From the NCBI GenBank assembly GCA_949130485.1, contig OX422195.1, forward strand, positions 2,341,566-2,405,565: a stretch of DNA of 64,000 nucleotides, written 5' to 3'. Of this stretch, positions 1 to 64,000 are shown piece by piece. The notes under the pieces are model-generated. The model was given only the letters and a program-made list of their open reading frames with translations. It did no database searches and was not told where the DNA came from. Both the position numbers and the translations under genes were made by a program. This stretch comes from Agelas oroides (Eukaryota; Porifera; Demospongiae; Agelasida; Agelasidae). Within the stretch, counting starts at the first letter, position 1. The number at the start of each line of letters is the position of its first letter.

Positions 1-287
1 TATTTTACAGCTCATGCTTAGACAAGTAACAAAATGCTGGGATCACTGTTCTTCGTAATAAACAAGATGAGATAAAAAGTTGTTGTTTTTATCCAAATGT
101 GAACAATATTCTTTTTGTTTCATGGAACTAAGTGTTTTTTCACCAGAAAAGTTCCTGATGATTCAATCTTCAAGTATGGAAAGATGTATATACATGTGCG
201 GTAGCCAAGTGGGGGGAGGCAATTCCTGGTCTTAGTGTGGTCTTCAATCTAAATGGCACATGTTATAACATGTATTGTACTTCCCAG

Positions 288-3200
288 TACATAGGAATGA
301 TAGGGAAGGTGCACTATATTGATGATAATGGAGACCTGCTGGTAAACTATTTCAGCAATGCCATGTTCTGCATCAACCCAGCAGCTGTTACCAAGGTGAA
401 GAGGAATACCCGCTACTTGTCCATTACTACGAAGATAACACTATAGTACTTATCATCCATGCTGTATGCCAATTTTGGCCTATTAATTATCTGGTAAACC
501 AGCAGAATCATGATGGAGGTCTGTTTGTATATGTGGCACATAATGTTAATGCTTGGAACAGTTTATTCCCAAGCCATCCTAGAATGTTTTACCGACCCTA
601 TTACTAGTCCCATTATCGGACCCTTGTCACAACAACAGTTGTGTGTGTGCCTTACTGATGGTCTGGGAACAATTAAGACTATCCTGTACACCCATTTGTA
701 GTGTTGTGCATAGCAGATTGGAGCAGAAGCTATGACACTATTCCCTGGTAAAGTGGCTAGTACATGGGCTGTTCTCATTATGGATGTAAAGCTACTATTT
801 TAGGCTGCTGATGATTTTGTACAGGTGGATGTCCCAATGTTTGAAGCAGGTGATGTGGTGTCTATCATGGAGGACCGTGCTGAAGTCAGCAAGCTGCAGA
901 AGGGACATGGAGAGTGGAGAGAGGATATGACAGCTGTAAGCACCTGGATATGTAACTTGCAGCAATAGGTGGTACCTAGAAGTTTTCTGCAGTAGTACCA
1001 CTGTTAAACCTGCATGTCTTGCAGTGCAAAAACACTATTTATACCACCACATGCAGTCACTTGGCCAACTTGGACGAGTGTTGAGGGTGGTTCCCAATGC
1101 AGCACAGGACGTGCAGGTCTCAGTGGCTGGGAGAAGGTGGACCTTCAACTCTGCCTGCCTAAAGCCTGCCCCTGGGGAGAATCCTGCCTCCTCAGACCTT
1201 GATGGAAGTGGGTGATACTCACATACAGTGCTATTCTTTATAGCTTGTTTAGATTTACCATAGAGCTCCACTGTTACGTATAACCAAATATAGACTAACA
1301 TCTGGTTGAGCAATGTAACACCCTGGTCATGTGACCACCAAACAGTGCCATTGATCTACACATCTTGCCTCTTCCCCAGTTTTACATAGTACATGTTTAC
1401 TTCACACTTCACACACCAGCTAGTTGTCAGCTCCACTCAAAATTAAAGTGAATGTCCCTACGTAACTTGTATAAGGACTACCATTTAGAAATGACAGAGG
1501 TAGTCTGGAATACAATTTGAGTACTTGAACCTAAGATGGTATATGTACCATGGTGATAGCTACTGTCTCAGGTTATAGTACAGACTACACTCTGTGTATC
1601 TATAGCACAGCTTACATAGGAAGGTTTTAGCTTAGTCGCAGTAGGCACGGTAATGCAAGAAACGTGACAAACCTTTCCACAAAACTTACCGAAAGAACCA
1701 TTTATGTATTAACTTTGGTAACTGGGGTTTGTATATAACATAGTATTTGCTTGATCAAAGGTAAGCTATGTATGTCAGACACTGAGCTGAGTCCTATTCT
1801 GACTCTCATGCATCGAGTTATGTTTTTCCATTACTGTACTACCCTGCACACCATGCCTAACAAACCACAAGCCTGCTTTTGCATGGACGTGGTATTTGTC
1901 CACGATATTTGTGGACATGGGCTAAACAAATGGGTGGTATACACATATGCAGTAGACATGTAATGCTACTGTTGCCTATTATTGCTAGGTGGGTGTTTAT
2001 AGTAGCAACTATTAGTTGCACTCTTTATCAGCTGCATGATTGTAAGCACCCTTAATTCATTCAATCATTATAGTAGAAACAACAATTGGACAGATGTACA
2101 TATATACATGTGCTTCTCCAACACTCCAGATGATGAACATGTGAACCCTACTATGCGTATCCAGCTACAGTTTTTGTTGGAGGCAATGAGTCCAGAGATC
2201 ATTCCCGCAGCAGTCATTGCTGGAGATGCCTCCATACTCAGAGAATACCTGACAAAGTGCCCACATGAGGTAGCTGCATATGTATACATTGTGCTGGCTA
2301 CATTCCCCAGTCCTCCACACTTTTCTGTATTGCAAGCTACAAAAAGCTGGGTGGAGGCCTGTGAATGAGACTACATTGTCCCATACTGTGCCACACGTCA
2401 ATACTCGTAATACTACTGGTCAAGTATGGCACTGAATGCAACCATGTTTGGTACTGTTGTCATTCAGGTTATTTTGCTTGGTAACATGGGCTGTGATCGG
2501 GCTACAAGTGATTTCCATGGACTTTACAGACATCTGTAAATCTAGCTGGAACCTTTGCTACATGTAAAGGTTGTTCTGGCTCTTCTTCATCTACATTGTT
2601 AACATATCAGCTAGGCAAGCCTAGGTGAATTAGCAACCCATTAATAATTCCAGAAGTGTAACCAACCTCTCAGGAAGGTAATGGATGTTACTAGATTCTG
2701 CACTTTAGTTGGCCCTGTTCCTTTTTCATGAATTTGACTCGAGATGGGGGCCCAAGATTATTAATAAGTTGGGTATTAATCACAAAGAGGATGGTATATT
2801 TACAAGCTGTGACAGTGTTAGTAAACATAATGAAAACCCTATAGTGCATAAACTGTGTGTGTGCATGTATGGGTGAGGAATGTACAATTAATGGCTCTGT
2901 ACACTTTCCCTAGGTGAATACACTGTTCCAAAAAAAGTCGGCTCTGCACATTGCAATATCTGAAGGATATGTGCACATTGTGCAAATTCTTCTGGAGTAT
3001 GGACCCAAGTTGGAAATAGGGGTAAGCTACTTTTGACTCGAATTTATATGACTGACACATCTAGTGTATGGCTTACATTTTGTTCTCTGCATGCAGGATG
3101 AAAGTGGTAACACTCCTCTGCATTATTGTGCAAACTTGTGAGTCAACATCAGAAGAAATATCAGTACGACATAATACAAAATGGCTGAGTATGTCCTAAT

Positions 3201-6200
3201 CACATTATCACCCTTAGCCCATTAAGTTAAAGTCACATTGGTGCTTTCTAAATACCTGTAGTTGTATTGTTGTGTGGTATTATAGTGAGTGGATCATTGA
3301 TCTGCAGTGACCAAGACGATGCTGCAAAGCTCCTCCTTGATGCCGGTGCTGATATAAATTACAAGAATGCAGTTGGTACCTTCCCCCTGGAACTCTGTAC
3401 TGCATTAGGAAACTACAAAGTATTGAGGCTGTTGGCTAAGCACCCTAAAGTGAACTTACATAATCAGGTACTTAAACACCACACTGAGTTACATACAATG
3501 CATTACACATAGAAATGATTAGATATATCTATCTTTGCACCGAGTTAAGCTGGACAGTTGGCTGTCTGGAGAAGAAACTATACTATAGCATCGATCAATA
3601 AAACTGAACCTTGCTATATGTAGGAGGCTAGGAGCTTTATCTCAGAAGTGTGATAGCATGCCACCCCACTTCCTCACCAGGATATTGATGGTAACACAGC
3701 TCTACATGCTGCTGCACGTGCACACAGGAATGAGGCAGTCACTATCTTGCTGGATGCTGGCGCTGACCCTGCACGGTATAACAATGACTTTTTCACACCC
3801 ATCCTTGAGGCAGCAAAAAATGGATTCTTTGCGTAAGGTTTTTTCTTGGGTGTTTCATGGTTTCAGTCAGCATCAGATTCTCACAGAGAATTCATCACAG
3901 CACAACCAAACGTACTCAACATAAAGTAGGAAACATGCACTTTTGAAGCAGTTCACAATCTCGCTATAGTAATCTGTTGAGTGTTCAGCTAAGTACTAAT
4001 CTCCTGTATACAAAGTGCACTAGCCACTTGATTCTCTCACGTCACCCTTTGCACTGCATTGATGCATACTTTGAACAGTCACTGCAAGTACAACAACGTT
4101 TAATAACCCAAGTGTCACATGCCAGCAGTACACTACTTCACAAATATCATTTTTAGTTTTATTGAGCATGGCCCATACCCTTTATTGACATCTCCAGTCA
4201 GATGCCGAGTAATGCATGAATATTGGTGACTTGTAGTCTAATTTGTCGTTATCTTGAGCGTGATGCTCATATAAACTTTCAGATGGAACTCCATATACAA
4301 ATTTAACCCTTAATTTCCTCCAGAGGGATGGAGCAGTTTATGGCTCGTTTTCCAGAGCATGTGAATATGGTGAAGGTGGATGATGAGCACACTGCACTGC
4401 ACATTGCAGCAAACAATGATCACTTGGACGTAGTCCGACTACTTGCTTCTATGGTATGTTAAATACTATACATACTACTGTACAGTATGTTCACCAACTG
4501 TAGAGGACTTCCCAGAAGACATGTGACTAGTTTATTATCATTCCACCACAGACCACTTGCGACCTGAATGCAAAAAACCATCTGAAGCAGTTGACTCCTC
4601 TGCGCTTGGCTGTTGAACGAGAACATTCTAGAATTGTGGAGGTCCTGGTGGGGTATGGGGCTGATGTGAACACGACATGTTCTGATGGCCATACACCACT
4701 ACATGTTGTGACAACAAACAAAGATATGAAGAAGCCAACATCCCAGACACAACAGCTGCACAGGGTAACAATACAAGTATCATAGTATGTAAGGCTATAG
4801 TGCTTGTATACATGTTGTGACAACAAACAAAGATATGAAGAAGCCAACATCCCAGACACAACAGCTGCACAGGGTAACAATACAAGTATCATAGTATCTA
4901 AGGCAGGAATAGTGCTTGTATACATGTGGACATAAGTTGAGAGAGATGGAAGGGAAGTGCTTGTGTCTGTGTGACTGATTGAGAGAACATATAGCTGCTG
5001 TGAAACAGCAAAGAGCCAAGTATCTTGCCAGTATGCTGATGTCAATACACTCATACCATTAAACATGCCAGTTTCTTGTTGTGGACAGTATAATTATGTT
5101 TTACATGTACATGTATGTGGCTTACATTAGGTCAATGATCAGCTGGTGGCTCTCAATGATGGAAAGCTAGTAGAGCCCTATGTGACTGTGGCAGCCTTCC
5201 TGGTGCAAGAAGGTGCTGATGTGCACATCAAGAGCAGTAGAGGTGTCAGCCCCTTGCAAGTCTGTCCTCCCGATATTGCAGCATTGATTACCAAGTTTGC
5301 TAGTGAACACCCGTAAGTTGATGATTTATGTATAGGTTGTACACCTACTTCTAATCTCTTGATCATGTTATTGGATGTCTCTTTTACACAGAAGTAAAGT
5401 ATATATGGGTACACTACGTCCTTTCTTCCCACATCCTGTTGAAAAGACTCTTCAGCTGCCTACTGTAAGCTCTTTGAAACCCACTTTACAATGTACTTAG
5501 ATGCTTCATCATGGGGTAAGCCTGAGCACGGAGCTGATTTTTTAACGTGCAGTAGTCAAAGTCTTTACTAGAGCTATGTAGTCATTGACTAATACCATGA
5601 ACCTATACTACAGCTCAAGGATCTCTGTAGTCTCGGAACCAGGTCTGGCTCCGAGACTAGGATCTCTGCTGTCTTTACGAAAGCATGCAAACTGGCTTGT
5701 TATGCATACGTATATATACAGTGGAACCCCTCTAAGACAGACACATGTTTTATCCCTAATACTGGGGTGTCCCTAACGCAGCAGCTTCTGGTACAATTTC
5801 GGTAGGCATGGTACTGCATAATTGGGTTGTTGAGCACAACATAGCCATGTTTTTCTTTGCTGTACGCTGGCAGGGAAGGCTAACCAGGGGCTAGTACTGT
5901 GAGTAACAATGCTAATCTTATGTCAAGTTGTTATCTTCAGTAGTGGTGGTAGACAATCATGGTAGACAATCTTATCCCATGTTTAGAGCATCCTCTAAAT
6001 TTGGGTCATTAAAGTATTGTTTCCATATAATTAGGAGTGTGAAAAGAGCCTGCTATTCAGGGGTTGCTTGAGTGTTGAAGTGAATGGAAGGACAGTCATG
6101 GTGTTTGCAAATGTCCACTAAGGGGGGTTTCACTGTAGTTCTTACTTGAGGCAGCTACCATGCATGTCAAACTCATTTCACGAAATTCACGCACTCAAGG

Positions 6201-7356
6201 CATGAATCTAGCAAGTGAATCTCTGCTGCCCTGTGCTGCCTGTAAGCATCTGTCACACTTGAGAAATGTTTTCATCATTCTGCCACCATGTGAGTGAACA
6301 ACCTGGCTTATTAATGCAACTGCTCTTAGACTAGCCCTTGTACAGCTGGTCATCTCTCATATCCATGTAACCATTGTCGTTCATGCTGAAACATTTGAAC
6401 ACTTGCTGCATGCTCACATGGATGGATGGTGGATGGATGGACAATACACAGAATCTGCATAGCTTCACACTAGTGTGCATGGTCCTTGCTCAGGCTCATC
6501 CCAAACGATTGATCAGGTGTACATATTCTGCCATTCTTGGGATCACTATGTCATTTTTTATACCTACAGAATACTTCATCAATTCCAAAACCAATCAACA
6601 GTGATGTACTAGAACACCAGGGACAACCAGCACCTGGTAGTACATCAAAGCTGGAAAGCACAAAAAGCAATGAAACTTTCAAGCAACCACAAGACGGAAA
6701 GGACACATTACAACAAACAACTTCCCAACAGCTAGCTGGTAACATTGATGGACATAAACCACCTGTAGATATTGCTATCACAACCAACACCCAGTCATAC
6801 AGTGGTGCCAAGCTATTGGATACTAATATTGAGAAGACTGGTGCTGCTACCAGTGCAGTACCAACTGAGCAAGGTCTGTATCTTGCAGTCTGACGGTAAG
6901 CCAACCAACGAGTTATGCATCTAATGCTAACACATGCATTTTGTCTGTATTATATACAGCTGATGACATGGCACAAGACGAGTTCTGTGCACTTTGTGAA
7001 AATCCTGCTGATGTCAAGTTTGAACCATGTGGGCACATCATTATGTGCAGTGATTGTGCTGACAGAGCAAAGAGATGCCCTGTTTGCAAGGTACAGGCTC
7101 CATGGAAGTGAAAGCTCTTACATTGATCTGAATAGTGTCTAAAAAATTATAAAGGGAGCTATGAGAAACACAGCCTCATCTCCAAGCCATAGGTGACCAT
7201 GGAAAAATAGGTATAATCATTAATCTTCTGTTGGTTTTGTTTTACAGTGGTAAAACCATCTTGTCTGTGAACTTCATGTATACTGCTAATTGCTTTAGAA
7301 AGATGTTTTCTTTTGTTTTGCAGAGCCATGTGAAATCAAGGTCGAAGGTACTGTAA
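288..7356 (+). CDS. Gene A: mind bomb-type E3 ubiquitin ligase, 5' end outside window
   Basis: Fifteen exons join in frame to 678 codons: 288-395, 825-935, 1057-1207, 2130-2269, 2914-3021, 3097-3137, 3308-3467, 3681-3832, 4324-4453, 4552-4764, 5131-5312, 5392-5464, 6570-6873, 6960-7090, 7324-7356. They correspond to exons 8-22 of the complete paralogue at 37645-44440. The first three encode MIB repeats (QKGHGEW and RRWTFN motifs). The next eight encode the ankyrin region (for example DGNTALHAAARAH and LLDAGAD). Then comes a Thr/Gln/Pro-rich linker, a C3HC4 RING (CALC, CGHIIMC, CPVCK) and a ten-residue tail ending at a TAA. Mind bomb ligases ubiquitinate Delta/Jagged and so drive Notch-ligand endocytosis; that role is known for the family and only inferred here. 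The N-terminal MIB/HERC2-ZZ block must lie left of base 1. Exon edges were chosen from GT-AG sites and phase agreement with the paralogues; the end of the third exon (1207) is the least certain. Confidence 0.9.
4701..4922 (+). repeat. Tandem duplication of an exon end and its splice donor in gene A
   Basis: A unit of about 109 bp is present twice in a row. The first copy holds the last 64 bases of the ankyrin exon ending at 4764, the GTAACA donor and about 45 bases of intron. The second, starting near 4810, repeats the same exon end and donor inside the intron with a few differences. The second copy has no matching acceptor, so it should act only as a competing or cryptic donor. Confidence 0.85.
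5628..5659. mobile_element. 32-bp palindromic TAG...CTA miniature element
   Basis: A hairpin starts TAGTCTCGGAACCAG and ends CTGGCTCCGAGACTA. It is flanked on both sides by the same nine bases, GGATCTCTG (5619-5627 and 5660-5668). The termini and duplication length match the larger TAG...CTA elements in the window. It lies in an intron of gene A. Confidence 0.7.
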
Positions 7357-8531
7357 ATAGCAGGCATCTTGGTTATCTTATTTACAAACTGTGATGCTTT
7401 AAAAAGTGCTGTTTGTGTATGCAGTAGTAATTTATGTTTTGTTTAGAGGTTCATTGTACTTAGGCATTCATTATAGGTTGTAAGTTTCTGAATGTAATTG
7501 TTTGTCTAATGTAAACTGTAATTGGCTGTAGCGACTCGATGCCCTCGAAGCAAATAATTAGACAAACAATAACGTACAGCAGCGCCACCAGCGGCTTCAA
7601 AGTCAAGGCCTGACTGCACAACAACACTCTGAATGGTACCATGTCACCATAAGCATCATGATCACTGTAAGCATCACTGTAAGCATGGTGCATGTATATA
7701 TTTTCGCAATGCGCACATCTACGCAAAGCTGCCTTGTAGTAACTTTCGGTGAACAAGTACACTCCCCATTAGCCACGCGAAGCTTGCTTCAGGGTGGGCG
7801 CTTATTCCAGTAAACTTTGACCCTATACAGGAAATTGGACCAAAAGTAGGGGTGGGCGCTCTTTCACCGTGTATTTTTCTGCTAGTTTAGTCAGTCCAGT
7901 CCAGTTCAGTTTGAGTTCAGTTCAATTCGAAGTGTCGTTCACCGGTTACAACATATGCAAATAATGTTGTTGACATAGACAGGGCCATCTCACTCCATAA
8001 TGTAGGAATCAGTACTGTATTTTTAAAATCCTATTAGCATAAATTTGGGGCTGGGTTAGTGTGTTTGTGATGAACTACTGCAATTACATTTACAGAAGGA
8101 GAAAATATCGCAATATTGAAATATTGGAGAAAAAACACAACTTTCTCCAATTTGCACCCTACCCAAACCCAAGTGTAATAACAAATTGGAGACCAGGCTT
8201 AGCTAGAGATAGCCAGTACCACTGAGGTACAAGTGGGACTTCAGGTATACCCGCACCACCATTGAAGGGGAGTAGTCAGCGCTCCTGTGGGTGCTTGGCT
8301 CAGCTTTGGGAGTTTATCTAGTGTTGGCCCAGTTTTTTTTTAGAGTTAGCAAACACTGGACCCTGCCTTAATTGTCTGGGGGCACACCCCCTTGGGGAGC
8401 TCCTTACATTTGTCCATCATCCATAATTATGATCCATATGTCCATTGTTGTATATATTATGTGTAGTTACTGTACCTGAGTACGTATGTTGAGAGTTGGA
8501 GGAATTGTTGTGGCCATTTCACTCTGTGTTG

Positions 8532-8665
8532 TTAGCCTCATTCCCATGCAGGCCTTCCCACCATTAAGTTTTTGATCACCTATAGTATGCAAAAATAGAG
8601 CGTCTGTTTTTGTATAGTGTAAGCGATCAAACAAATGGATGGTGGGAAGGTGTGGGAATGAAGCT
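8532..8665. mobile_element. TAG...CTA inverted-repeat element, diverged
   Basis: Starts TAGCCTCATTCCCATGCAGG and ends in a matching inverted segment (GTGTGGGAATGAAGCTA). The inner arms CTTCCCACCATTAAG and ATGGATGGTGGGAAG are also complementary in part. It belongs with the cleaner copies at 9288, 26915, 35009 and 60812. Confidence 0.55.
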
Positions 8666-8916
8666 ACTTTACTTGGTTGGTGTGTATAATAATGTGACGC
8701 CAGGCTAAGCCAGTATGTAATTACTGCATCAGAGTAAGCTGACAGTTGTGACCTTCCATCCTTGTGTCACTTTATGTGATGTTGAAATTATACTTGTTAT
8801 TTCAAATCACATGCAGTGTCTACATGCTGGACAGTCTCAGTTATCATGTTCACCTCATTCACATCAGAGTTTTCTACTTTAGTTTTCTGCTGTTTTTGTG
8901 CACTAGATATATATAG

Positions 8917-9480
8917 TTCACTGAGTTTGGTACTTTTGACTTCCTCCTTTGTGTGAACTATAGTGCACTGAGTTTGGTACCTTTGACTTCCTCCTTTGTG
9001 TGAACTATAGTTCACTGAGTTTGGTACTTTTGACTTCCTTCTTTGTGTGAACTATAGTGCACTGAGTTTGGTACTTTTGACTTCCTCCTTTGTGTGAACT
9101 ATAGTTCACTGAGTTTCAACCTATAGCTACTTTTGATTTCCTTCTTGTGTGAACTACAGTACGCTGAGTTTCAAACTATCTATCATTGTGTGAACTATAG
9201 TACGCTGAGTTTCAAACTATCTATCATTGTGTGAACTATAGTACGCTGAGTTTCAACATACTTATCATTGTGTGAACTACAGTACACTAGCCTCGTTCCC
9301 AGGCCCTCGCCCAGCTTCCTGTCGTTTGCAGTACGATGAAGCCCGCTTTACCGTACTGCAAGCGACAGGAAGCTGGGCGAGGGCCTGGGAACGAGGCTAA
9401 CAGTACACTGAATTTCAAACTACCTATCATTGTGTGAACTATGAGTTTCAACCTACGTATGGTATATGAAACACAATCTA
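8917..9480. repeat. Minisatellite with 47-bp and 41-bp unit types
   Basis: At least four units of about 47 bp (core CACTGAGTTTGGTACTTTTG, ending GTGTGAACTATAG) are followed by several 41-bp units (CGCTGAGTTTCAAACTATCT). Both types share the CTGAGTTT start and GTGTGAACTATAG end, so the array evolved by replacement of the middle of the unit. A palindromic element interrupts it at 9288. Confidence 0.85.
9288..9399. mobile_element. TAGCCTCGTTCCC palindromic element in the minisatellite
   Basis: 112 bp with near-perfect inverted arms of about 50 bp (TAGCCTCGTTCCCAGGCCCT and its complement), flanked on both sides by ACAGTACAC. It has no coding capacity, so it is a non-autonomous, MITE-like insertion. 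Confidence 0.8.
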
Positions 9481-10989
9481 CAACTTCCTGTCAGAGTATG
9501 GAAAATAATACAAGGGTGAGGTGGAGAATATATAAATAATGCATGTTGTACATGGCCCACTGCAAAAACTACACTGTTAAAGTAACTCCTGAGTACACAG
9601 CAGTTTCAGGGTTCATTGAATACTATGAAGAGAATTTACTAAAATAACTATCCATCATCACAACTATCTATCCATCATCCTCCCTCCCAACTCCATCAAG
9701 CTTCATTAAGCCATTATTTGAGCATCCATCTGCTAGCTATTGTTTGCTTTGTTCTGAACCAGATAATACATAGCCAGTAAATGGATACATAACTAACTGA
9801 CAGGTTTAGCTGAAAACTGTTTGTGCTTGATGGAGTTGTGCATGAGGGAGGAGTGGTAACCATGTTTGTGAATTCTCTTCATACCTGACCAGTTCAATGA
9901 ATCCTGAAACTGCCGTAATATACTCTTCTACAGCTGCAGCTCGGTGTTATGAATGTAGTAAGAAGCCGCATTACTTCACACCACACCTTAACTTTTTTGG
10001 CAAAATGATATTGATAACAGTTACAAGGTCCCTTTGTTCCTTGAACATGTTGTACAGCTTATCAGGGTTCTGCTGGTAGTCCTCTGTGAATTTGTCAGTG
10101 ACTGTGATGGCTGTATGTGTCCACTCCTACATGTGTGATAGACAGTGCTAGTGGTGATTTGTCTCTCTGACTGTAAGAAAAGGTGGGTAGTTTGACCCAT
10201 TTTGATTACTTTAACTTACACATTTTCTTTTGCATCAATGGACAATTTCATTAGCAAAGTATCCTCCCATGACGTACTAATGTTCCGGATAGTCTAATCC
10301 AGTTCTTCACTGTTTGGAATCTAAAGCATGCAGGCAGTAGGACTTCCTAGGTTTAATGATGCAGACAAAGGTTACAAAATCAAAACAACTTTTCCTCACT
10401 ACATTGCATCCATTTCTGTCCATTATGTACATGACTGACTTTCAAACATATTCCTTCTGTGAAGCAGGACTTGGCACAGACACTAGTAGATTCTACATTG
10501 TCATTGGTATTACTCACTTATAGTGCATGGTTCAAATCGTGTTACGGGTCTGCATGGTTGTGGTGTTGGTAGCTCAGTCTACCTGTATGTGTGCATGAAG
10601 ACAGTGATGATATGGGTGCTTAACACACAGCCATAATTGTGTAGTATCATAACAGTTGGGTAGACATTGTTAAATACTACTAGAAACTCACTAACATGAA
10701 TGGTCTTAGTTTCCTTACCTTAGGTACTACCACATAGCCATCTTGATTTCGCATGCATGCGCTGTGTTAACATTTGATGGAACCATGCACTCACATGTAA
10801 TGCTGTACACCTGAACCTGATAAGCTGTGACCCATCAATCTGATTCTAATCAGCCCATGTATAAAAACTGTAGTACTGACAAATTAGTAAAACAAAGGCC
10901 TGACTAATACAGAAAGAAAGTACACAAAAGTGCTATGCGGATTGTCATGTGTATACAGAATAATGACAAACTTTTCTGCCAATCGGTTA

Positions 10990-13900
10990 CTAAGATTGGT
11001 GTATAGTGAATTTTTTAATGATGTTGTCTGCTAGTCTGTTCTCCCCAACTGCTGGATTCTGCAAAACTTGCACTACTGTTGACCAAGTATAGGGGTGTGC
11101 CGGTAAATTTTGATTCTTCCACTTTGTGAAAACATCACTGAAACGGTTGTTGATGATATCTTCTGGTCTGCTGGCAGCAATTCCATCCAGTACACCCTGG
11201 GATACCCCTAGCTGCAGGCCTACAGCCCTCCACTTGCATGGGATCTCGGAAGCTACCTCATTCATGAGGTCTGCAAGCTCTGGCTCACTATCTAAGCCAG
11301 GTGTGTACCTGCTGTGCTGACCTGTATAAGAAACAGAGACAACCGTAAGAGCAAAGTTATCTGTGTATCAGATTGGTATACACACATACTATCCAGCATT
11401 GTGGGAGTTACTACAAAACAATTAAAAACTCTTTGCACCTGGGATTTCCTACATCATCAGGGTTGTCCCAAATACAGCTCTCCCACCAGTTGATATACCC
11501 ACTGATTGCAACATGCATGCATGCATGCACTGCAGAAATGTAGTAGTTGTTTTGACTGTTTGGTGGTTACTATACAATTACAACATTCCTGAGTATGTAG
11601 GAACCAGTTTGAGCCTAATATATACCGTAGAATCGGGTTATCAGGCGCACATCGTTATTTAGCGCACACCGCTTATTAGGCACATGCTGTCTTCTTGACA
11701 AAATCTGTCTAGACCCTCAGTAAGAAGTGCACTGCCCTAATTAAATGAAAATTTGGAGTGGGCGAGGTGAAATTACAAGTGGACAAGTTAGAGCAAGAAC
11801 GTGAAGGTAGTGCGAACGAGGATCACTTTTGCAAATAACCAATCAGAAGTGCGCTAGAAATGTGAAAAGGACTATAAAAACATCAGACATGGCACAGCTT
11901 CTTGTAGATTTCATTCGCCATCGCCATTCGCCATCCTCGACGCGCTCATTGACTGCGAGTTTCCGTTGACTCACGAACTATGCTTTCTTTGATGGCTTCT
12001 CCTTCCATTCTTAAAGAATAACTTGCATACATGACTGCCATTCGTCGTTTTATAGCCGCCTGACAAGCTCCTCGTAAACCGATTCTGACCAGTCAACGCT
12101 ATCCCTAGCTACCTGTGTTGTCAATCGCCAATGACGTCATACTTTTAGAGGCATGGTCAACCTTCGACCCCGCTATTTGGCGCACTTTGTTATGTAGCAC
12201 TGTTATCCCATTAAGCGCATGCGCCTAACAACCCGATTCTACGGTACTATACAAGATTTGTTGGAGGGTTTGTGATTAACATTGTTATCTTACTCTGTAG
12301 GGGTGCTGTGTGTGAATTGTGAGTATGTTTCCTCATATAGCACATAGTACCTGGATGTAGATGGGTGGGTGAGCTCTTACATGTGGTTTCTGGGTGTGAA
12401 GCAGTAGGTGAATCTAAAACTGTATTGAAAAAGAAAACAATATAATAATCCAGACAGCTTGCAGGCTGATTTAATGGATGTTGGATTATAACTGACTTTT
12501 GATCATGTATGTAGCTACAGCTTCTGACATAGCTGCCTGCAAAAGATGGCTAAACTGTGCAGTTGTCAAATCAGTAGGCCAGTTCTCACTGCCAGAATGT
12601 TAGTCTAAATGAACCTGTTAATCTACATTCTCCCAGTGCATGCATGCTCCACTACAGTCGTCACTTTGACTAGCCATTTGTTGTATGAGTCTCAGATGAG
12701 TAAGCAAATTTACTACACAGTTAATTGTGTAATTAAATACAGTAACCCAAGCCTGCTGTTTACATGTCCATTTGTATCAAGAACAAGTTATGTAGCTCCC
12801 AAAGGATACAAGAAATGGGCATTCCCCTTCAATCACTCAAAAGTGTCATTTGATTGTTTTCAGATGAGATGAGTAAACGTCAGGCTTGGATGGAAATTGA
12901 GTGTGCGTATTTTTGCCTTTATTTTTTTATATTAACTGTTTATGTGTTTGCTCACCTGAAACTCAGTCAAAAAATTACACCCCAAGTGGAAAGAATGAAT
13001 GAATGAATGAAGGAATTAATTAATTAATGTTGAGAAAAGCCATACGAGTGCTTGCACATGCCTACTATTTCAGCCTTTTTCTCCCAGGCTAACAAGGACT
13101 ACTCAACGTTGACCAGGCAGCTGGAATTCACTGTAAAAAAGGAAAGGTTGTTTTGACTCAATGTGGTTTACCTCAGTTTCCTCTTACTTGTCTGCATTGT
13201 TAAACACAGTGGAGTCCCACTGCCTGCTTTAGATTCCAAACAGATTAAGAACTTAATTTGGCTTTCCAGAACATCAAATATGTCATGGGAGAATACTTTG
13301 CTAATGAAATGGTCCAATAGCAGTTATTATTGAAGTATCTATGGCTCAAACACTAAGGCTGAGAACTAGTCCCTTCAGTGACCACACCAACGTTACCCAC
13401 GACTTGCAGCTCTTGAGCCTTGTACAAAGACTAAGGTATGTACACCATTCTCAAGCTACATCTATTAGCTACACATTTCTGGTAGCAGATTATTGATCTA
13501 GCACAGCTACACTGAGCTACAAGTCACTTTGAAAGTTTGGTGAAGTGCGTACTTATAGCTACTGGCTTGCTACACTGCAGCACATCCCATGCATCCACAG
13601 CGCTTTTGATGGCAACAGTGCTTCTCTAGAACACCGACTGATGCCTCTCAAAGGCCTTGCGTGGTGTTCTTAGCTCCCACACAACTCAGATAGAGACAGC
13701 AGTAGCACAGTGATCTTCTGCCCAGTCAGTCAAATCACGCTCTAGCCAGTTGGCTAGCTTTGTTTTATCATCTCACCTCAATGTGGCTTCAATTACCACC
13801 AATTAGCATCCCCAGAGGCATCCTGAGTAGGCACTCAACATGCAATGGGTATGGGTAGGTACAAAACCTGGACTCTGGACTCTGGACTGGACTATGGACT

Positions 13901-16900
13901 GGATTATGGACTCGATTTTGGACTGGAAAGCAGAATGTACGAACTGACCTTGTGTTTCAGAACTTTCCAGGCCTTCCCACCATCCAGTTTTAGATTGCGT
14001 CCAGTATTGCGCCAAAGGTTAGGATTATACATATTCCTATGCATTTTTTCAGCATAGATGTCAGCATTTAAGGCCTAGAAAATGCATCTGGAGTTAGGTA
14101 ATTGAGCTAGAGGCCAATGTAGTCTCACAAGCTACACCTTTTGCGAGGAGTGGGTTTGCAAAACTAGTGGCTGAGGTGATGTGTAGTGAGCATGGACTCG
14201 TGGCAGAGGAATAGAAGCAAGCCTTGTTGCAGCCAGGCTAGATTCTTCATCTGATTTCAGCTTGCTGCATGTCTAAAGCTTACATTAGGTGATATAAATT
14301 TGTAACTCCTTGCCACTGTAAGGAGCAGAGTGATGGCTTAAACCAACCAACCAGTCTTGCTGAAAGCTGCACACATGTCTGTTCCTACTGTTAGGCCAAT
14401 CCCTGCTCATTGGGCAATCCAGCATTTATAGTCTTCTTTAAAGGGCAAAACTAGAACACTATCAAGTCCAAAATCAAGTCCATAATCCAGTCCATAGCCC
14501 AGTCCACGGTCCAGTCCAGAATCCAGAGTCCAGGTTATACCCAATGGGTATACGTTTTGGTAAGAACTGGATTGTGCACCTAGATCTGATCCCCTGTTCC
14601 CTGACAGCCAAACACACACACACACCAGCTGATCAACTGGATTTGATTCCCTGTTCCACAATTGCCCTATTGTAGCTAGGCTTCCACACAAGTAGCTATT
14701 TGTAAATAGACAGAACAAGCTGGTTTGCATTCAAGTCACCAATTTCTTTCCACTTGTGGTGCGGTTAGCCTTGAAAAAAAAAACAAGAAATTTCCTTTCT
14801 ACAGTGATCTATTTACATGTGTAATCACTGAAACTAACTGCTAACTGGGTTGTTTAAGTGTATAACAAAATCTAAGTATGAGACTAAAGCTGCCTATTCT
14901 GCTGAACAATGAACTACACCTGTACACACATCACTGTGTGATGTTATGAACAACATAAATGTAGTAGGAAGCCACAATACATTCACATTATGCTTACCTT
15001 GTTCATCTGGCTCAAACATGATATTAATACTATTGCGCGGTGCCTTTGCTCCTTCGAGATGAACAAGGTATATAAGCTCCTCAGGTTTCCGCTGGCAGTC
15101 CTCCCACTTAAGACGAATTTGGCAATTTGGGATCGCTGGTGATGCTGGGCTGTATCTGTCTGCTTCTTCACGTTTGATCTACAGTAAGGGTATAAGAAAT
15201 TTTTAAAAACATAACATGGTATGTAGGGATAGAATCCCCCCAAAAGGGACAGATAAATAAAGATGAAGGTTGAGAGGTATCACTGGATGTTCTCACTACT
15301 CTGCATGGCACATAATATTTCCACAGTTTCTCCATCATGCATAATGTCTACATCTGACTAGGGGCTAACCATCGGATGTAGTATGGGTCGCAGTGACCAG
15401 CTTCCCTGCTTGACTCCATCCATGGGAATACTCAGAGTGATTTCATCATCCTCATAGATAACTGGTAGGTTATCAGCACCCTTGTACGCTCCCTTGAATA
15501 CCTTCTGAATTGCCTATACCAACACAGCCATAATAATGAGTTAGCAGTTTTGACAGAGCCGCAGGTGTTGACCTGCATATACAAACAATCATGTCAATGG
15601 TTGAGTACATAAAATCTTTACTGTGAACTATGTTATCTCAGCCATTGATACATGTCACCTAAAAGTTACAATTCATCGATCCACATGTAACTCTGAAGTG
15701 GTATGGTGAAGGCTGAGTGTATGTCAACATCTAACTTACAGCTATGGAGATTTCCTGGTTTCGGATGATCACAAAATGCAGCATCCAGCTGTAGACGCCG
15801 GGATTTCTTAGGTAGAACAGCTGTGCACTGTAGCTTACTGATGGCTCCACAGGAGTGGCAGTGATGTGTGGTCTCTCAGGTTCAGCATCACCTTGTTCCC
15901 AACCAAGAGCTTTCAACACTATACCCCACAGTGAGAAATGTGTGGTTCTAATTGACCCACATGGGGAGCGAGGGTTGAAGATGCCTCCTTCAACCAATTC
16001 AAACTTGTATGGTGGATTTCTCTGTGAGCAGCTGGCAAAGCTGAGTGATGAGCACTGATATGCATGCGTAATCTCCACGCAGTGCTCGATATCAAGTGTG
16101 GCTGACTCAGCTAGCTCCAGTGGAAGTGAGATACAGTAGACACCACTAACTGGCTCATAGCCCTCTGGAAACTCGTACTGCCCCCTGAGGCTAGCTGTCA
16201 CTCGAAGCTTCATTGGAAGTACATCTGGCACAACAGCTCCTTCAGGTATCCTCAGCCTTATGCCGTAGTTCTTCCACTTGAACACTTGGGGCAGGCTAGA
16301 AACTGTGTACGTTATGCCACCAACTCGTTCCACCCCAGGGATATCACAACCTTGACTCTCTGTGACAAATTAATGATAAATTAGACAACTAACATTCAGT
16401 GAACACATACCCAGTGCACATGCGTGAAACATCAACAAACCCTGAATAAAGGCAGCCTTACTGTACGGGATGCTTTCAGCCAATATCCCTCACGTTAATA
16501 TGCATTGACCTATGAATGGGGTTGTATTCTGTTTTCTTCCCTCCCTCTCCCTCTCCCAACATTGTGAAGTATGTATACCACTCAGCCCAGGTATGAGTAA
16601 GACACTCCCATAGTTTGAGGAACCACACCTTGAACCGAGGATTGAGTATCTTCCTTGTGTGCTTGTGCCTGGAGCATAGAGACTTGCTTCTTCAAAGATG
16701 CAATTTCTGTGTCTTTCTGCTCAATGGCATTTTTGAGCTCCGAAGATCTTTTGTCACATAACTGGATTTTCTGGCCTAGTTTGCTGAGCATCTGTTCATA
16801 CTTTTCCTTCAAGGCTTTCTTGGAAATATACTGTTCTATCTCGTCAAAAATCTTGGGCTCTCTCTCTTTGCTATGCTCTATCTTTGTAGCAAGATCTGCT

Positions 16901-17170
16901 TTATTGTTGCTTCTCAAAGCATCAAGGAGCACCCTCCAAGTAGGTGGCTTTGGTACATCATTCTCTAGGTCTATCCAGTACTCCAGCAAGGCTTCGCTGC
17001 ACTGCAAGGGCTCAGAATACTCTGACGTAATAGTACGAATGATTTCTGGACTGACGTTCATGAACATGGCAATTTCCAACCAAATTGGTGCAATTTCATC
17101 TTTGATACTGATGTTCTCAATTGATTCCAAGTGTTGTAAGGATCTGGTGGTGATGCAGCTATCAGGGAAC
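10990..17170 (-). CDS. Death / coiled-coil / ZU5-like / Death domain protein
   Basis: Five in-frame exons on the minus strand: about 17170-16629, 16359-15740, 15513-15370, 15178-14998, 11321-10990 (stop TAG at 10990-10992). The first encodes a Death-fold segment followed by a lysine/glutamate-rich coiled coil. The second looks like a ZU5 domain (YGIRLRIPEGAV early, RTTHFSLWGIV late). The third and fourth are beta-rich and unrecognised. The last is a clear Death domain with the WRAVGLQLGVS helix and the repeated Trp/Leu pattern. Similar Death-ZU5 combinations occur in PIDD- and UNC5-type apoptosis and receptor-adaptor proteins; the exact partner is unknown. The 5' end is unsettled: an ATG at 17211 is in frame, but a T-rich tract and AG just before 17170 suggest an acceptor, with the first exon further upstream. 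The 3.7-kb last intron holds two transposable elements. Confidence 0.75.
11625..12244. mobile_element. 620-bp MITE with CCGTAGAATCGGGTT ends
   Basis: The left end CCGTAGAATCGGGTTATCAG and the complement of the right end agree over about 25 bp with three differences, and both ends are bordered by TA. TA duplication plus non-coding interior suggests a Tc1/mariner-like or similar TA-inserting non-autonomous element. It lies in the last intron of the Death-domain gene. Confidence 0.75.
13842..14555. mobile_element. Foldback element with CTGGACT-repeat arms
   Basis: The left arm (about 13866-13930) is a run of TGGACTCTGGACTGGACTATGG-type repeats. The right arm (about 14465-14545) is its inverted complement, and an ATGGGTATA-like motif lies outside each arm. 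The interior of roughly 530 bp has no recognisable gene. Structure is that of a foldback element with tandem repeats in the termini. Confidence 0.65.
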
Positions 17171-17211
17171 TCTTCATCGTAAAAAAAATGAAAACAATAA
17201 CATAACTCCAT

Positions 17212-20200
17212 GACTAATTACTAAGTAGCCTTGCCCCCTTAAATCTCCTGTGAGTGAGGTGTGAGAGATATGTCTAAACCAGGGAAGCTCTAAGGGCATG
17301 TATCTTCACAAGTTTTGTGTGTGTGTGGGCAACGCCCTCACAAATATTTCATGTCTGCATACATGATGTAGCTAGGTGGTTCCACATCTTTCTGCCCGAA
17401 AAGATAGACTATGATGACTTGCGAACTTGTTTCATTGACTAGCTATAGCTCTAGCTGAAGCTGTACCTAGCTCCAGCTTGTCTATCAAGTAAATATTCTA
17501 CCGCAAGCTACACCATCTGTCACCTTTGACATGTACATTGTTACAAGCAAATTGTAACAGGGGGATTTATGTGAGTGCTGTGAACATTCACTCTCAGAAT
17601 AGTAGCATTTTGGTCCAAAAACCCTACTGCAATGTCATGACACTGTCAAGCCTGGGTGGGTGGGTATAAGGCTATCTAGTACTCTTGTATTTTGATCAGT
17701 GTCCCAGTTGTTGTATGCCTGAAGAAGGTCCAGATCGGACCAAAACGTAGCAAGAAAAGTTTGACCAATGTAATAGCGAAGCACTGTTCCAGAATCTGCG
17801 AAAGTGACCTTTCCACGATTTATAGTACCTGCATCACAGTCTTCGGCCCGAGATACCGGCTGTTAAGGGTTTCGGATTTCAAAAAAAAATAGTACTCTAT
17901 AAATCTGTTACAGTTTCCATAATTGACATTTACTAAAGTATACGTAGGACTCCCACGTTCAGTGATGCAGACAAAAATAATAAACTGCATGGAGTAACTA
18001 ACCAAAGTGAGTCTCTTTACATTGCAGATATACTACTCCTGCACATCACCACTCACCTGACAACCCAGTGATGCAAAGTTCAAGTACCACTCGACTTGCA
18101 CTTTGGCTTGCACCTTCAGACTGTCATGCGTAGAGAAAATGTGTTTGTAATGTTACACCAGGAGCTTAAGAACCATTATAGGACCTTTTAAGGGTGCCCA
18201 TAAGCCCCTGGTTATGTAAATACAGCCAGGACTGCCATAGCCCAATGCCTTCCTCAGCTGTCCACCCACTTAATTAAATCCAGTCAGGGATGTACCCATG
18301 TAAGAGTATATAAACCTAGCACTTTCAAATAGGTTTCAGAGCAGTTTAGAGCAGCTGTGTAAACCACCCTAATATGCTTTGGAAACTGCTTTCTGTAAAC
18401 CACATAATAACGTGGTTTGGCCAAACTGGTTTAATGTAAACCGATTTGAAACCGGTTTAAGGTGGTGGCGGAAGTCACTCAGCGGAGGTTAACGAAAACA
18501 TAAACCTGGGTTACAGTCAGGACCAGTGTTACTCCTAGTTTCAGGGTTAGGGTTTGGTTTAGGGCAATCTTGCTTTGCCTAATTTTAAAAAAGGGTTCTA
18601 GTAGCTTATTAATATATTCATGACCAAAAATTGCCACTCGATGGACGCATCTACATGCTCACTGTAGGTAGCGTCCTAACCACCAATGTATCTCAAATCA
18701 GTCTGTGCCAGCTTTTGTTCAGAGCTACTCTCAAAGTCATCATGTTTGTCACTACTCTTGGAATGTACAACTTTGACTGCACCAAAATGAATGCACATTT
18801 CAAAAAATTCACAGCTTGTCTATGGGATGGGCTCATTCACGAGTGCAAGCAAGCATTACTAGCCCCACCTCTCCCCCTTATGTCGCTAAACAACTCACGG
18901 CTCTGTTCCACACACAACTCCTCTTCAGCTTTCTTGTCAACGGCAACGTAGTACCAACGATATATTGCGCATTCTAGTTAAAGCCAAGCCCAGGACTCAA
19001 AGCACCGGGCCACAATCACCTACTAGGCTTGCCATACGATCGCAAGACCTGGGCCTGCCCAATGAGTACAGTCTTGGCCACTGTGGCCTTTCTGCTGCTT
19101 CTAGACACAAGCTTGCTTTCACAAGCAGGCACTATGCACTACTCACAGCTACTGACACTACAGCACTCTACTAAATTTTTTTTTAAGTCGATCTAAGCTT
19201 ATCTTCAAAGTTCCGACCACCACATGAGGGGTTCCGCCAGGCCACATCTTAACTAACTTAATTATAAACTGATTATTGGATGCCAATGCCGACAGGAAAT
19301 GGGGAAAATCCCCAATTTTATGGACAGTGAACGGATGAAGACTCCCAAAACTGACTATTTGCTACAATTTTAACAAGACAAAGAAGTCAATCAGCTTGGA
19401 TTCCAGGTTTGTTGACCTTGAAAATGCAGGATTCCCTGCCACCTTAACAGTCATGTAATTTTGCGTTCACATTCAATTCAGAAATTTGGGTGTGGTTAAA
19501 GGTGTGGCTTTTGTGGTAGTGCAATTTTGCCATGAAAGCCACACCTTTAACCACACCCAAACAAATTGCATGTGCACACAAAATTACATGCAAGTGTGTG
19601 GCCCCGCACCCCCTCTCAACATGAAGTGCACACCCTCTCAATGTAAGAAGTGCACCCCCTCTCAACGTGAAGTGTACCCCCTCTCAATGTAATACCCCTA
19701 CACTTTGGAAACTACCCCCTCCACCCTATTTTGTCACTGATCACCCCCCATAGGATTTATTGCTAGACTGTGGCAGAGTGGCTTAAGTTGTCGTGTACTC
19801 GCGACACTCTTTCCCTCTGGTATATATTACACAGCCACAAATTTTTGGACTCGATACAGTTCGAGATCATTACCTAAATGTTCTGTTGCGAACGTATTTG
19901 GAACTGAATTGGTACTGCAGTAGCATCAGAACAGTATCATACCAGTACACTTTGTAGTGTTGCTAAGATTCTGCAAAACCCTGTACAGGCTGTAGTACGC
20001 AAGGTTGACTGGTTGGTAGTCTTCCTGCCTTGTTCAGCTGTCTCCGCCTCACGTCGAATCCCCGCGTTCCCTCCTGCGCAGTAGCCTGTGACTTCGGCGC
20101 GCTTCTGGAAGTATTCGGAGTATCCATGCTCAGAATGAGCAGCAAAACAACTCAACAAAGCGAAACAAAACAAAACTGAATAGCAAATAACTTTCGACTC

Positions 20201-20455
20201 AGGAGTCACAGGTGTGCATTTTTTTACCATGCACTTGTTGGATCACGCGCATTCAGTCATTTACCCAGCCTTGCACTGGTATAAAATAGTTAACGGTGGC
20301 ATGTTGCCGTTCAGAGTGTTGCATGCACCTATACAATGAATGAATGAATGAACAAAAATACCTCAAAATACAATGAAGATTTTAAGAGCTATGTATCAGT
20401 TAATACTCAGGCAAGAGGAAGCAATGCCAATGGGCATTCAATCTGAGTGTATATA
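17212..20455. other. Gene-poor stretch upstream of the Death-domain gene
   Basis: Apart from a possible undetected first exon of that gene, no coding exon can be supported. It includes an AACCGGTT-rich palindromic patch near 18400-18465, a hairpin at 19452-19592 and a short tandem array CACCCCCTCTCAATGTAA at about 19610-19690. Confidence 0.45.
19452..19592. repeat. Hairpin with GGGTGTGGTTAAAGGTGTGG arms
   Basis: GGGTGTGGTTAAAGGTGTGG at 19488 is followed by its exact complement near 19541-19560. An outer pair, CATGTAATTTTG and CAAAATTACATG, extends the fold. No flanking duplication was identified. Confidence 0.65.
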
Positions 20456-20805
20456 CCGTATTTCCTTGATTACTTCCCACGGTAATTTCAGACCGTACTT
20501 ACCCGCGGGTACAATACGAGGGCGGGAACAAAACGAGGGCAGGTTCAATTAACTTCAGCCTAGTCAGGTGTGCGCTCCAGTCGTCCGTGCATCATCGAAA
20601 TGCACACGACTGACTTCGACATCTTTGTACGGCACAAATACTAGGTACGTACAGTGCAGTACAGTTTGTGAATACAGACTGGCTAGACAAGCGATCTGAG
20701 TCATCCAAGTCGTCCTCGAGAACTATTCGAGGGCAGGGTTAATTTTTCTTCAGCTCAAGCGAGTGCTCGCGTGCGGGGTTAATTCAAGAAATCAAGGAAA
20801 TGTGG
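20456..20805. mobile_element. 350-bp MITE with CCGTATTTCCTTGATT ends
   Basis: Left terminus CCGTATTTCCTTGATTACTT and right terminus (read inverted) CCACATTTCCTTGATTTCTT match with a few differences, each bordered by TA. The CCGTA start and TA borders resemble the MITE at 11625. Interior GC-rich, with no reading frame of interest. Confidence 0.7.
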
Positions 20806-21319
20806 TATATATACTGTTTTAACTGCAGAATGGTTACCATGGCTGCATACTACACCCTAATTGTATAAGACAACCAGTTTCCTTGTTGTTTCCTATGGAA
20901 AGCGGAGGAAACAACAAGGAAACTCCGATTCAACCCCAGCTTAATTGACGGAAACCTTACTAGGTAGCACCTGCAACTGTAGAAACATACCACAGCAGTG
21001 GCGGATCTAGAAATTTAGAAAGGGGGGTTCAGTCACCGGCGCGCTTCGCGCGCCGGAAAATTTTTGGGTTGCCACGCCCACTTTCGGTCACGTGAACGCA
21101 TTCATAGCTGGAAGGCCGAACCGAGGGGTCCGTCACAAAAGAAATCTCGTACACTTTCCGACAGTGTTGTTTTAGTTAACTATAACTTTAACTAAATACA
21201 TTTTAGTATGGCCTTTTTAAAATTTAGTTAGCCAAAATTACAACTAACTAAAATATTTTGCTAAGCTGGGAACTATAACTAAAATATCCAAGAACATACA
21301 AGAAGAAACCTGTCGGAAG

Positions 21320-21425
21320 AAATCCAAACTGAAATCCAGAAATCCAAACTGAAATCCAGAAATCCACTGTGAAATCCAGAAATCCACTCTGAAATCCGAA
21401 ATCCACGTGAAATCCAGTGGATTTC
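21320..21425. repeat. 20-bp tandem repeat GAAATCCAAACTGAAATCCA
   Basis: About five units of a GAAATCCA-based 20-mer with drift. It is flanked by an inverted pair near 21120 and 21460 (CGAGGGGTCCG and CGGACCCCTCG, each next to GAAATCTCGTAC), so it may be the core of a small inverted-repeat element. Confidence 0.7.
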
Positions 21426-22377
21426 GAAATCTCGTACGCCGAGGCGCGCCGTGGCGGACCCCTCGGGCCGAACTGAATATCTCGAAGCAACTCTAGGCCT
21501 AGTCAAACGTCTGGAGATCAGTAAGGAACTGATACTAGGGTTGAGAACGTGAAAATGAAGATATAGAGTAACACCAACATAAGCATATGGTTGGAATAGT
21601 TGTTCATCTACTATTAATAAATGAGCACTCTTTTTGTCCGGAATCTGTACGTTAGTGGAAACGGCTACGACTTCTCCACGACGTTGGAGTCAAATATTTT
21701 GGATTACGTAATTTGCTCACGTGCGGAAGCTTCAAGCGAAGCGAGCGATGCTCTTTTGGACTGCGGCAACGTACCAGCAGCGGCCTCACAAGAATAAGAC
21801 CCATATCAGTTGCAAAACTCTGCTTTTCACGTAGATAAGTTAAAGGAGTGCTATTTCGCCGACTCGCTCAAGCTCTGTTTCCAGATATACGCGTGAGTTG
21901 CAAAGACACTGCACCTTGGTTTATTGTTGCTTTGCTGGTGTCTATCATTGCATGTGGTCACCTTTTGAATTGCTTGTTGAAAGTCACTAGTTTGGAATAC
22001 CTGTACTAGGCTCCATAGAAAAGCAGGATGTTGCCCCGCAATCGCCAGTAGGCGTAATGAAATCGATTGCTGCACTTAGAATCATGGAGTTTGCCTTAAG
22101 TCAAGTGAGACTACGTGGCTGTTTCCTTGGCTGCTTTTAGAAAGTCACTTGTTCTGAGAGTAAATAGATATTTATGGCAAGCCATAATGCAGTATGACCT
22201 GTTTTGTCAAAATCTCAAGACCATGTAGACCTCAAAGATGAATTGGCGTGTGATTCTGTCACATTTGAAGCTGTAGACTTCTAAGATTTATTTTCATGTT
22301 CTGTAGCTGGTGATACTGAAATACTTTTATAGTACAATGCTTTACTGTGGATACAACATACTTGTATGTGAGGCCCA

Positions 22378-23023
22378 GGCCTGTAGCCAGGATTTTTAGA
22401 TAGGGGGTTACATGGATGTCAGATGTGTATGTATGCATGCCATAAGTATGCAAGACTAGGGTGGTCTGGGGGCATGGTCCCCCAGGAAAATTTTAGAAAT
22501 TAGATGCTCTGAGATTCCTTCTGAGGCCGTTTGGGACAAAACCAGAGCCGTAGTAGCTACATGGCTCGCGGAGTATTGCATCCAATTTTTGGCTGTCCAC
22601 GTATGCATTTGCTAAGCCAGCTGACTTCAAATTTCCAAGAGAGAAGGTACTAAGGTTGGCAGAACAGCAGGTGGGGTGACATCACTAGAAGACAACTGGT
22701 GAACTCTTGGGCGCCTGAAATAGCGATTTATTTACACACGTATTTAGGTGCGTCCTTTCATAGCAGTGGCGTAAACAGCTTACGTGCGTGTTCCGCGCTG
22801 GTCCTCCATGAACAAACTCACCTGCAACCAGACTTGTTTCGACGGGGATGATTCTAAATAGCATCGAGACTATATAGTGGACCAATTTCAAACGGTAGGG
22901 CACTCAAAATGTATAGTTAAGTGGTGCATATATAATCTTTTGGAGGCCAAAAGGGGGGTTCGAGCGACCCCCCTCGAACCCCCCCCCCCCCCCCCCCCCC
23001 CCCTGCCTACGGGCCTGAGGCCA
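22378..23023. mobile_element. Non-autonomous element with CAGGCCTGTAGCCAGG ends
   Basis: The left end reads CAGGCCTGTAGCCAGG and the right end, inverted, CAGGCCCGTAGGCAGG. AGGCC lies just outside each end. The right end passes through a run of about 25 cytosines (22979-23003), preceded by a GGGGGGTTCGAGC/GCTCGAACCCCCC-type palindrome. No protein is encoded. Exact borders are uncertain. Confidence 0.5.
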
Positions 23024-23061
23024 TACAATAGCATCTACTAAAGTATTATGACTCAAGCTCG

Positions 23062-23766
23062 TACACTCTAAGAAGAGATTATGAACAGTTGAAATGTGCA
23101 GAGTTGTATATTAGCCTCGTTCCTGGTCCTCCACCACAGCTATCATTGCAGTACTTGAAGCATCATGCTTAGCCTGAAATACTTCTGGGAGTTGGTTAAG
23201 AATGCTTGTATTCCCTAGAGCACTGTAGCTTCTGGGGGACAATTACATATGTGGTATCATCTGTAAATGAATATTTGTAGTCCATGCTCTGGGGATTTTG
23301 CATTCAGTAAACATCTTTTGTTTTTGTATAATTTTAAATTGGTTGGTGGAGAGGAGAGTCTGAATCAGCTTTCTTTTTTTCTTGATGGAGTGTGCACATT
23401 GTCAAACTTCACACTGAGTCCAGGGCTGTTCACAGTAAATGACCCAAAGGATACTATTTCAGTTGTGCATGTGAATAAGATGTTAGCTGCTGTGAGTTAG
23501 TGACAAATGTCACTTAGTAACATCTTCCAAACTCCCAAGGCGCAGATGTTTAGTGAATGCAAAATCCCCAGAGCATGGACTACAAATATTCATTTACAGA
23601 TGATACCACTTATGTATTTGCCCCCCCGAAAGCTACAATGCTCTATGGGAATACAGGAATTCTTAACCAACTCCCAGAAGTATCTCTGCACATTTCAACT
23701 GTTCATTGATGCAACTAAAATAACAAATTTTAGGACAAAACAACATAATCTCTTCTTAGAGTGTAT
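23062..23766. repeat. 700-bp foldback
   Basis: The outer arms TACACTCTAAGAAGAGATTAT and the inverted copy at 23740-23766 match. A second pair, about 23170-23310 and 23535-23690, also pairs along most of its length (for example CATGCTCTGGGGATTTTGCA). The loop of about 200 bases contains a short open frame with no recognisable domain. Confidence 0.75.
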
Positions 23767-24784
23767 ACCCTAACTGTCTCTGCTTGTCACCTTGTAGATT
23801 AATGCGCCTTTGGTTTGGTAGAGGTAGTGGGACTAAAAGCAGTATTGCCTAAAAGCAGTATTGTCCGCCTTAGTTATCGTACCGTTGTTACTGCCTTGTA
23901 TTCACATGCAAGACTGAGAGAATCAATGCACCTTGAACTGCTGGAGGCTTAGAGGCCCCTGAAATTGTTCATATAAACATGGACTACTTGACTTAGCTGT
24001 GTATGTCATTTCAGAGTTAACTGACAATTCTGTCCAAACATTGCCTGAATCATGCAGCTATGATATTAGCTACTTGACTCACTCTTTTCAGAGATCCAAA
24101 CCTGACAATGCCTGATAATGGCTTCCTATGACTTTCAGAGTTTGTCCAAGGACTAACGTAGCTGGAAATGTAATTTCATAGCTTGGCCACCAAGCATTGT
24201 TTTACTAGGTGCTGTAGACCAATTTTCAGAGAATTTCCTCTAAACCATCGTTTGCAGTGCAGTACAAACACATCCCATTTCCATTGAAATCGACAGATTT
24301 TCATCAAACTTTTTGCACAGTGCAAGTCACCATAGGCAAGGTAAAACTATGAGGGTATAAGTGTTCTCTACTTGTGAAATTTATTTTTCATGTTGACAAC
24401 CCTACTGATACGTGAGTGTGTAACTGTGCCTGGTTGTTGTTGCTGCATGCCACTGCTGCATAATCATTTGATGGACTCGTGCAGTTATGTACGCAAAATA
24501 CATTACTAGCCGCCAAAGGGGGGTGCATTTGCACCCCCCTTACCCCCCCTAAATCCGCCACTGCACAGAGTGGTTACACTGGTTGCCTTTGGTTTCAGAG
24601 GCTAATTGTACAAAACAACCAGAGAGGTGGCTTTGTATTGGGCCAATTGCCAGTAGCGACTTCCAAACAATTTACACACAATATATAATTGCCTATGTCG
24701 CTGGGAGCATCTTGGGCCAATTTAGACAATTTTCAGAGCTGGTTATCTATATGCGTTGGAAATTGCGCTATGCACAAAAAATAC

Positions 24785-25342
24785 CTGTTGAAGCTGCTTC
24801 TTGTTCTTGATGAAAACAAAAGTTGGATAACCTTTTATCTCATACAGCTCAGCTGTTTGCTGAAAGAAAATGCAAGACAGTGTTATGATCATAAGTTGTT
24901 TGCAACCTTCCCCACCCTTCCCAGACAGATAAAATAAATTTCTCATTACCGTGCAGATTTCGGCGTCAACTTTCAGAAAGACAGTTTCCGGGTACTTTTC
25001 ACTAAGGTCGGCCATGACAGGTTCCATCATAATAGAAGGAGGGCACCTATACAAAAGAACGAAGGCACAATGGTAATTTTTTGACCATCCACTCCAACCA
25101 CGATAAGTTATTATAGCCTCAGACCAGTTAGCAGAGAAATCCACCACAATAAGACTATTCCCAGCTGCATCGAGGTGCCTCTGGAATTCTGCATCACTTC
25201 TAACCTCCCGAACGTTGGCCAGCCCTCGACGTTCGGCAGCTGCATATAGCAATCAAACAGTTACGTACTGTGTGATGTGACACCAGACACATCTTGCTTG
25301 CTTACCCCGTCTTAGCTGGTCAAAAGCCACTCTCTCCGCCAT
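24785..25342 (-). CDS. Thioredoxin-fold protein, C-terminal exon not found
   Basis: Four minus-strand exons join in frame to 108 codons: 25342-25306 (starting at the ATG), 25239-25125, 25046-24950, 24859-24785. The product shows the thioredoxin order: beta strand LIVVDFSANW, active site WCPPS, FLKVDAEI and the cis-proline loop GYPTFVFIKNK. The usual resolving cysteine is a serine (CPPS rather than CGPC), so dithiol reductase activity would be altered; monothiol binding or a non-redox role is possible. About 30 extra residues precede the fold. The second intron begins GTCTGA, a weak donor, but phase and homology support it. The last strand and helix normally follow residue 108; I could not find them downstream, where element ends begin at 24565. 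Confidence 0.75.
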
Positions 25343-26914
25343 CGTGCACACGTTGCTCAGGATTTACTAGCACTGCGCTATTTCTTACAATGCAAAGCTA
25401 AGATAAATGCGAGGTGCGTGGCGCATTTATACTGCAGGTATCAATATCACACGTCATCCGTTTCCGCTCAATTGTGTCATTCTGGTGTAATGTGTGATTC
25501 AGTGTGAAAATGGGCCGGGATCCCGGTGGCGAATTTCTATCTGACGCACCCTTTTCGAATAGTCTACGTCTCTGCATGAAGTTCATGCTAACGAACTGCG
25601 CATGCGTGGATGGGTGGAGTTAAACCCTTGAACTCTATAAAGCTGCATAGCGTGAACAGTATAGCGCAGCGTTTCTGCTACCAACTAAGCCTGCCAACCT
25701 GTGAATCTTGTGCATATGTAGTAGAGCCATCCAAAAATGCCAGCAATATAGTTAATCTGGATTATATTGTATCTCTGACCGTGAATGCTCTTCACAATAC
25801 TTATCGTCGTGAAGTTGATGATTTATGCAACAGACTAGTACATATTCTTGCAGCCACACCCTTCACAAAGAGAGGAAGAGTCTTGTCACACTACAACTGA
25901 CGAGTTGTCACCGAGGAACACTGCACGGCTAAACCTGTCTTGCTATCATGTCTATGTGAATGAGTACCATCTACAAAAGGCACAATTGGTCATGGCAACA
26001 TTCTGCTGTGGCAGTGACTTGATGGTTGCAGTTTGACCAGGTTCTTCCCCATTTTGTGAAGTGGTGGTGTGCAAAATTTAGGAGTGCAGTGTATCCACTA
26101 TGGCAAATAAATGGCATCCTTGTCTGACTTTGAAAATCAGAAAATGTCCTTGGTTGCAGTTTTTGCAAATGCCTCTGCAGTTGATTCACCATTCAGTCTC
26201 TCTTCAGTCACCTGTGTTCACATCAAACAATGACTTCGGGAGGAAGGGACAATCTTCTTCTTCATGTGTGTCTCCAAGAGTCCAGTAGAAAAGGATAGCA
26301 ATTTGGTGTGACAATAGGAACTTGCGCAGGTTCATATCATGCAGCAAAAATAAGACATTTTTGTGGACACAATTTCATCTGGAAAAGAAATGAATGCATG
26401 CCACTAGCTTTAATTTTCTGTCATCTTTTGATCACTTTGAGGGCGGCCTGGGAGATTTTCCCTATCAGGAAGGTACAAGGATTCTCCACACCCCTCCTCT
26501 TCCTAGGAAGACATTGATGTCTCTCGTGTGGTAAAATCTCCCAGCCTGAACTTGTATACAAACTTCAAACACAGCCACAGTGCACCTGCAGTGGGAGAAA
26601 GCATGGGAGATCTCATCACATATGGTGGTGTCATGTAACATCAGGTAGACGGACACAAGGGGCAGTACTCGATCATTACAATTTATATATACTTGGGGTT
26701 GTGTTGATCAGTTCCGAGTGTACCAAAGTAGATGCATGACACTGCCTTGCAAACTTTTACACTTCAAACAGAAATAGGATTTAGCTACAGTGAATCTGAG
26801 AAACCACCCCTTCGCACATTAAAAAAATGACATAGTGGTTGACCAACCAATTGCTTTTGTCAACCACAACACTAGTTCAGTCACAGTGGCAAACTTGAAC
26901 TTTGCTATTATAGT

Positions 26915-26978
26915 TAGCCTCGTTCCCAGGCCTTCCCCGGCTCCAGTTGGAGCCGGGGAAGGCCTGGGAACGAGGCTA
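26915..26978. mobile_element. 64-bp near-perfect palindrome, TAGCCTCGTTCCC family
   Basis: Two 32-bp arms (TAGCCTCGTTCCCAGGCCTT onward and its complement) meet with almost no loop. ATTATAGT flanks both sides, an 8-bp target duplication. Together with 9288-9399 and 60812-61208 it defines the family ends. Confidence 0.8.
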
Positions 26979-27000
26979 ATTATAGTAGCTATATACATGT

Positions 27001-27616
27001 CAAGGGGTAGTCACTTATATGTCCCGTGTAGAAGCGTTTGCAACCGGGATCAAAACTGAATCAAGCGATCAAAGCCCTTTCGGGGGCCGATCAAGGGATC
27101 AAGGTGACCTCCGAACTGCTAAAAATCAACAATCAAGAGCGCGCGGCTGCAATTTGACCTTTGACCCTTGAAAATCAAGCGATCAAGAGCCTCTGGGTAG
27201 TCTCGCGTAGCCAGACTCTCGCAGGGAGGAGAGTCTGGTGAACTGCCCATATAAGACTTGTTCCAACACCCACCCCAACTGGGGTGGGCGATAAGTGCCT
27301 TCACAGCCACAGCGTTTATATTATGCAGCTATAATAGCGACGTGTCAAGTAAACGAAGCCTCACTCACACTAGATTATCACGAAGCAATGTAAACTCGGT
27401 GGTGCGCAGCTACTTATCGCCCACCCCAGTTGGGGTGGGTGTTGGAACAAGTCTTATATGGGCAGTTCACCAGACTCTCCTCCCTGCGAGAGTCTGGCTA
27501 CGCGAGACTACCTCTAGGGGGGACGATCAAGCGATCAAGCACACTTTTTGCCGATCAAAAAATTTGATCGCGGTCGCAAACACTTCTACAGGCGACATAT
27601 AAGTGACTACCCCTTG
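27001..27616. mobile_element. MITE with CAAGGGGTAGTCACTTATAT ends
   Basis: CAAGGGGTAGTCACTTATAT at 27001 is mirrored exactly at 27616, with CATGT on both outer sides. The interior has GATCAA-rich subterminal segments (GCGATCAAAGCCCTTT, and GATCAAGCGATCAAGCACAC on the other side). A second element (27198-27510) is nested inside. A related copy is at 35478-36269. Confidence 0.8.
27198..27510. mobile_element. 313-bp foldback nested in a MITE, TAG...CTA family
   Basis: TAGTCTCGCGTAGCCAGACT is mirrored by AGTCTGGCTACGCGAGACTA. The arms continue inward through CCCATATAAGACTTGTTCCA and CCACCCCAACTGGGGTGGG for over 100 bp. The flanks CCTCTGGG and CCTCTAGGG look like a slightly decayed 9-bp target duplication. 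Confidence 0.75.
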
Positions 27617-27652
27617 CATGTATAGCTCACCTTGCTTGATGACTGATATTAT

Positions 27653-27885
27653 AGGGTTCATGGGTACAACTCCACCCATTCAGGCATGCGCAGTTCGTTT
27701 CATGAACTTCGGTGGAGAGACTTAGTCTGGCGAAGCCAGACCCAAGCGCGCAGCGTGAGGGTTAGTCTCGCAGGGGTTCACTAAGTTCACCCAACTCCAT
27801 GTGGTGACATCACAATTTGTAATGTTTATTCCTTGCGCATTGCGCGCGCGGATCGAAGATGGAACTGGATCCAGACATGTTAATT
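27653..27885. repeat. Dispersed repeat segments with inverted relatives
   Basis: 27653-27712 is an inverted relative of 25576-25640 (shared GAACTGCGCATGC and GGGTGGAGTT). 27772-27885 is an inverted relative of the element at 36563-36694 (shared GTTCACTAAGTTCACCCAAC, GCGCATTGCGCGCGC and ATGGAACTGGATCCAGACAT). The ATG at 27859 therefore falls in repeat DNA. Confidence 0.65.
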
Positions 27886-28429
27886 GGACCCGAAGAAGCT
27901 CAGTATGAAGTCCCTTGTGAGGTAAACTTTCACTTACAGCTTGCTATAGTTTTACGGGTCGTAGTTTTATACTTACAGTAACTCTGCAAACTAAATTCAG
28001 CATAATTTCTGGACCTGAAGAGCTTCAGTACTTTTCTCATGCCTTTTTTGTAGCTTGTGAGTGCACCAGCTAGCTAACATGCTGTGTGACTTACTAGTCT
28101 AGTCTTTCACGCTCAGGTCTAGCTTCACCAGTCCATACTAGTGATCATGAGCCATGTGCAGATTTTTTATAGTAAGTTCTAGTTTGCATGTGATGACCTA
28201 ATTGTTTACTACAATCTGAGTAGCTACAAGAACAAATTTTGTGTGAGCATCTTGGGGTACGGTTTCACTTGACCGCATTATTTAAGATACTAGAAACTTG
28301 TCCCTCAGCTATGGAACGCGGATTGCGACAAAAATCATCTTTTGTGTAAGCTGGATCGATTCGCGTTCTCACGGACCGTGTCGCGAGTGTTGGATCGAAG
28401 CGCGATCACGGGAACGCGTTTTGAAGAAC

Positions 28430-28620
28430 GTTCCAAGGATCGATCCCAGGAGCGATCTCAGGAACGATCTCAGGAACGTTCCAAGGATCGATCCCAGGAA
28501 CGTTCCAAGGATCGATCCCAGGAACGTTCTCAGGAACGATCTCAGGAACGGTCTCAGGAACGGTCTCAAGAACGTTCCAAGGATCGATCTCCAGAACGAT
28601 CTCGAGAACGATCGGAGGCT
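28430..28620. repeat. 12-bp array in the left transposon terminus
   Basis: About sixteen units of a 12-mer of the type CAGGAACGATCT / AAGGATCGATCC, rich in the palindromes GATCGATC and GGAACGTTCC. Read as protein it gives a Lys/Arg-Asp/Glu-Arg-Ser repeat, a by-product of the 12-bp period. The mirror array is at 34240-34430. Such subterminal arrays are often transposase binding sites. Confidence 0.9.
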
Positions 28621-28659
28621 CACACGGCGCATGCGTAATTAAGTGACACGTGTTCTGAA

Positions 28660-31600
28660 ATGGCAGGCAGACGCGAGGGTCAGTCCGGGTCTGCAAAACT
28701 TACACAGACACAGGAGCGTACCACTCTTTCACCCGCCCAAGTAGAGAGAGCTGTGGACGCCATTCAGTACTTGTCAACTATTGGGCGTTCAACTACAAAT
28801 GGCGATGGGACTACTCCTACAACGAGCTGCAGTGGGAGTAATGGTTCCAGTGACGGTAGTTCTGCTTTGGGTCAAGTGGAATCGGGATCAGGTACTGAAG
28901 TGTGTGTGCGTCAGGTAAATGTTGGTTTTTAGATATGTATCTACCTTATCAACTAGATTGTAATCAAGTTGACTGCATAAGTATGGTGATGAGTGGCATG
29001 CCAGGTTAGCATTACAGCATAGCTGGTTACCACTGGTGCACTAACAGATACTTGGATTGAATTATATTCAGGCCACTACACACAGTTTTACTATGCTGGT
29101 CTTGCAGACACATATATATTAGTAGCAAAAATCCTGAGTAGTTTTACATGTCAGTTTTGTTACAACCAGGAATTGTTGTGGCAGCAGATCGTGCTCTTGT
29201 AGCACTGAAAAAGATGCGAGCAGGGATGAGGGCAGATCGAGTAATTCAAAACAAGAGAAAGATCAAGACTGAAATGTCTACTCTGTTCACTCATAAAAAG
29301 AAGTTGAAGCTATGCAAACCCGTAGCATGGAAACACAAGTTCTACTGCCTTGCTTACATAGGACAGGATCGTGTTCCCACCACTGATACCGACAAGGATG
29401 AATTATTCCAAGCAGGACTGGGGGAGAAGGATATTGAGTTTGAGTCATTGGATATTACTCAGGAAGAGTTCAAAGAGCACATCTTTGCCAGCTTTCCACG
29501 ACTGAGGGAAGGTGGTGGATTTCAACTTCTAAAATGCCTTCCAAACAGCCGTACTTTGGAGGTGCTCTCAATGGCTGTTCATGTGTCTCCCAGCCTACTC
29601 AAGCAACGAGTGGGAAAATCTAGAACCTCCATTCGGCCAATCCAACAAGACCTAGACCTAACTCCTCTTGATGAACCACCAATTGGAGTAAGTCAAATTG
29701 TATACTACATTAAGGGTTTTCAATATATACCCTTTTATCTGCAGCCATTTGAGAAATGCCTAAGCTGTGGAGGGGAGTACTCACTTGATGATCTTTCTCG
29801 ACATGTTGAAGAGTGTCAGAAGATGTTGTAAGTGAACCCCATTGAGTTTCTTGAATGGTGTGCGTAAATGCTAATTGTGCATAATTGTGTACAGTTGTTG
29901 GCAGTGCCTCCTCTAAGTATTGGTACTGTAAATGAATTACTGTAGGAAAGAGGACAGTATTGAGAAGGAAGAAAAGAAACTGCATCCTGTGTAAGCTAAG
30001 GAATTATTGTTTTTCTATAGTATCTAGAAACGTGCTAGCCGTGACAGTTCCCAGCCCTAGCCTTCCCCTTTTTTCCCCCTGGTTTATGTTCAGTAAAATA
30101 CACAGAAGCAAAAAGTGGCACTCCTTCACTTCTGTGTATTATACTGAACCGCAACCCAAAGAACAAAATTATGTGGGAGGCCTGGGAATGAGGCTACCAG
30201 CATGATTGTAATGTTGTGCAATTAACTTGAAACTTTCCTGTAAACATGGCTTATGGTTACTAGTAAACCTCCTTAGAGCAATTTTAATTAGAATGGGTTT
30301 AGTGCAACATGGTCATCAAAAAAATGCTGTTATTCATCATGATAGTCACATGAAGGAAGTGATTGACCTTACTCCACACAGTTCAGGTGACAGCAGTACA
30401 GAAGAGGTAGGTTGATGTTTCGCATTTTACTAGGACCTATAGATGGTGTTAGTTGGTAGCATGTTACTTGGTTGACTAGTTACTTATTCCTATTACCATA
30501 ATGCTTTGGAGAGGAGTTAATGTATGCTCCCGTTCTGCATTTATTGTTCAGGGAGACCTACCTGATGTAGAAAGTGCTATCTTCCAGAGTGTCATTCAGG
30601 AAAGCCTCCATGATATTGGAGGCGAGACGGGGATTTCTTATCACCCGGAGCCAAGTGATGACATCAGCAGGTGTATGCATATGTAGTACCAAAAATCTAT
30701 CGAGTGGATTTATGTGAAGGTATATTTTTATGTATAGGTTCACATCAGCAGATCACATTGTGACTCTGGCAGATGCCATAAGAGTTTTGGCAAGGTCTGT
30801 GTTGAATGAAACTGTGGTTTTGGAAGTTAGGCGTTCACACGTTGTCAAAGATGCACTTAAAGAGGCCAGGAAAGCAAAGTTCTGTGCTAACAAACTTGCT
30901 AAGGTAATCTGAACATTACATTGACATGAATGTTAAGACCTGTTTGGTGACTACGCTGTTTTGTTTCTTACAAAGGGTCCATGAATAGGATCACCCATGG
31001 ATCATGTGTGATATCTTGTTATGTGTAGGTTAGGTTTGTTGGAGAAGGGGCTGTGGACCTTGGCGGACCCAGGAGGGAGTTTTTTCGCCTCTTTGCTTCT
31101 GGTTCCAGAAAGTACTTTTTCAGAGGTTCTGAGACAAGCCAATTCTTTTACAACAATGTCTCTGCTGTTCAGGTCAAATATTACACTTTTGAAAACATTG
31201 CATTTGCAACCTGTGTTTATACATAGTTCTAATAAACCCTTACTGCATTAAAGTACCATTAGTCATTTAACTCATTTCCTGTGCTTTCACTTACATTCAC
31301 TATATGGTATGCTTATCGTCACTCATTATATCTTACCCTCATATTGTTATTCCATATATAGGCAGATGATATCTACAGCTTTGGGAGGTACATTTCCATG
31401 TCTATTTGCCAGGGAGGCTGTGGAATACCGTTTCTTGCACAACCTGTATACACATACCTGTGTACAGGCAAGTGCACAGGTATCACCGTTGACTATGATG
31501 ACATCCCAGACCCTGTATTGCAGTTTGTAGTACACAAGGTACAGTGTGTGTGTGTGTGTGTGTGAGTGTGTGTGTGTGTGTGTGTAATGTTTTTTACTTA

Positions 31601-32335
31601 TACCATGCAGATTACTGATGCACAAGATGCCGATGAGCTGCGGGCTGTATTTGCTATGGATGAGGCTGCTGAACTGTTGCTGTCAACAGGTTTTCGAAAA
31701 GCACTCTGCAGTTTGGTAATGGAGGATAAGCAGTGCTTGAGATAGGTTCTTCTTGATTATCACTGCCTACTCAAAGTAAAGGCTGAGATGGATCAGTTTG
31801 CAGAGGGATTAAAGAGCTTGGGAGTGTTGGATATGATGAAACGCCATCCCGATCTGTTCGCATGGTGGCTCAGAGGCATTTAAAGACCTGGTTGTAGTAA
31901 AATATAGTGAGCAGGGCTCGTCTATCTATCCCTTGGAGCAACAGGCATGGGTGCACTTCATTGACTTCTTGGATGAGTGTGCTGGTACGTAACTTGCTAC
32001 TTTACATCTCAATCTGCCCCCCACTAAAATGCAATGTCATGGATACATAGATCTGTAATTATCTAACCTCTCTTTTTTTTGCAGAAGAGAAATTAACTGG
32101 CTGTAGCATCGAGGAAGTTCTAGTTTTTTTCTCAGGGACAGACAGAGTTCCTCCTCTGAACTTTGAGAAACAACCCACTATCACCTTCTTGCACAATGCA
32201 TCTGCCAAGTTTGCAACAGCAAGCACATGTGACTTACAGCTACGCTTGCCAACTGGCTATGGTGAAGACTATGATGCCTTTAAGAGTGCAATGGTGATGG
32301 CTCTGAAGGACAATGATGGCTTTGGAGGTGTGTAG
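28660..32335 (+). pseudogene. Transposon-borne HECT-type E3 ubiquitin ligase gene, disrupted
   Basis: Likely exons: 28660-28914, about 29157-29687, 29745-29827, 30292-30406, 30552-30670, 30738-30903, 31029-31172, 31362-31538, 31611-31984, 32085-32335. Exon 3 encodes a small zinc finger (CLSCGGEYS then HVEEC). Exons 7-10 encode a HECT domain: VRFVGEGAVDLGGPRREFF at its start, then a C-lobe with the catalytic cysteine in ASTCDLQLRLP (TGT at 32228-32230) and the terminal DGFGG. The fold resembles G2E3-like HECT proteins. Two lesions break it: an in-frame TAG at 31743-31745, and a frameshift between about 31855 and 31885, after which the frame resumes at the codons for EAFKDL. Exon 1 to 2 phase is unresolved, so another exon or start may exist. 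Family function is ubiquitin transfer through a cysteine thioester; its role for the transposon is unknown. Confidence 0.8.
30035..30195. mobile_element. Degenerate TAG...CTA element inside the transposon
   Basis: CTAGCCGTGACAGTTCCCAG at one side and GGCCTGGGAATGAGGCTA at the other are diverged copies of the family ends. The inner pair AATACACAGAAG and CTTCTGTGTATT is complementary, as in the copy at 35009. Confidence 0.5.
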
Positions 32336-32576
32336 AACTTTTGATTCCACCTTCCAAGTCACCATCACATAAGCAGTGTTGAGTTTGCAACTTACATACA
32401 GAACTGCTCGTAACATTCGTAACACCTATTGTGTTCTGACAGTACTATCTCATTTACCTCTTGCTTATGTGTTCTTTTGTGCTTTACCAACAACTTTTGT
32501 CACGATTCCATTCTTTTGATAAGCATGACATGCTAATGCATTGTTGCCTCAATGCACTACATAAACTGTACAAATA

Positions 32577-34150
32577 CTATTGAGAATCTGATAGTGAGTG
32601 TATGATAGATCGAGTTACTGCATAACTGTGAATCATCCATTCATCATTCATGCTTGCTGGTTGTGAGATGTGTTGTCTTAGTGTGGTCATCTCTTCCTGT
32701 GACAAGAAGTGAGGCAACTCCTCAACTACAACAGTGTTTTCATCCTCATCCAAGGGGACTGGTCCTTCAAAATCAATTCCAAATTCCTGCCAGCTTTCCT
32801 GAATAGAGAAATCCATAATTATAATTACAAAATGTATATTGCAAATATTGTACCTGACAATCAAACCACAAGTGAGGAAGTTTACATGCACAGTAAGGCA
32901 TAAACTATGCAGTCAAATCACCGTACCTCAGACATCCCAGTAATTGCAGCATGAGAAGGGTCTGAGGATTGCATCCGATGAAGTCCGAGGATCCACAGCT
33001 GTTGTGGTGTTTGGTATTGTTCAGTTCGTAGTGTGTGGTGAGCCCATCCATTCCGAAACAAATCAAGTTGTTGCTGTATGACAGGCAGAAAGATGAAATG
33101 GAGTGCGTACAGATCACGTGCATCATTCACATCAAGCATTCCCGAGTCCTCTAGGGAATAAAACAAGGTATAGAAGCAGCACACACATCCTGCATATAGA
33201 TCCCTCCAAAGTCTTTCAATCCTTTGGTTGTGTACACTTCTACCGGCAATCACACTTCCTCTACCAGGTCCACGTTCTGGGTGTTCTAGCATGTATTCGC
33301 TAACACGAACATTTTCACCACCTCTATCAATTCTGATTCGAGATGGGAGTCCAAACTGGTCAACTGCTGATGTAAATGCTAACAGTACAGTAGATGCAAG
33401 ATTGTTGGTTGATGCTCTGAGAAACATAATTAACCTACTGTACCCATCTATAGCTCCATGAATAACAATTTGCCATCTTATCAACCTATGATATCCATCC
33501 AAGTGCCAGAGGGCATTAGGGGAATCAACATGGTACCTTCTTCGACGAAGTACACGCCTTGCACGTAATTCGACTCCAGTTGGATCTATGCGACGCAAAG
33601 ATTGCCTTACCCTCTCCCTCTGAACATGAATGCCTTGGCTCCTTAAGTACCCTCTGATGACCCTTTCACCAGACTGTGGATGTAGAGAATTGATCTCTCC
33701 TATCACCTGATCTAAATCAAAATCAGAAATATGGGTGAAATGGTGTGATGTAATCCCAAACTCAAGGAGTCGACATTCAATTGTGCGACGACTGCAGTTC
33801 ATTAGTGATGCTATGACACCAACTTGAAATCCACTTTCGACCAGAAACACAAGCTGTTCTTCCATTATTTGCAGCCTGGGACGACCTCGGTGTATGGTTG
33901 GTAACCTTGGTTCCATGGAATCAGCCATTTGGCGAAGTAGTGCTCTTAGAGATTCCACAAATGGCAAAGCTTCAGGGGTCACACTCTCAAGCAGAATAGC
34001 ATATTGCAAAGCTTGTGAACACAAATCAAACAGCTCGTCCATTCGCTCCCTGGATACAGACTGGCCAATTTCCGTCACTACAGCTTGTAATACTCTTTCT
34101 GCAAAGTCCAGTGCTGTCCGAGAAAGTTGCTGGATGTCAAAGGACGACAT
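32577..34150 (-). CDS. DDE integrase/transposase of the 6.2-kb transposon
   Basis: Two exons, 34150-32927 and 32798-32577, join in phase to about 481 residues with no interruption. The N-terminal third is helical, followed by a helix-turn-helix-like segment ([20 protein letters not shown]). The catalytic core has D in [11 protein letters not shown] in IRIDRGGEN and E in HNQRIERLW, with 36 residues between the second D and the E, close to the retroviral D35E spacing. The C-terminal acidic tail ([15 protein letters not shown]) resembles tails of integrase-core proteins predicted in many invertebrates and fish. The start ATG at 34150 lies just inside the right terminal repeat; upstream in-frame codons belong to the 12-bp array and were excluded. 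It should act in the nucleus on the element's own ends. The intact frame suggests recent activity or selection. Confidence 0.88.
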
Positions 34151-34239
34151 ATGAGTAATAAGCAAATACGGACCGTTTACGGACGATTCCGGGAATGCTG
34201 TTGCCTCCTTGAGATGGTCCCGGAGATCGTCGTCCTCGG

Positions 34240-34430
34240 AGATCGATCCTTGGAACATTCCTGAGATCGTTCCTTAGATCGTTCCTGGGATCGATCCTTG
34301 GAACGTTCCTGGGATCGATCCTTGGAACGTTCCTGGGATCGATCCTAGGAACGTTCCTAGGAACGTTCCTGAGATCGTTCCTGAGATCGTTCCTGGGATC
34401 GATCCTGGGATCGATCCTTGGAACGTTCTT
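34240..34430. repeat. 12-bp array in the right transposon terminus
   Basis: Inverted counterpart of the 28430-28620 array: repeated GATCGATCCTTGG and GAACGTTCCTGG units, then the unique terminal 120 bp. Unit order differs slightly from the left arm, so the arrays have been shuffled. Confidence 0.9.
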
Positions 34431-35008
34431 CAAAACGCGTTCCCGTGATCGCGCTTCGATCCAACACTCGCGACACGGTCCGTGAGAACGCGAAACGATC
34501 CAGCTTACACAAAAGATGATTTTTGTCGCAATCCGCGTTCCATACTCAGCAAGTCATGCAAAACAGTTGCTGGAAGGCATGCAGCAAAACAAAACACCAG
34601 AAAAAAATCACAGAGTCTGTATTGTGTCCAAAGATGTGCAACATTTTAACAAGAATACTGAACTCTAAGACTATTTTCAGAGAAAACTGCTCTTGCAAAC
34701 TGAATCATGCACAGTGCAATCTGTTGAAGTGTACTCCCAAAGTAGTCTCAAATGTCTCATGTTCTGAGGGACATGTCTTGTCAAATGTAATGGTTGCTTA
34801 CTACACAAAGAATGTCATAATTGCATTTAAAATCTTGATCTCAAAATGCCGACATGCAGTTTAGTGCTGAAGAACATTTACATCTTTTTTTTAAATTTTA
34901 CCTTGCTCCTCCCTATCACAAAAGCCTCTTTCCATGACAATGTTCTCGTTTGGGGTACAGTGTGTGTCAAATTGCTCCACAGACTTAAGTTTAAACTAGC
35001 ATAAGCCT

Positions 35009-35241
35009 TAGCCTCATTCCCAGCCTCCCCCGTTTTACCTTCCGTTTGCATTCACAATAATACACAGTAGCGGAAGACCAGCTTTCACAATAATATACGG
35101 GAGCGGAAGACCAGCTGGTCTTCCGCTCCCGTGTATTATTGTGAACACAAACGGAAGGTAAAAACACTGGTCTTCCACTCCCGTGTATTATTGTGAACGC
35201 AAATGGAAGGTAAAAATGGGGAAGGCCTGGGAATGAGGCTA
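35009..35241. mobile_element. TAG...CTA element with internal arm duplication
   Basis: Ends TAGCCTCATTCCCAG and its mirror, flanked by CATAAGCCT on both sides. The arms run on through TTTACCTTCCGTTTGC and TTCACAATAATACAC. An extra copy of the inner arm is present, so the centre itself is a second palindrome (AGACCAGCTGGTCT). Confidence 0.8.
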
Positions 35242-35477
35242 CATAAGCCTGATGCTAAGACACTTACCCTGGTTTCTATCCAACTTTAATATGCTGCTTG
35301 CAGTTTCTGCTCTGGAAACAGCAAGCAACCAATGATGGATACATGACTACATGGCCTAACTCATTTCCGGGCTCCACTAATAAGCTTGCAATAAATCAAG
35401 TGAGGATACACTGAGAGTCTGGGAAGGAGGCTACACTTTGTCATGAGGAATCCTGTCTAACTGGGACCTCAGTCTTA

Positions 35478-36269
35478 CAAGGGGTAGTCACTTATATGTC
35501 CCATGTACACTCTTAGAAATTGGGTGTTAAGTGACACCCTATATATTGCCGGCCACTTTGTTGGGGTGTTACCTTTACACTCTTAAAGATGAGGAGTGTG
35601 TTAGAAGTGATAATTAGTGGTAGATAACAACTTCAACACTCCTGAAATGGGTTCTAACACCCTTAAAATGTGTTAGAGATGATAATTGATGTTTGTAACA
35701 CCTTTTAACACTGTTGAAAGGGTTCTAACACCCTAAGAAGCTGATTCTTGGTGTCCACCTCTTCCACATGTGCATTCCTCCCCCTTTCCATGTACACACA
35801 TCCCCCCTTTCATGCACACTACACCATGTTAAGTACACATGTCCTCCTGTTGCTTCGTGCACACTCTAGCCCCTTCATATATATATACACACATCCTCCC
35901 ATTTCCATGCACATGCATGCACACTCCACCCCCTCTATATGGAAGGGGTGGAGTGTGCATGAGAGGATGTGTAATATATATACACAATACTCCCTCTACC
36001 CATGCACATTCGCTGCTTCCATATACACACATCTCCCTGTGCACGCATACTCCATCTCTTCCCTATATAGCATTTGCGACCCGGATCAAAATTGAATCAA
36101 GCGATCAAAGCCCTTTTTGGGGGCTGATCAAGGTGACCTCTGAACTGCTTAAATCAATGGATCAAGAACACAGAAGGGAACGATCAAGCAATTAAGCAAA
36201 CTTTTTGCCAATCAAAAACCTTGATCCTAGTCGCAAACGCTTGAACACACAGCATGTGACTACCCCTTG
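35478..36269. mobile_element. Second CAAGGGGTAGTCAC MITE copy, interrupted
   Basis: Starts CAAGGGGTAGTCACTTATAT; the right end has decayed (AGCATGTGACTACCCCTTG). It shares GATCAA-rich interior segments with 27001-27616. Bases of about 35511-36064 have no counterpart in that copy and look like an insertion starting CACTCTTAGAAATTGGGTG. Confidence 0.7.
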
Positions 36270-36562
36270 GTCTCTTGGTCTTAGTAGGAAAGTCTTAGTT
36301 TTAGTAGGTAACAGGTTAGCTCACAAGCTAGGGACGAACATGATCACAGTATTCAATATTAAAATACTGACTGAACCTGTTGGGGGGTTTTACACGAGTC
36401 CAGTGAGCTACATAATTTTCTTGCTATAAAATTAAGTTGCACAATCTCTTTGAATACAATACAGACTACCTGATGTCTTGTTCAACTGGTGTTTTGTTGC
36501 TGTATGCCCTCCAGCAACTCAAACTCGACTCGAGGAGCTATTTACCCTTCGCAGAGAGGTGT

Positions 36563-36694
36563 GGCTTGCGAGACTAATGTGCTACATGTCTGGATCCAGT
36601 TCCATGGCGCTCTGCGCGCGCAATGCGCACATTACAGTTTATGACGTCACCACATGGAGTTGGGTGAACTTAGTGAACCCCAGTCTCGCAAGCC
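36563..36694. mobile_element. 132-bp element with GGCTTGCGAGACT ends
   Basis: GGCTTGCGAGACT at the left and AGTCTCGCAAGCC at the right are exact inverted copies. The interior (GCGCGCGCAATGCGC, TGGAGTTGGGTGAAC) recurs in inverted orientation at 27772-27885. No protein is encoded. Confidence 0.65.
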
Positions 36695-36928
36695 AGCCGT
36701 ATTTTTCTTTATTTCCGGTGGGAGGAGCGAGAGGGAGAGGAAAATACATCTGGCCAGCTTCCCGTGGACATCCGCACTGTACTAATGGATGAGGTTCAAA
36801 TCTGATTGGTCCGTTCTAAATTAAGCACATGACTTCCTGCATGCCAATCCGTATACTACTCGCTTACGATGGCATTCTACGATACTGACTTTGCTTTGGA
36901 CTTTGCTTTGGGCTTTATACTCCACAGG

Positions 36929-36985
36929 TAGTTTGGTTCTCAGACCCTTCCCCGCCCATACAGGAAGGGTCTGGGAACCAAACTA
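36929..36985. mobile_element. 57-bp TAG...CTA hairpin element
   Basis: TAGTTTGGTTCTCAGACCCT is mirrored by AGGGTCTGGGAACCAAACTA. CTCCACAGG flanks both sides (36920-36928 and 36986-36994), a clean 9-bp duplication. Confidence 0.75.
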
Positions 36986-37644
36986 CTCCACAGGCGCATG
37001 ACGGGGACCTCGCGAGTGCAAGAACAACATCAAGACGACTTGCTCTTGAATTCTCAAGTCGCCGGAAGCCGCGTCTGTGGCCGCTCTTCCAGTAGGCGAA
37101 ATTACAGACCGCGTCCACTCTCGAGACGACTCTTCTTACAACGTGTGCTAGCGGAATCGTTCTGAATGAGCTCTCTGTCGCGACAGCTTGCCAGTGTGGG
37201 CACAAGCTTCACAAAACAGTAACACATAGCTGGATAAATGTTATAATTTATAATTATATACCGTGCGCGTGACCTGCAGCAATTATTACATTCCTTCGTG
37301 GCACGGGAAGCTGGCCAGTGTCCAGACGTGGAAAAGAACCAATCTCTGGCAAGGCACATAACATAGTGATTCCTAAGAAGTTACTGCACAGATAAGCCTT
37401 ACTGTGAACGCAAACAGAAAGAGTAAAAAAAAAACATGGAAGGCCTGAGAAAATGACACATTGATCATGATTTCGATTGCACGTGGGTGATCCAATATGG
37501 TCATGTGATCCACATAACCTGAGGGGACTTCCCAGGGAGATTCCTAGATCCTAACCATGTATAGGTAATGAGTACTTATATTGCGTAACAAAGAGGTTAA
37601 AGTTGAGAGTAGCTACAGAATTGCTGTCACTACAAATGCATGAA

Positions 37645-40600
37645 ATGGCTCTCAAGGGTTTGCGTGTTGTTCGTGGTCCGAACTGGTCGTGGGGGAATCA
37701 GGACGGAGGGGAGGGCCATGTTGGGACGGTGGTGGAGGTAGAGCAGAATGGTAGGTCGGTGATGGTTCAGTGGGACTGCGGGAACCGGTACAGGTACCGC
37801 TGTGGAGAGGAGGGAAAGTGCGACCTGAGGGTCTTCGACAGTGCACCGACTGGTAAGTAAAATCAGACGTGAAAATACTTTCATGGTGTAGAGAAACAGG
37901 AAGCTACTCAAGGAAGCCCAGCGAACTATTGGTAAGGAGAGAGCAACCACAAATCCCCCAGAAAGGAGATCATTTGTGAAGTTCAGTTGGGGTATTGAGT
38001 TATCATGCCTTTTTTATAGGGTATTATACCATATTACAAGACAAGTACAGGTGAAAGGGTCTGATGTCACAAGCCCAAATCCTTGGGCTAGCTCCGGAAG
38101 TGTAGAGCGACCAATCAAATTGTGGAGCGGCATTTGGTGGAAAAATGCAGAAGCGAGAACAAGTACTTAAATTCAATTGAACTACCCAAAGTAATGTTAT
38201 GAGATCCATTATCCAACACTGACCAGTTTTTAACTCTACACTAACAATCACAAAGATTCCACATATATACGGATATAGGCTTCTGTCACCAGACCCTTTC
38301 CTCCTGATAGGGTGGGGTCTGGACATGAGACTAGGTTTGGCTTGGTTTGGCTCAGAAACTAACATCCCTCTATTGTTTTTACTTCTATTCAGGTATGGTT
38401 TGGATTCATACAAAGTGTAGTAGCTGTTGTATTCAACAAACTGCTGGTAATTTGTGGAGGTGTGTGAATTGTTTGGGCTACTACCTTTGTACTTTGTGCT
38501 ACATGGCGGACAAACACAGTCCAGAGCATGAGTTTCTTCGAATTGACAGCGGAGACATGACAAACAGGTATGACATTTTTAATTTTGCACTATATACATA
38601 ATTATAGAAATGTGCATAGGACATTATTGGAAAAGCCGTGACGGTACGCATGTTTGTCAATTAAGCTGCTAGTAAAACCAATTGTTGCTAATTAACCTTA
38701 TTTCTACAGGACAAGAGTTCCTCCCAGAACATTCTCCAAGAGGGTAGAGGCTAGAGGTATATTCCCAGGAGCAGATGTAGTCAGAGGGCATGACTGGAGA
38801 TGGGGAAACCAAGACGGTATGTATGAGCTTCACAAAAAAAACTTTGCATTTGCCATTCCTTGGCATCTAGTATTCCATGCAGCTTGGTACAGATACTATG
38901 CAGGCAATCAGATTCATGTCTATTAGTGATATATTGTGCTTACATGTTATTGGCTATTGTGTTGTAAAGTGTCTTAGATCATGGAACTACAATGGTGTGC
39001 TCTATTTTCAGTACATGCAGGAGATTGTGTGTGTTTGACATTTTTGGCGTTTTCATGCTCATAAAATGATGTCACCATGTTATGGAATCCCTCATTCTCA
39101 GTCTCAATACATGATATTGTCTTCCATAGGTGGACTTGGTATGATAGGAAAAGTTATCAGCATCCAAGGGTGGCAATCAATAACTGCTGTGAGTTTTTCT
39201 TGCATGGTTATATTCCCGTTTCATACATTCATCATTGACAGTGTTATTGAATGTATTTTGTTTTGCACAGAGGAGTGTAGTTGAAGTGGAGTGGACAGCA
39301 ATACATAAGAAAAACATTTACAGAAGAGGACATGGTGGAAAAGTAAATAGTGCAACAAATTGTAGTTGAGCTTTACTATAGTCATTGTGTGCTGTCATTC
39401 ATTGTTGCATACAGGTTGATTTAAAGTGCACAGTCTCTGGCAGCAGCTTCGGTGGATATTACTATCCAGATCACCTACTTGTTCTAGGTCAGTCAGCCTA
39501 TACCACTTGCTGCGTGTAATAGCTATATACTATTTTTGATGCCTACATCTACAGGAAGATCATGTGAGCCACTGAGAGAGGATGAGCTTGTAGCTGGAGA
39601 CAATGTGAAAATTGAGCTTGAGTGGGAGGTTTTGAAAATGATGCAGGAGAAGCATGGAGGGTGGAATGAAGTCATGATGAATGTAAGTCAAAGTTACATC
39701 AAGAAAAAGCATTTTAAAATATATTTGCATTGGAAGAAAATTGACATATTTAGATATTGCTACAGTTCCACATACACCATGAATTAATCTATTGTTCACC
39801 ATCAAGCCTGGGAAGTGTCGCTACCAGTCTCTGTGCGTATGTTTCTCTTTCACAAGTGTGAGGATTGACACGGTATGCATTGGTGTTGACAAATGTGAGA
39901 GAGAAAACAGCACACACTGATACTGTGCCAATCCTCTGACAAAAGAGCAGCTTAGACAGGCTCCTGCCACGCTGTTGTGAGCTGTGGATTTTTGATTAAG
40001 AACACACCAGTTAGCACAGAGTGAAGTCCTACACTGAACTGTTGTCAGTTCACAGGTTCTTTGCATGTTGTCAGTATGCAGAACAAGTAAGGGGTCATGA
40101 GTGGGGATCTTGGAGTACCACAATCTCTAGTTTTCTTTATAAGTGACATGTTGCTGACAATTTGAAGTTCAGAGTGGACATGGTGGTACATGTTATGTAT
40201 ATCAGTAAGTTCCTCCAGGACCATGGTTATCACGTCTTTTCTATTTGTGATGTAGTTCATTGGCTGCATTGGTGTTGTCAACACTGTCATATGTAAAGAG
40301 TCAAGGGATGTGGTGGTGTGGTATAAAAGTGACGTGATCTTCAACTTCAATCCCGATGTCTTAACCAAGGTATTGTGTACACAGTTATGTTTACCTTAAA
40401 ACACCACTTTTGAAGTACCCTAGTGAGTTGTGGGCTGGCTGGCCCTTTTCTCACAGTGACATTGGTTATGTATATATCTTCTAATTCTCATGCAGGTGGA
40501 TTTGCCACATTACGATATTGGAGATACAGTTTGTGTTGTTGATGACCTTGCTGAATTGCACCGCTTGCAATCAAATATTGGTGATTGGAATGATGATATG

Positions 40601-43600
40601 GCACTGGTAGGAACATGATAGACAGTATAATGCAAGTGTATTAACATAATATATGCTGTCGAGCCTTCCCTTATATTGGTGCCTTTATACAAGCGGTAAT
40701 ATAGCATTGTGCCTTTATACAGTAATATAGCATTGCACTGAAGTTATGATTCATTCCTGATGTTCTCTTGCTCTGCCAAAAAGTAGTTGAATACTATGTA
40801 TAACTAAACAACAGCAATCATACACATTTCTCTACAACACTTCTTAGTGTAAGCCATCGACGTGGTGTGGAATTTCTACCTAAGATTAGAAACTGACAGA
40901 GGTTAGTTTCTGGCTCTTCTCTAGTCTGTAGGTCAGTTTGGAAGGGTGATCCATTTACTTGATGACGGTCGTATTGCTGTGGTTGTAAATGGAAGGAGGT
41001 GGATTTATTGTCGAGAGTGTCTTCTCCCTGTTGCTGAGGATCATGTGTACAAATATGAGGAAGGTATAAATACTTGTAATGGTGGATCTACAGCCACTTT
41101 AATATGTTGATGAAGAGTCCAGGGTTCTATCTACGATTTTGAGTTTGGGGGAGAAGCTGTTTAGAGCATTGTCTAGGTAGTCTGTGGGCATGCTCGTCAA
41201 GAAATGTTGGGGATTTTAGGTCCTCTGAGATTGTTTTTGATGCATTCTAAGGGGTAAAATTGCTCCTTTAACTGTGTTTGGGGTGGTCTTAAAAAAATTT
41301 ATTTGGGGGGGACTTCTCCCCCAACTAGATTGAACCCCAGAGTCTACAAAGTTTCATTGGTTTTGCTGCTCTCTAATTCAGTGTTTTGTTTGGTGTAGAT
41401 TCATCTTTATTGGAAAGTCATAGCCTTGGGATGTTTTCCTTTGTGGAGAAACTGACTCCAGAACTCTTAATGCACGCCATAATGCTTGGCAATGCTGCTG
41501 TAGTGAAGAACTTCTTGGATAAATGCCCTTCAGAGGTACGCTACTTGTTTAACTGCTTTGTAACAAGTTTCTTTTTGAGTCAAACATACAAATCTTGCTA
41601 TTTCTCCAGCTTCAGCCAAATACTGAAGCTAGAGAAATAACAAGATTTGTATGTTTTCAGCTTATTAGGGGTTGTTCCAAATGTGTATGTACCCATGATT
41701 TAAGATACAAAATATACTATGCAACTCTTCATAGTATGTTAATATTTTGCAGGTAAACATGAACTTTCTTGGGAAGTCATTCCTACACATTACTTCTTCA
41801 GTTGGGCAGGTTCACATAATGAAGGTCTTACTCCAGTACACCCCCAATTTGGATGCGGTTAGTGCAGAGCTAGGACTCCAAACTCAACCTCTAACTCAGA
41901 ATAACCATTTGAAATTAAATAAACTATACCATGTTTTTCTTGAATATTACATACAGGAAGACAGTGATGGTGATACACCACTGCATATATGTGCACACCA
42001 GTACGTATCTTGTGCAGACATTTATACCCTCAAATCCCAGGTTCCTCTCTAGCTTTTTGATCGCATATTGTATGAATAAAACATTATACGACTGAAAAGC
42101 TGGGAATAAGCCTGAGAACAAGGCTACAAGTTAGTATCATGCAGTGCCATGATGCCATGGAGGTATAGTAAAGCTCGTAACATTTTGACTTTGATTCCTT
42201 CTCACATAGCAATGATGAACAAGCAGCACAGTTATTGATCAGCGCTGGTGCTGATGTTAACCACAAGAATGTTCTGGGGTTTACTCCTCTTGAAGTGGCT
42301 GCAACTGTTGGGCACTGTAGAGTGTTGAGGCTTCTTGTGAAGCATCCCAAAGTTCAACTGGACTCACAGGTGCAGGAACTGTAGTGCTCTTGCAATTACT
42401 CTCTATTTCTGCATAGAATTTTGTGTTGTTCTGCACCAATTCAAGAGAGGGAATAAATTGTCATTTGTTAACTCTGGATAGGTCGTGCAATAGCCTGTCT
42501 TGCTTCTCTCTACCAGTAGTGTATGTAATCAGAAAATCAATCCTTGTTGAATCCCAGAACTTTGCTGTGAATTTGTTTTTAAAGAGAGATTTTTGGCTTT
42601 CTATTGCAATGGTATACCTCAGTAGCAAATAAAACTTTCTTTGTAGGATTTTGAGGGTAACACTGCACTTCACCGGGCAGTGCTGAAATATCAGAGTAAA
42701 GCAGTGGCCATCCTGTTAGATGCAGGAGCTGATCCTACTATATTCAACGAGAACTACCTGACTCCTATTCTTGAGGCTGCAAGGAATGGTTTCTTCCCGT
42801 ACGTGTACCAGCATTTTTCCTATGTGTGAAACTAACAACCAGTGAGAATTTGATGTGCAAGTCTTGGCTTGTTGTATAATTATATAATTTGTTCAGTTGT
42901 GATGCCTTAGCAGCTATAGAAACAAGCTCTATTATTGTATCAAGGAAGATCTTGTTCAGGTAAATTATTGTGACATCTGGTGCTGTTGTGTAGTGCAATG
43001 GAACTATTCATGGAGAGATTTGCGTGCCATGTCAACATGACGAAGGTTGATGATGGGCATTGTGCACTTCATGTTGCAGCGGCTAATGACAGCTGTGACA
43101 TTCTCTGCTATCTAGCTGCTATGGTGAGCTTCCCATTATTAACTTTGATAAGATTTTGCAGTTTCCTTTAACATAATAATTATTTGATCTTTATGCGGAC
43201 TGTTACAGGACAGTTGTGATCTGGATGTTAAGAATGTTGTTGGACACACTCCATTGTATGTTGCAGCTGTGGAAGGTTATGGAAGGATAGTGGAGCGTAT
43301 TGTGGGCTATGGTGCCAGTGTCAGTGCATTAACTATTGAGGGAAATACTCCACTTCATGCCATTATGGTACAAAAAAATATGAGGCCACTCTCTCAGTCC
43401 ACACCAGAAATGCAGAAGGTTGTTACATACTTCATGTTTCAGTACACACTGTCATTCTTGTTGGATCTCCTTCTTCGTAGGTTCATGACCATTTGAGCCA
43501 ATTTAAAAGGAATGGAAGTGCAATTCCTCCATATGTTGTTGTAGCCTCGTTTCTTCTGAGAGAAGGAGCAGATCTGAATGCTAAGAACATTAACGGTTTG

Positions 43601-44440
43601 AGTCCTCTTCATATGTGCCCGCCAGATATAGCATCACTACTTAAATCCTACTACCAAGAAAAACAGTAAGATATCATAATTTTATGCATCATTTGTCCTC
43701 TCTCATTGATCATGAGAATCATTTATTGCCACTTCCTTCAGTGGTAGTTCGTATCGAGGCAGCTTACCTCGATTTACTCCTTTATCACAACCTTCCAAGC
43801 CCGTAAGTGAACTTAGTAACAGCAACTGACTACTTGTACCTATTGTTCTATTATGCATAGTTGCATATTGCATATTCTTTGTCCATGCATGGTTCACATC
43901 CGAAGCAACTTAACACGGAATGCAGACAGAATGTATCTCCTAAGCTAGCAGAAGGGAGTACATGCTATCAAAAGCAACCACCACTTGCACCTACCTTATT
44001 ACACCCAACCAAACCACAAGAGGTGGATCCTCCTTCAAAAACCATAACCAAGGACAAGGGGGTGCAGAGTGGTTTAACTGAAAACCAGCAAGGCAGAAAT
44101 CATTCTACCAAGACAGGTGCTTAATCCTGATACATGGTTATATAGAGCATTGATTGTAACTAGTGCCCCACTATTCTCTTAATCCAGGTGATGAGAAAGG
44201 GATAGTAAAGCCTAAGCTTTGTTTTCTGTGTGAGGATGTCACAGCTGATGTTCGTTTTGAGCCATGTGGCCACATAATAATGTGCAGGAAGTGTGCAGAA
44301 CGAGTAAAGAAATGTCCCACCTGTAGAGTAAGCCATCATGTCTTACTGTATCTTATCTGCAGGATTGTACTATATATTGCTCACTGTAACTTTTGTACAT
44401 AACAATGCAGGCTTCTGTTCAAGTGAAGACAGCTGTGTAA
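37645..44440 (+). CDS. Gene B: complete mind bomb-type E3 ubiquitin ligase
   Basis: Twenty-two exons sum to 2,796 bases, 931 residues, close to vertebrate MIB1/MIB2 size: 37645-37852, 38393-38567, 38710-38816, 39130-39188, 39271-39342, 39415-39487, 39555-39682, 40256-40369, 40496-40606, 40925-41063, 41399-41535, 41753-41857, 41957-42000, 42210-42369, 42647-42798, 42994-43123, 43209-43418, 43481-43665, 43742-43802, 43861-44116, 44188-44327, 44411-44440. Exon 1 is a MIB/HERC2 domain ([16 protein letters not shown]); exon 2 a ZZ finger; exons 3-6 a second MIB/HERC2; exons 7-10 two MIB repeats; exons 11-18 ankyrin repeats; 19-20 a linker; 21 a single C3HC4 RING (CFLC, CGHIIMC, CPTCR). Mind bomb ligases act in the cytoplasm on Notch ligands (family knowledge). 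An upstream in-frame ATG at 37636 is also possible; 37645 matches the paralogues. Introns are mostly under 500 bp. Confidence 0.93.
41585..41653. repeat. Intronic hairpin in gene B
   Basis: CATACAAATCTTGCTATTTC pairs with GAAATAACAAGATTTGTATG across a short loop, with GCTTCAG/CTGAAGC extending the stem. It starts 50 bases after the exon ending at 41535. No target duplication was seen. Confidence 0.75.
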
Positions 44441-44876
44441 GGTGATGATTCAGAAGTAGTAAGATCCAGTGTGCTTGCAATGCACATGTACACAAGATTG
44501 GTAACAAGGGAACAGCATCATGCACTAATCTTGCTACTATTTGATAGTTGAACAGCATGCAGGAACATGCCAGTTGTATATATGATATGGTACATTTGTA
44601 GCTTCAGTTGCATCCGTAGCTAGGTATAGTGCATGAATAGTTATAGCTGTTAGGTTCTCTTATTATAATGTTGTGTTCCATCTGGACTGTAAATTTGAGC
44701 CATCGGGAAATATATTATCTTTCCAAGATCTAGAGCTGCACAAAAATAACATTATGCACTTCAGAGAACAATGTCCATACATGGTATGTCATGACATTGT
44801 ATATGATGAGTATTCTTGGCTCCTGGAACTAGCCAATCACAGAGTGAAAAATTTTGTAATGCTACAATAACTAATA

Positions 44877-47800
44877 TCAGCTATCAACTTGTGAACCAGT
44901 GTACTTCTTCAATTTCACAATAGCTTGGATTGGAACCTGTTGGAAATAAATAGATTTTTACTACCAAAGTAGTATATACTCCATTAAGATTAAACATGCA
45001 CTTACTGCTATTACCTTGCATTGAGGACATTTTGATGCTCTCCTTGCACACGGCTCACACACAACACTGTGCTCACATGGGTCAAACTTGATTGTGATGG
45101 GTGTGTCACACAGGAAACACAGCTCTAGACAAAATTGACACACATAACTATAGCACCAGTGAACCCTTGTAGCAAGAATAGGCTACACAACGCAGTGATG
45201 AATCAGTGTTTTCAGTGTATCACCAGTACATGCTAACCTGCATCTTTAGGCACATTTTCAGTTTCCTGATCTGACAATGGTTGGGGAGATTGTTTCTGTT
45301 CCTCTGGAGCTGGGTTAGATTCTGATGTAGTACCAGGGTTAGATTCTGATGTAGCGGAGTCAGGCAATGATGGTGGAGGAATCTTAATAACTTTGGTAGA
45401 ACTAGGATCCAAACATGTAGGTTCCTTCATCTCAGGCTATAAAAATAGAAAAATATCAATAAGTGAGGGATTACGTGCAGGGAAGAGTGACTATTTGAAA
45501 AAGGTGAGGGATTGAGGCAATAATAGCTGCTCAAAGGGTATGTTACTGTAAGCAATCACCAATAGGCACTATATATAGTCTTGTGAGTAATGATTTCCCA
45601 CATAAGAGAGCAAAGAGGGTGAGAAATAACTTTTTCATGCATTTAGCTTCCTCTCTCTCTTGACACATCATCAACAATGACTGTTGATCACCTTCACATC
45701 CTTGGTTTGGACAGGTTGAGCATTAACAGCAGTAGGCTGCAACACTGGAGTAGGAGTTTGAGGTTGAGCAGCAGAAGGGCACAGACTGCCATGAAATGTT
45801 CCTGTGCTAGGGACAACAGAACACAGAGCACAGAATCAAGTACAATTGTAGGGTATACGTACACCAGCTAGCTAACCCAGCATGTTTCTCGGCAAACTCC
45901 AACACTTTGGCAACACTCTCTGGTGACTTAGAGCACATTTGCAAAGGGGTGAGACCATTCTCGTTTGTGAGGTGGATGTCAGCCCCTTCTCGTACAAGGA
46001 AACATGCCAAAACAACACCCGGCGCAATGGTGTCATCCTCTTGGTCAAGAGCTTCTTGAACCTGCAAACATGCACCAGGGATAAAGTTTTGTTCATTAAA
46101 TCATTGAACTCTTGTAATACAAATCTACACCCTAGTGATCTTCAGTAGAATTTATACTAAAATCTCTCATCAGTTTTACAGTGTATAGCTCTGGAAATGA
46201 GCTACCATTTAATCCCAACATTCCAGTGAATAGATAATATATCTGGAAGGGTGAGACAGGTAGAAAGTGGGTTATTATTGCATGCATGGCTAACTCTGCT
46301 TATGACAAAGCACTTCTGCATTGGCCTGAAGCATTCTTCTTATAACATACCTTTCAGAGCTGCTACAATTCTCAGCACGTGTAACTATAATCTTGATACT
46401 GTGGTCTTGATATTTACTTATGGAATTTGTGTAAAATTGTAAGATCATGATAAAATACCTTCATTAGTTCTGGAGTTTCAGAAGAAGGAGCATCCACCTC
46501 ATCCCTGCCCAGAACAAGACGCAGTGGTGCATTGTCATCGCTATCAACCGCATTCAGAACAAGATGCAGTGGTGTGTCCTCATCACTGTCAACAGCATTC
46601 AGGTCAGCACCATAGCCCACCAGATGCTCCACTATTCTTGACTTTCCTTTCATTATCGCCATGTGTAGTGGTGTATGCTTCATCACAGTCCTTGGATCAA
46701 TATCACAGCATTTCTAAGAGAGTATTACGGAAGAACGAGTGGATAGCAGCATCACTTTTGGCATGCATAATTGGGTCAAAGCTCCCATTCACACAGTTGT
46801 GGACACAGAAAAATTGTGTTGCTAGCACCATAGAAAATTAAAGTGTGTGCTTACTTTGGTTAAGAGTGAATGAGTGCCATTATTTATTGTAGTATCTTGA
46901 ACAATGTAATATCTTAGCCACAACTTCTAGGTACACTCAACAATACACACACTGCTGTGTTACAACAAAAACATCTTACTTAACTAGAGGCTACATAGCA
47001 ACCAGGCTAGAATTACAAGTAAACAGGAAAACATGAACCTTATCACTCTAGCAAGATACAATGATAATTAGTGCTAACTAGCCTACCAGACGATTTACAT
47101 AACACATTAACAATGTCCCAAACTAAAAAGATACAGTAACTAAAAATAGGTACAGTTCAGAGATCAGGCTATCACACTTCACCCTCTTAGCAAAAGCTAC
47201 ATGTATCGGTCGGGAGGATGTGCAACTCGAGTCGAACGGCGTAGTGGTACAGCTGCAGAGCCTGTTGTCTCAGTTACAGAGGAATGGTCAGAGCAGGCAA
47301 TTGCTGTAGGGAGACAATCATCCTCAGTAGTAATCGGACTGGACAAGGATTGAGAGTGTTGCCTGCGAAGATTGTCAACATGACGCGTAACAATCCTACC
47401 ACCCTGTCGCTGGTGGTAGTGCGAGGCTCCGGCCCAACGCTCCTAGGGAGAGATTGCCTGCAAAAGATTACTCTTGACTGGAAGGGCATACACCAAGTGC
47501 AGACAGATCCAACAACCATGCTCAATGATGTGCTCAACCGCCATGCCAACGTGTTCAAGCCAGATTTGGGTTTGGTGAGGGACACCACTGCAACAATTTA
47601 CGTTGACCCCACAGTTCCGCCCGTCTTTTGTCGCCCTCGCCCAGTGCCATATGCCCTACGGAGCAAAGTCGAAACAGAGCTGAACCGATTGGAACAAGAA
47701 GGGATTATTGAACCCGTTCGGTTCTCAGAGTGGGCGGCACCCATAGTACCGGTAGTGAAGAGGGACGGATCCATCCGCATTTGTGGTGACTATAAGGTCA

Positions 47801-50800
47801 CAATTAACAAAGCAGCCAAAGTGGACTCATATCCCCTACCTCGCATTGAAGACTTGTTTGCCACGCTGGGAAAGGGGAAGACCTACACTAAGCTGGACCT
47901 AGCCCATGCGTATCAGCAAATCGAGTTGGATGACAAGTCCAAGGAGCTAGCCACTATCAACACTCAGAAAGGCTTGTATCGTTATTGCAGGTTACCGTTC
48001 GGTGTTTCGTCCGCCCCTGCAATTTTCCAAAGGACCATCGAGGGTATTCTGCACGGCATTCCCAGTGTTGCTGTCTATATCGATGATATCCTCGTGACCG
48101 GATCATCGGAGAGTGAACACCTGAAGACTCTAGGTGAAGTACTAGCACGCTTAGAAGCTGCCGGATTGAGGCTGAAACAAGAGAAGTGTGCCTTTATGCT
48201 CTCCTCTGTGGACTATCTAGGCCATGTTATATCCTCTGAGGGACTAAGTCCAAATCCAGAGAAAATTCGTGCCATTGTCGATGCCCCAGCCCCGCGAGAT
48301 GTGCAGCAGCTCCGCTCATTCTTAGGCCTGCTGAACTACTACTCAAAGTTCCTGCCCAACCTATCCACTACGTTAGCACCACTGTACCAGTTGCTTCAAG
48401 CCAAGGTTAAATGGACTTGGGGAAAACCACAGAAAGAAGCTTTCATGGAAGCCAAGAGCCAGCTCACCTCCTCAGGTGTTCTCGTGCACTTTGATCCTCA
48501 GCAGGAACTGACCCTCTCATGCGACGCCTCTCCGTATGGAGTGGGAGCTGTACTCTCTCACAGGATGGTAGATGGCTCAGAGAAGCCCATCGCTTTTGCA
48601 TCTCGATCCTTGACCTCAGCAGAAAAGAGCTATGCACAACTCGAAAAAGAAGGTCTCGCAGTTGTATTCGGCGTGAAACGTTTTCACCAATACCTTTATG
48701 GCCGACGATTCATGATCAACTCAGACCACAAGCCGCTCAAGCATCTTTTCAGCGAAGACAGACCTGTTCCTCAACTGGCATCAGCTCGCATTCAACGCTG
48801 GGCACATCTCCTCAGTGCCTATGACTACAGTATGGCTTACCGTCCAGGATCAGACCATGCCAATGCCGATCTACTCAGCAGACTGCCTCTACCAGAAGCT
48901 CCTGCCCAAGTACCAGTACTAGGTGACACAATTTTGCTCATGGACACACTGGAAGGAACTCCAGTAACAGCGTCACACATTCGTACTTGGACTTCGCGTG
49001 ACCAGGTCCTCTCCACAGTACTTCAGAAGGTGCAGAAGGGTTGGGAAGGTCCGACAGATGACGTGTTGCAACCCTATGCAAGGAGGAAGGACGAGCTCAG
49101 TGTGCAAGACGGATGTCTCTTGTGGGGGAACAGAGTCATTGTCCCACCACAAGGTCGAAGCAAGGTCATTGATGAGTTGCACGAAGGTCACCCAGGGATG
49201 ACCAGAATGAAACAACTCGCAAGATCATTCGTCTGGTGGCCTAGCATTGATAAGGATCTGGAAGAGAGGGTAAAGTCATGTGACCAATGTCAACGTACCA
49301 GGGGAGCACCTACGGTAGCTCCTTTGCATCCATGGGAGTGGCCAGGAAGGCCATGGACCCGAGTCCATGTTGACCATGCAGGCCCCTTCCTCGGAAAGTT
49401 GTTTCTGGTGGTTATAGATGCGCATTCTAAGTGGCTCGAAGTCGTCGTGGTGCCATCCACAACATCTGCAGCCACCACAAAGGCACTCCGAAGTATATTC
49501 GCCACACACGGATTGCCAGAGGTTCTTGTCTCTGATAACGGACCAGCATTCACGAGTATTGAGTTTAAGACTTTCGTTAAAGAGAATGGTATTCGTCATA
49601 TCACAACCGCACCCTACCATCCAGCTGGTAACGGACTAGCCGAAAGAGCAGTCCAGACATTTAAACAGGCATTGAAGAAAGAACCAACCGTGGATCTGGA
49701 CACTCAGTTATCCAAATTCTTGTTTCGTTACCGTATGACACCTCACGCCACTACAGGAATCCCTCCAGCAGAGCTTCTAATGCAACGCAAGCCGCGTTCG
49801 CGTTTGGATCTATTAAAACCCCAATTGAGCACCACTGTGCATTTGAAACAAACCAAGCAAAAGTTTAACCATGACAAATCCACTCCAGTTCGTCAGTTTG
49901 AAATTGATGATGCTGTTTATGTTCAAGATCTACCCTCAAGATCAACTTGGTTACCCGGAACAGTTGTTAAGATACGGGGACCGCTGACTTATGATATTGA
50001 GCTAGAAGATGGTAGGATTGTTACGCGTCATGTTGACAATCTTCGCAGGCAACACTCTCAATCCTTGTCCAGTCCGATTACTACTGAGGATGATTGTCTC
50101 CCTACAGCAATTGCCTGCTCTGACCATTCCTCTGTAACTGAGACAAGGATTGAGAGTGTTGCCTGCGAAGATTGTCAACATGACGCGTAACAATCCTACC
50201 ATCTTCTAGCTCAATATCATAAGTCAGCGGTAGTGTGTCGGCGAATTTGCAATGTTCGGAGAGTTTTCGGAGGTCGGCCATGAATTCAGCGACAGTTTCT
50301 CCTTCCTTCTGAGTGCGTGAGTGGAAGCGAAAACGTTGCACAATAGCAGATGGTTCGCTATAAAATATTGCTGCATCCGTTCACAATAAGAAACCCAGTC
50401 CTCCTTCGCTCTGTTGAACTCTCCAATGTATTGTTGAGTGTACCTAGAAGTTGTGGCTAAGATATTACATTGTTCAAGATACTACATTTGGCGACGAGGG
50501 TGGGATGAGAATGACCACTCACGGCAACATTGGAGAGTTCAACAGAGCGAAGGAGGACTGGGTTTCTTATTGTGAACGGATGCAGCAATATTTTATAGCG
50601 AACGATATCGCAACCGACGATAAGAAGAAGGCAATTTTGCTAAGTACTTGTGGAGCTGAAACCTATCAGCTCATTCGAAGTCTCGTGGCTCCGCAGAAGC
50701 CGACGGAGAAATCCCTGTCAGATATTATCCAATTGGTCAGGGACCACCACACCCCACCTCCATCTGCTATTGTGCAACGTTTTCGCTTCCACTCACGCAC

Positions 50801-53800
50801 TCAGAAGGAAGGAGAAACTGTCGCTGAATTCATGGCCGACCTCCGAAAACTCTCCGAACATTGCAAATTCGCCGACACACTCGATGATATGCTTCGTGAC
50901 CGCCTCGTTTGCGGCATCAGGGATGCGCGCATACAACGACGTCTCTTGGCAGAGCCGGATTTGACCCTTAAGAAAGCTTTTGACTTGGTACAAGCGTCGG
51001 AGACAGCTGAGAAAAACTCCAAGCAGTTGCATCAGCAGCTATCTCCTCAACCTGTTCACGCGCTCTCGCGCCCTAGGAACCTGACTAGACAGCATAATAC
51101 TGTATCCTGCTATCGCTGCGGTGGGAAGCACGCAACGAAGGACTGTCACTGCCAAGATGTGGTTTGCCACAACTGCCATAAGAAAGGACATCTCGCTCGA
51201 GTTTGCAGGAGCAAACCGCGATCGCATCGACAAACAGCAAGTTCGAAGAACCGGCCGAGACAGAACACTCACCACGTCGCACAAGGAGACGAGGCTTCTC
51301 TCCCATCTGAGGAGCAAGCTCCCAACCCGGCCCAAGAGTACCCGGAGTACTTATACCGACTCAGTGACCAACGACGTTCGGCCCAGCCGCTTACCGTGAG
51401 AATGCTTCTCAACGCAATCGAAGTCGAAATGGAAGTTGACACTGGTGCATCCGCGACTATTATGAGCGAAGCTACGTACAGAGGATTGTGGCCCAAGGCG
51501 AAGGCGCCACTACTGCAGCCGACTCAGGTCAGACTCCAAACGTACACGGGTGAACCACTGACAGTACTAGGAGCAATTACCGTAAACGTCCAGTATCACG
51601 AGCAGTCCGCCACCCTCGTCGCCAAATGTAGTATCTTGAACAATGTAATATCTTAGCCACAACTTCTAGGTACACTCAACAATACACACACTGCTGTGTT
51701 ACAACAAAAACATCTTACTTAACTAGAGGCTACATAGCAACCAGGCTAGAATTACAAGTAAACAGGAAAACATGAACCTTATCACTCTAGCAAGATACAA
51801 TGATAATTAGTGCTAACTAGCCTACCAGACGATTTACATAACACATTAACAATGTCCCAAACTAAAAAGATACAGTAACTAAAAATAGGTACAGTTCAGA
51901 GATCAGGCTATCACATTTATATGGCAGATAAACCATAGGGATAGCAAGAAGAAAGTGTATGACTGGCAAGAGGCAACTGTTGTATGAATCATATGCAAAA
52001 ACAGCCAGTCATCAGAGCAGCCATGTCATGTGTAATAAATTAGCAATGACATAATCAGTACAGACTGCCATAGACTATTTGAAGAATAATTATCACTCTT
52101 AAGGTTGTTAAATGTTTTTTTTGGTCTCTCATAAAGCTTGTTAGAGCTGACTGTACTGAGGATGCATAGTTTATACAACTGCCAGTCAGATACACACAAG
52201 TACAAAGCATCACATGCATACATATTACCACCAACTGGTTCATTCACCTGTTCAGCAAGGTAGGTGACAATATCACGGTGGTTGGCTACTGCAGCCACAT
52301 GCAGTGGCGTTAGGCCATCATCAATCCTCAAGTTCAGATGCTGAGGAAAGCGTGTGATAAATTCTTCCATTGCCCTGAATGGACACAATAGATTGCATTC
52401 AGAGTACTGGCTTTAAGTAGCTATGGAGGCTCTCTCTCCCTCTCTCAATGAAATATAACAGACTCACGTTGTGAAGCCAAGGCTTGAAGCCAGATGCACT
52501 GATGTTATGAGCTTGAAGTTGACAAGAGTAGGGTCTGCACCTGCTTCCAGCAGAATCCTCACAGCCCTGTGATTCTTGGCATGCACTGCACAGTGTAGGG
52601 CTGTGTCTCCACTCGAGTCCTAATTAAATAGTGTAGTATACTTCAGCAATTGATTCATGTCATACAGTACGCCACATATTTACATGTGTATACCTGGGCA
52701 CTAAGATCTATTTTGGGAAGATTAGCAAGAAGGGTAAGCACGTTGTTGCTTCCTTTAAGAGCTGCAATGGTGAGTGCAGTGTTCCCATCCTGAGCCTTGG
52801 AATTTGGGTCAGCTCCAGCATCCAGCAACACCTTGGCAGCCTCAGTTTCATCCCTACATCAGGGAAAGTTAATCAGGATTGCAATACACACTAATTATTA
52901 TGTACTTTATACCTTATTACACAGTGGTGGAGTGGTCTTAGTCCATCATCATCCTGTGTGATAGGTTTCTATCATCACTGTAGGCACAGCTTACATTGAA
53001 TCATACTCATAATATTACCTGCACATATACAAGCAGTCAACTAAAAGTACAGTTATGTGTAGTACATGTAAGGTAGTTATAGTCTTCTCTCCAACGTAAT
53101 ACATGCAGTGAAACCTGATGTGGGATTGATCAGATTGATCAGATTGTTACACTGTACATCTGTAACTGTAACTTCATTTGATCCTGATTACATGCTAGTG
53201 TGAGCTAATGTACAGGTATAAGAGACTTGTGTAACGTATTGCAAACTGCTTTAACCTCTATCTCCACGTCTGCCTGGAACTCAAACAGCATTTTCATCAC
53301 AGACACTTTGCCTGCTGCAGCAGCACAGTGCAGTGCCGTTTTTCCACAAAACTTGGCATTCACCTGCATTTGAAGGATAAGGGTATATAGTGTGACAGTG
53401 CTGCAAATCCACCACCATGCAGGGTGTTGTTAATCCACCAGTCTCTATCACAGGTCTATACAGTGTATAGCTACCATATTTACCATGCTCGAGTGCTCGG
53501 TGCCATGTTCTGTTATGCAAGTGCCATATTCTGCTATAATACTTTGCCATGGTTCTACTCCATTCTACCCTGGCCATGCCATACTTTGTGGGCTAGAATG
53601 TGCTCTATGGTAAGCGTTAAGACAATAGTTAATCTCACCGGAGGGCTCATAAAGTATTATACACCCTGTATCATGCAAGTTCGGTTACATTACCTCATTG
53701 GGATACTTTTCCAGGTAGTCTCTAATCATAGAATCCTCTCCAAGGAGTGCAGCGTGAGCTAGAAAATCTGAGCTCTCATCCTCAACCAGAGCAAGCATGC

Positions 53801-56800
53801 TCAAACGAAGTAGGTCCACATCTTCACCCAAAACCTCATCTGTGTATATTGAAACAAACAAACAAACAAACAACAATGTCAGAAGCCTCAAACTACAAAT
53901 CAATAATACTTTTCTATATTTAAAGTGATTTACAGACAGGTATATATGAGGTACACTAAAACGGATGCTGTATACATGGAGAAACTATTCATCGAAACTT
54001 TGGGGTCTTTGAACACGTTTGACAGATACACTACCTTGAAGTAATCAACAGAGTTAGTTTCATACTTTGCACATCTGGAGCTTTCTCGTCTGGTGCAGCA
54101 GACAGGCACAGTGGGTTGAATATCCAATGTCTCCCTTTCACTATCACGATAGCATTACCTGCGTTGTTTACTCCCTCCACAAGACCTAACTGACCCACTG
54201 TCTGTTTGGATGAAAACATAAATACACAGACGAGCTATAGTGAAACACATGTTGTTGGAAACTTAACAAGTAGTGGTATAAACTACTACAAACATTTCTT
54301 GCACTACGTATAAAGTTAATGCACAGAATATGTTGCCTGGTACGAAGTAACCATGCAATAAAGTGATTTACCATTGCCATGTGTTCATTCCACTCGCCGT
54401 GCCCTTGCTGCAGTTTTGTCACTTCTGCCATATCATCCATGACGCGAACCACATCCCCACGAGCAAACCAAATATCCACCTACATTATGTGAGCACCATC
54501 TATACTCACGAAGTAATGATAGGATCACATTGACAAGTGGGAGCAATTCCACAATGACAGCAAAGCTCACCTCAAAGGTGCTCTAACAAAGTAATGTTGG
54601 ATCTCACTAGCGCTCTTGTACACAACTTTTTTTGGTTTAAATCTGTCATACTATTGGCTTAGGTAAATATACTTTGCCATTGTCATACTTGATACACACT
54701 ATGTGCACAGACAGAAGTCTATATAACCACCACCCACCTTCATGACAGAAACAGGGTTCAGGGTCCACCTCTTACTCCCATAACGTACACTCAAGTCTCC
54801 ATTATCCAACACACTGTGTATCACTCCAAGCTTTCCTCGAATCTAGAGAGGGTGCATAATGCATAGAAGTGTGCAGGCATAAATGTTGTAACTTTGGGTG
54901 TGTATAACTTATGTGCAATTGTGATATAATAAGGTACTGCACATGTCACACTTCAACAGTGAGCACTTTCGTTAGAAGGCAACTTTCAGCAGACTGACAC
55001 AGTCTGACATTCTTTCTTACGAGTAAAGTTGGGGATAGAAAGTGCAGATAGGAAAAAACTTACTCTTGTGTGGGTAACCTGATTGTGTGACAGAAATGCC
55101 AGTATTGTCACTTCTGAAAACCAAGCAACTGTGTTCTAAATAGCTACTATATACACCATGCACTGAACATGTGTGAGGAACTTGTAGACAAATAATACCT
55201 ATACTAGGTAATGTGTTCTGCTGATATCATAGCTATACTTACATCAGCCATATCTAAACTCCACCCTCCATGACCCTCCTGCATTAGCCTCAGAACATCC
55301 TGATCTAGCTCCACCCTCACATAGTCGCCAGACGAGAATTCCTGGGGATCTGGGGGTGGAAGGGAGGCTCCTAGAGAAGTACCGGAAAGAGACAAGAATG
55401 AAGGGAGACAGGGAAGGCACCATGCAGCACTAAACTTTTTTAGATGTCTTGAAAATTGCTCTCCAATAAGTTTGGTTGAGTGATATGTATGTACATGTAT
55501 ATTATATCAGTAATACTGATGTAATATACATGTACATGTACATACATATCACTCAATAAATGATATACAACACAATACAGTTAACAGTTGGTAAATCCAG
55601 ATTGGGAAAACTTTGATTACAGCTAACACATTCTCTGAGGATACATTTAAGCTGTGTGTGTAAGGATAACATTTGTTCACAGTACAGAATTGGCTAACCA
55701 AGAATTGGCAGGTGCTCTGGAAAGTATTCACCACCAGTGGCTGGTACAGTACATTTCAGGTCAACCTACATGCAAAAAGATATTTATGTTGAAAAGTCCT
55801 CATAATGCTCCCATTTGCATGAAGATGCAAGTGTATACCATACTCGCCTTCCTCACCTTTCCCTCAGGGCCGATTCTGCACCTGCTCCTATGGTGAGCAC
55901 CCTGCCACTCCACCTGTGCAGCACTCCTCTAGACAGTGAATACATTATTGACAGTGATACATCCTGGCCAGAATCTCTACGGGACAGGTAATGAGTGGTA
56001 CAGTTTAGTTGTAACACTCACGTATGATTCACCCTCCCATCTCTCAATGTCAACAACTTTTCCAGATTTGCCAAGACTTTGGTTACCTACAAATGAGTAG
56101 ACATACAGCAGACTCATCATAGGCATTATGTAGGAGGTGTTCATACTTGCATACCAGCATGCTCTTCTTCCGACCACTCTTGACACATGACCACTTCTGC
56201 TCCTGGAAAAATCCCTCTGGCTTCTACCTTTCTGGCACTGCGTCGAGGAGGTACACGAGTCCTACCATTGTTGGGATAATTTCGTCAGCTACAATAAGTG
56301 ACTTGTGCCAAACAATATCAACAGCAGTTGAGGCCCTGCTTGTGCTGTACTAACAAACTTTAGCTAAGGCTTGGTGCCCCCACTATAAAGTAATACCACC
56401 ATTGTATGCATCATGAATGAAGGGGCTGTGCTTGCAACAGCTCAGAGACATATTATGGTGCAAGGAGCACACACCTAGTTCGCACAGTGTCATATCGCAC
56501 AAATGCATGTTCTGCAATGTGCTTGCCACTCATGTAGCAAGGAGTACAGAGGTCATAGTCGTAGCACTTTGCACACTTCCACCTCATGCCAGTCATTGCA
56601 CCCTCTTGATTACACCCATCACAGCTCACATGTGGGTGTGGCGAACCTGTACCAGACAATTACAGATATAGACTTCTGACATGTGCATGTGATACTTATT
56701 CCAGATCTGTGTGCTTGCATTAGCTGTCAGGATAAATCAAGTCTAAACCACACCCCAAGATGTCTACACAGTAGTAACTCAGTTTACTTAGCACACAGAA

Positions 56801-57917
56801 CAGTTTCCTTGGGTATACAGAGGTATACTGATTTTGTATTTTGCCCTCCAGTACCAGTTTCCCACACTTGTTGACAAATGAAAGTTTCACTTATGGGATA
56901 GGTGCATGCACCATGACACTAGCCAATATGCACTCAGATTGGATGCTCAACACTTCCTCTGACCAGCGTATTACATTGCATAACATGAATCCTTTAATCT
57001 TGGAGTGTAATAGCATATCTCTACAATTGCTACCAACTTGGTATAATGCTGGACGATTGTACTAGCTGGAAGATGCATTTTGCATTCTATCTGGGTGAGC
57101 TACTTTGGCTCCATTCTTATGTCATTTTGAGAGGCGAGAGTGAGAAGAGAGGTGAAAGGGTGTGTTTATGTCACTTGTATGCCCCAATTCCCCCCATCCT
57201 GGGCAAGGTGGGGCCGGCCAGAGGATTAAATGTATAATCAGGGCAAGTTCCAGAGGATTAAAATATAATCGGGGCAAGTTTCCATTGCAAATCTCCCCAG
57301 GTTTCCCCCGGGCAACACAGGGAAGTGGATTGTCTGCACATAAAGTGAAGATAGCCACTGTGTACACATAAAGTGCAGCAAAATGCAGTTTTTTGTGCAA
57401 ATAACTTAACACCATGAGGTTTATAGATTTCCTAATATATTGGTTAATAGAAAACCGGTGTAAGCAAAGACCCCATCCCCAGGGCCATATTTCACAGTGA
57501 AACAAATAAAATCCTCTCTCATTCCCCACTGTTGCCTGTAAGGGAGGGAGGCAGGAATAGGATTGATAGGTGCATTACTTATGAGTTTACACCATAAGGA
57601 TACACAGAGATGTTTTGATGCTGCTGAAAATAAGGTCTGGTAATATGACTAGTTTAGATATAAGTCTTACCAACAGGAGCGTTCTCAAAGACTCTCAAAT
57701 CATACTTGTCCTCCACGCCACAACGGTACCTGCACCTGTTTCCCCTGTCCCACTGAACTGTTACGATCGTCACTCTGGTTTCACTTTCCCCTTCAGACTG
57801 ATCTCTTGTTACCGACTGCGTGTCCACCACCGTACCAACGTGACCCTCTCCTCCGTCCTGATCTCCCCACGACCAGTTCGGGCCACGAACGACACGCAAA
57901 CCCTTCTGCACTTCCAT
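44877..57917 (-). CDS. Gene C: complete mind bomb-type E3 ubiquitin ligase with retroelement in an intron
   Basis: Twenty-two minus-strand exons sum to 2,859 bases (952 residues): 57917-57671, 56646-56475, 56261-56155, 56086-56022, 55928-55857, 55765-55699, 55370-55243, 54842-54738, 54479-54372, 54201-54066, 53839-53694, 53363-53256, 52953-52913, 52853-52694, 52619-52468, 52374-52248, 46713-46459, 46061-45877, 45806-45698, 45436-45238, 45124-45015, 44936-44877. Each matches the same-numbered exon of gene B in phase. Oddities: exon 1 has a 12-13-residue acidic insert (DQSEGESET); exon 3 lacks the DWRWGNQD motif, reading QEWSEEEHAG instead; exon 17 is 45 bases longer through an internal duplication. 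The RING keeps all metal ligands with CEH as the CxH (CFLC, CEHSVVC, CPQCK). The intron between exons 16 and 17 carries the Ty3/gypsy element at 46888-51915. The likely role is as for gene B. Confidence 0.92.
46888..47176 (-). repeat. 3' LTR of the rearranged element
   Basis: 289 bp, TG...CA ends on the minus strand, next to the polypurine tract at 47177-47190. Bases 47191 to about 47402 are the true minus-strand end of pol, including its stop codon. Confidence 0.88.
47403..50190 (+). CDS. Retroelement pol: RT, RNase H, integrase, inverted relative to LTRs
   Basis: The open frame runs from 47284, but its first 40 codons are antisense pol 3' end; genuine pol begins near 47403 (LSLVVVRGSGPTLLGRD). 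Order: reverse transcriptase with the catalytic VYIDDILV at about 48074-48097; RNase H (LSCDASPYGVGAV at about 48510); H2C2 zinc finger (HEGHPGM, then CDQCQ); integrase core with D in HVDHAGP, D in SDNGPAF and E in NGLAERAV; then a C-terminal DNA-binding region. All Ty3/gypsy hallmarks are present without internal stops. The final codons after about 50141 come from a rearrangement junction rather than the native end. It lacks a start next to its protease, so it is probably not expressed as a normal polyprotein here. Confidence 0.88.
50142..50487. other. Patchwork of retroelement fragments between pol and gag
   Basis: In order: minus-strand pol end (about 50142-50231), minus-strand gag middle (about 50232-50352), minus-strand gag start (about 50353-50429), plus-strand end of an LTR (about 50430-50486). 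Each joins the next at a sharp breakpoint, two of them sharing three to five bases (GACAA, TGT). Confidence 0.8.
50496..51626 (+). CDS. Retroelement gag-protease segment, inverted relative to LTRs
   Basis: The frame starts at the ATG just after a plus-strand primer-site sequence (TTTGGCGACGAGGGTGGG, about 50487-50504; an in-frame ATG follows). It encodes a gypsy-type capsid, two CCHC-type knuckles (CYRCGGKHATKDC and CHNCHKKGHLARVC, at about 51108-51210) and a protease active site VDTGASATI near 51435. It breaks off after the codons for QSATL at about 51605, where sequence jumps into the minus-strand primer site. In the intact element that position should continue into the pol segment at 47403. 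The C-terminal dozen codons are therefore artefactual. Confidence 0.85.
51627..51915 (-). repeat. 5' LTR of the rearranged element
   Basis: 289 bp, matching 46888-47176. The primer-site-like TTTGGCGACGAGGGTG follows it on the minus strand at 51626-51609. Confidence 0.88.
55477..55555. repeat. 79-bp intronic palindrome in gene C
   Basis: TGAGTGATATGTATGTACAT is mirrored by TACATACATATCACTCA, and pairing continues through ATATTA to a small loop at CAGTAATACTG. The stem is AT-rich and nearly perfect. Confidence 0.8.
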
Positions 57918-58061
57918 GGAAGCCCGATGGCCAAGCTGGGGGAATCCGCAATGACGACACTAAGTCCAAAGTTCAAAGTTTAATTGAAAGCCAAGCAGGG
58001 TGCCATTAGTGGGAGGGGGGATTAGGGGAATTCTGCTGACTTTGCGGTAAACATTGCCGTA
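57918..58061. promoter_or_regulatory. Shared head-to-head promoter region of genes C and D
   Basis: Only 144 bp separate the start codon of gene C (minus) from that of gene D (plus). No TATA box is evident. Both upstream elements must lie here unless non-coding first exons start elsewhere. Both neighbours start with the same MIB/HERC2 exon, so the pair reads as an inverted duplication with its junction in this segment. Confidence 0.6.
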
Positions 58062-61000
58062 ATGTCAGCGAACAGTAGTTTACGTGTTGTTCGTGGCCCA
58101 AACTGGTCGTGGGGGGATCAGGACGGAGGAGAGGGCCACGTTGGGACGGTGGTGGAGGTAGGACAAGGTGGTGGGTCGGTGGTGGTTCAGTGGGACTGCG
58201 GGAACAGGTGCAGGTACCGCTGTGGTGAGGAGGGAAAGTATGACCTGAGGGTCTTCGACAGTGCGCCGACTGGTGAGTCGGGTGAAGTACGATAAGATGG
58301 TGATAATTTTGTCTGATTTTGATTCTTGAATCATGAATTGATGTACGGTGAAGTTTTTCTAGTTAGCTATAATGAAACTGTTTAATATACAGCTATTAAT
58401 TGTGCCAATATCACAATTTGTATTGTGTAGGTATCTTACATTTAAAGGTTGTATGTGACTGGTGCCAGACAGAAGGTCTGAAAGGCATCATCTGGAGATG
58501 TATGAGATGCCTTGACTATTTCCTCTGCACCCCTTGCTACATGACTGACAAGCACAGTTTAATGCATCAGTTTGAGAGAATTGATGGTAAAGATGTGAGC
58601 AAAAGGTATGCATGTGCATGTGTAAATTTCTTTCAGCCTGCAGATGAAGGCTGAGAAACTTATAGTGTATAATGGTTGTCAGGTGTGTCCGAGCTGAGCT
58701 CCTCTCTGCAGCAAATTAGCGATATACCTCATGATTAGAATCCACAGCAACCTTCATGGATGCATTTGGAATATTTTGCATTCTTCTAGCACAACCATCC
58801 ACATATAAATTTATTTCCTAGAGAAGAATCGACTATAGAGTTAAATATATGCAAAGTTATGGAGAGTATCTATCTTGAGTAAACTCCTGTAGTGATTGGC
58901 ATTGTTCAATTATGATCTCTAGGGTCCGGGTACCAATGAGGTTGAACTGTGAAAGGATAGCTGCCAGAGGTATATTTCCAGGTGCAGAAGTCATCCGAGG
59001 CTGTGATTGGAGATGGAGAGACCAGGACGGTAATGAACAAAGAAACAGCACTTGTTCACTGTTGCTTTAGAATGATGTGTATTGACTACATACTTGTGTG
59101 TGCAGGTGGTCTTGGTATGGCTGGAAAGGTTGTCAACATCATTGGATGGCAGAACGAGAGTGCTGTGAGTTACTCCAACTATATAGTAAGGTTTTGCTTG
59201 TTTAATGGTAGTTATTGGACCTATCCAGAGGAGTGTTGCAGAGGTGGAATGGACAGCATTCCAAGGGAAGAGAAACAGATACAGAGTGGGACACAACGGA
59301 AAGGTGTTGTAAGATGTTTGCACATACCTTTGGGTGAATCTACATAATTATACAGTTTTAGGAGGGTCTAGGAATGAGACAACTTTACCTGCAGTGGGTT
59401 TTTTTGGGGGCGGGGGGGGGGGGGGTACTCGCCCCCCTTGGAGATAGCTAGCCTACAATCAGCCTCTCAATCCCTGTCTCAACAACATCAGTAGAAAAGA
59501 GCTTTTCCCAGAACCTTTTAATGAAAACCAGAGAAATATGAGCATAGAGTACAACAAAGAACCATGACACAATAATACCACATACATGTACTACTAGGAA
59601 TACGCATGCGCAGAGTATGCCTCACGCAGAAGAATATCCGGAAATATGCAAGTAGATATCCGTTGTAACCACGTGTAGCGTGTAGGTGCTAGGTGCTGGA
59701 GACGAGATAGAGCGATGAAGATGGCAAAGCGGTCGTCTGAAGAGTTTCAGGAAGCGAGCGTAGTGTCATGCGTGTATCTGTCAGACTCTTTCTCCTTTGC
59801 CTTACTCTCTTCTGATGCAGTGTCCCTTTGTTTCCGTCTTCGCTCTCTAGCACGATCACGCTTTGACTGCTTCTGCTCCATTTCGGCTCTCGAACGATCT
59901 TTTTCACACGTCGATCGCCTCCTGCTCCCACCAGTACCATGTGGCCCCTGCTCCGTTTCAGCTCTCGCACGTGCACGATCTTTCGATCGCCTCCTGGTCG
60001 GACCAGTACCATGTGGCTAGTAGTCTGGGGACGAGACCACAGAAACCGCGCCCACGTAATCAAAGTGTGACGGATATACATATATATATATATACATACA
60101 TACAAACACGAGCTGACTACGATGCACGATTAGTAGCCTCGCACTAAGGCGCTCGGCAATCACTATGCTACTACCTAAACTGTTCGATACATCAACAACT
60201 TCTTCTAAGTGATTGTCTGTTAACAGCTGCATGATTGTGCAAGACTTAGCGTGATTGCCACATGGTCATTTTTACTGCTAATGTAGTGCTACAATTGCTT
60301 CCAAATTAAAAATTCACTACAAAGTCCCTGAGAATGTACCAGAATCAGTCTCAGACGGTCTAAAATCTAAAATTTATCCACATGTACACAGGGCTTCGCC
60401 CCCCCTCTTTTTCATAAACACTCATTTTGCCCCCCCTTGGATCAATTTCTAAATGAAGACCTGCTATATGTACTTATGGTTTGCTATCGAAGTGGGTGCA
60501 AAGTGCTATAGTTGCTAGGTATCATGAATGTATTCATTATTCATACACATCTTTCTAATGCATTGAAGATTTGCTGTAACATAGTTTGGCAGTTAAAAGT
60601 TGAAAGAGTCTACACTCACATGACCATACTTTGAACTTCTTTGTATTATCTTCTTGTTATCCTTCTTAGGTTGATCTGAAGTGCACAAAGCCAGGAAGTG
60701 GTGGATACTACTACCCAGAGCACCTTCCTGTCCTTGGTAAGGGTTTGCCCCATCACTAGTAGGGTCCATGGTTTCAGTTAGCTACATATCTTTGGTAAGT
60801 ATGGTCAGAATTAGCCTCGTTCCCAGGCCCCGCCCAGCTTTCCGTCGCTTATTAGTACGGTAAAGCGGGAGAGGGCCTGGTATCTTTTCTCACGTGAGTG
60901 ACGTCAGGATAGAAAGGATGGTAGAAAGGGTTTAATTGTGCGTGGGCGCACCAGGCCCAGAACAGCAAAAAGAGCCAAGGTACCAGGTAACTTACCACAC

Positions 61001-61966
61001 GTATCTAGCTAGTTGGGGGCGACTGTCATACACACCAAGCGTTGAGCGTGTAGTCGGTTTAAAATACACGAAACACAGCCTGTTAATTCTGCAAAATTTC
61101 GCCATTTTCCGATTACATCATGCTCACATGAGAAAAGATACCAGGCTCTCCACGGCTTTTCCGTACTGTAAGCGATGGAAAGCTGGGCGGGGCCTGGGAA
61201 CGAGGCTAGTCAGAATAATGTTTGTGGTTTAAGTTTGCCTACTTAGCCACATATTTTCCTGACCTGGGTAAGTTTGACAGTCAGAAAGATCATCTTATTA
61301 GATAGGCTTTGGTGTTCTGAGATTGTCCTATAGATGCCACCCAGGGGCAGATCCAAGTTGGTAAAATTAGGGGGGGGGGCTAATTTAGCAAAGCAGCGCA
61401 AACTGGGCTGCATAGTGGCCCATGAGGGGAGGGGATGGGAGTGGGATGCTTCCCCCTCCTGCAGAAGAACATATCATCTGTGAAAGGCCTTTGAGAAGCT
61501 ATTTCTGAATTTGGACACTCATGAAACTACCCGAGAATGGCCCACTTGAGGATTGATAAAATGCCATTGTTGATGTGTTGGTCAGCTTCGTTTATGACAC
61601 ACCAGCTGGAGAGAATGGGGGGAGCTGTAGCCCTCTCTAGTTCCAATTTGGATCTGGCATCCTACATCACACAATTATCATGTTTCACTGTGCAAGTTGG
61701 ACAGCCAGAATTGCACACAATTATCTATCCATCCAGTGTCTACATGAGTATGTGTGAGTGTTTTTGTTGTTGTTTTAACTGCCAGTGGAGATACGTACCT
61801 GGTTTAATATAGTTAAATTATTTTGCGGTTCATTGCAGGTGCCCCTTGTGAGTTTTCAGGGCCCAGAGTATTTGCTGCAGGAGATGTGGTGAAGGTTGAG
61901 CTCGATCCAGATGTTCTAAAGCTCTTGCAGGAGGGTCACGGAGGGTGGAATGACTTAATGTTTGAG
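58062..61966 (+). CDS. Gene D: mind bomb-type E3 ligase, exons 1-7, 3' part outside window
   Basis: Seven exons in phase give 274 codons: 58062-58272, 58431-58605, 58923-59029, 59106-59164, 59229-59303, 60670-60736, 61839-61966. Exon 1 is the MIB/HERC2 domain ([16 protein letters not shown]), exon 2 the ZZ finger (CDWC, CMRC, CTPC ligands), exons 3-6 the second MIB/HERC2 ([23 protein letters not shown]), exon 7 the first MIB repeat ([11 protein letters not shown]). Exon lengths match gene B closely (107, 59 and 128 bases are identical). Repeats 2 onward, ankyrins and RING are expected to the right of the LTR retroelement that begins at about 62371. Whether the gene is still complete cannot be told from this window. 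The 1.4-kb and 1.1-kb introns hold transposon debris. Confidence 0.88.
59458..59541 (+). pseudogene. hAT transposase C-terminal fragment
   Basis: A 27-codon frame reads [16 protein letters not shown] then LLMKTREI and a stop. This is the signature of the hAT dimerisation region (P-S-S/T-x-x-x-E-R/K-x-F-S, then a basic segment). Nothing else of a transposase is present nearby. Confidence 0.55.
59720..60030 (-). pseudogene. Arg/Ser/Glu-rich coding-like fragment
   Basis: On the minus strand one frame contains two diverged copies of a module PHGTG-x-(T/S)RRRS, followed by KDR and alternating Arg/Ala/Glu residues, then [15 protein letters not shown] and a stop. The repeat suggests a real low-complexity protein segment, but there is no start, domain or splice support. 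It lies antisense in an intron of gene D, among transposon remnants. Confidence 0.3.
60812..61208. mobile_element. TAGCCTCGTTCCC element carrying a nested inverted repeat
   Basis: Ends TAGCCTCGTTCCCAGGCCCC and mirror, flanked by GTCAGAAT on both sides (8 bp). One arm is interrupted by a second inverted-repeat pair, GGTATCTTTTCTCACGTGAG and CTCACATGAGAAAAGATACC (about 60881 to 61143), a separate nested insertion. Confidence 0.8.
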
Positions 61967-62370
61967 GTAGAAATGTACTACAAGTGTCAGGTATCAATTG
62001 ATCCTCATCTAGATTCTGTAAACAAGTGGCCTCTGATTCAACTAATTGACAAGGCCATTGAATGTAAAAGGTGAATTACTTTGAAAAGGCATGTGTCATT
62101 TCAGTTACAAAAATACTTGGCAGACTCACTCCTTACAAAAGCAGTACAGTATGCAGCATTGTAGTTCACTAATGGATGCTGATCTGTTTGTTCTCCCATC
62201 TGAAACTGAATGCTTGCCAAGGTAACAAAACATTTGTGCTACAATATAAGTACATAGAGAATGTGTCATCATGATGAAAGGTATGTCGGCCATTTGATAG
62301 GAAAAGGGTCTTCAGGATGATTTCTGGAAATCTGGACTTTAATGCACCAAATTACACATTATTATTATAC

Positions 62371-62529
62371 TGTAGTATCTTGTGATTATTTCCTGTTTCC
62401 GTTTTGTGGTTAATTAAGTAGTCTATTTATTGTACAGACTTGTTGTAAGAATTCAGTCTGGTTCAGTGTAATGCCGTGTACTATGGCTACATACTATTGC
62501 GTGTGAAACTGATGGCTCAAGTCATGACA
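62371..62529 (+). repeat. Candidate 5' LTR of the second retroelement
   Basis: About 159 bp starting TGTAGTATC and ending ATGACA, directly followed by TATTTTGGCGACGAGGACGG, which matches the primer-site region of the first element. The matching 3' LTR is outside the window, so the left border is a guess from the TG...CA rule. Confidence 0.45.
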
Positions 62530-62558
62530 TATTTTGGCGACGAGGACGGGATTCGCTA

Positions 62559-63959
62559 ATGGCCGCGCTGTTGGGAAGAATAGACCAGTTCGATCCCGAG
62601 CAGGAAGAATGGCCTCAATACGTGGAGCGGTTAGAACAGTTTTTCGAGGCGAACGACATTACCGGAGAGGATAAAGCAGCGAAGCGGCGTGCTACCTTTC
62701 TTTCAGTCATTGGGCCGACGCCCTACAAGTTGTTGCGAAGCCTCATAGCTCCCACGAAGCCCACCGACAAGACGTTCGAAGAGCTAGTTGCCGTACTTAC
62801 CGAACATTACAGTCCACAGCCGTCAGAGGTCATGCAACGGTTCCGCTTCAATTCCCGGTCGAGGAAAGAGGGAGAATCTGTGGCAGCGTACGTCGCAGAG
62901 CTACGTCGTCTTGCTGAATTTTGCAATTTCGGAACCACTTTGGACAAAATGCTCCGGGACCGACTCGTATGGGGCATAAAGGACGACAGCATTCAAAAGA
63001 AGCTGCTTCAGGAGAAAGATCTCACTTTTCAACGAGCCCTGGCTATTGCCCAAGGGTCGGAGGCAGCTGATCGAAATTTGAGAGAAATGAAGGCACCCAT
63101 CATTCAGTTTGTTCAACAGGGATGGCCAAGCTCCTGTGCAGAGCAGGATCAGCTCGCTCCATTTTTCGACAAGAAGACAGAACTCTCAATCCACGAAGGA
63201 TGTCTATTGTGGGGATCTCGAGTCGTCGTACCAACCCCATGTCGAGAGGCTGTGCTTCTGGAGCTCCATGAAGGACATCCAGGGTGCACACGAATGAAAG
63301 GCCTAGCTAGGATGTACGTGTGGTGGCCTGGCATTACGAAGGACATCGAGAACACTGTCCGTCACTGCTCTGAATGTCAACAACATCAGCCAACTCCGCC
63401 AGTTGCACCACTACATCCCTGGGCATGGCCGACCCGTCCTTGGGCTCGTCTACATCTAGACTATGCCGGCCCAGTGCAAGGAAAAATGATTCTTATCCTA
63501 ATTGACGCCCATTTCAAGTGGATCGAGGCTATCTGTACTCCAAGTGCTACCTCAAGCGCAGTGATAGAAGAATTGAGGACACTCTTTGCACAGTTTGGGA
63601 TTCCTGAGACAATTGTCACCGATAACGGTTCTTGCTTTGTCAGTGCTGAAATTGAAGCCTTTTTTGAGAACAATGGTATCAAACACATAACATCAGCACC
63701 CTACCATCCGGCCTCTAACGGATTGGCCGAACGTGCTGTTCAGATTGTGAAAAGAGGATTGAAGAAGATCACTCAAGGCAGCATGCGTAGTCGTTTAGCA
63801 AAGACACTTTTCACTTATCGCCTCACCCCTCAGACTACAACTGGTATATCTCCAGGAGAATTGTTGCTCGGAAGACGTCCCAGATCTAGACTGGATCTGC
63901 TGAAACCCCACACGGCTGAAAGGGTTGAAAGGAGTCAGATAGAAGGAACAGCACGATAG
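62559..63959 (+). CDS. Gag-integrase fusion ORF of a Ty3/gypsy element (RT deleted)
   Basis: One uninterrupted 466-codon frame starts at the ATG 30 bases after the primer-site region. Residues 1 to about 185 are a gypsy capsid (QRFRFNSRSRKEGESVAAYV). At about residue 185-190 the frame passes directly into the region before integrase (FVQQGWPSS), then the H2C2 finger (HEGHPGC, then CSECQ) and the integrase core: D in HLDYAGP, D in VTDNGSCF, E in NGLAERAV, with 35 residues between the last two. Nucleocapsid knuckles, protease, reverse transcriptase and RNase H are missing. It ends at a TAG shortly after the RSRLDLLKPH motif, earlier than full-length pol. It is either a deleted, trans-mobilised copy or a capsid-integrase protein kept by chance. 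Confidence 0.85.
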   Translation: MAALLGRIDQFDPEQEEWPQYVERLEQFFEANDITGEDKAAKRRATFLSVIGPTPYKLLRSLIAPTKPTDKTFEELVAVLTEHYSPQPSEVMQRFRFNSRSRKEGESVAAYVAELRRLAEFCNFGTTLDKMLRDRLVWGIKDDSIQKKLLQEKDLTFQRALAIAQGSEAADRNLREMKAPIIQFVQQGWPSSCAEQDQLAPFFDKKTELSIHEGCLLWGSRVVVPTPCREAVLLELHEGHPGCTRMKGLARMYVWWPGITKDIENTVRHCSECQQHQPTPPVAPLHPWAWPTRPWARLHLDYAGPVQGKMILILIDAHFKWIEAICTPSATSSAVIEELRTLFAQFGIPETIVTDNGSCFVSAEIEAFFENNGIKHITSAPYHPASNGLAERAVQIVKRGLKKITQGSMRSRLAKTLFTYRLTPQTTTGISPGELLLGRRPRSRLDLLKPHTAERVERSQIEGTAR

Positions 63960-64000
63960 CAAGTCAAGGGAGAGAAAGTTGAATGTTGGAGACAATGTGT

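Follow-up and report, generated by a model that had tools for sequence, protein, structure and literature searches.

A DDE transposase and a HECT ubiquitin ligase gene within one IS3EU-type transposon lineage of the sponge Agelas oroides

The element at positions 28310-34544 of the window, by which we mean the whole stretch of 64,000 nucleotides of the Agelas oroides genome analysed here, is best read as a member of an old two-gene IS3EU lineage, composed of a DDE transposase and a HECT ubiquitin ligase that serves the element. The two genes share one pair of ends and are mobilised as a unit; they have diverged in step and have long been under constraint. It is almost certain that a diverged lineage with IS3EU-type ends, in which a DDE transposase is accompanied by a tail-to-tail HECT E3 ligase, is real; that the HECT protein serves the element is probable, and that both statements hold jointly is likely. 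In this one animal genome a ubiquitin ligase is a regular partner of the transposase in many diverged families, under an amino-acid-level constraint equal to that on the transposase.

Direct reading and a script both define the segment 28310-34544 as a complete DNA transposon bounded by inverted ends TATGG..CCATA. The left end (28310-28613, plus strand) begins TATGGAACGCGG and the right end (34241-34544, minus strand) ends CCGCGTTCCATA; the two 304-nt arms, whose inner part is made of 12-bp repeats, are 89% complementary, and their outermost 121 nt are 99% alike. The target-site duplication CTCAGC is present immediately outside on both sides (28304-28309 and 34545-34550; sequence reading and script). 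The arrays of 12-bp repeats within the ends extend over 28414-28610 and 34217-34437 and are possible candidates for transposase-binding sites. A second full copy is found at C6:3587827, at another site and with its own duplication, CAGAAC, and is 98% identical across the whole unit, which excludes that the element arose by chance. Over 6219 columns, 71 aligned substitutions distinguish the two copies, and some of these substitutions are alignment noise at the deletion, so the spread is recent. A first-pass annotation had proposed that 28310-34544 moved as one unit, and the ends, the inverted repeats, the flanking CTCAGC and the copy elsewhere bear this out. The HECT gene and the transposase gene are arranged tail-to-tail within the element, with about 240 bp between their stop codons.

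The transposase gene is located on the minus strand (32577-34150) and is composed of two exons (34150-32927 and 32798-32577) encoding 481 amino acids, with the catalytic residues D218, D275 and E312, the last two separated by 36 residues. The frame is open in the window copy, in agreement with the intact integrase noted in the first pass, to which the second exon has now been added. Pfam assigns the minus-strand ORF to rva_4 (8.7e-80), and to rve at 1.1e-6, slightly under the cut-off of that model. The three catalytic residues are unchanged across 28 aligned sequences, consisting of the transposase of the window and 27 others picked among 120 listed of 1954 protein matches; the only named organisms among the listed protein matches of the transposase and of HECT are Dysidea avara and Amphimedon queenslandica, which are both sponges. 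The Pfam result shows no integrase zinc-binding domain, and IS3EU is characterised by the lack of an HHCC motif ahead of its catalytic core. The AlphaFold model has a mean pLDDT of 70 and is poor in its core; most of the folds that it matches in the PDB are integrase cores, but no match reaches an E value of 0.001. A sequence search of solved structures gave no match at 0.01, and relatives of the transposase were found neither in phage records nor in viral contigs.

In the available text of two papers (PMC10045372, PMC12730594) the IS3EU/GingerRoot elements are described as having TA..TA ends, in fungi TAYGG..CCRTA, and duplications usually of 6 bp. The window element shares with them, as far as that text describes them, the TATGG..CCATA ends, the 6-bp duplication and the integrase-like DDE transposase, and it fits IS3EU by ends, duplication length and DDE type, as matched to published descriptions rather than to sequences; the likeness of TAT ends and 6-bp duplication to IS3EU pointed out in the first pass is in this way backed by print. 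Genes for an alpha-kinase and for TET are reported in fungal IS3EU in the available text of PMC12730594, so the superfamily carries regulatory enzymes. According to the same text, the alpha-kinase of all fungal TET-bearing families is opposite in orientation to the transposase, as is the second gene here, and TET is thought to aid escape from methylation-based silencing. The second gene here differs from these in being a HECT ligase, and the words HECT and ubiquitin do not occur in the available text of either paper. This animal HECT partner suggests that the IS3EU superfamily recruits regulatory enzymes. Among the open-licence literature matches listed, none described a DNA transposon, of IS3EU or any other kind, that carries HECT, and no open-licence paper contained "IS3EU" and "HECT" together; within that scope, which excludes Repbase, where one may be listed, the gene pair appears undescribed, in keeping with the first pass.

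The HECT-ligase gene occupies 28660-32335 of the plus strand and is composed of 11 exons (28660-28891, 29170-29687, 29745-29827, 30292-30406, 30552-30670, 30738-30903, 31029-31172, 31362-31538, 31611-about 31860, which is damaged, 31874-31984 and 32085-32335), with GT-AG at the remaining splice sites, consistent phases and a Pfam HECT match. A 43-nt candidate exon (29946-29988) was dropped since the phases agree only without it. The encoded protein carries, in this order, an N-terminal domain without Pfam match, a C2HC finger and the HECT domain. The domain encoded by exon 2 (29170-29687), for which Pfam has no match, is conserved across many HECT loci and also in proteins of Dysidea. The HECT domain matches PF00632 at 5.9e-9 (36.4 bits, cut-off 23.9) over positions 11-304 of the 306 of the profile, and so over both lobes, when a read-through translation with X at the stop and at the deletion is scored. 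The best solved relative is AREL1 (6jx5, 1.5e-7), which is alike in HECT sequence over both lobes and in the cysteine; the cysteine codon, read at 32228-32230 and aligned with AREL1, is conserved in all 14 C-lobes compared and likewise in the divergent HECT genes of loci L047 and L049. AREL1 and other HECT ligases are host genes with different N-terminal parts.

The zinc finger (C-x2-C-x11-H-x3-C; 29757-29816, plus strand), identified in the translation and kept in eight compared sequences, is closest to the fingers of TRAFD1/XAF1 and RNF125. A UBZ4/RAD18-type naming, considered from the spacing, was rejected in favour of these, the UBZ model scoring 0.037. Two short motifs were recognised by eye: VIDLT (30359-30373), which we take to be SIM-like and which is alike in C4 and in the protein P0123, and a helix (30564-30614), presumably UIM-like, which is alike in C4, P0121 and P0122. 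The SIM-like motif is found in some members only, both motifs having been read in few, and a Pfam search of the protein for UIM gave no match. The combination of finger, UIM-like helix, SIM-like motif in some members and HECT domain suggests, as far as motifs can tell, an enzyme that seeks out modified proteins and ubiquitylates them. Reader motifs for ubiquitin or SUMO, which these motifs read by eye would be, would also suit repair sites, and the ligase could then act at DNA gaps or replication forks, aiding repair of the donor or target site. This we regard as improbable: the link to RAD18-type repair proteins failed because the finger resembles those of TRAFD1/XAF1 and RNF125 more closely than it fits the UBZ model.

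Protein searches with the HECT sequence returned only 3 and 4 matches. One of the relatives, P0123, is annotated in Dysidea avara as "G2/M phase-specific E3 ubiquitin-protein ligase-like" and has the finger, the IDLT motif and the HECT domain in common with the protein of the window, to which it is 36% identical over 68% of the query; its AlphaFold model (mean pLDDT 40) is useful for its finger only. P0123 could in fact belong to a transposon and have been annotated as a host gene, and the same may be true of some other "G2E3-like" annotations in invertebrates. Orthology of the window gene to G2E3, which bears N-terminal fingers of the PHD/RING type, is not supported, as the HECT protein showed neither a PHD nor a RING finger: Pfam on the whole protein gives HECT only, and its finger is a single C2HC.

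In the window copy the HECT gene is damaged. There is an in-frame TAG within the HECT domain (31743-31745), at a position where a sense codon stands in both the C6 and the C2 copy, and at a deletion junction (31860-31873) the end of the exon and the next intron with its donor site are gone, both of which are kept in the C2 copy. Because of the stop and the deletion, the window copy, as judged from its reading frame, probably cannot produce a whole HECT protein even though it encodes the cysteine. The first-pass description of a spliced gene with zinc finger and HECT domain including the catalytic cysteine thus holds for what is present in the DNA, while the gene itself is broken. The C6 copy has lesions of its own, which are a 4-bp insertion in exon 2 and a different deletion hitting the same exon and intron as the deletion of the window. 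Both full copies of the window family therefore pair a broken HECT gene with an open transposase, as could be expected if HECT were cargo, captured once and carried along without use to the element. Such cargo should decay between families, yet across families the HECT gene has the same pN as the transposase (see below), its cysteine stands in 14 of 14 C-lobes, and it is retained between the ends in five families; with a further point in its favour, the retention of HECT without transposase at C7:7988742, cargo still has only a small probability. Under the reading of a ligase serving the element, single copies such as that of the window can lose the ligase and still be moved, since a ligase of this kind can be supplied in trans.

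The host genome searched comprises 259 Mb in 141 contigs. The transposase search gave 108 matches, 78 after merging, and the best 30 of the 78 merged loci were examined, two of which proved to be one locus. At 26 of these best 29 loci a HECT gene adjoins the transposase: within 1.5 kb at 22 by BLAST of C-lobes (L060 through a short degenerate match only), at about 1.8 kb by a Pfam HECT match at L046 and L048, and as divergent genes missed by Pfam at L047 and L049, which score 27 and 62 bits with the family profile while none of 40 shuffled controls exceeds 1.7. At L068, L069 and L070 the 1.5 kb of neighbouring sequence showed no HECT. Genome-wide, Pfam HECT has 97 matches in 49 merged loci, 22 of them less than 5 kb from a transposase match, as compared to 0.15 expected by chance. 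As a share of the 78 merged transposase loci these 22 are a lower bound, since Pfam misses diverged HECT copies, that of the window included, and the reading covered the best 29 loci. By nearest match, 19 of the 22 pairs are tail-to-tail and three are on the same strand; in two of the latter only a small inverted piece of transposase lies nearest, its main stretch being tail-to-tail with HECT, and in the C4 pair the two genes are on the same strand.

Seven elements combine the two genes with inverted ends and a 6-bp duplication, and belong to five families: the window element and C6:3587827 in one, C2:8039234 and C1:27559035 in another, and C11:3107532, C7:8773001 and C2:9276667. The ends of the other six are TATGG..CCATA as in the window, and the duplications of the seven are CTCAGC, CAGAAC, CTTTCC, AACTTG, GTGTCA, GGGGCG and GATAGT, part of them obtained with a script set to 6 bp only. 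The copy C1:27559035 was read except for its inner 2.2 kb. C2:8039234 carries both an open HECT domain (Pfam 3e-18) and an open transposase frame. That a host HECT gene came to lie beside a transposase relic by coincidence is rejected and has practically no credence left: we found no point in support of it, and it is refuted by the ends and duplications around both genes in the seven elements and by the 22 pairs against 0.15 expected.

The seven elements and the 26 of 29 loci give the first-pass annotation the further copies, with both genes between the ends and 6-bp duplications, that it had asked for. A lineage with the same ends that never contains HECT was not encountered, as the sole other copy with near-identical ends, C6, has HECT; nor was a HECT gene of the host without ends, as the transposase-free HECT at C7:7988742 has a transposon end, with no transposase in the stretch read. 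The C11 copy seemingly is without one HECT exon that is present in its relatives C7:7988742 and C7:7888835. The latter locus is not among the matches of the transposase search, and the two are near-identical C11-type HECT copies lying about 100 kb apart without transposase match, which may represent either a duplicated segment or a deleted element. C3:2658177 (L061) was first read as an element with transposase only, and carries a partial HECT C-lobe. No inverted ends were found at C4, C6:4.57M, C22, C1:5.43M, C2:13.4M, C3:8.12M and C2:9.43M, where some of the stretches were too short. Relatives with ends 75-85% alike are 0.5-1.5 kb long or consist of one end only; when the entire element is used as BLAST query, little besides the ends is matched in them. 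Short relatives with similar ends are located at C3:4298125-4299574 (L013), C3:9196765-9197983 (L014) and C8:10046575-10047110 (L015); L013 is flanked by a GATTAG duplication, and none was seen for L015.

The distances of transposase and HECT C-lobe correlate over 21 loci (r 0.89, p 0.0001) and over 11 family representatives (Mantel r 0.65, p 0.0001). The two trees agree in their close groups and disagree on the position of the C11 and C6:4.58M families; that of HECT is built on 72 columns, with four of its 16 inner branches strong. When the window and C4 families are compared, pN amounts to 0.228 in HECT (566 codons) and 0.229 in the transposase (403 codons), synonymous sites being close to saturation. 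The comparison of the window with C2 gives a weak 0.46 for HECT and transposase alike, and near-identical copies have too few changes for constraint to be judged on either gene (ratios from 0 to 2.2).

In weighing a two-gene lineage whose ligase serves the element, we counted in its favour the seven complete elements, the 26 of 29 loci, the 22 pairs against 0.15, the correlated distances, the equal pN, the cysteine, the element C2:8039234 with HECT domain and transposase both open, and the regulatory enzymes of fungal IS3EU. Against it we counted the broken HECT in both full copies, the exon apparently missing in C11, the scarcity of changes between near-identical copies, the weak 0.46 of window against C2, the three of 29 loci where no HECT was found within 1.5 kb and the by-eye reading of the two short motifs in a few members. 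The ligase would be a working part of the life cycle of the element rather than cargo. It would meet modified proteins by way of the finger together with the UIM-like and SIM-like motifs, and would ubiquitylate a nuclear target, for which a host silencing or chromatin factor on the transposon DNA is the likeliest candidate, by analogy with ICP0, the herpesvirus ligase that removes repressors. As a target, host silencing is favoured and turnover of the transposase comes next, even if we put forward host silencing itself as tentative, at somewhat below even chances. If the ligase instead controlled its own transposase, it would tag that protein, or the strand-transfer complex, so that it is removed once integration is complete, limiting copy number or clearing the DNA for repair, as ClpX acts on MuA. 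One tail-to-tail HECT gene per transposase and the correlated divergence would be expected of interacting proteins, but common descent in one element yields an equal correlation without interaction, and we hold control of the transposase to be rather unlikely. Doubtful to a greater degree is the most far-reaching form of the silencing proposal, namely that in a deep branch of IS3EU in animals the two genes form an obligate system, whose HECT ligase reads ubiquitin or SUMO marks and strips host silencing complexes from transposon DNA; if true, a cut-and-paste transposon would be using ubiquitin against its host, in the manner of some viruses. A working ligase would offer a direct way to study protein degradation as a means by which DNA transposons evade silencing or control their own transposase.

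Elsewhere in the window, long plus-strand ORFs at 47245-51656 and 62472-63959 look by eye like parts of LTR retrotransposons (reverse transcriptase, integrase, gag-like), and host-like ORFs on the minus strand at 15731-17217 resemble, also by eye, ZU5 and death-domain stretches.
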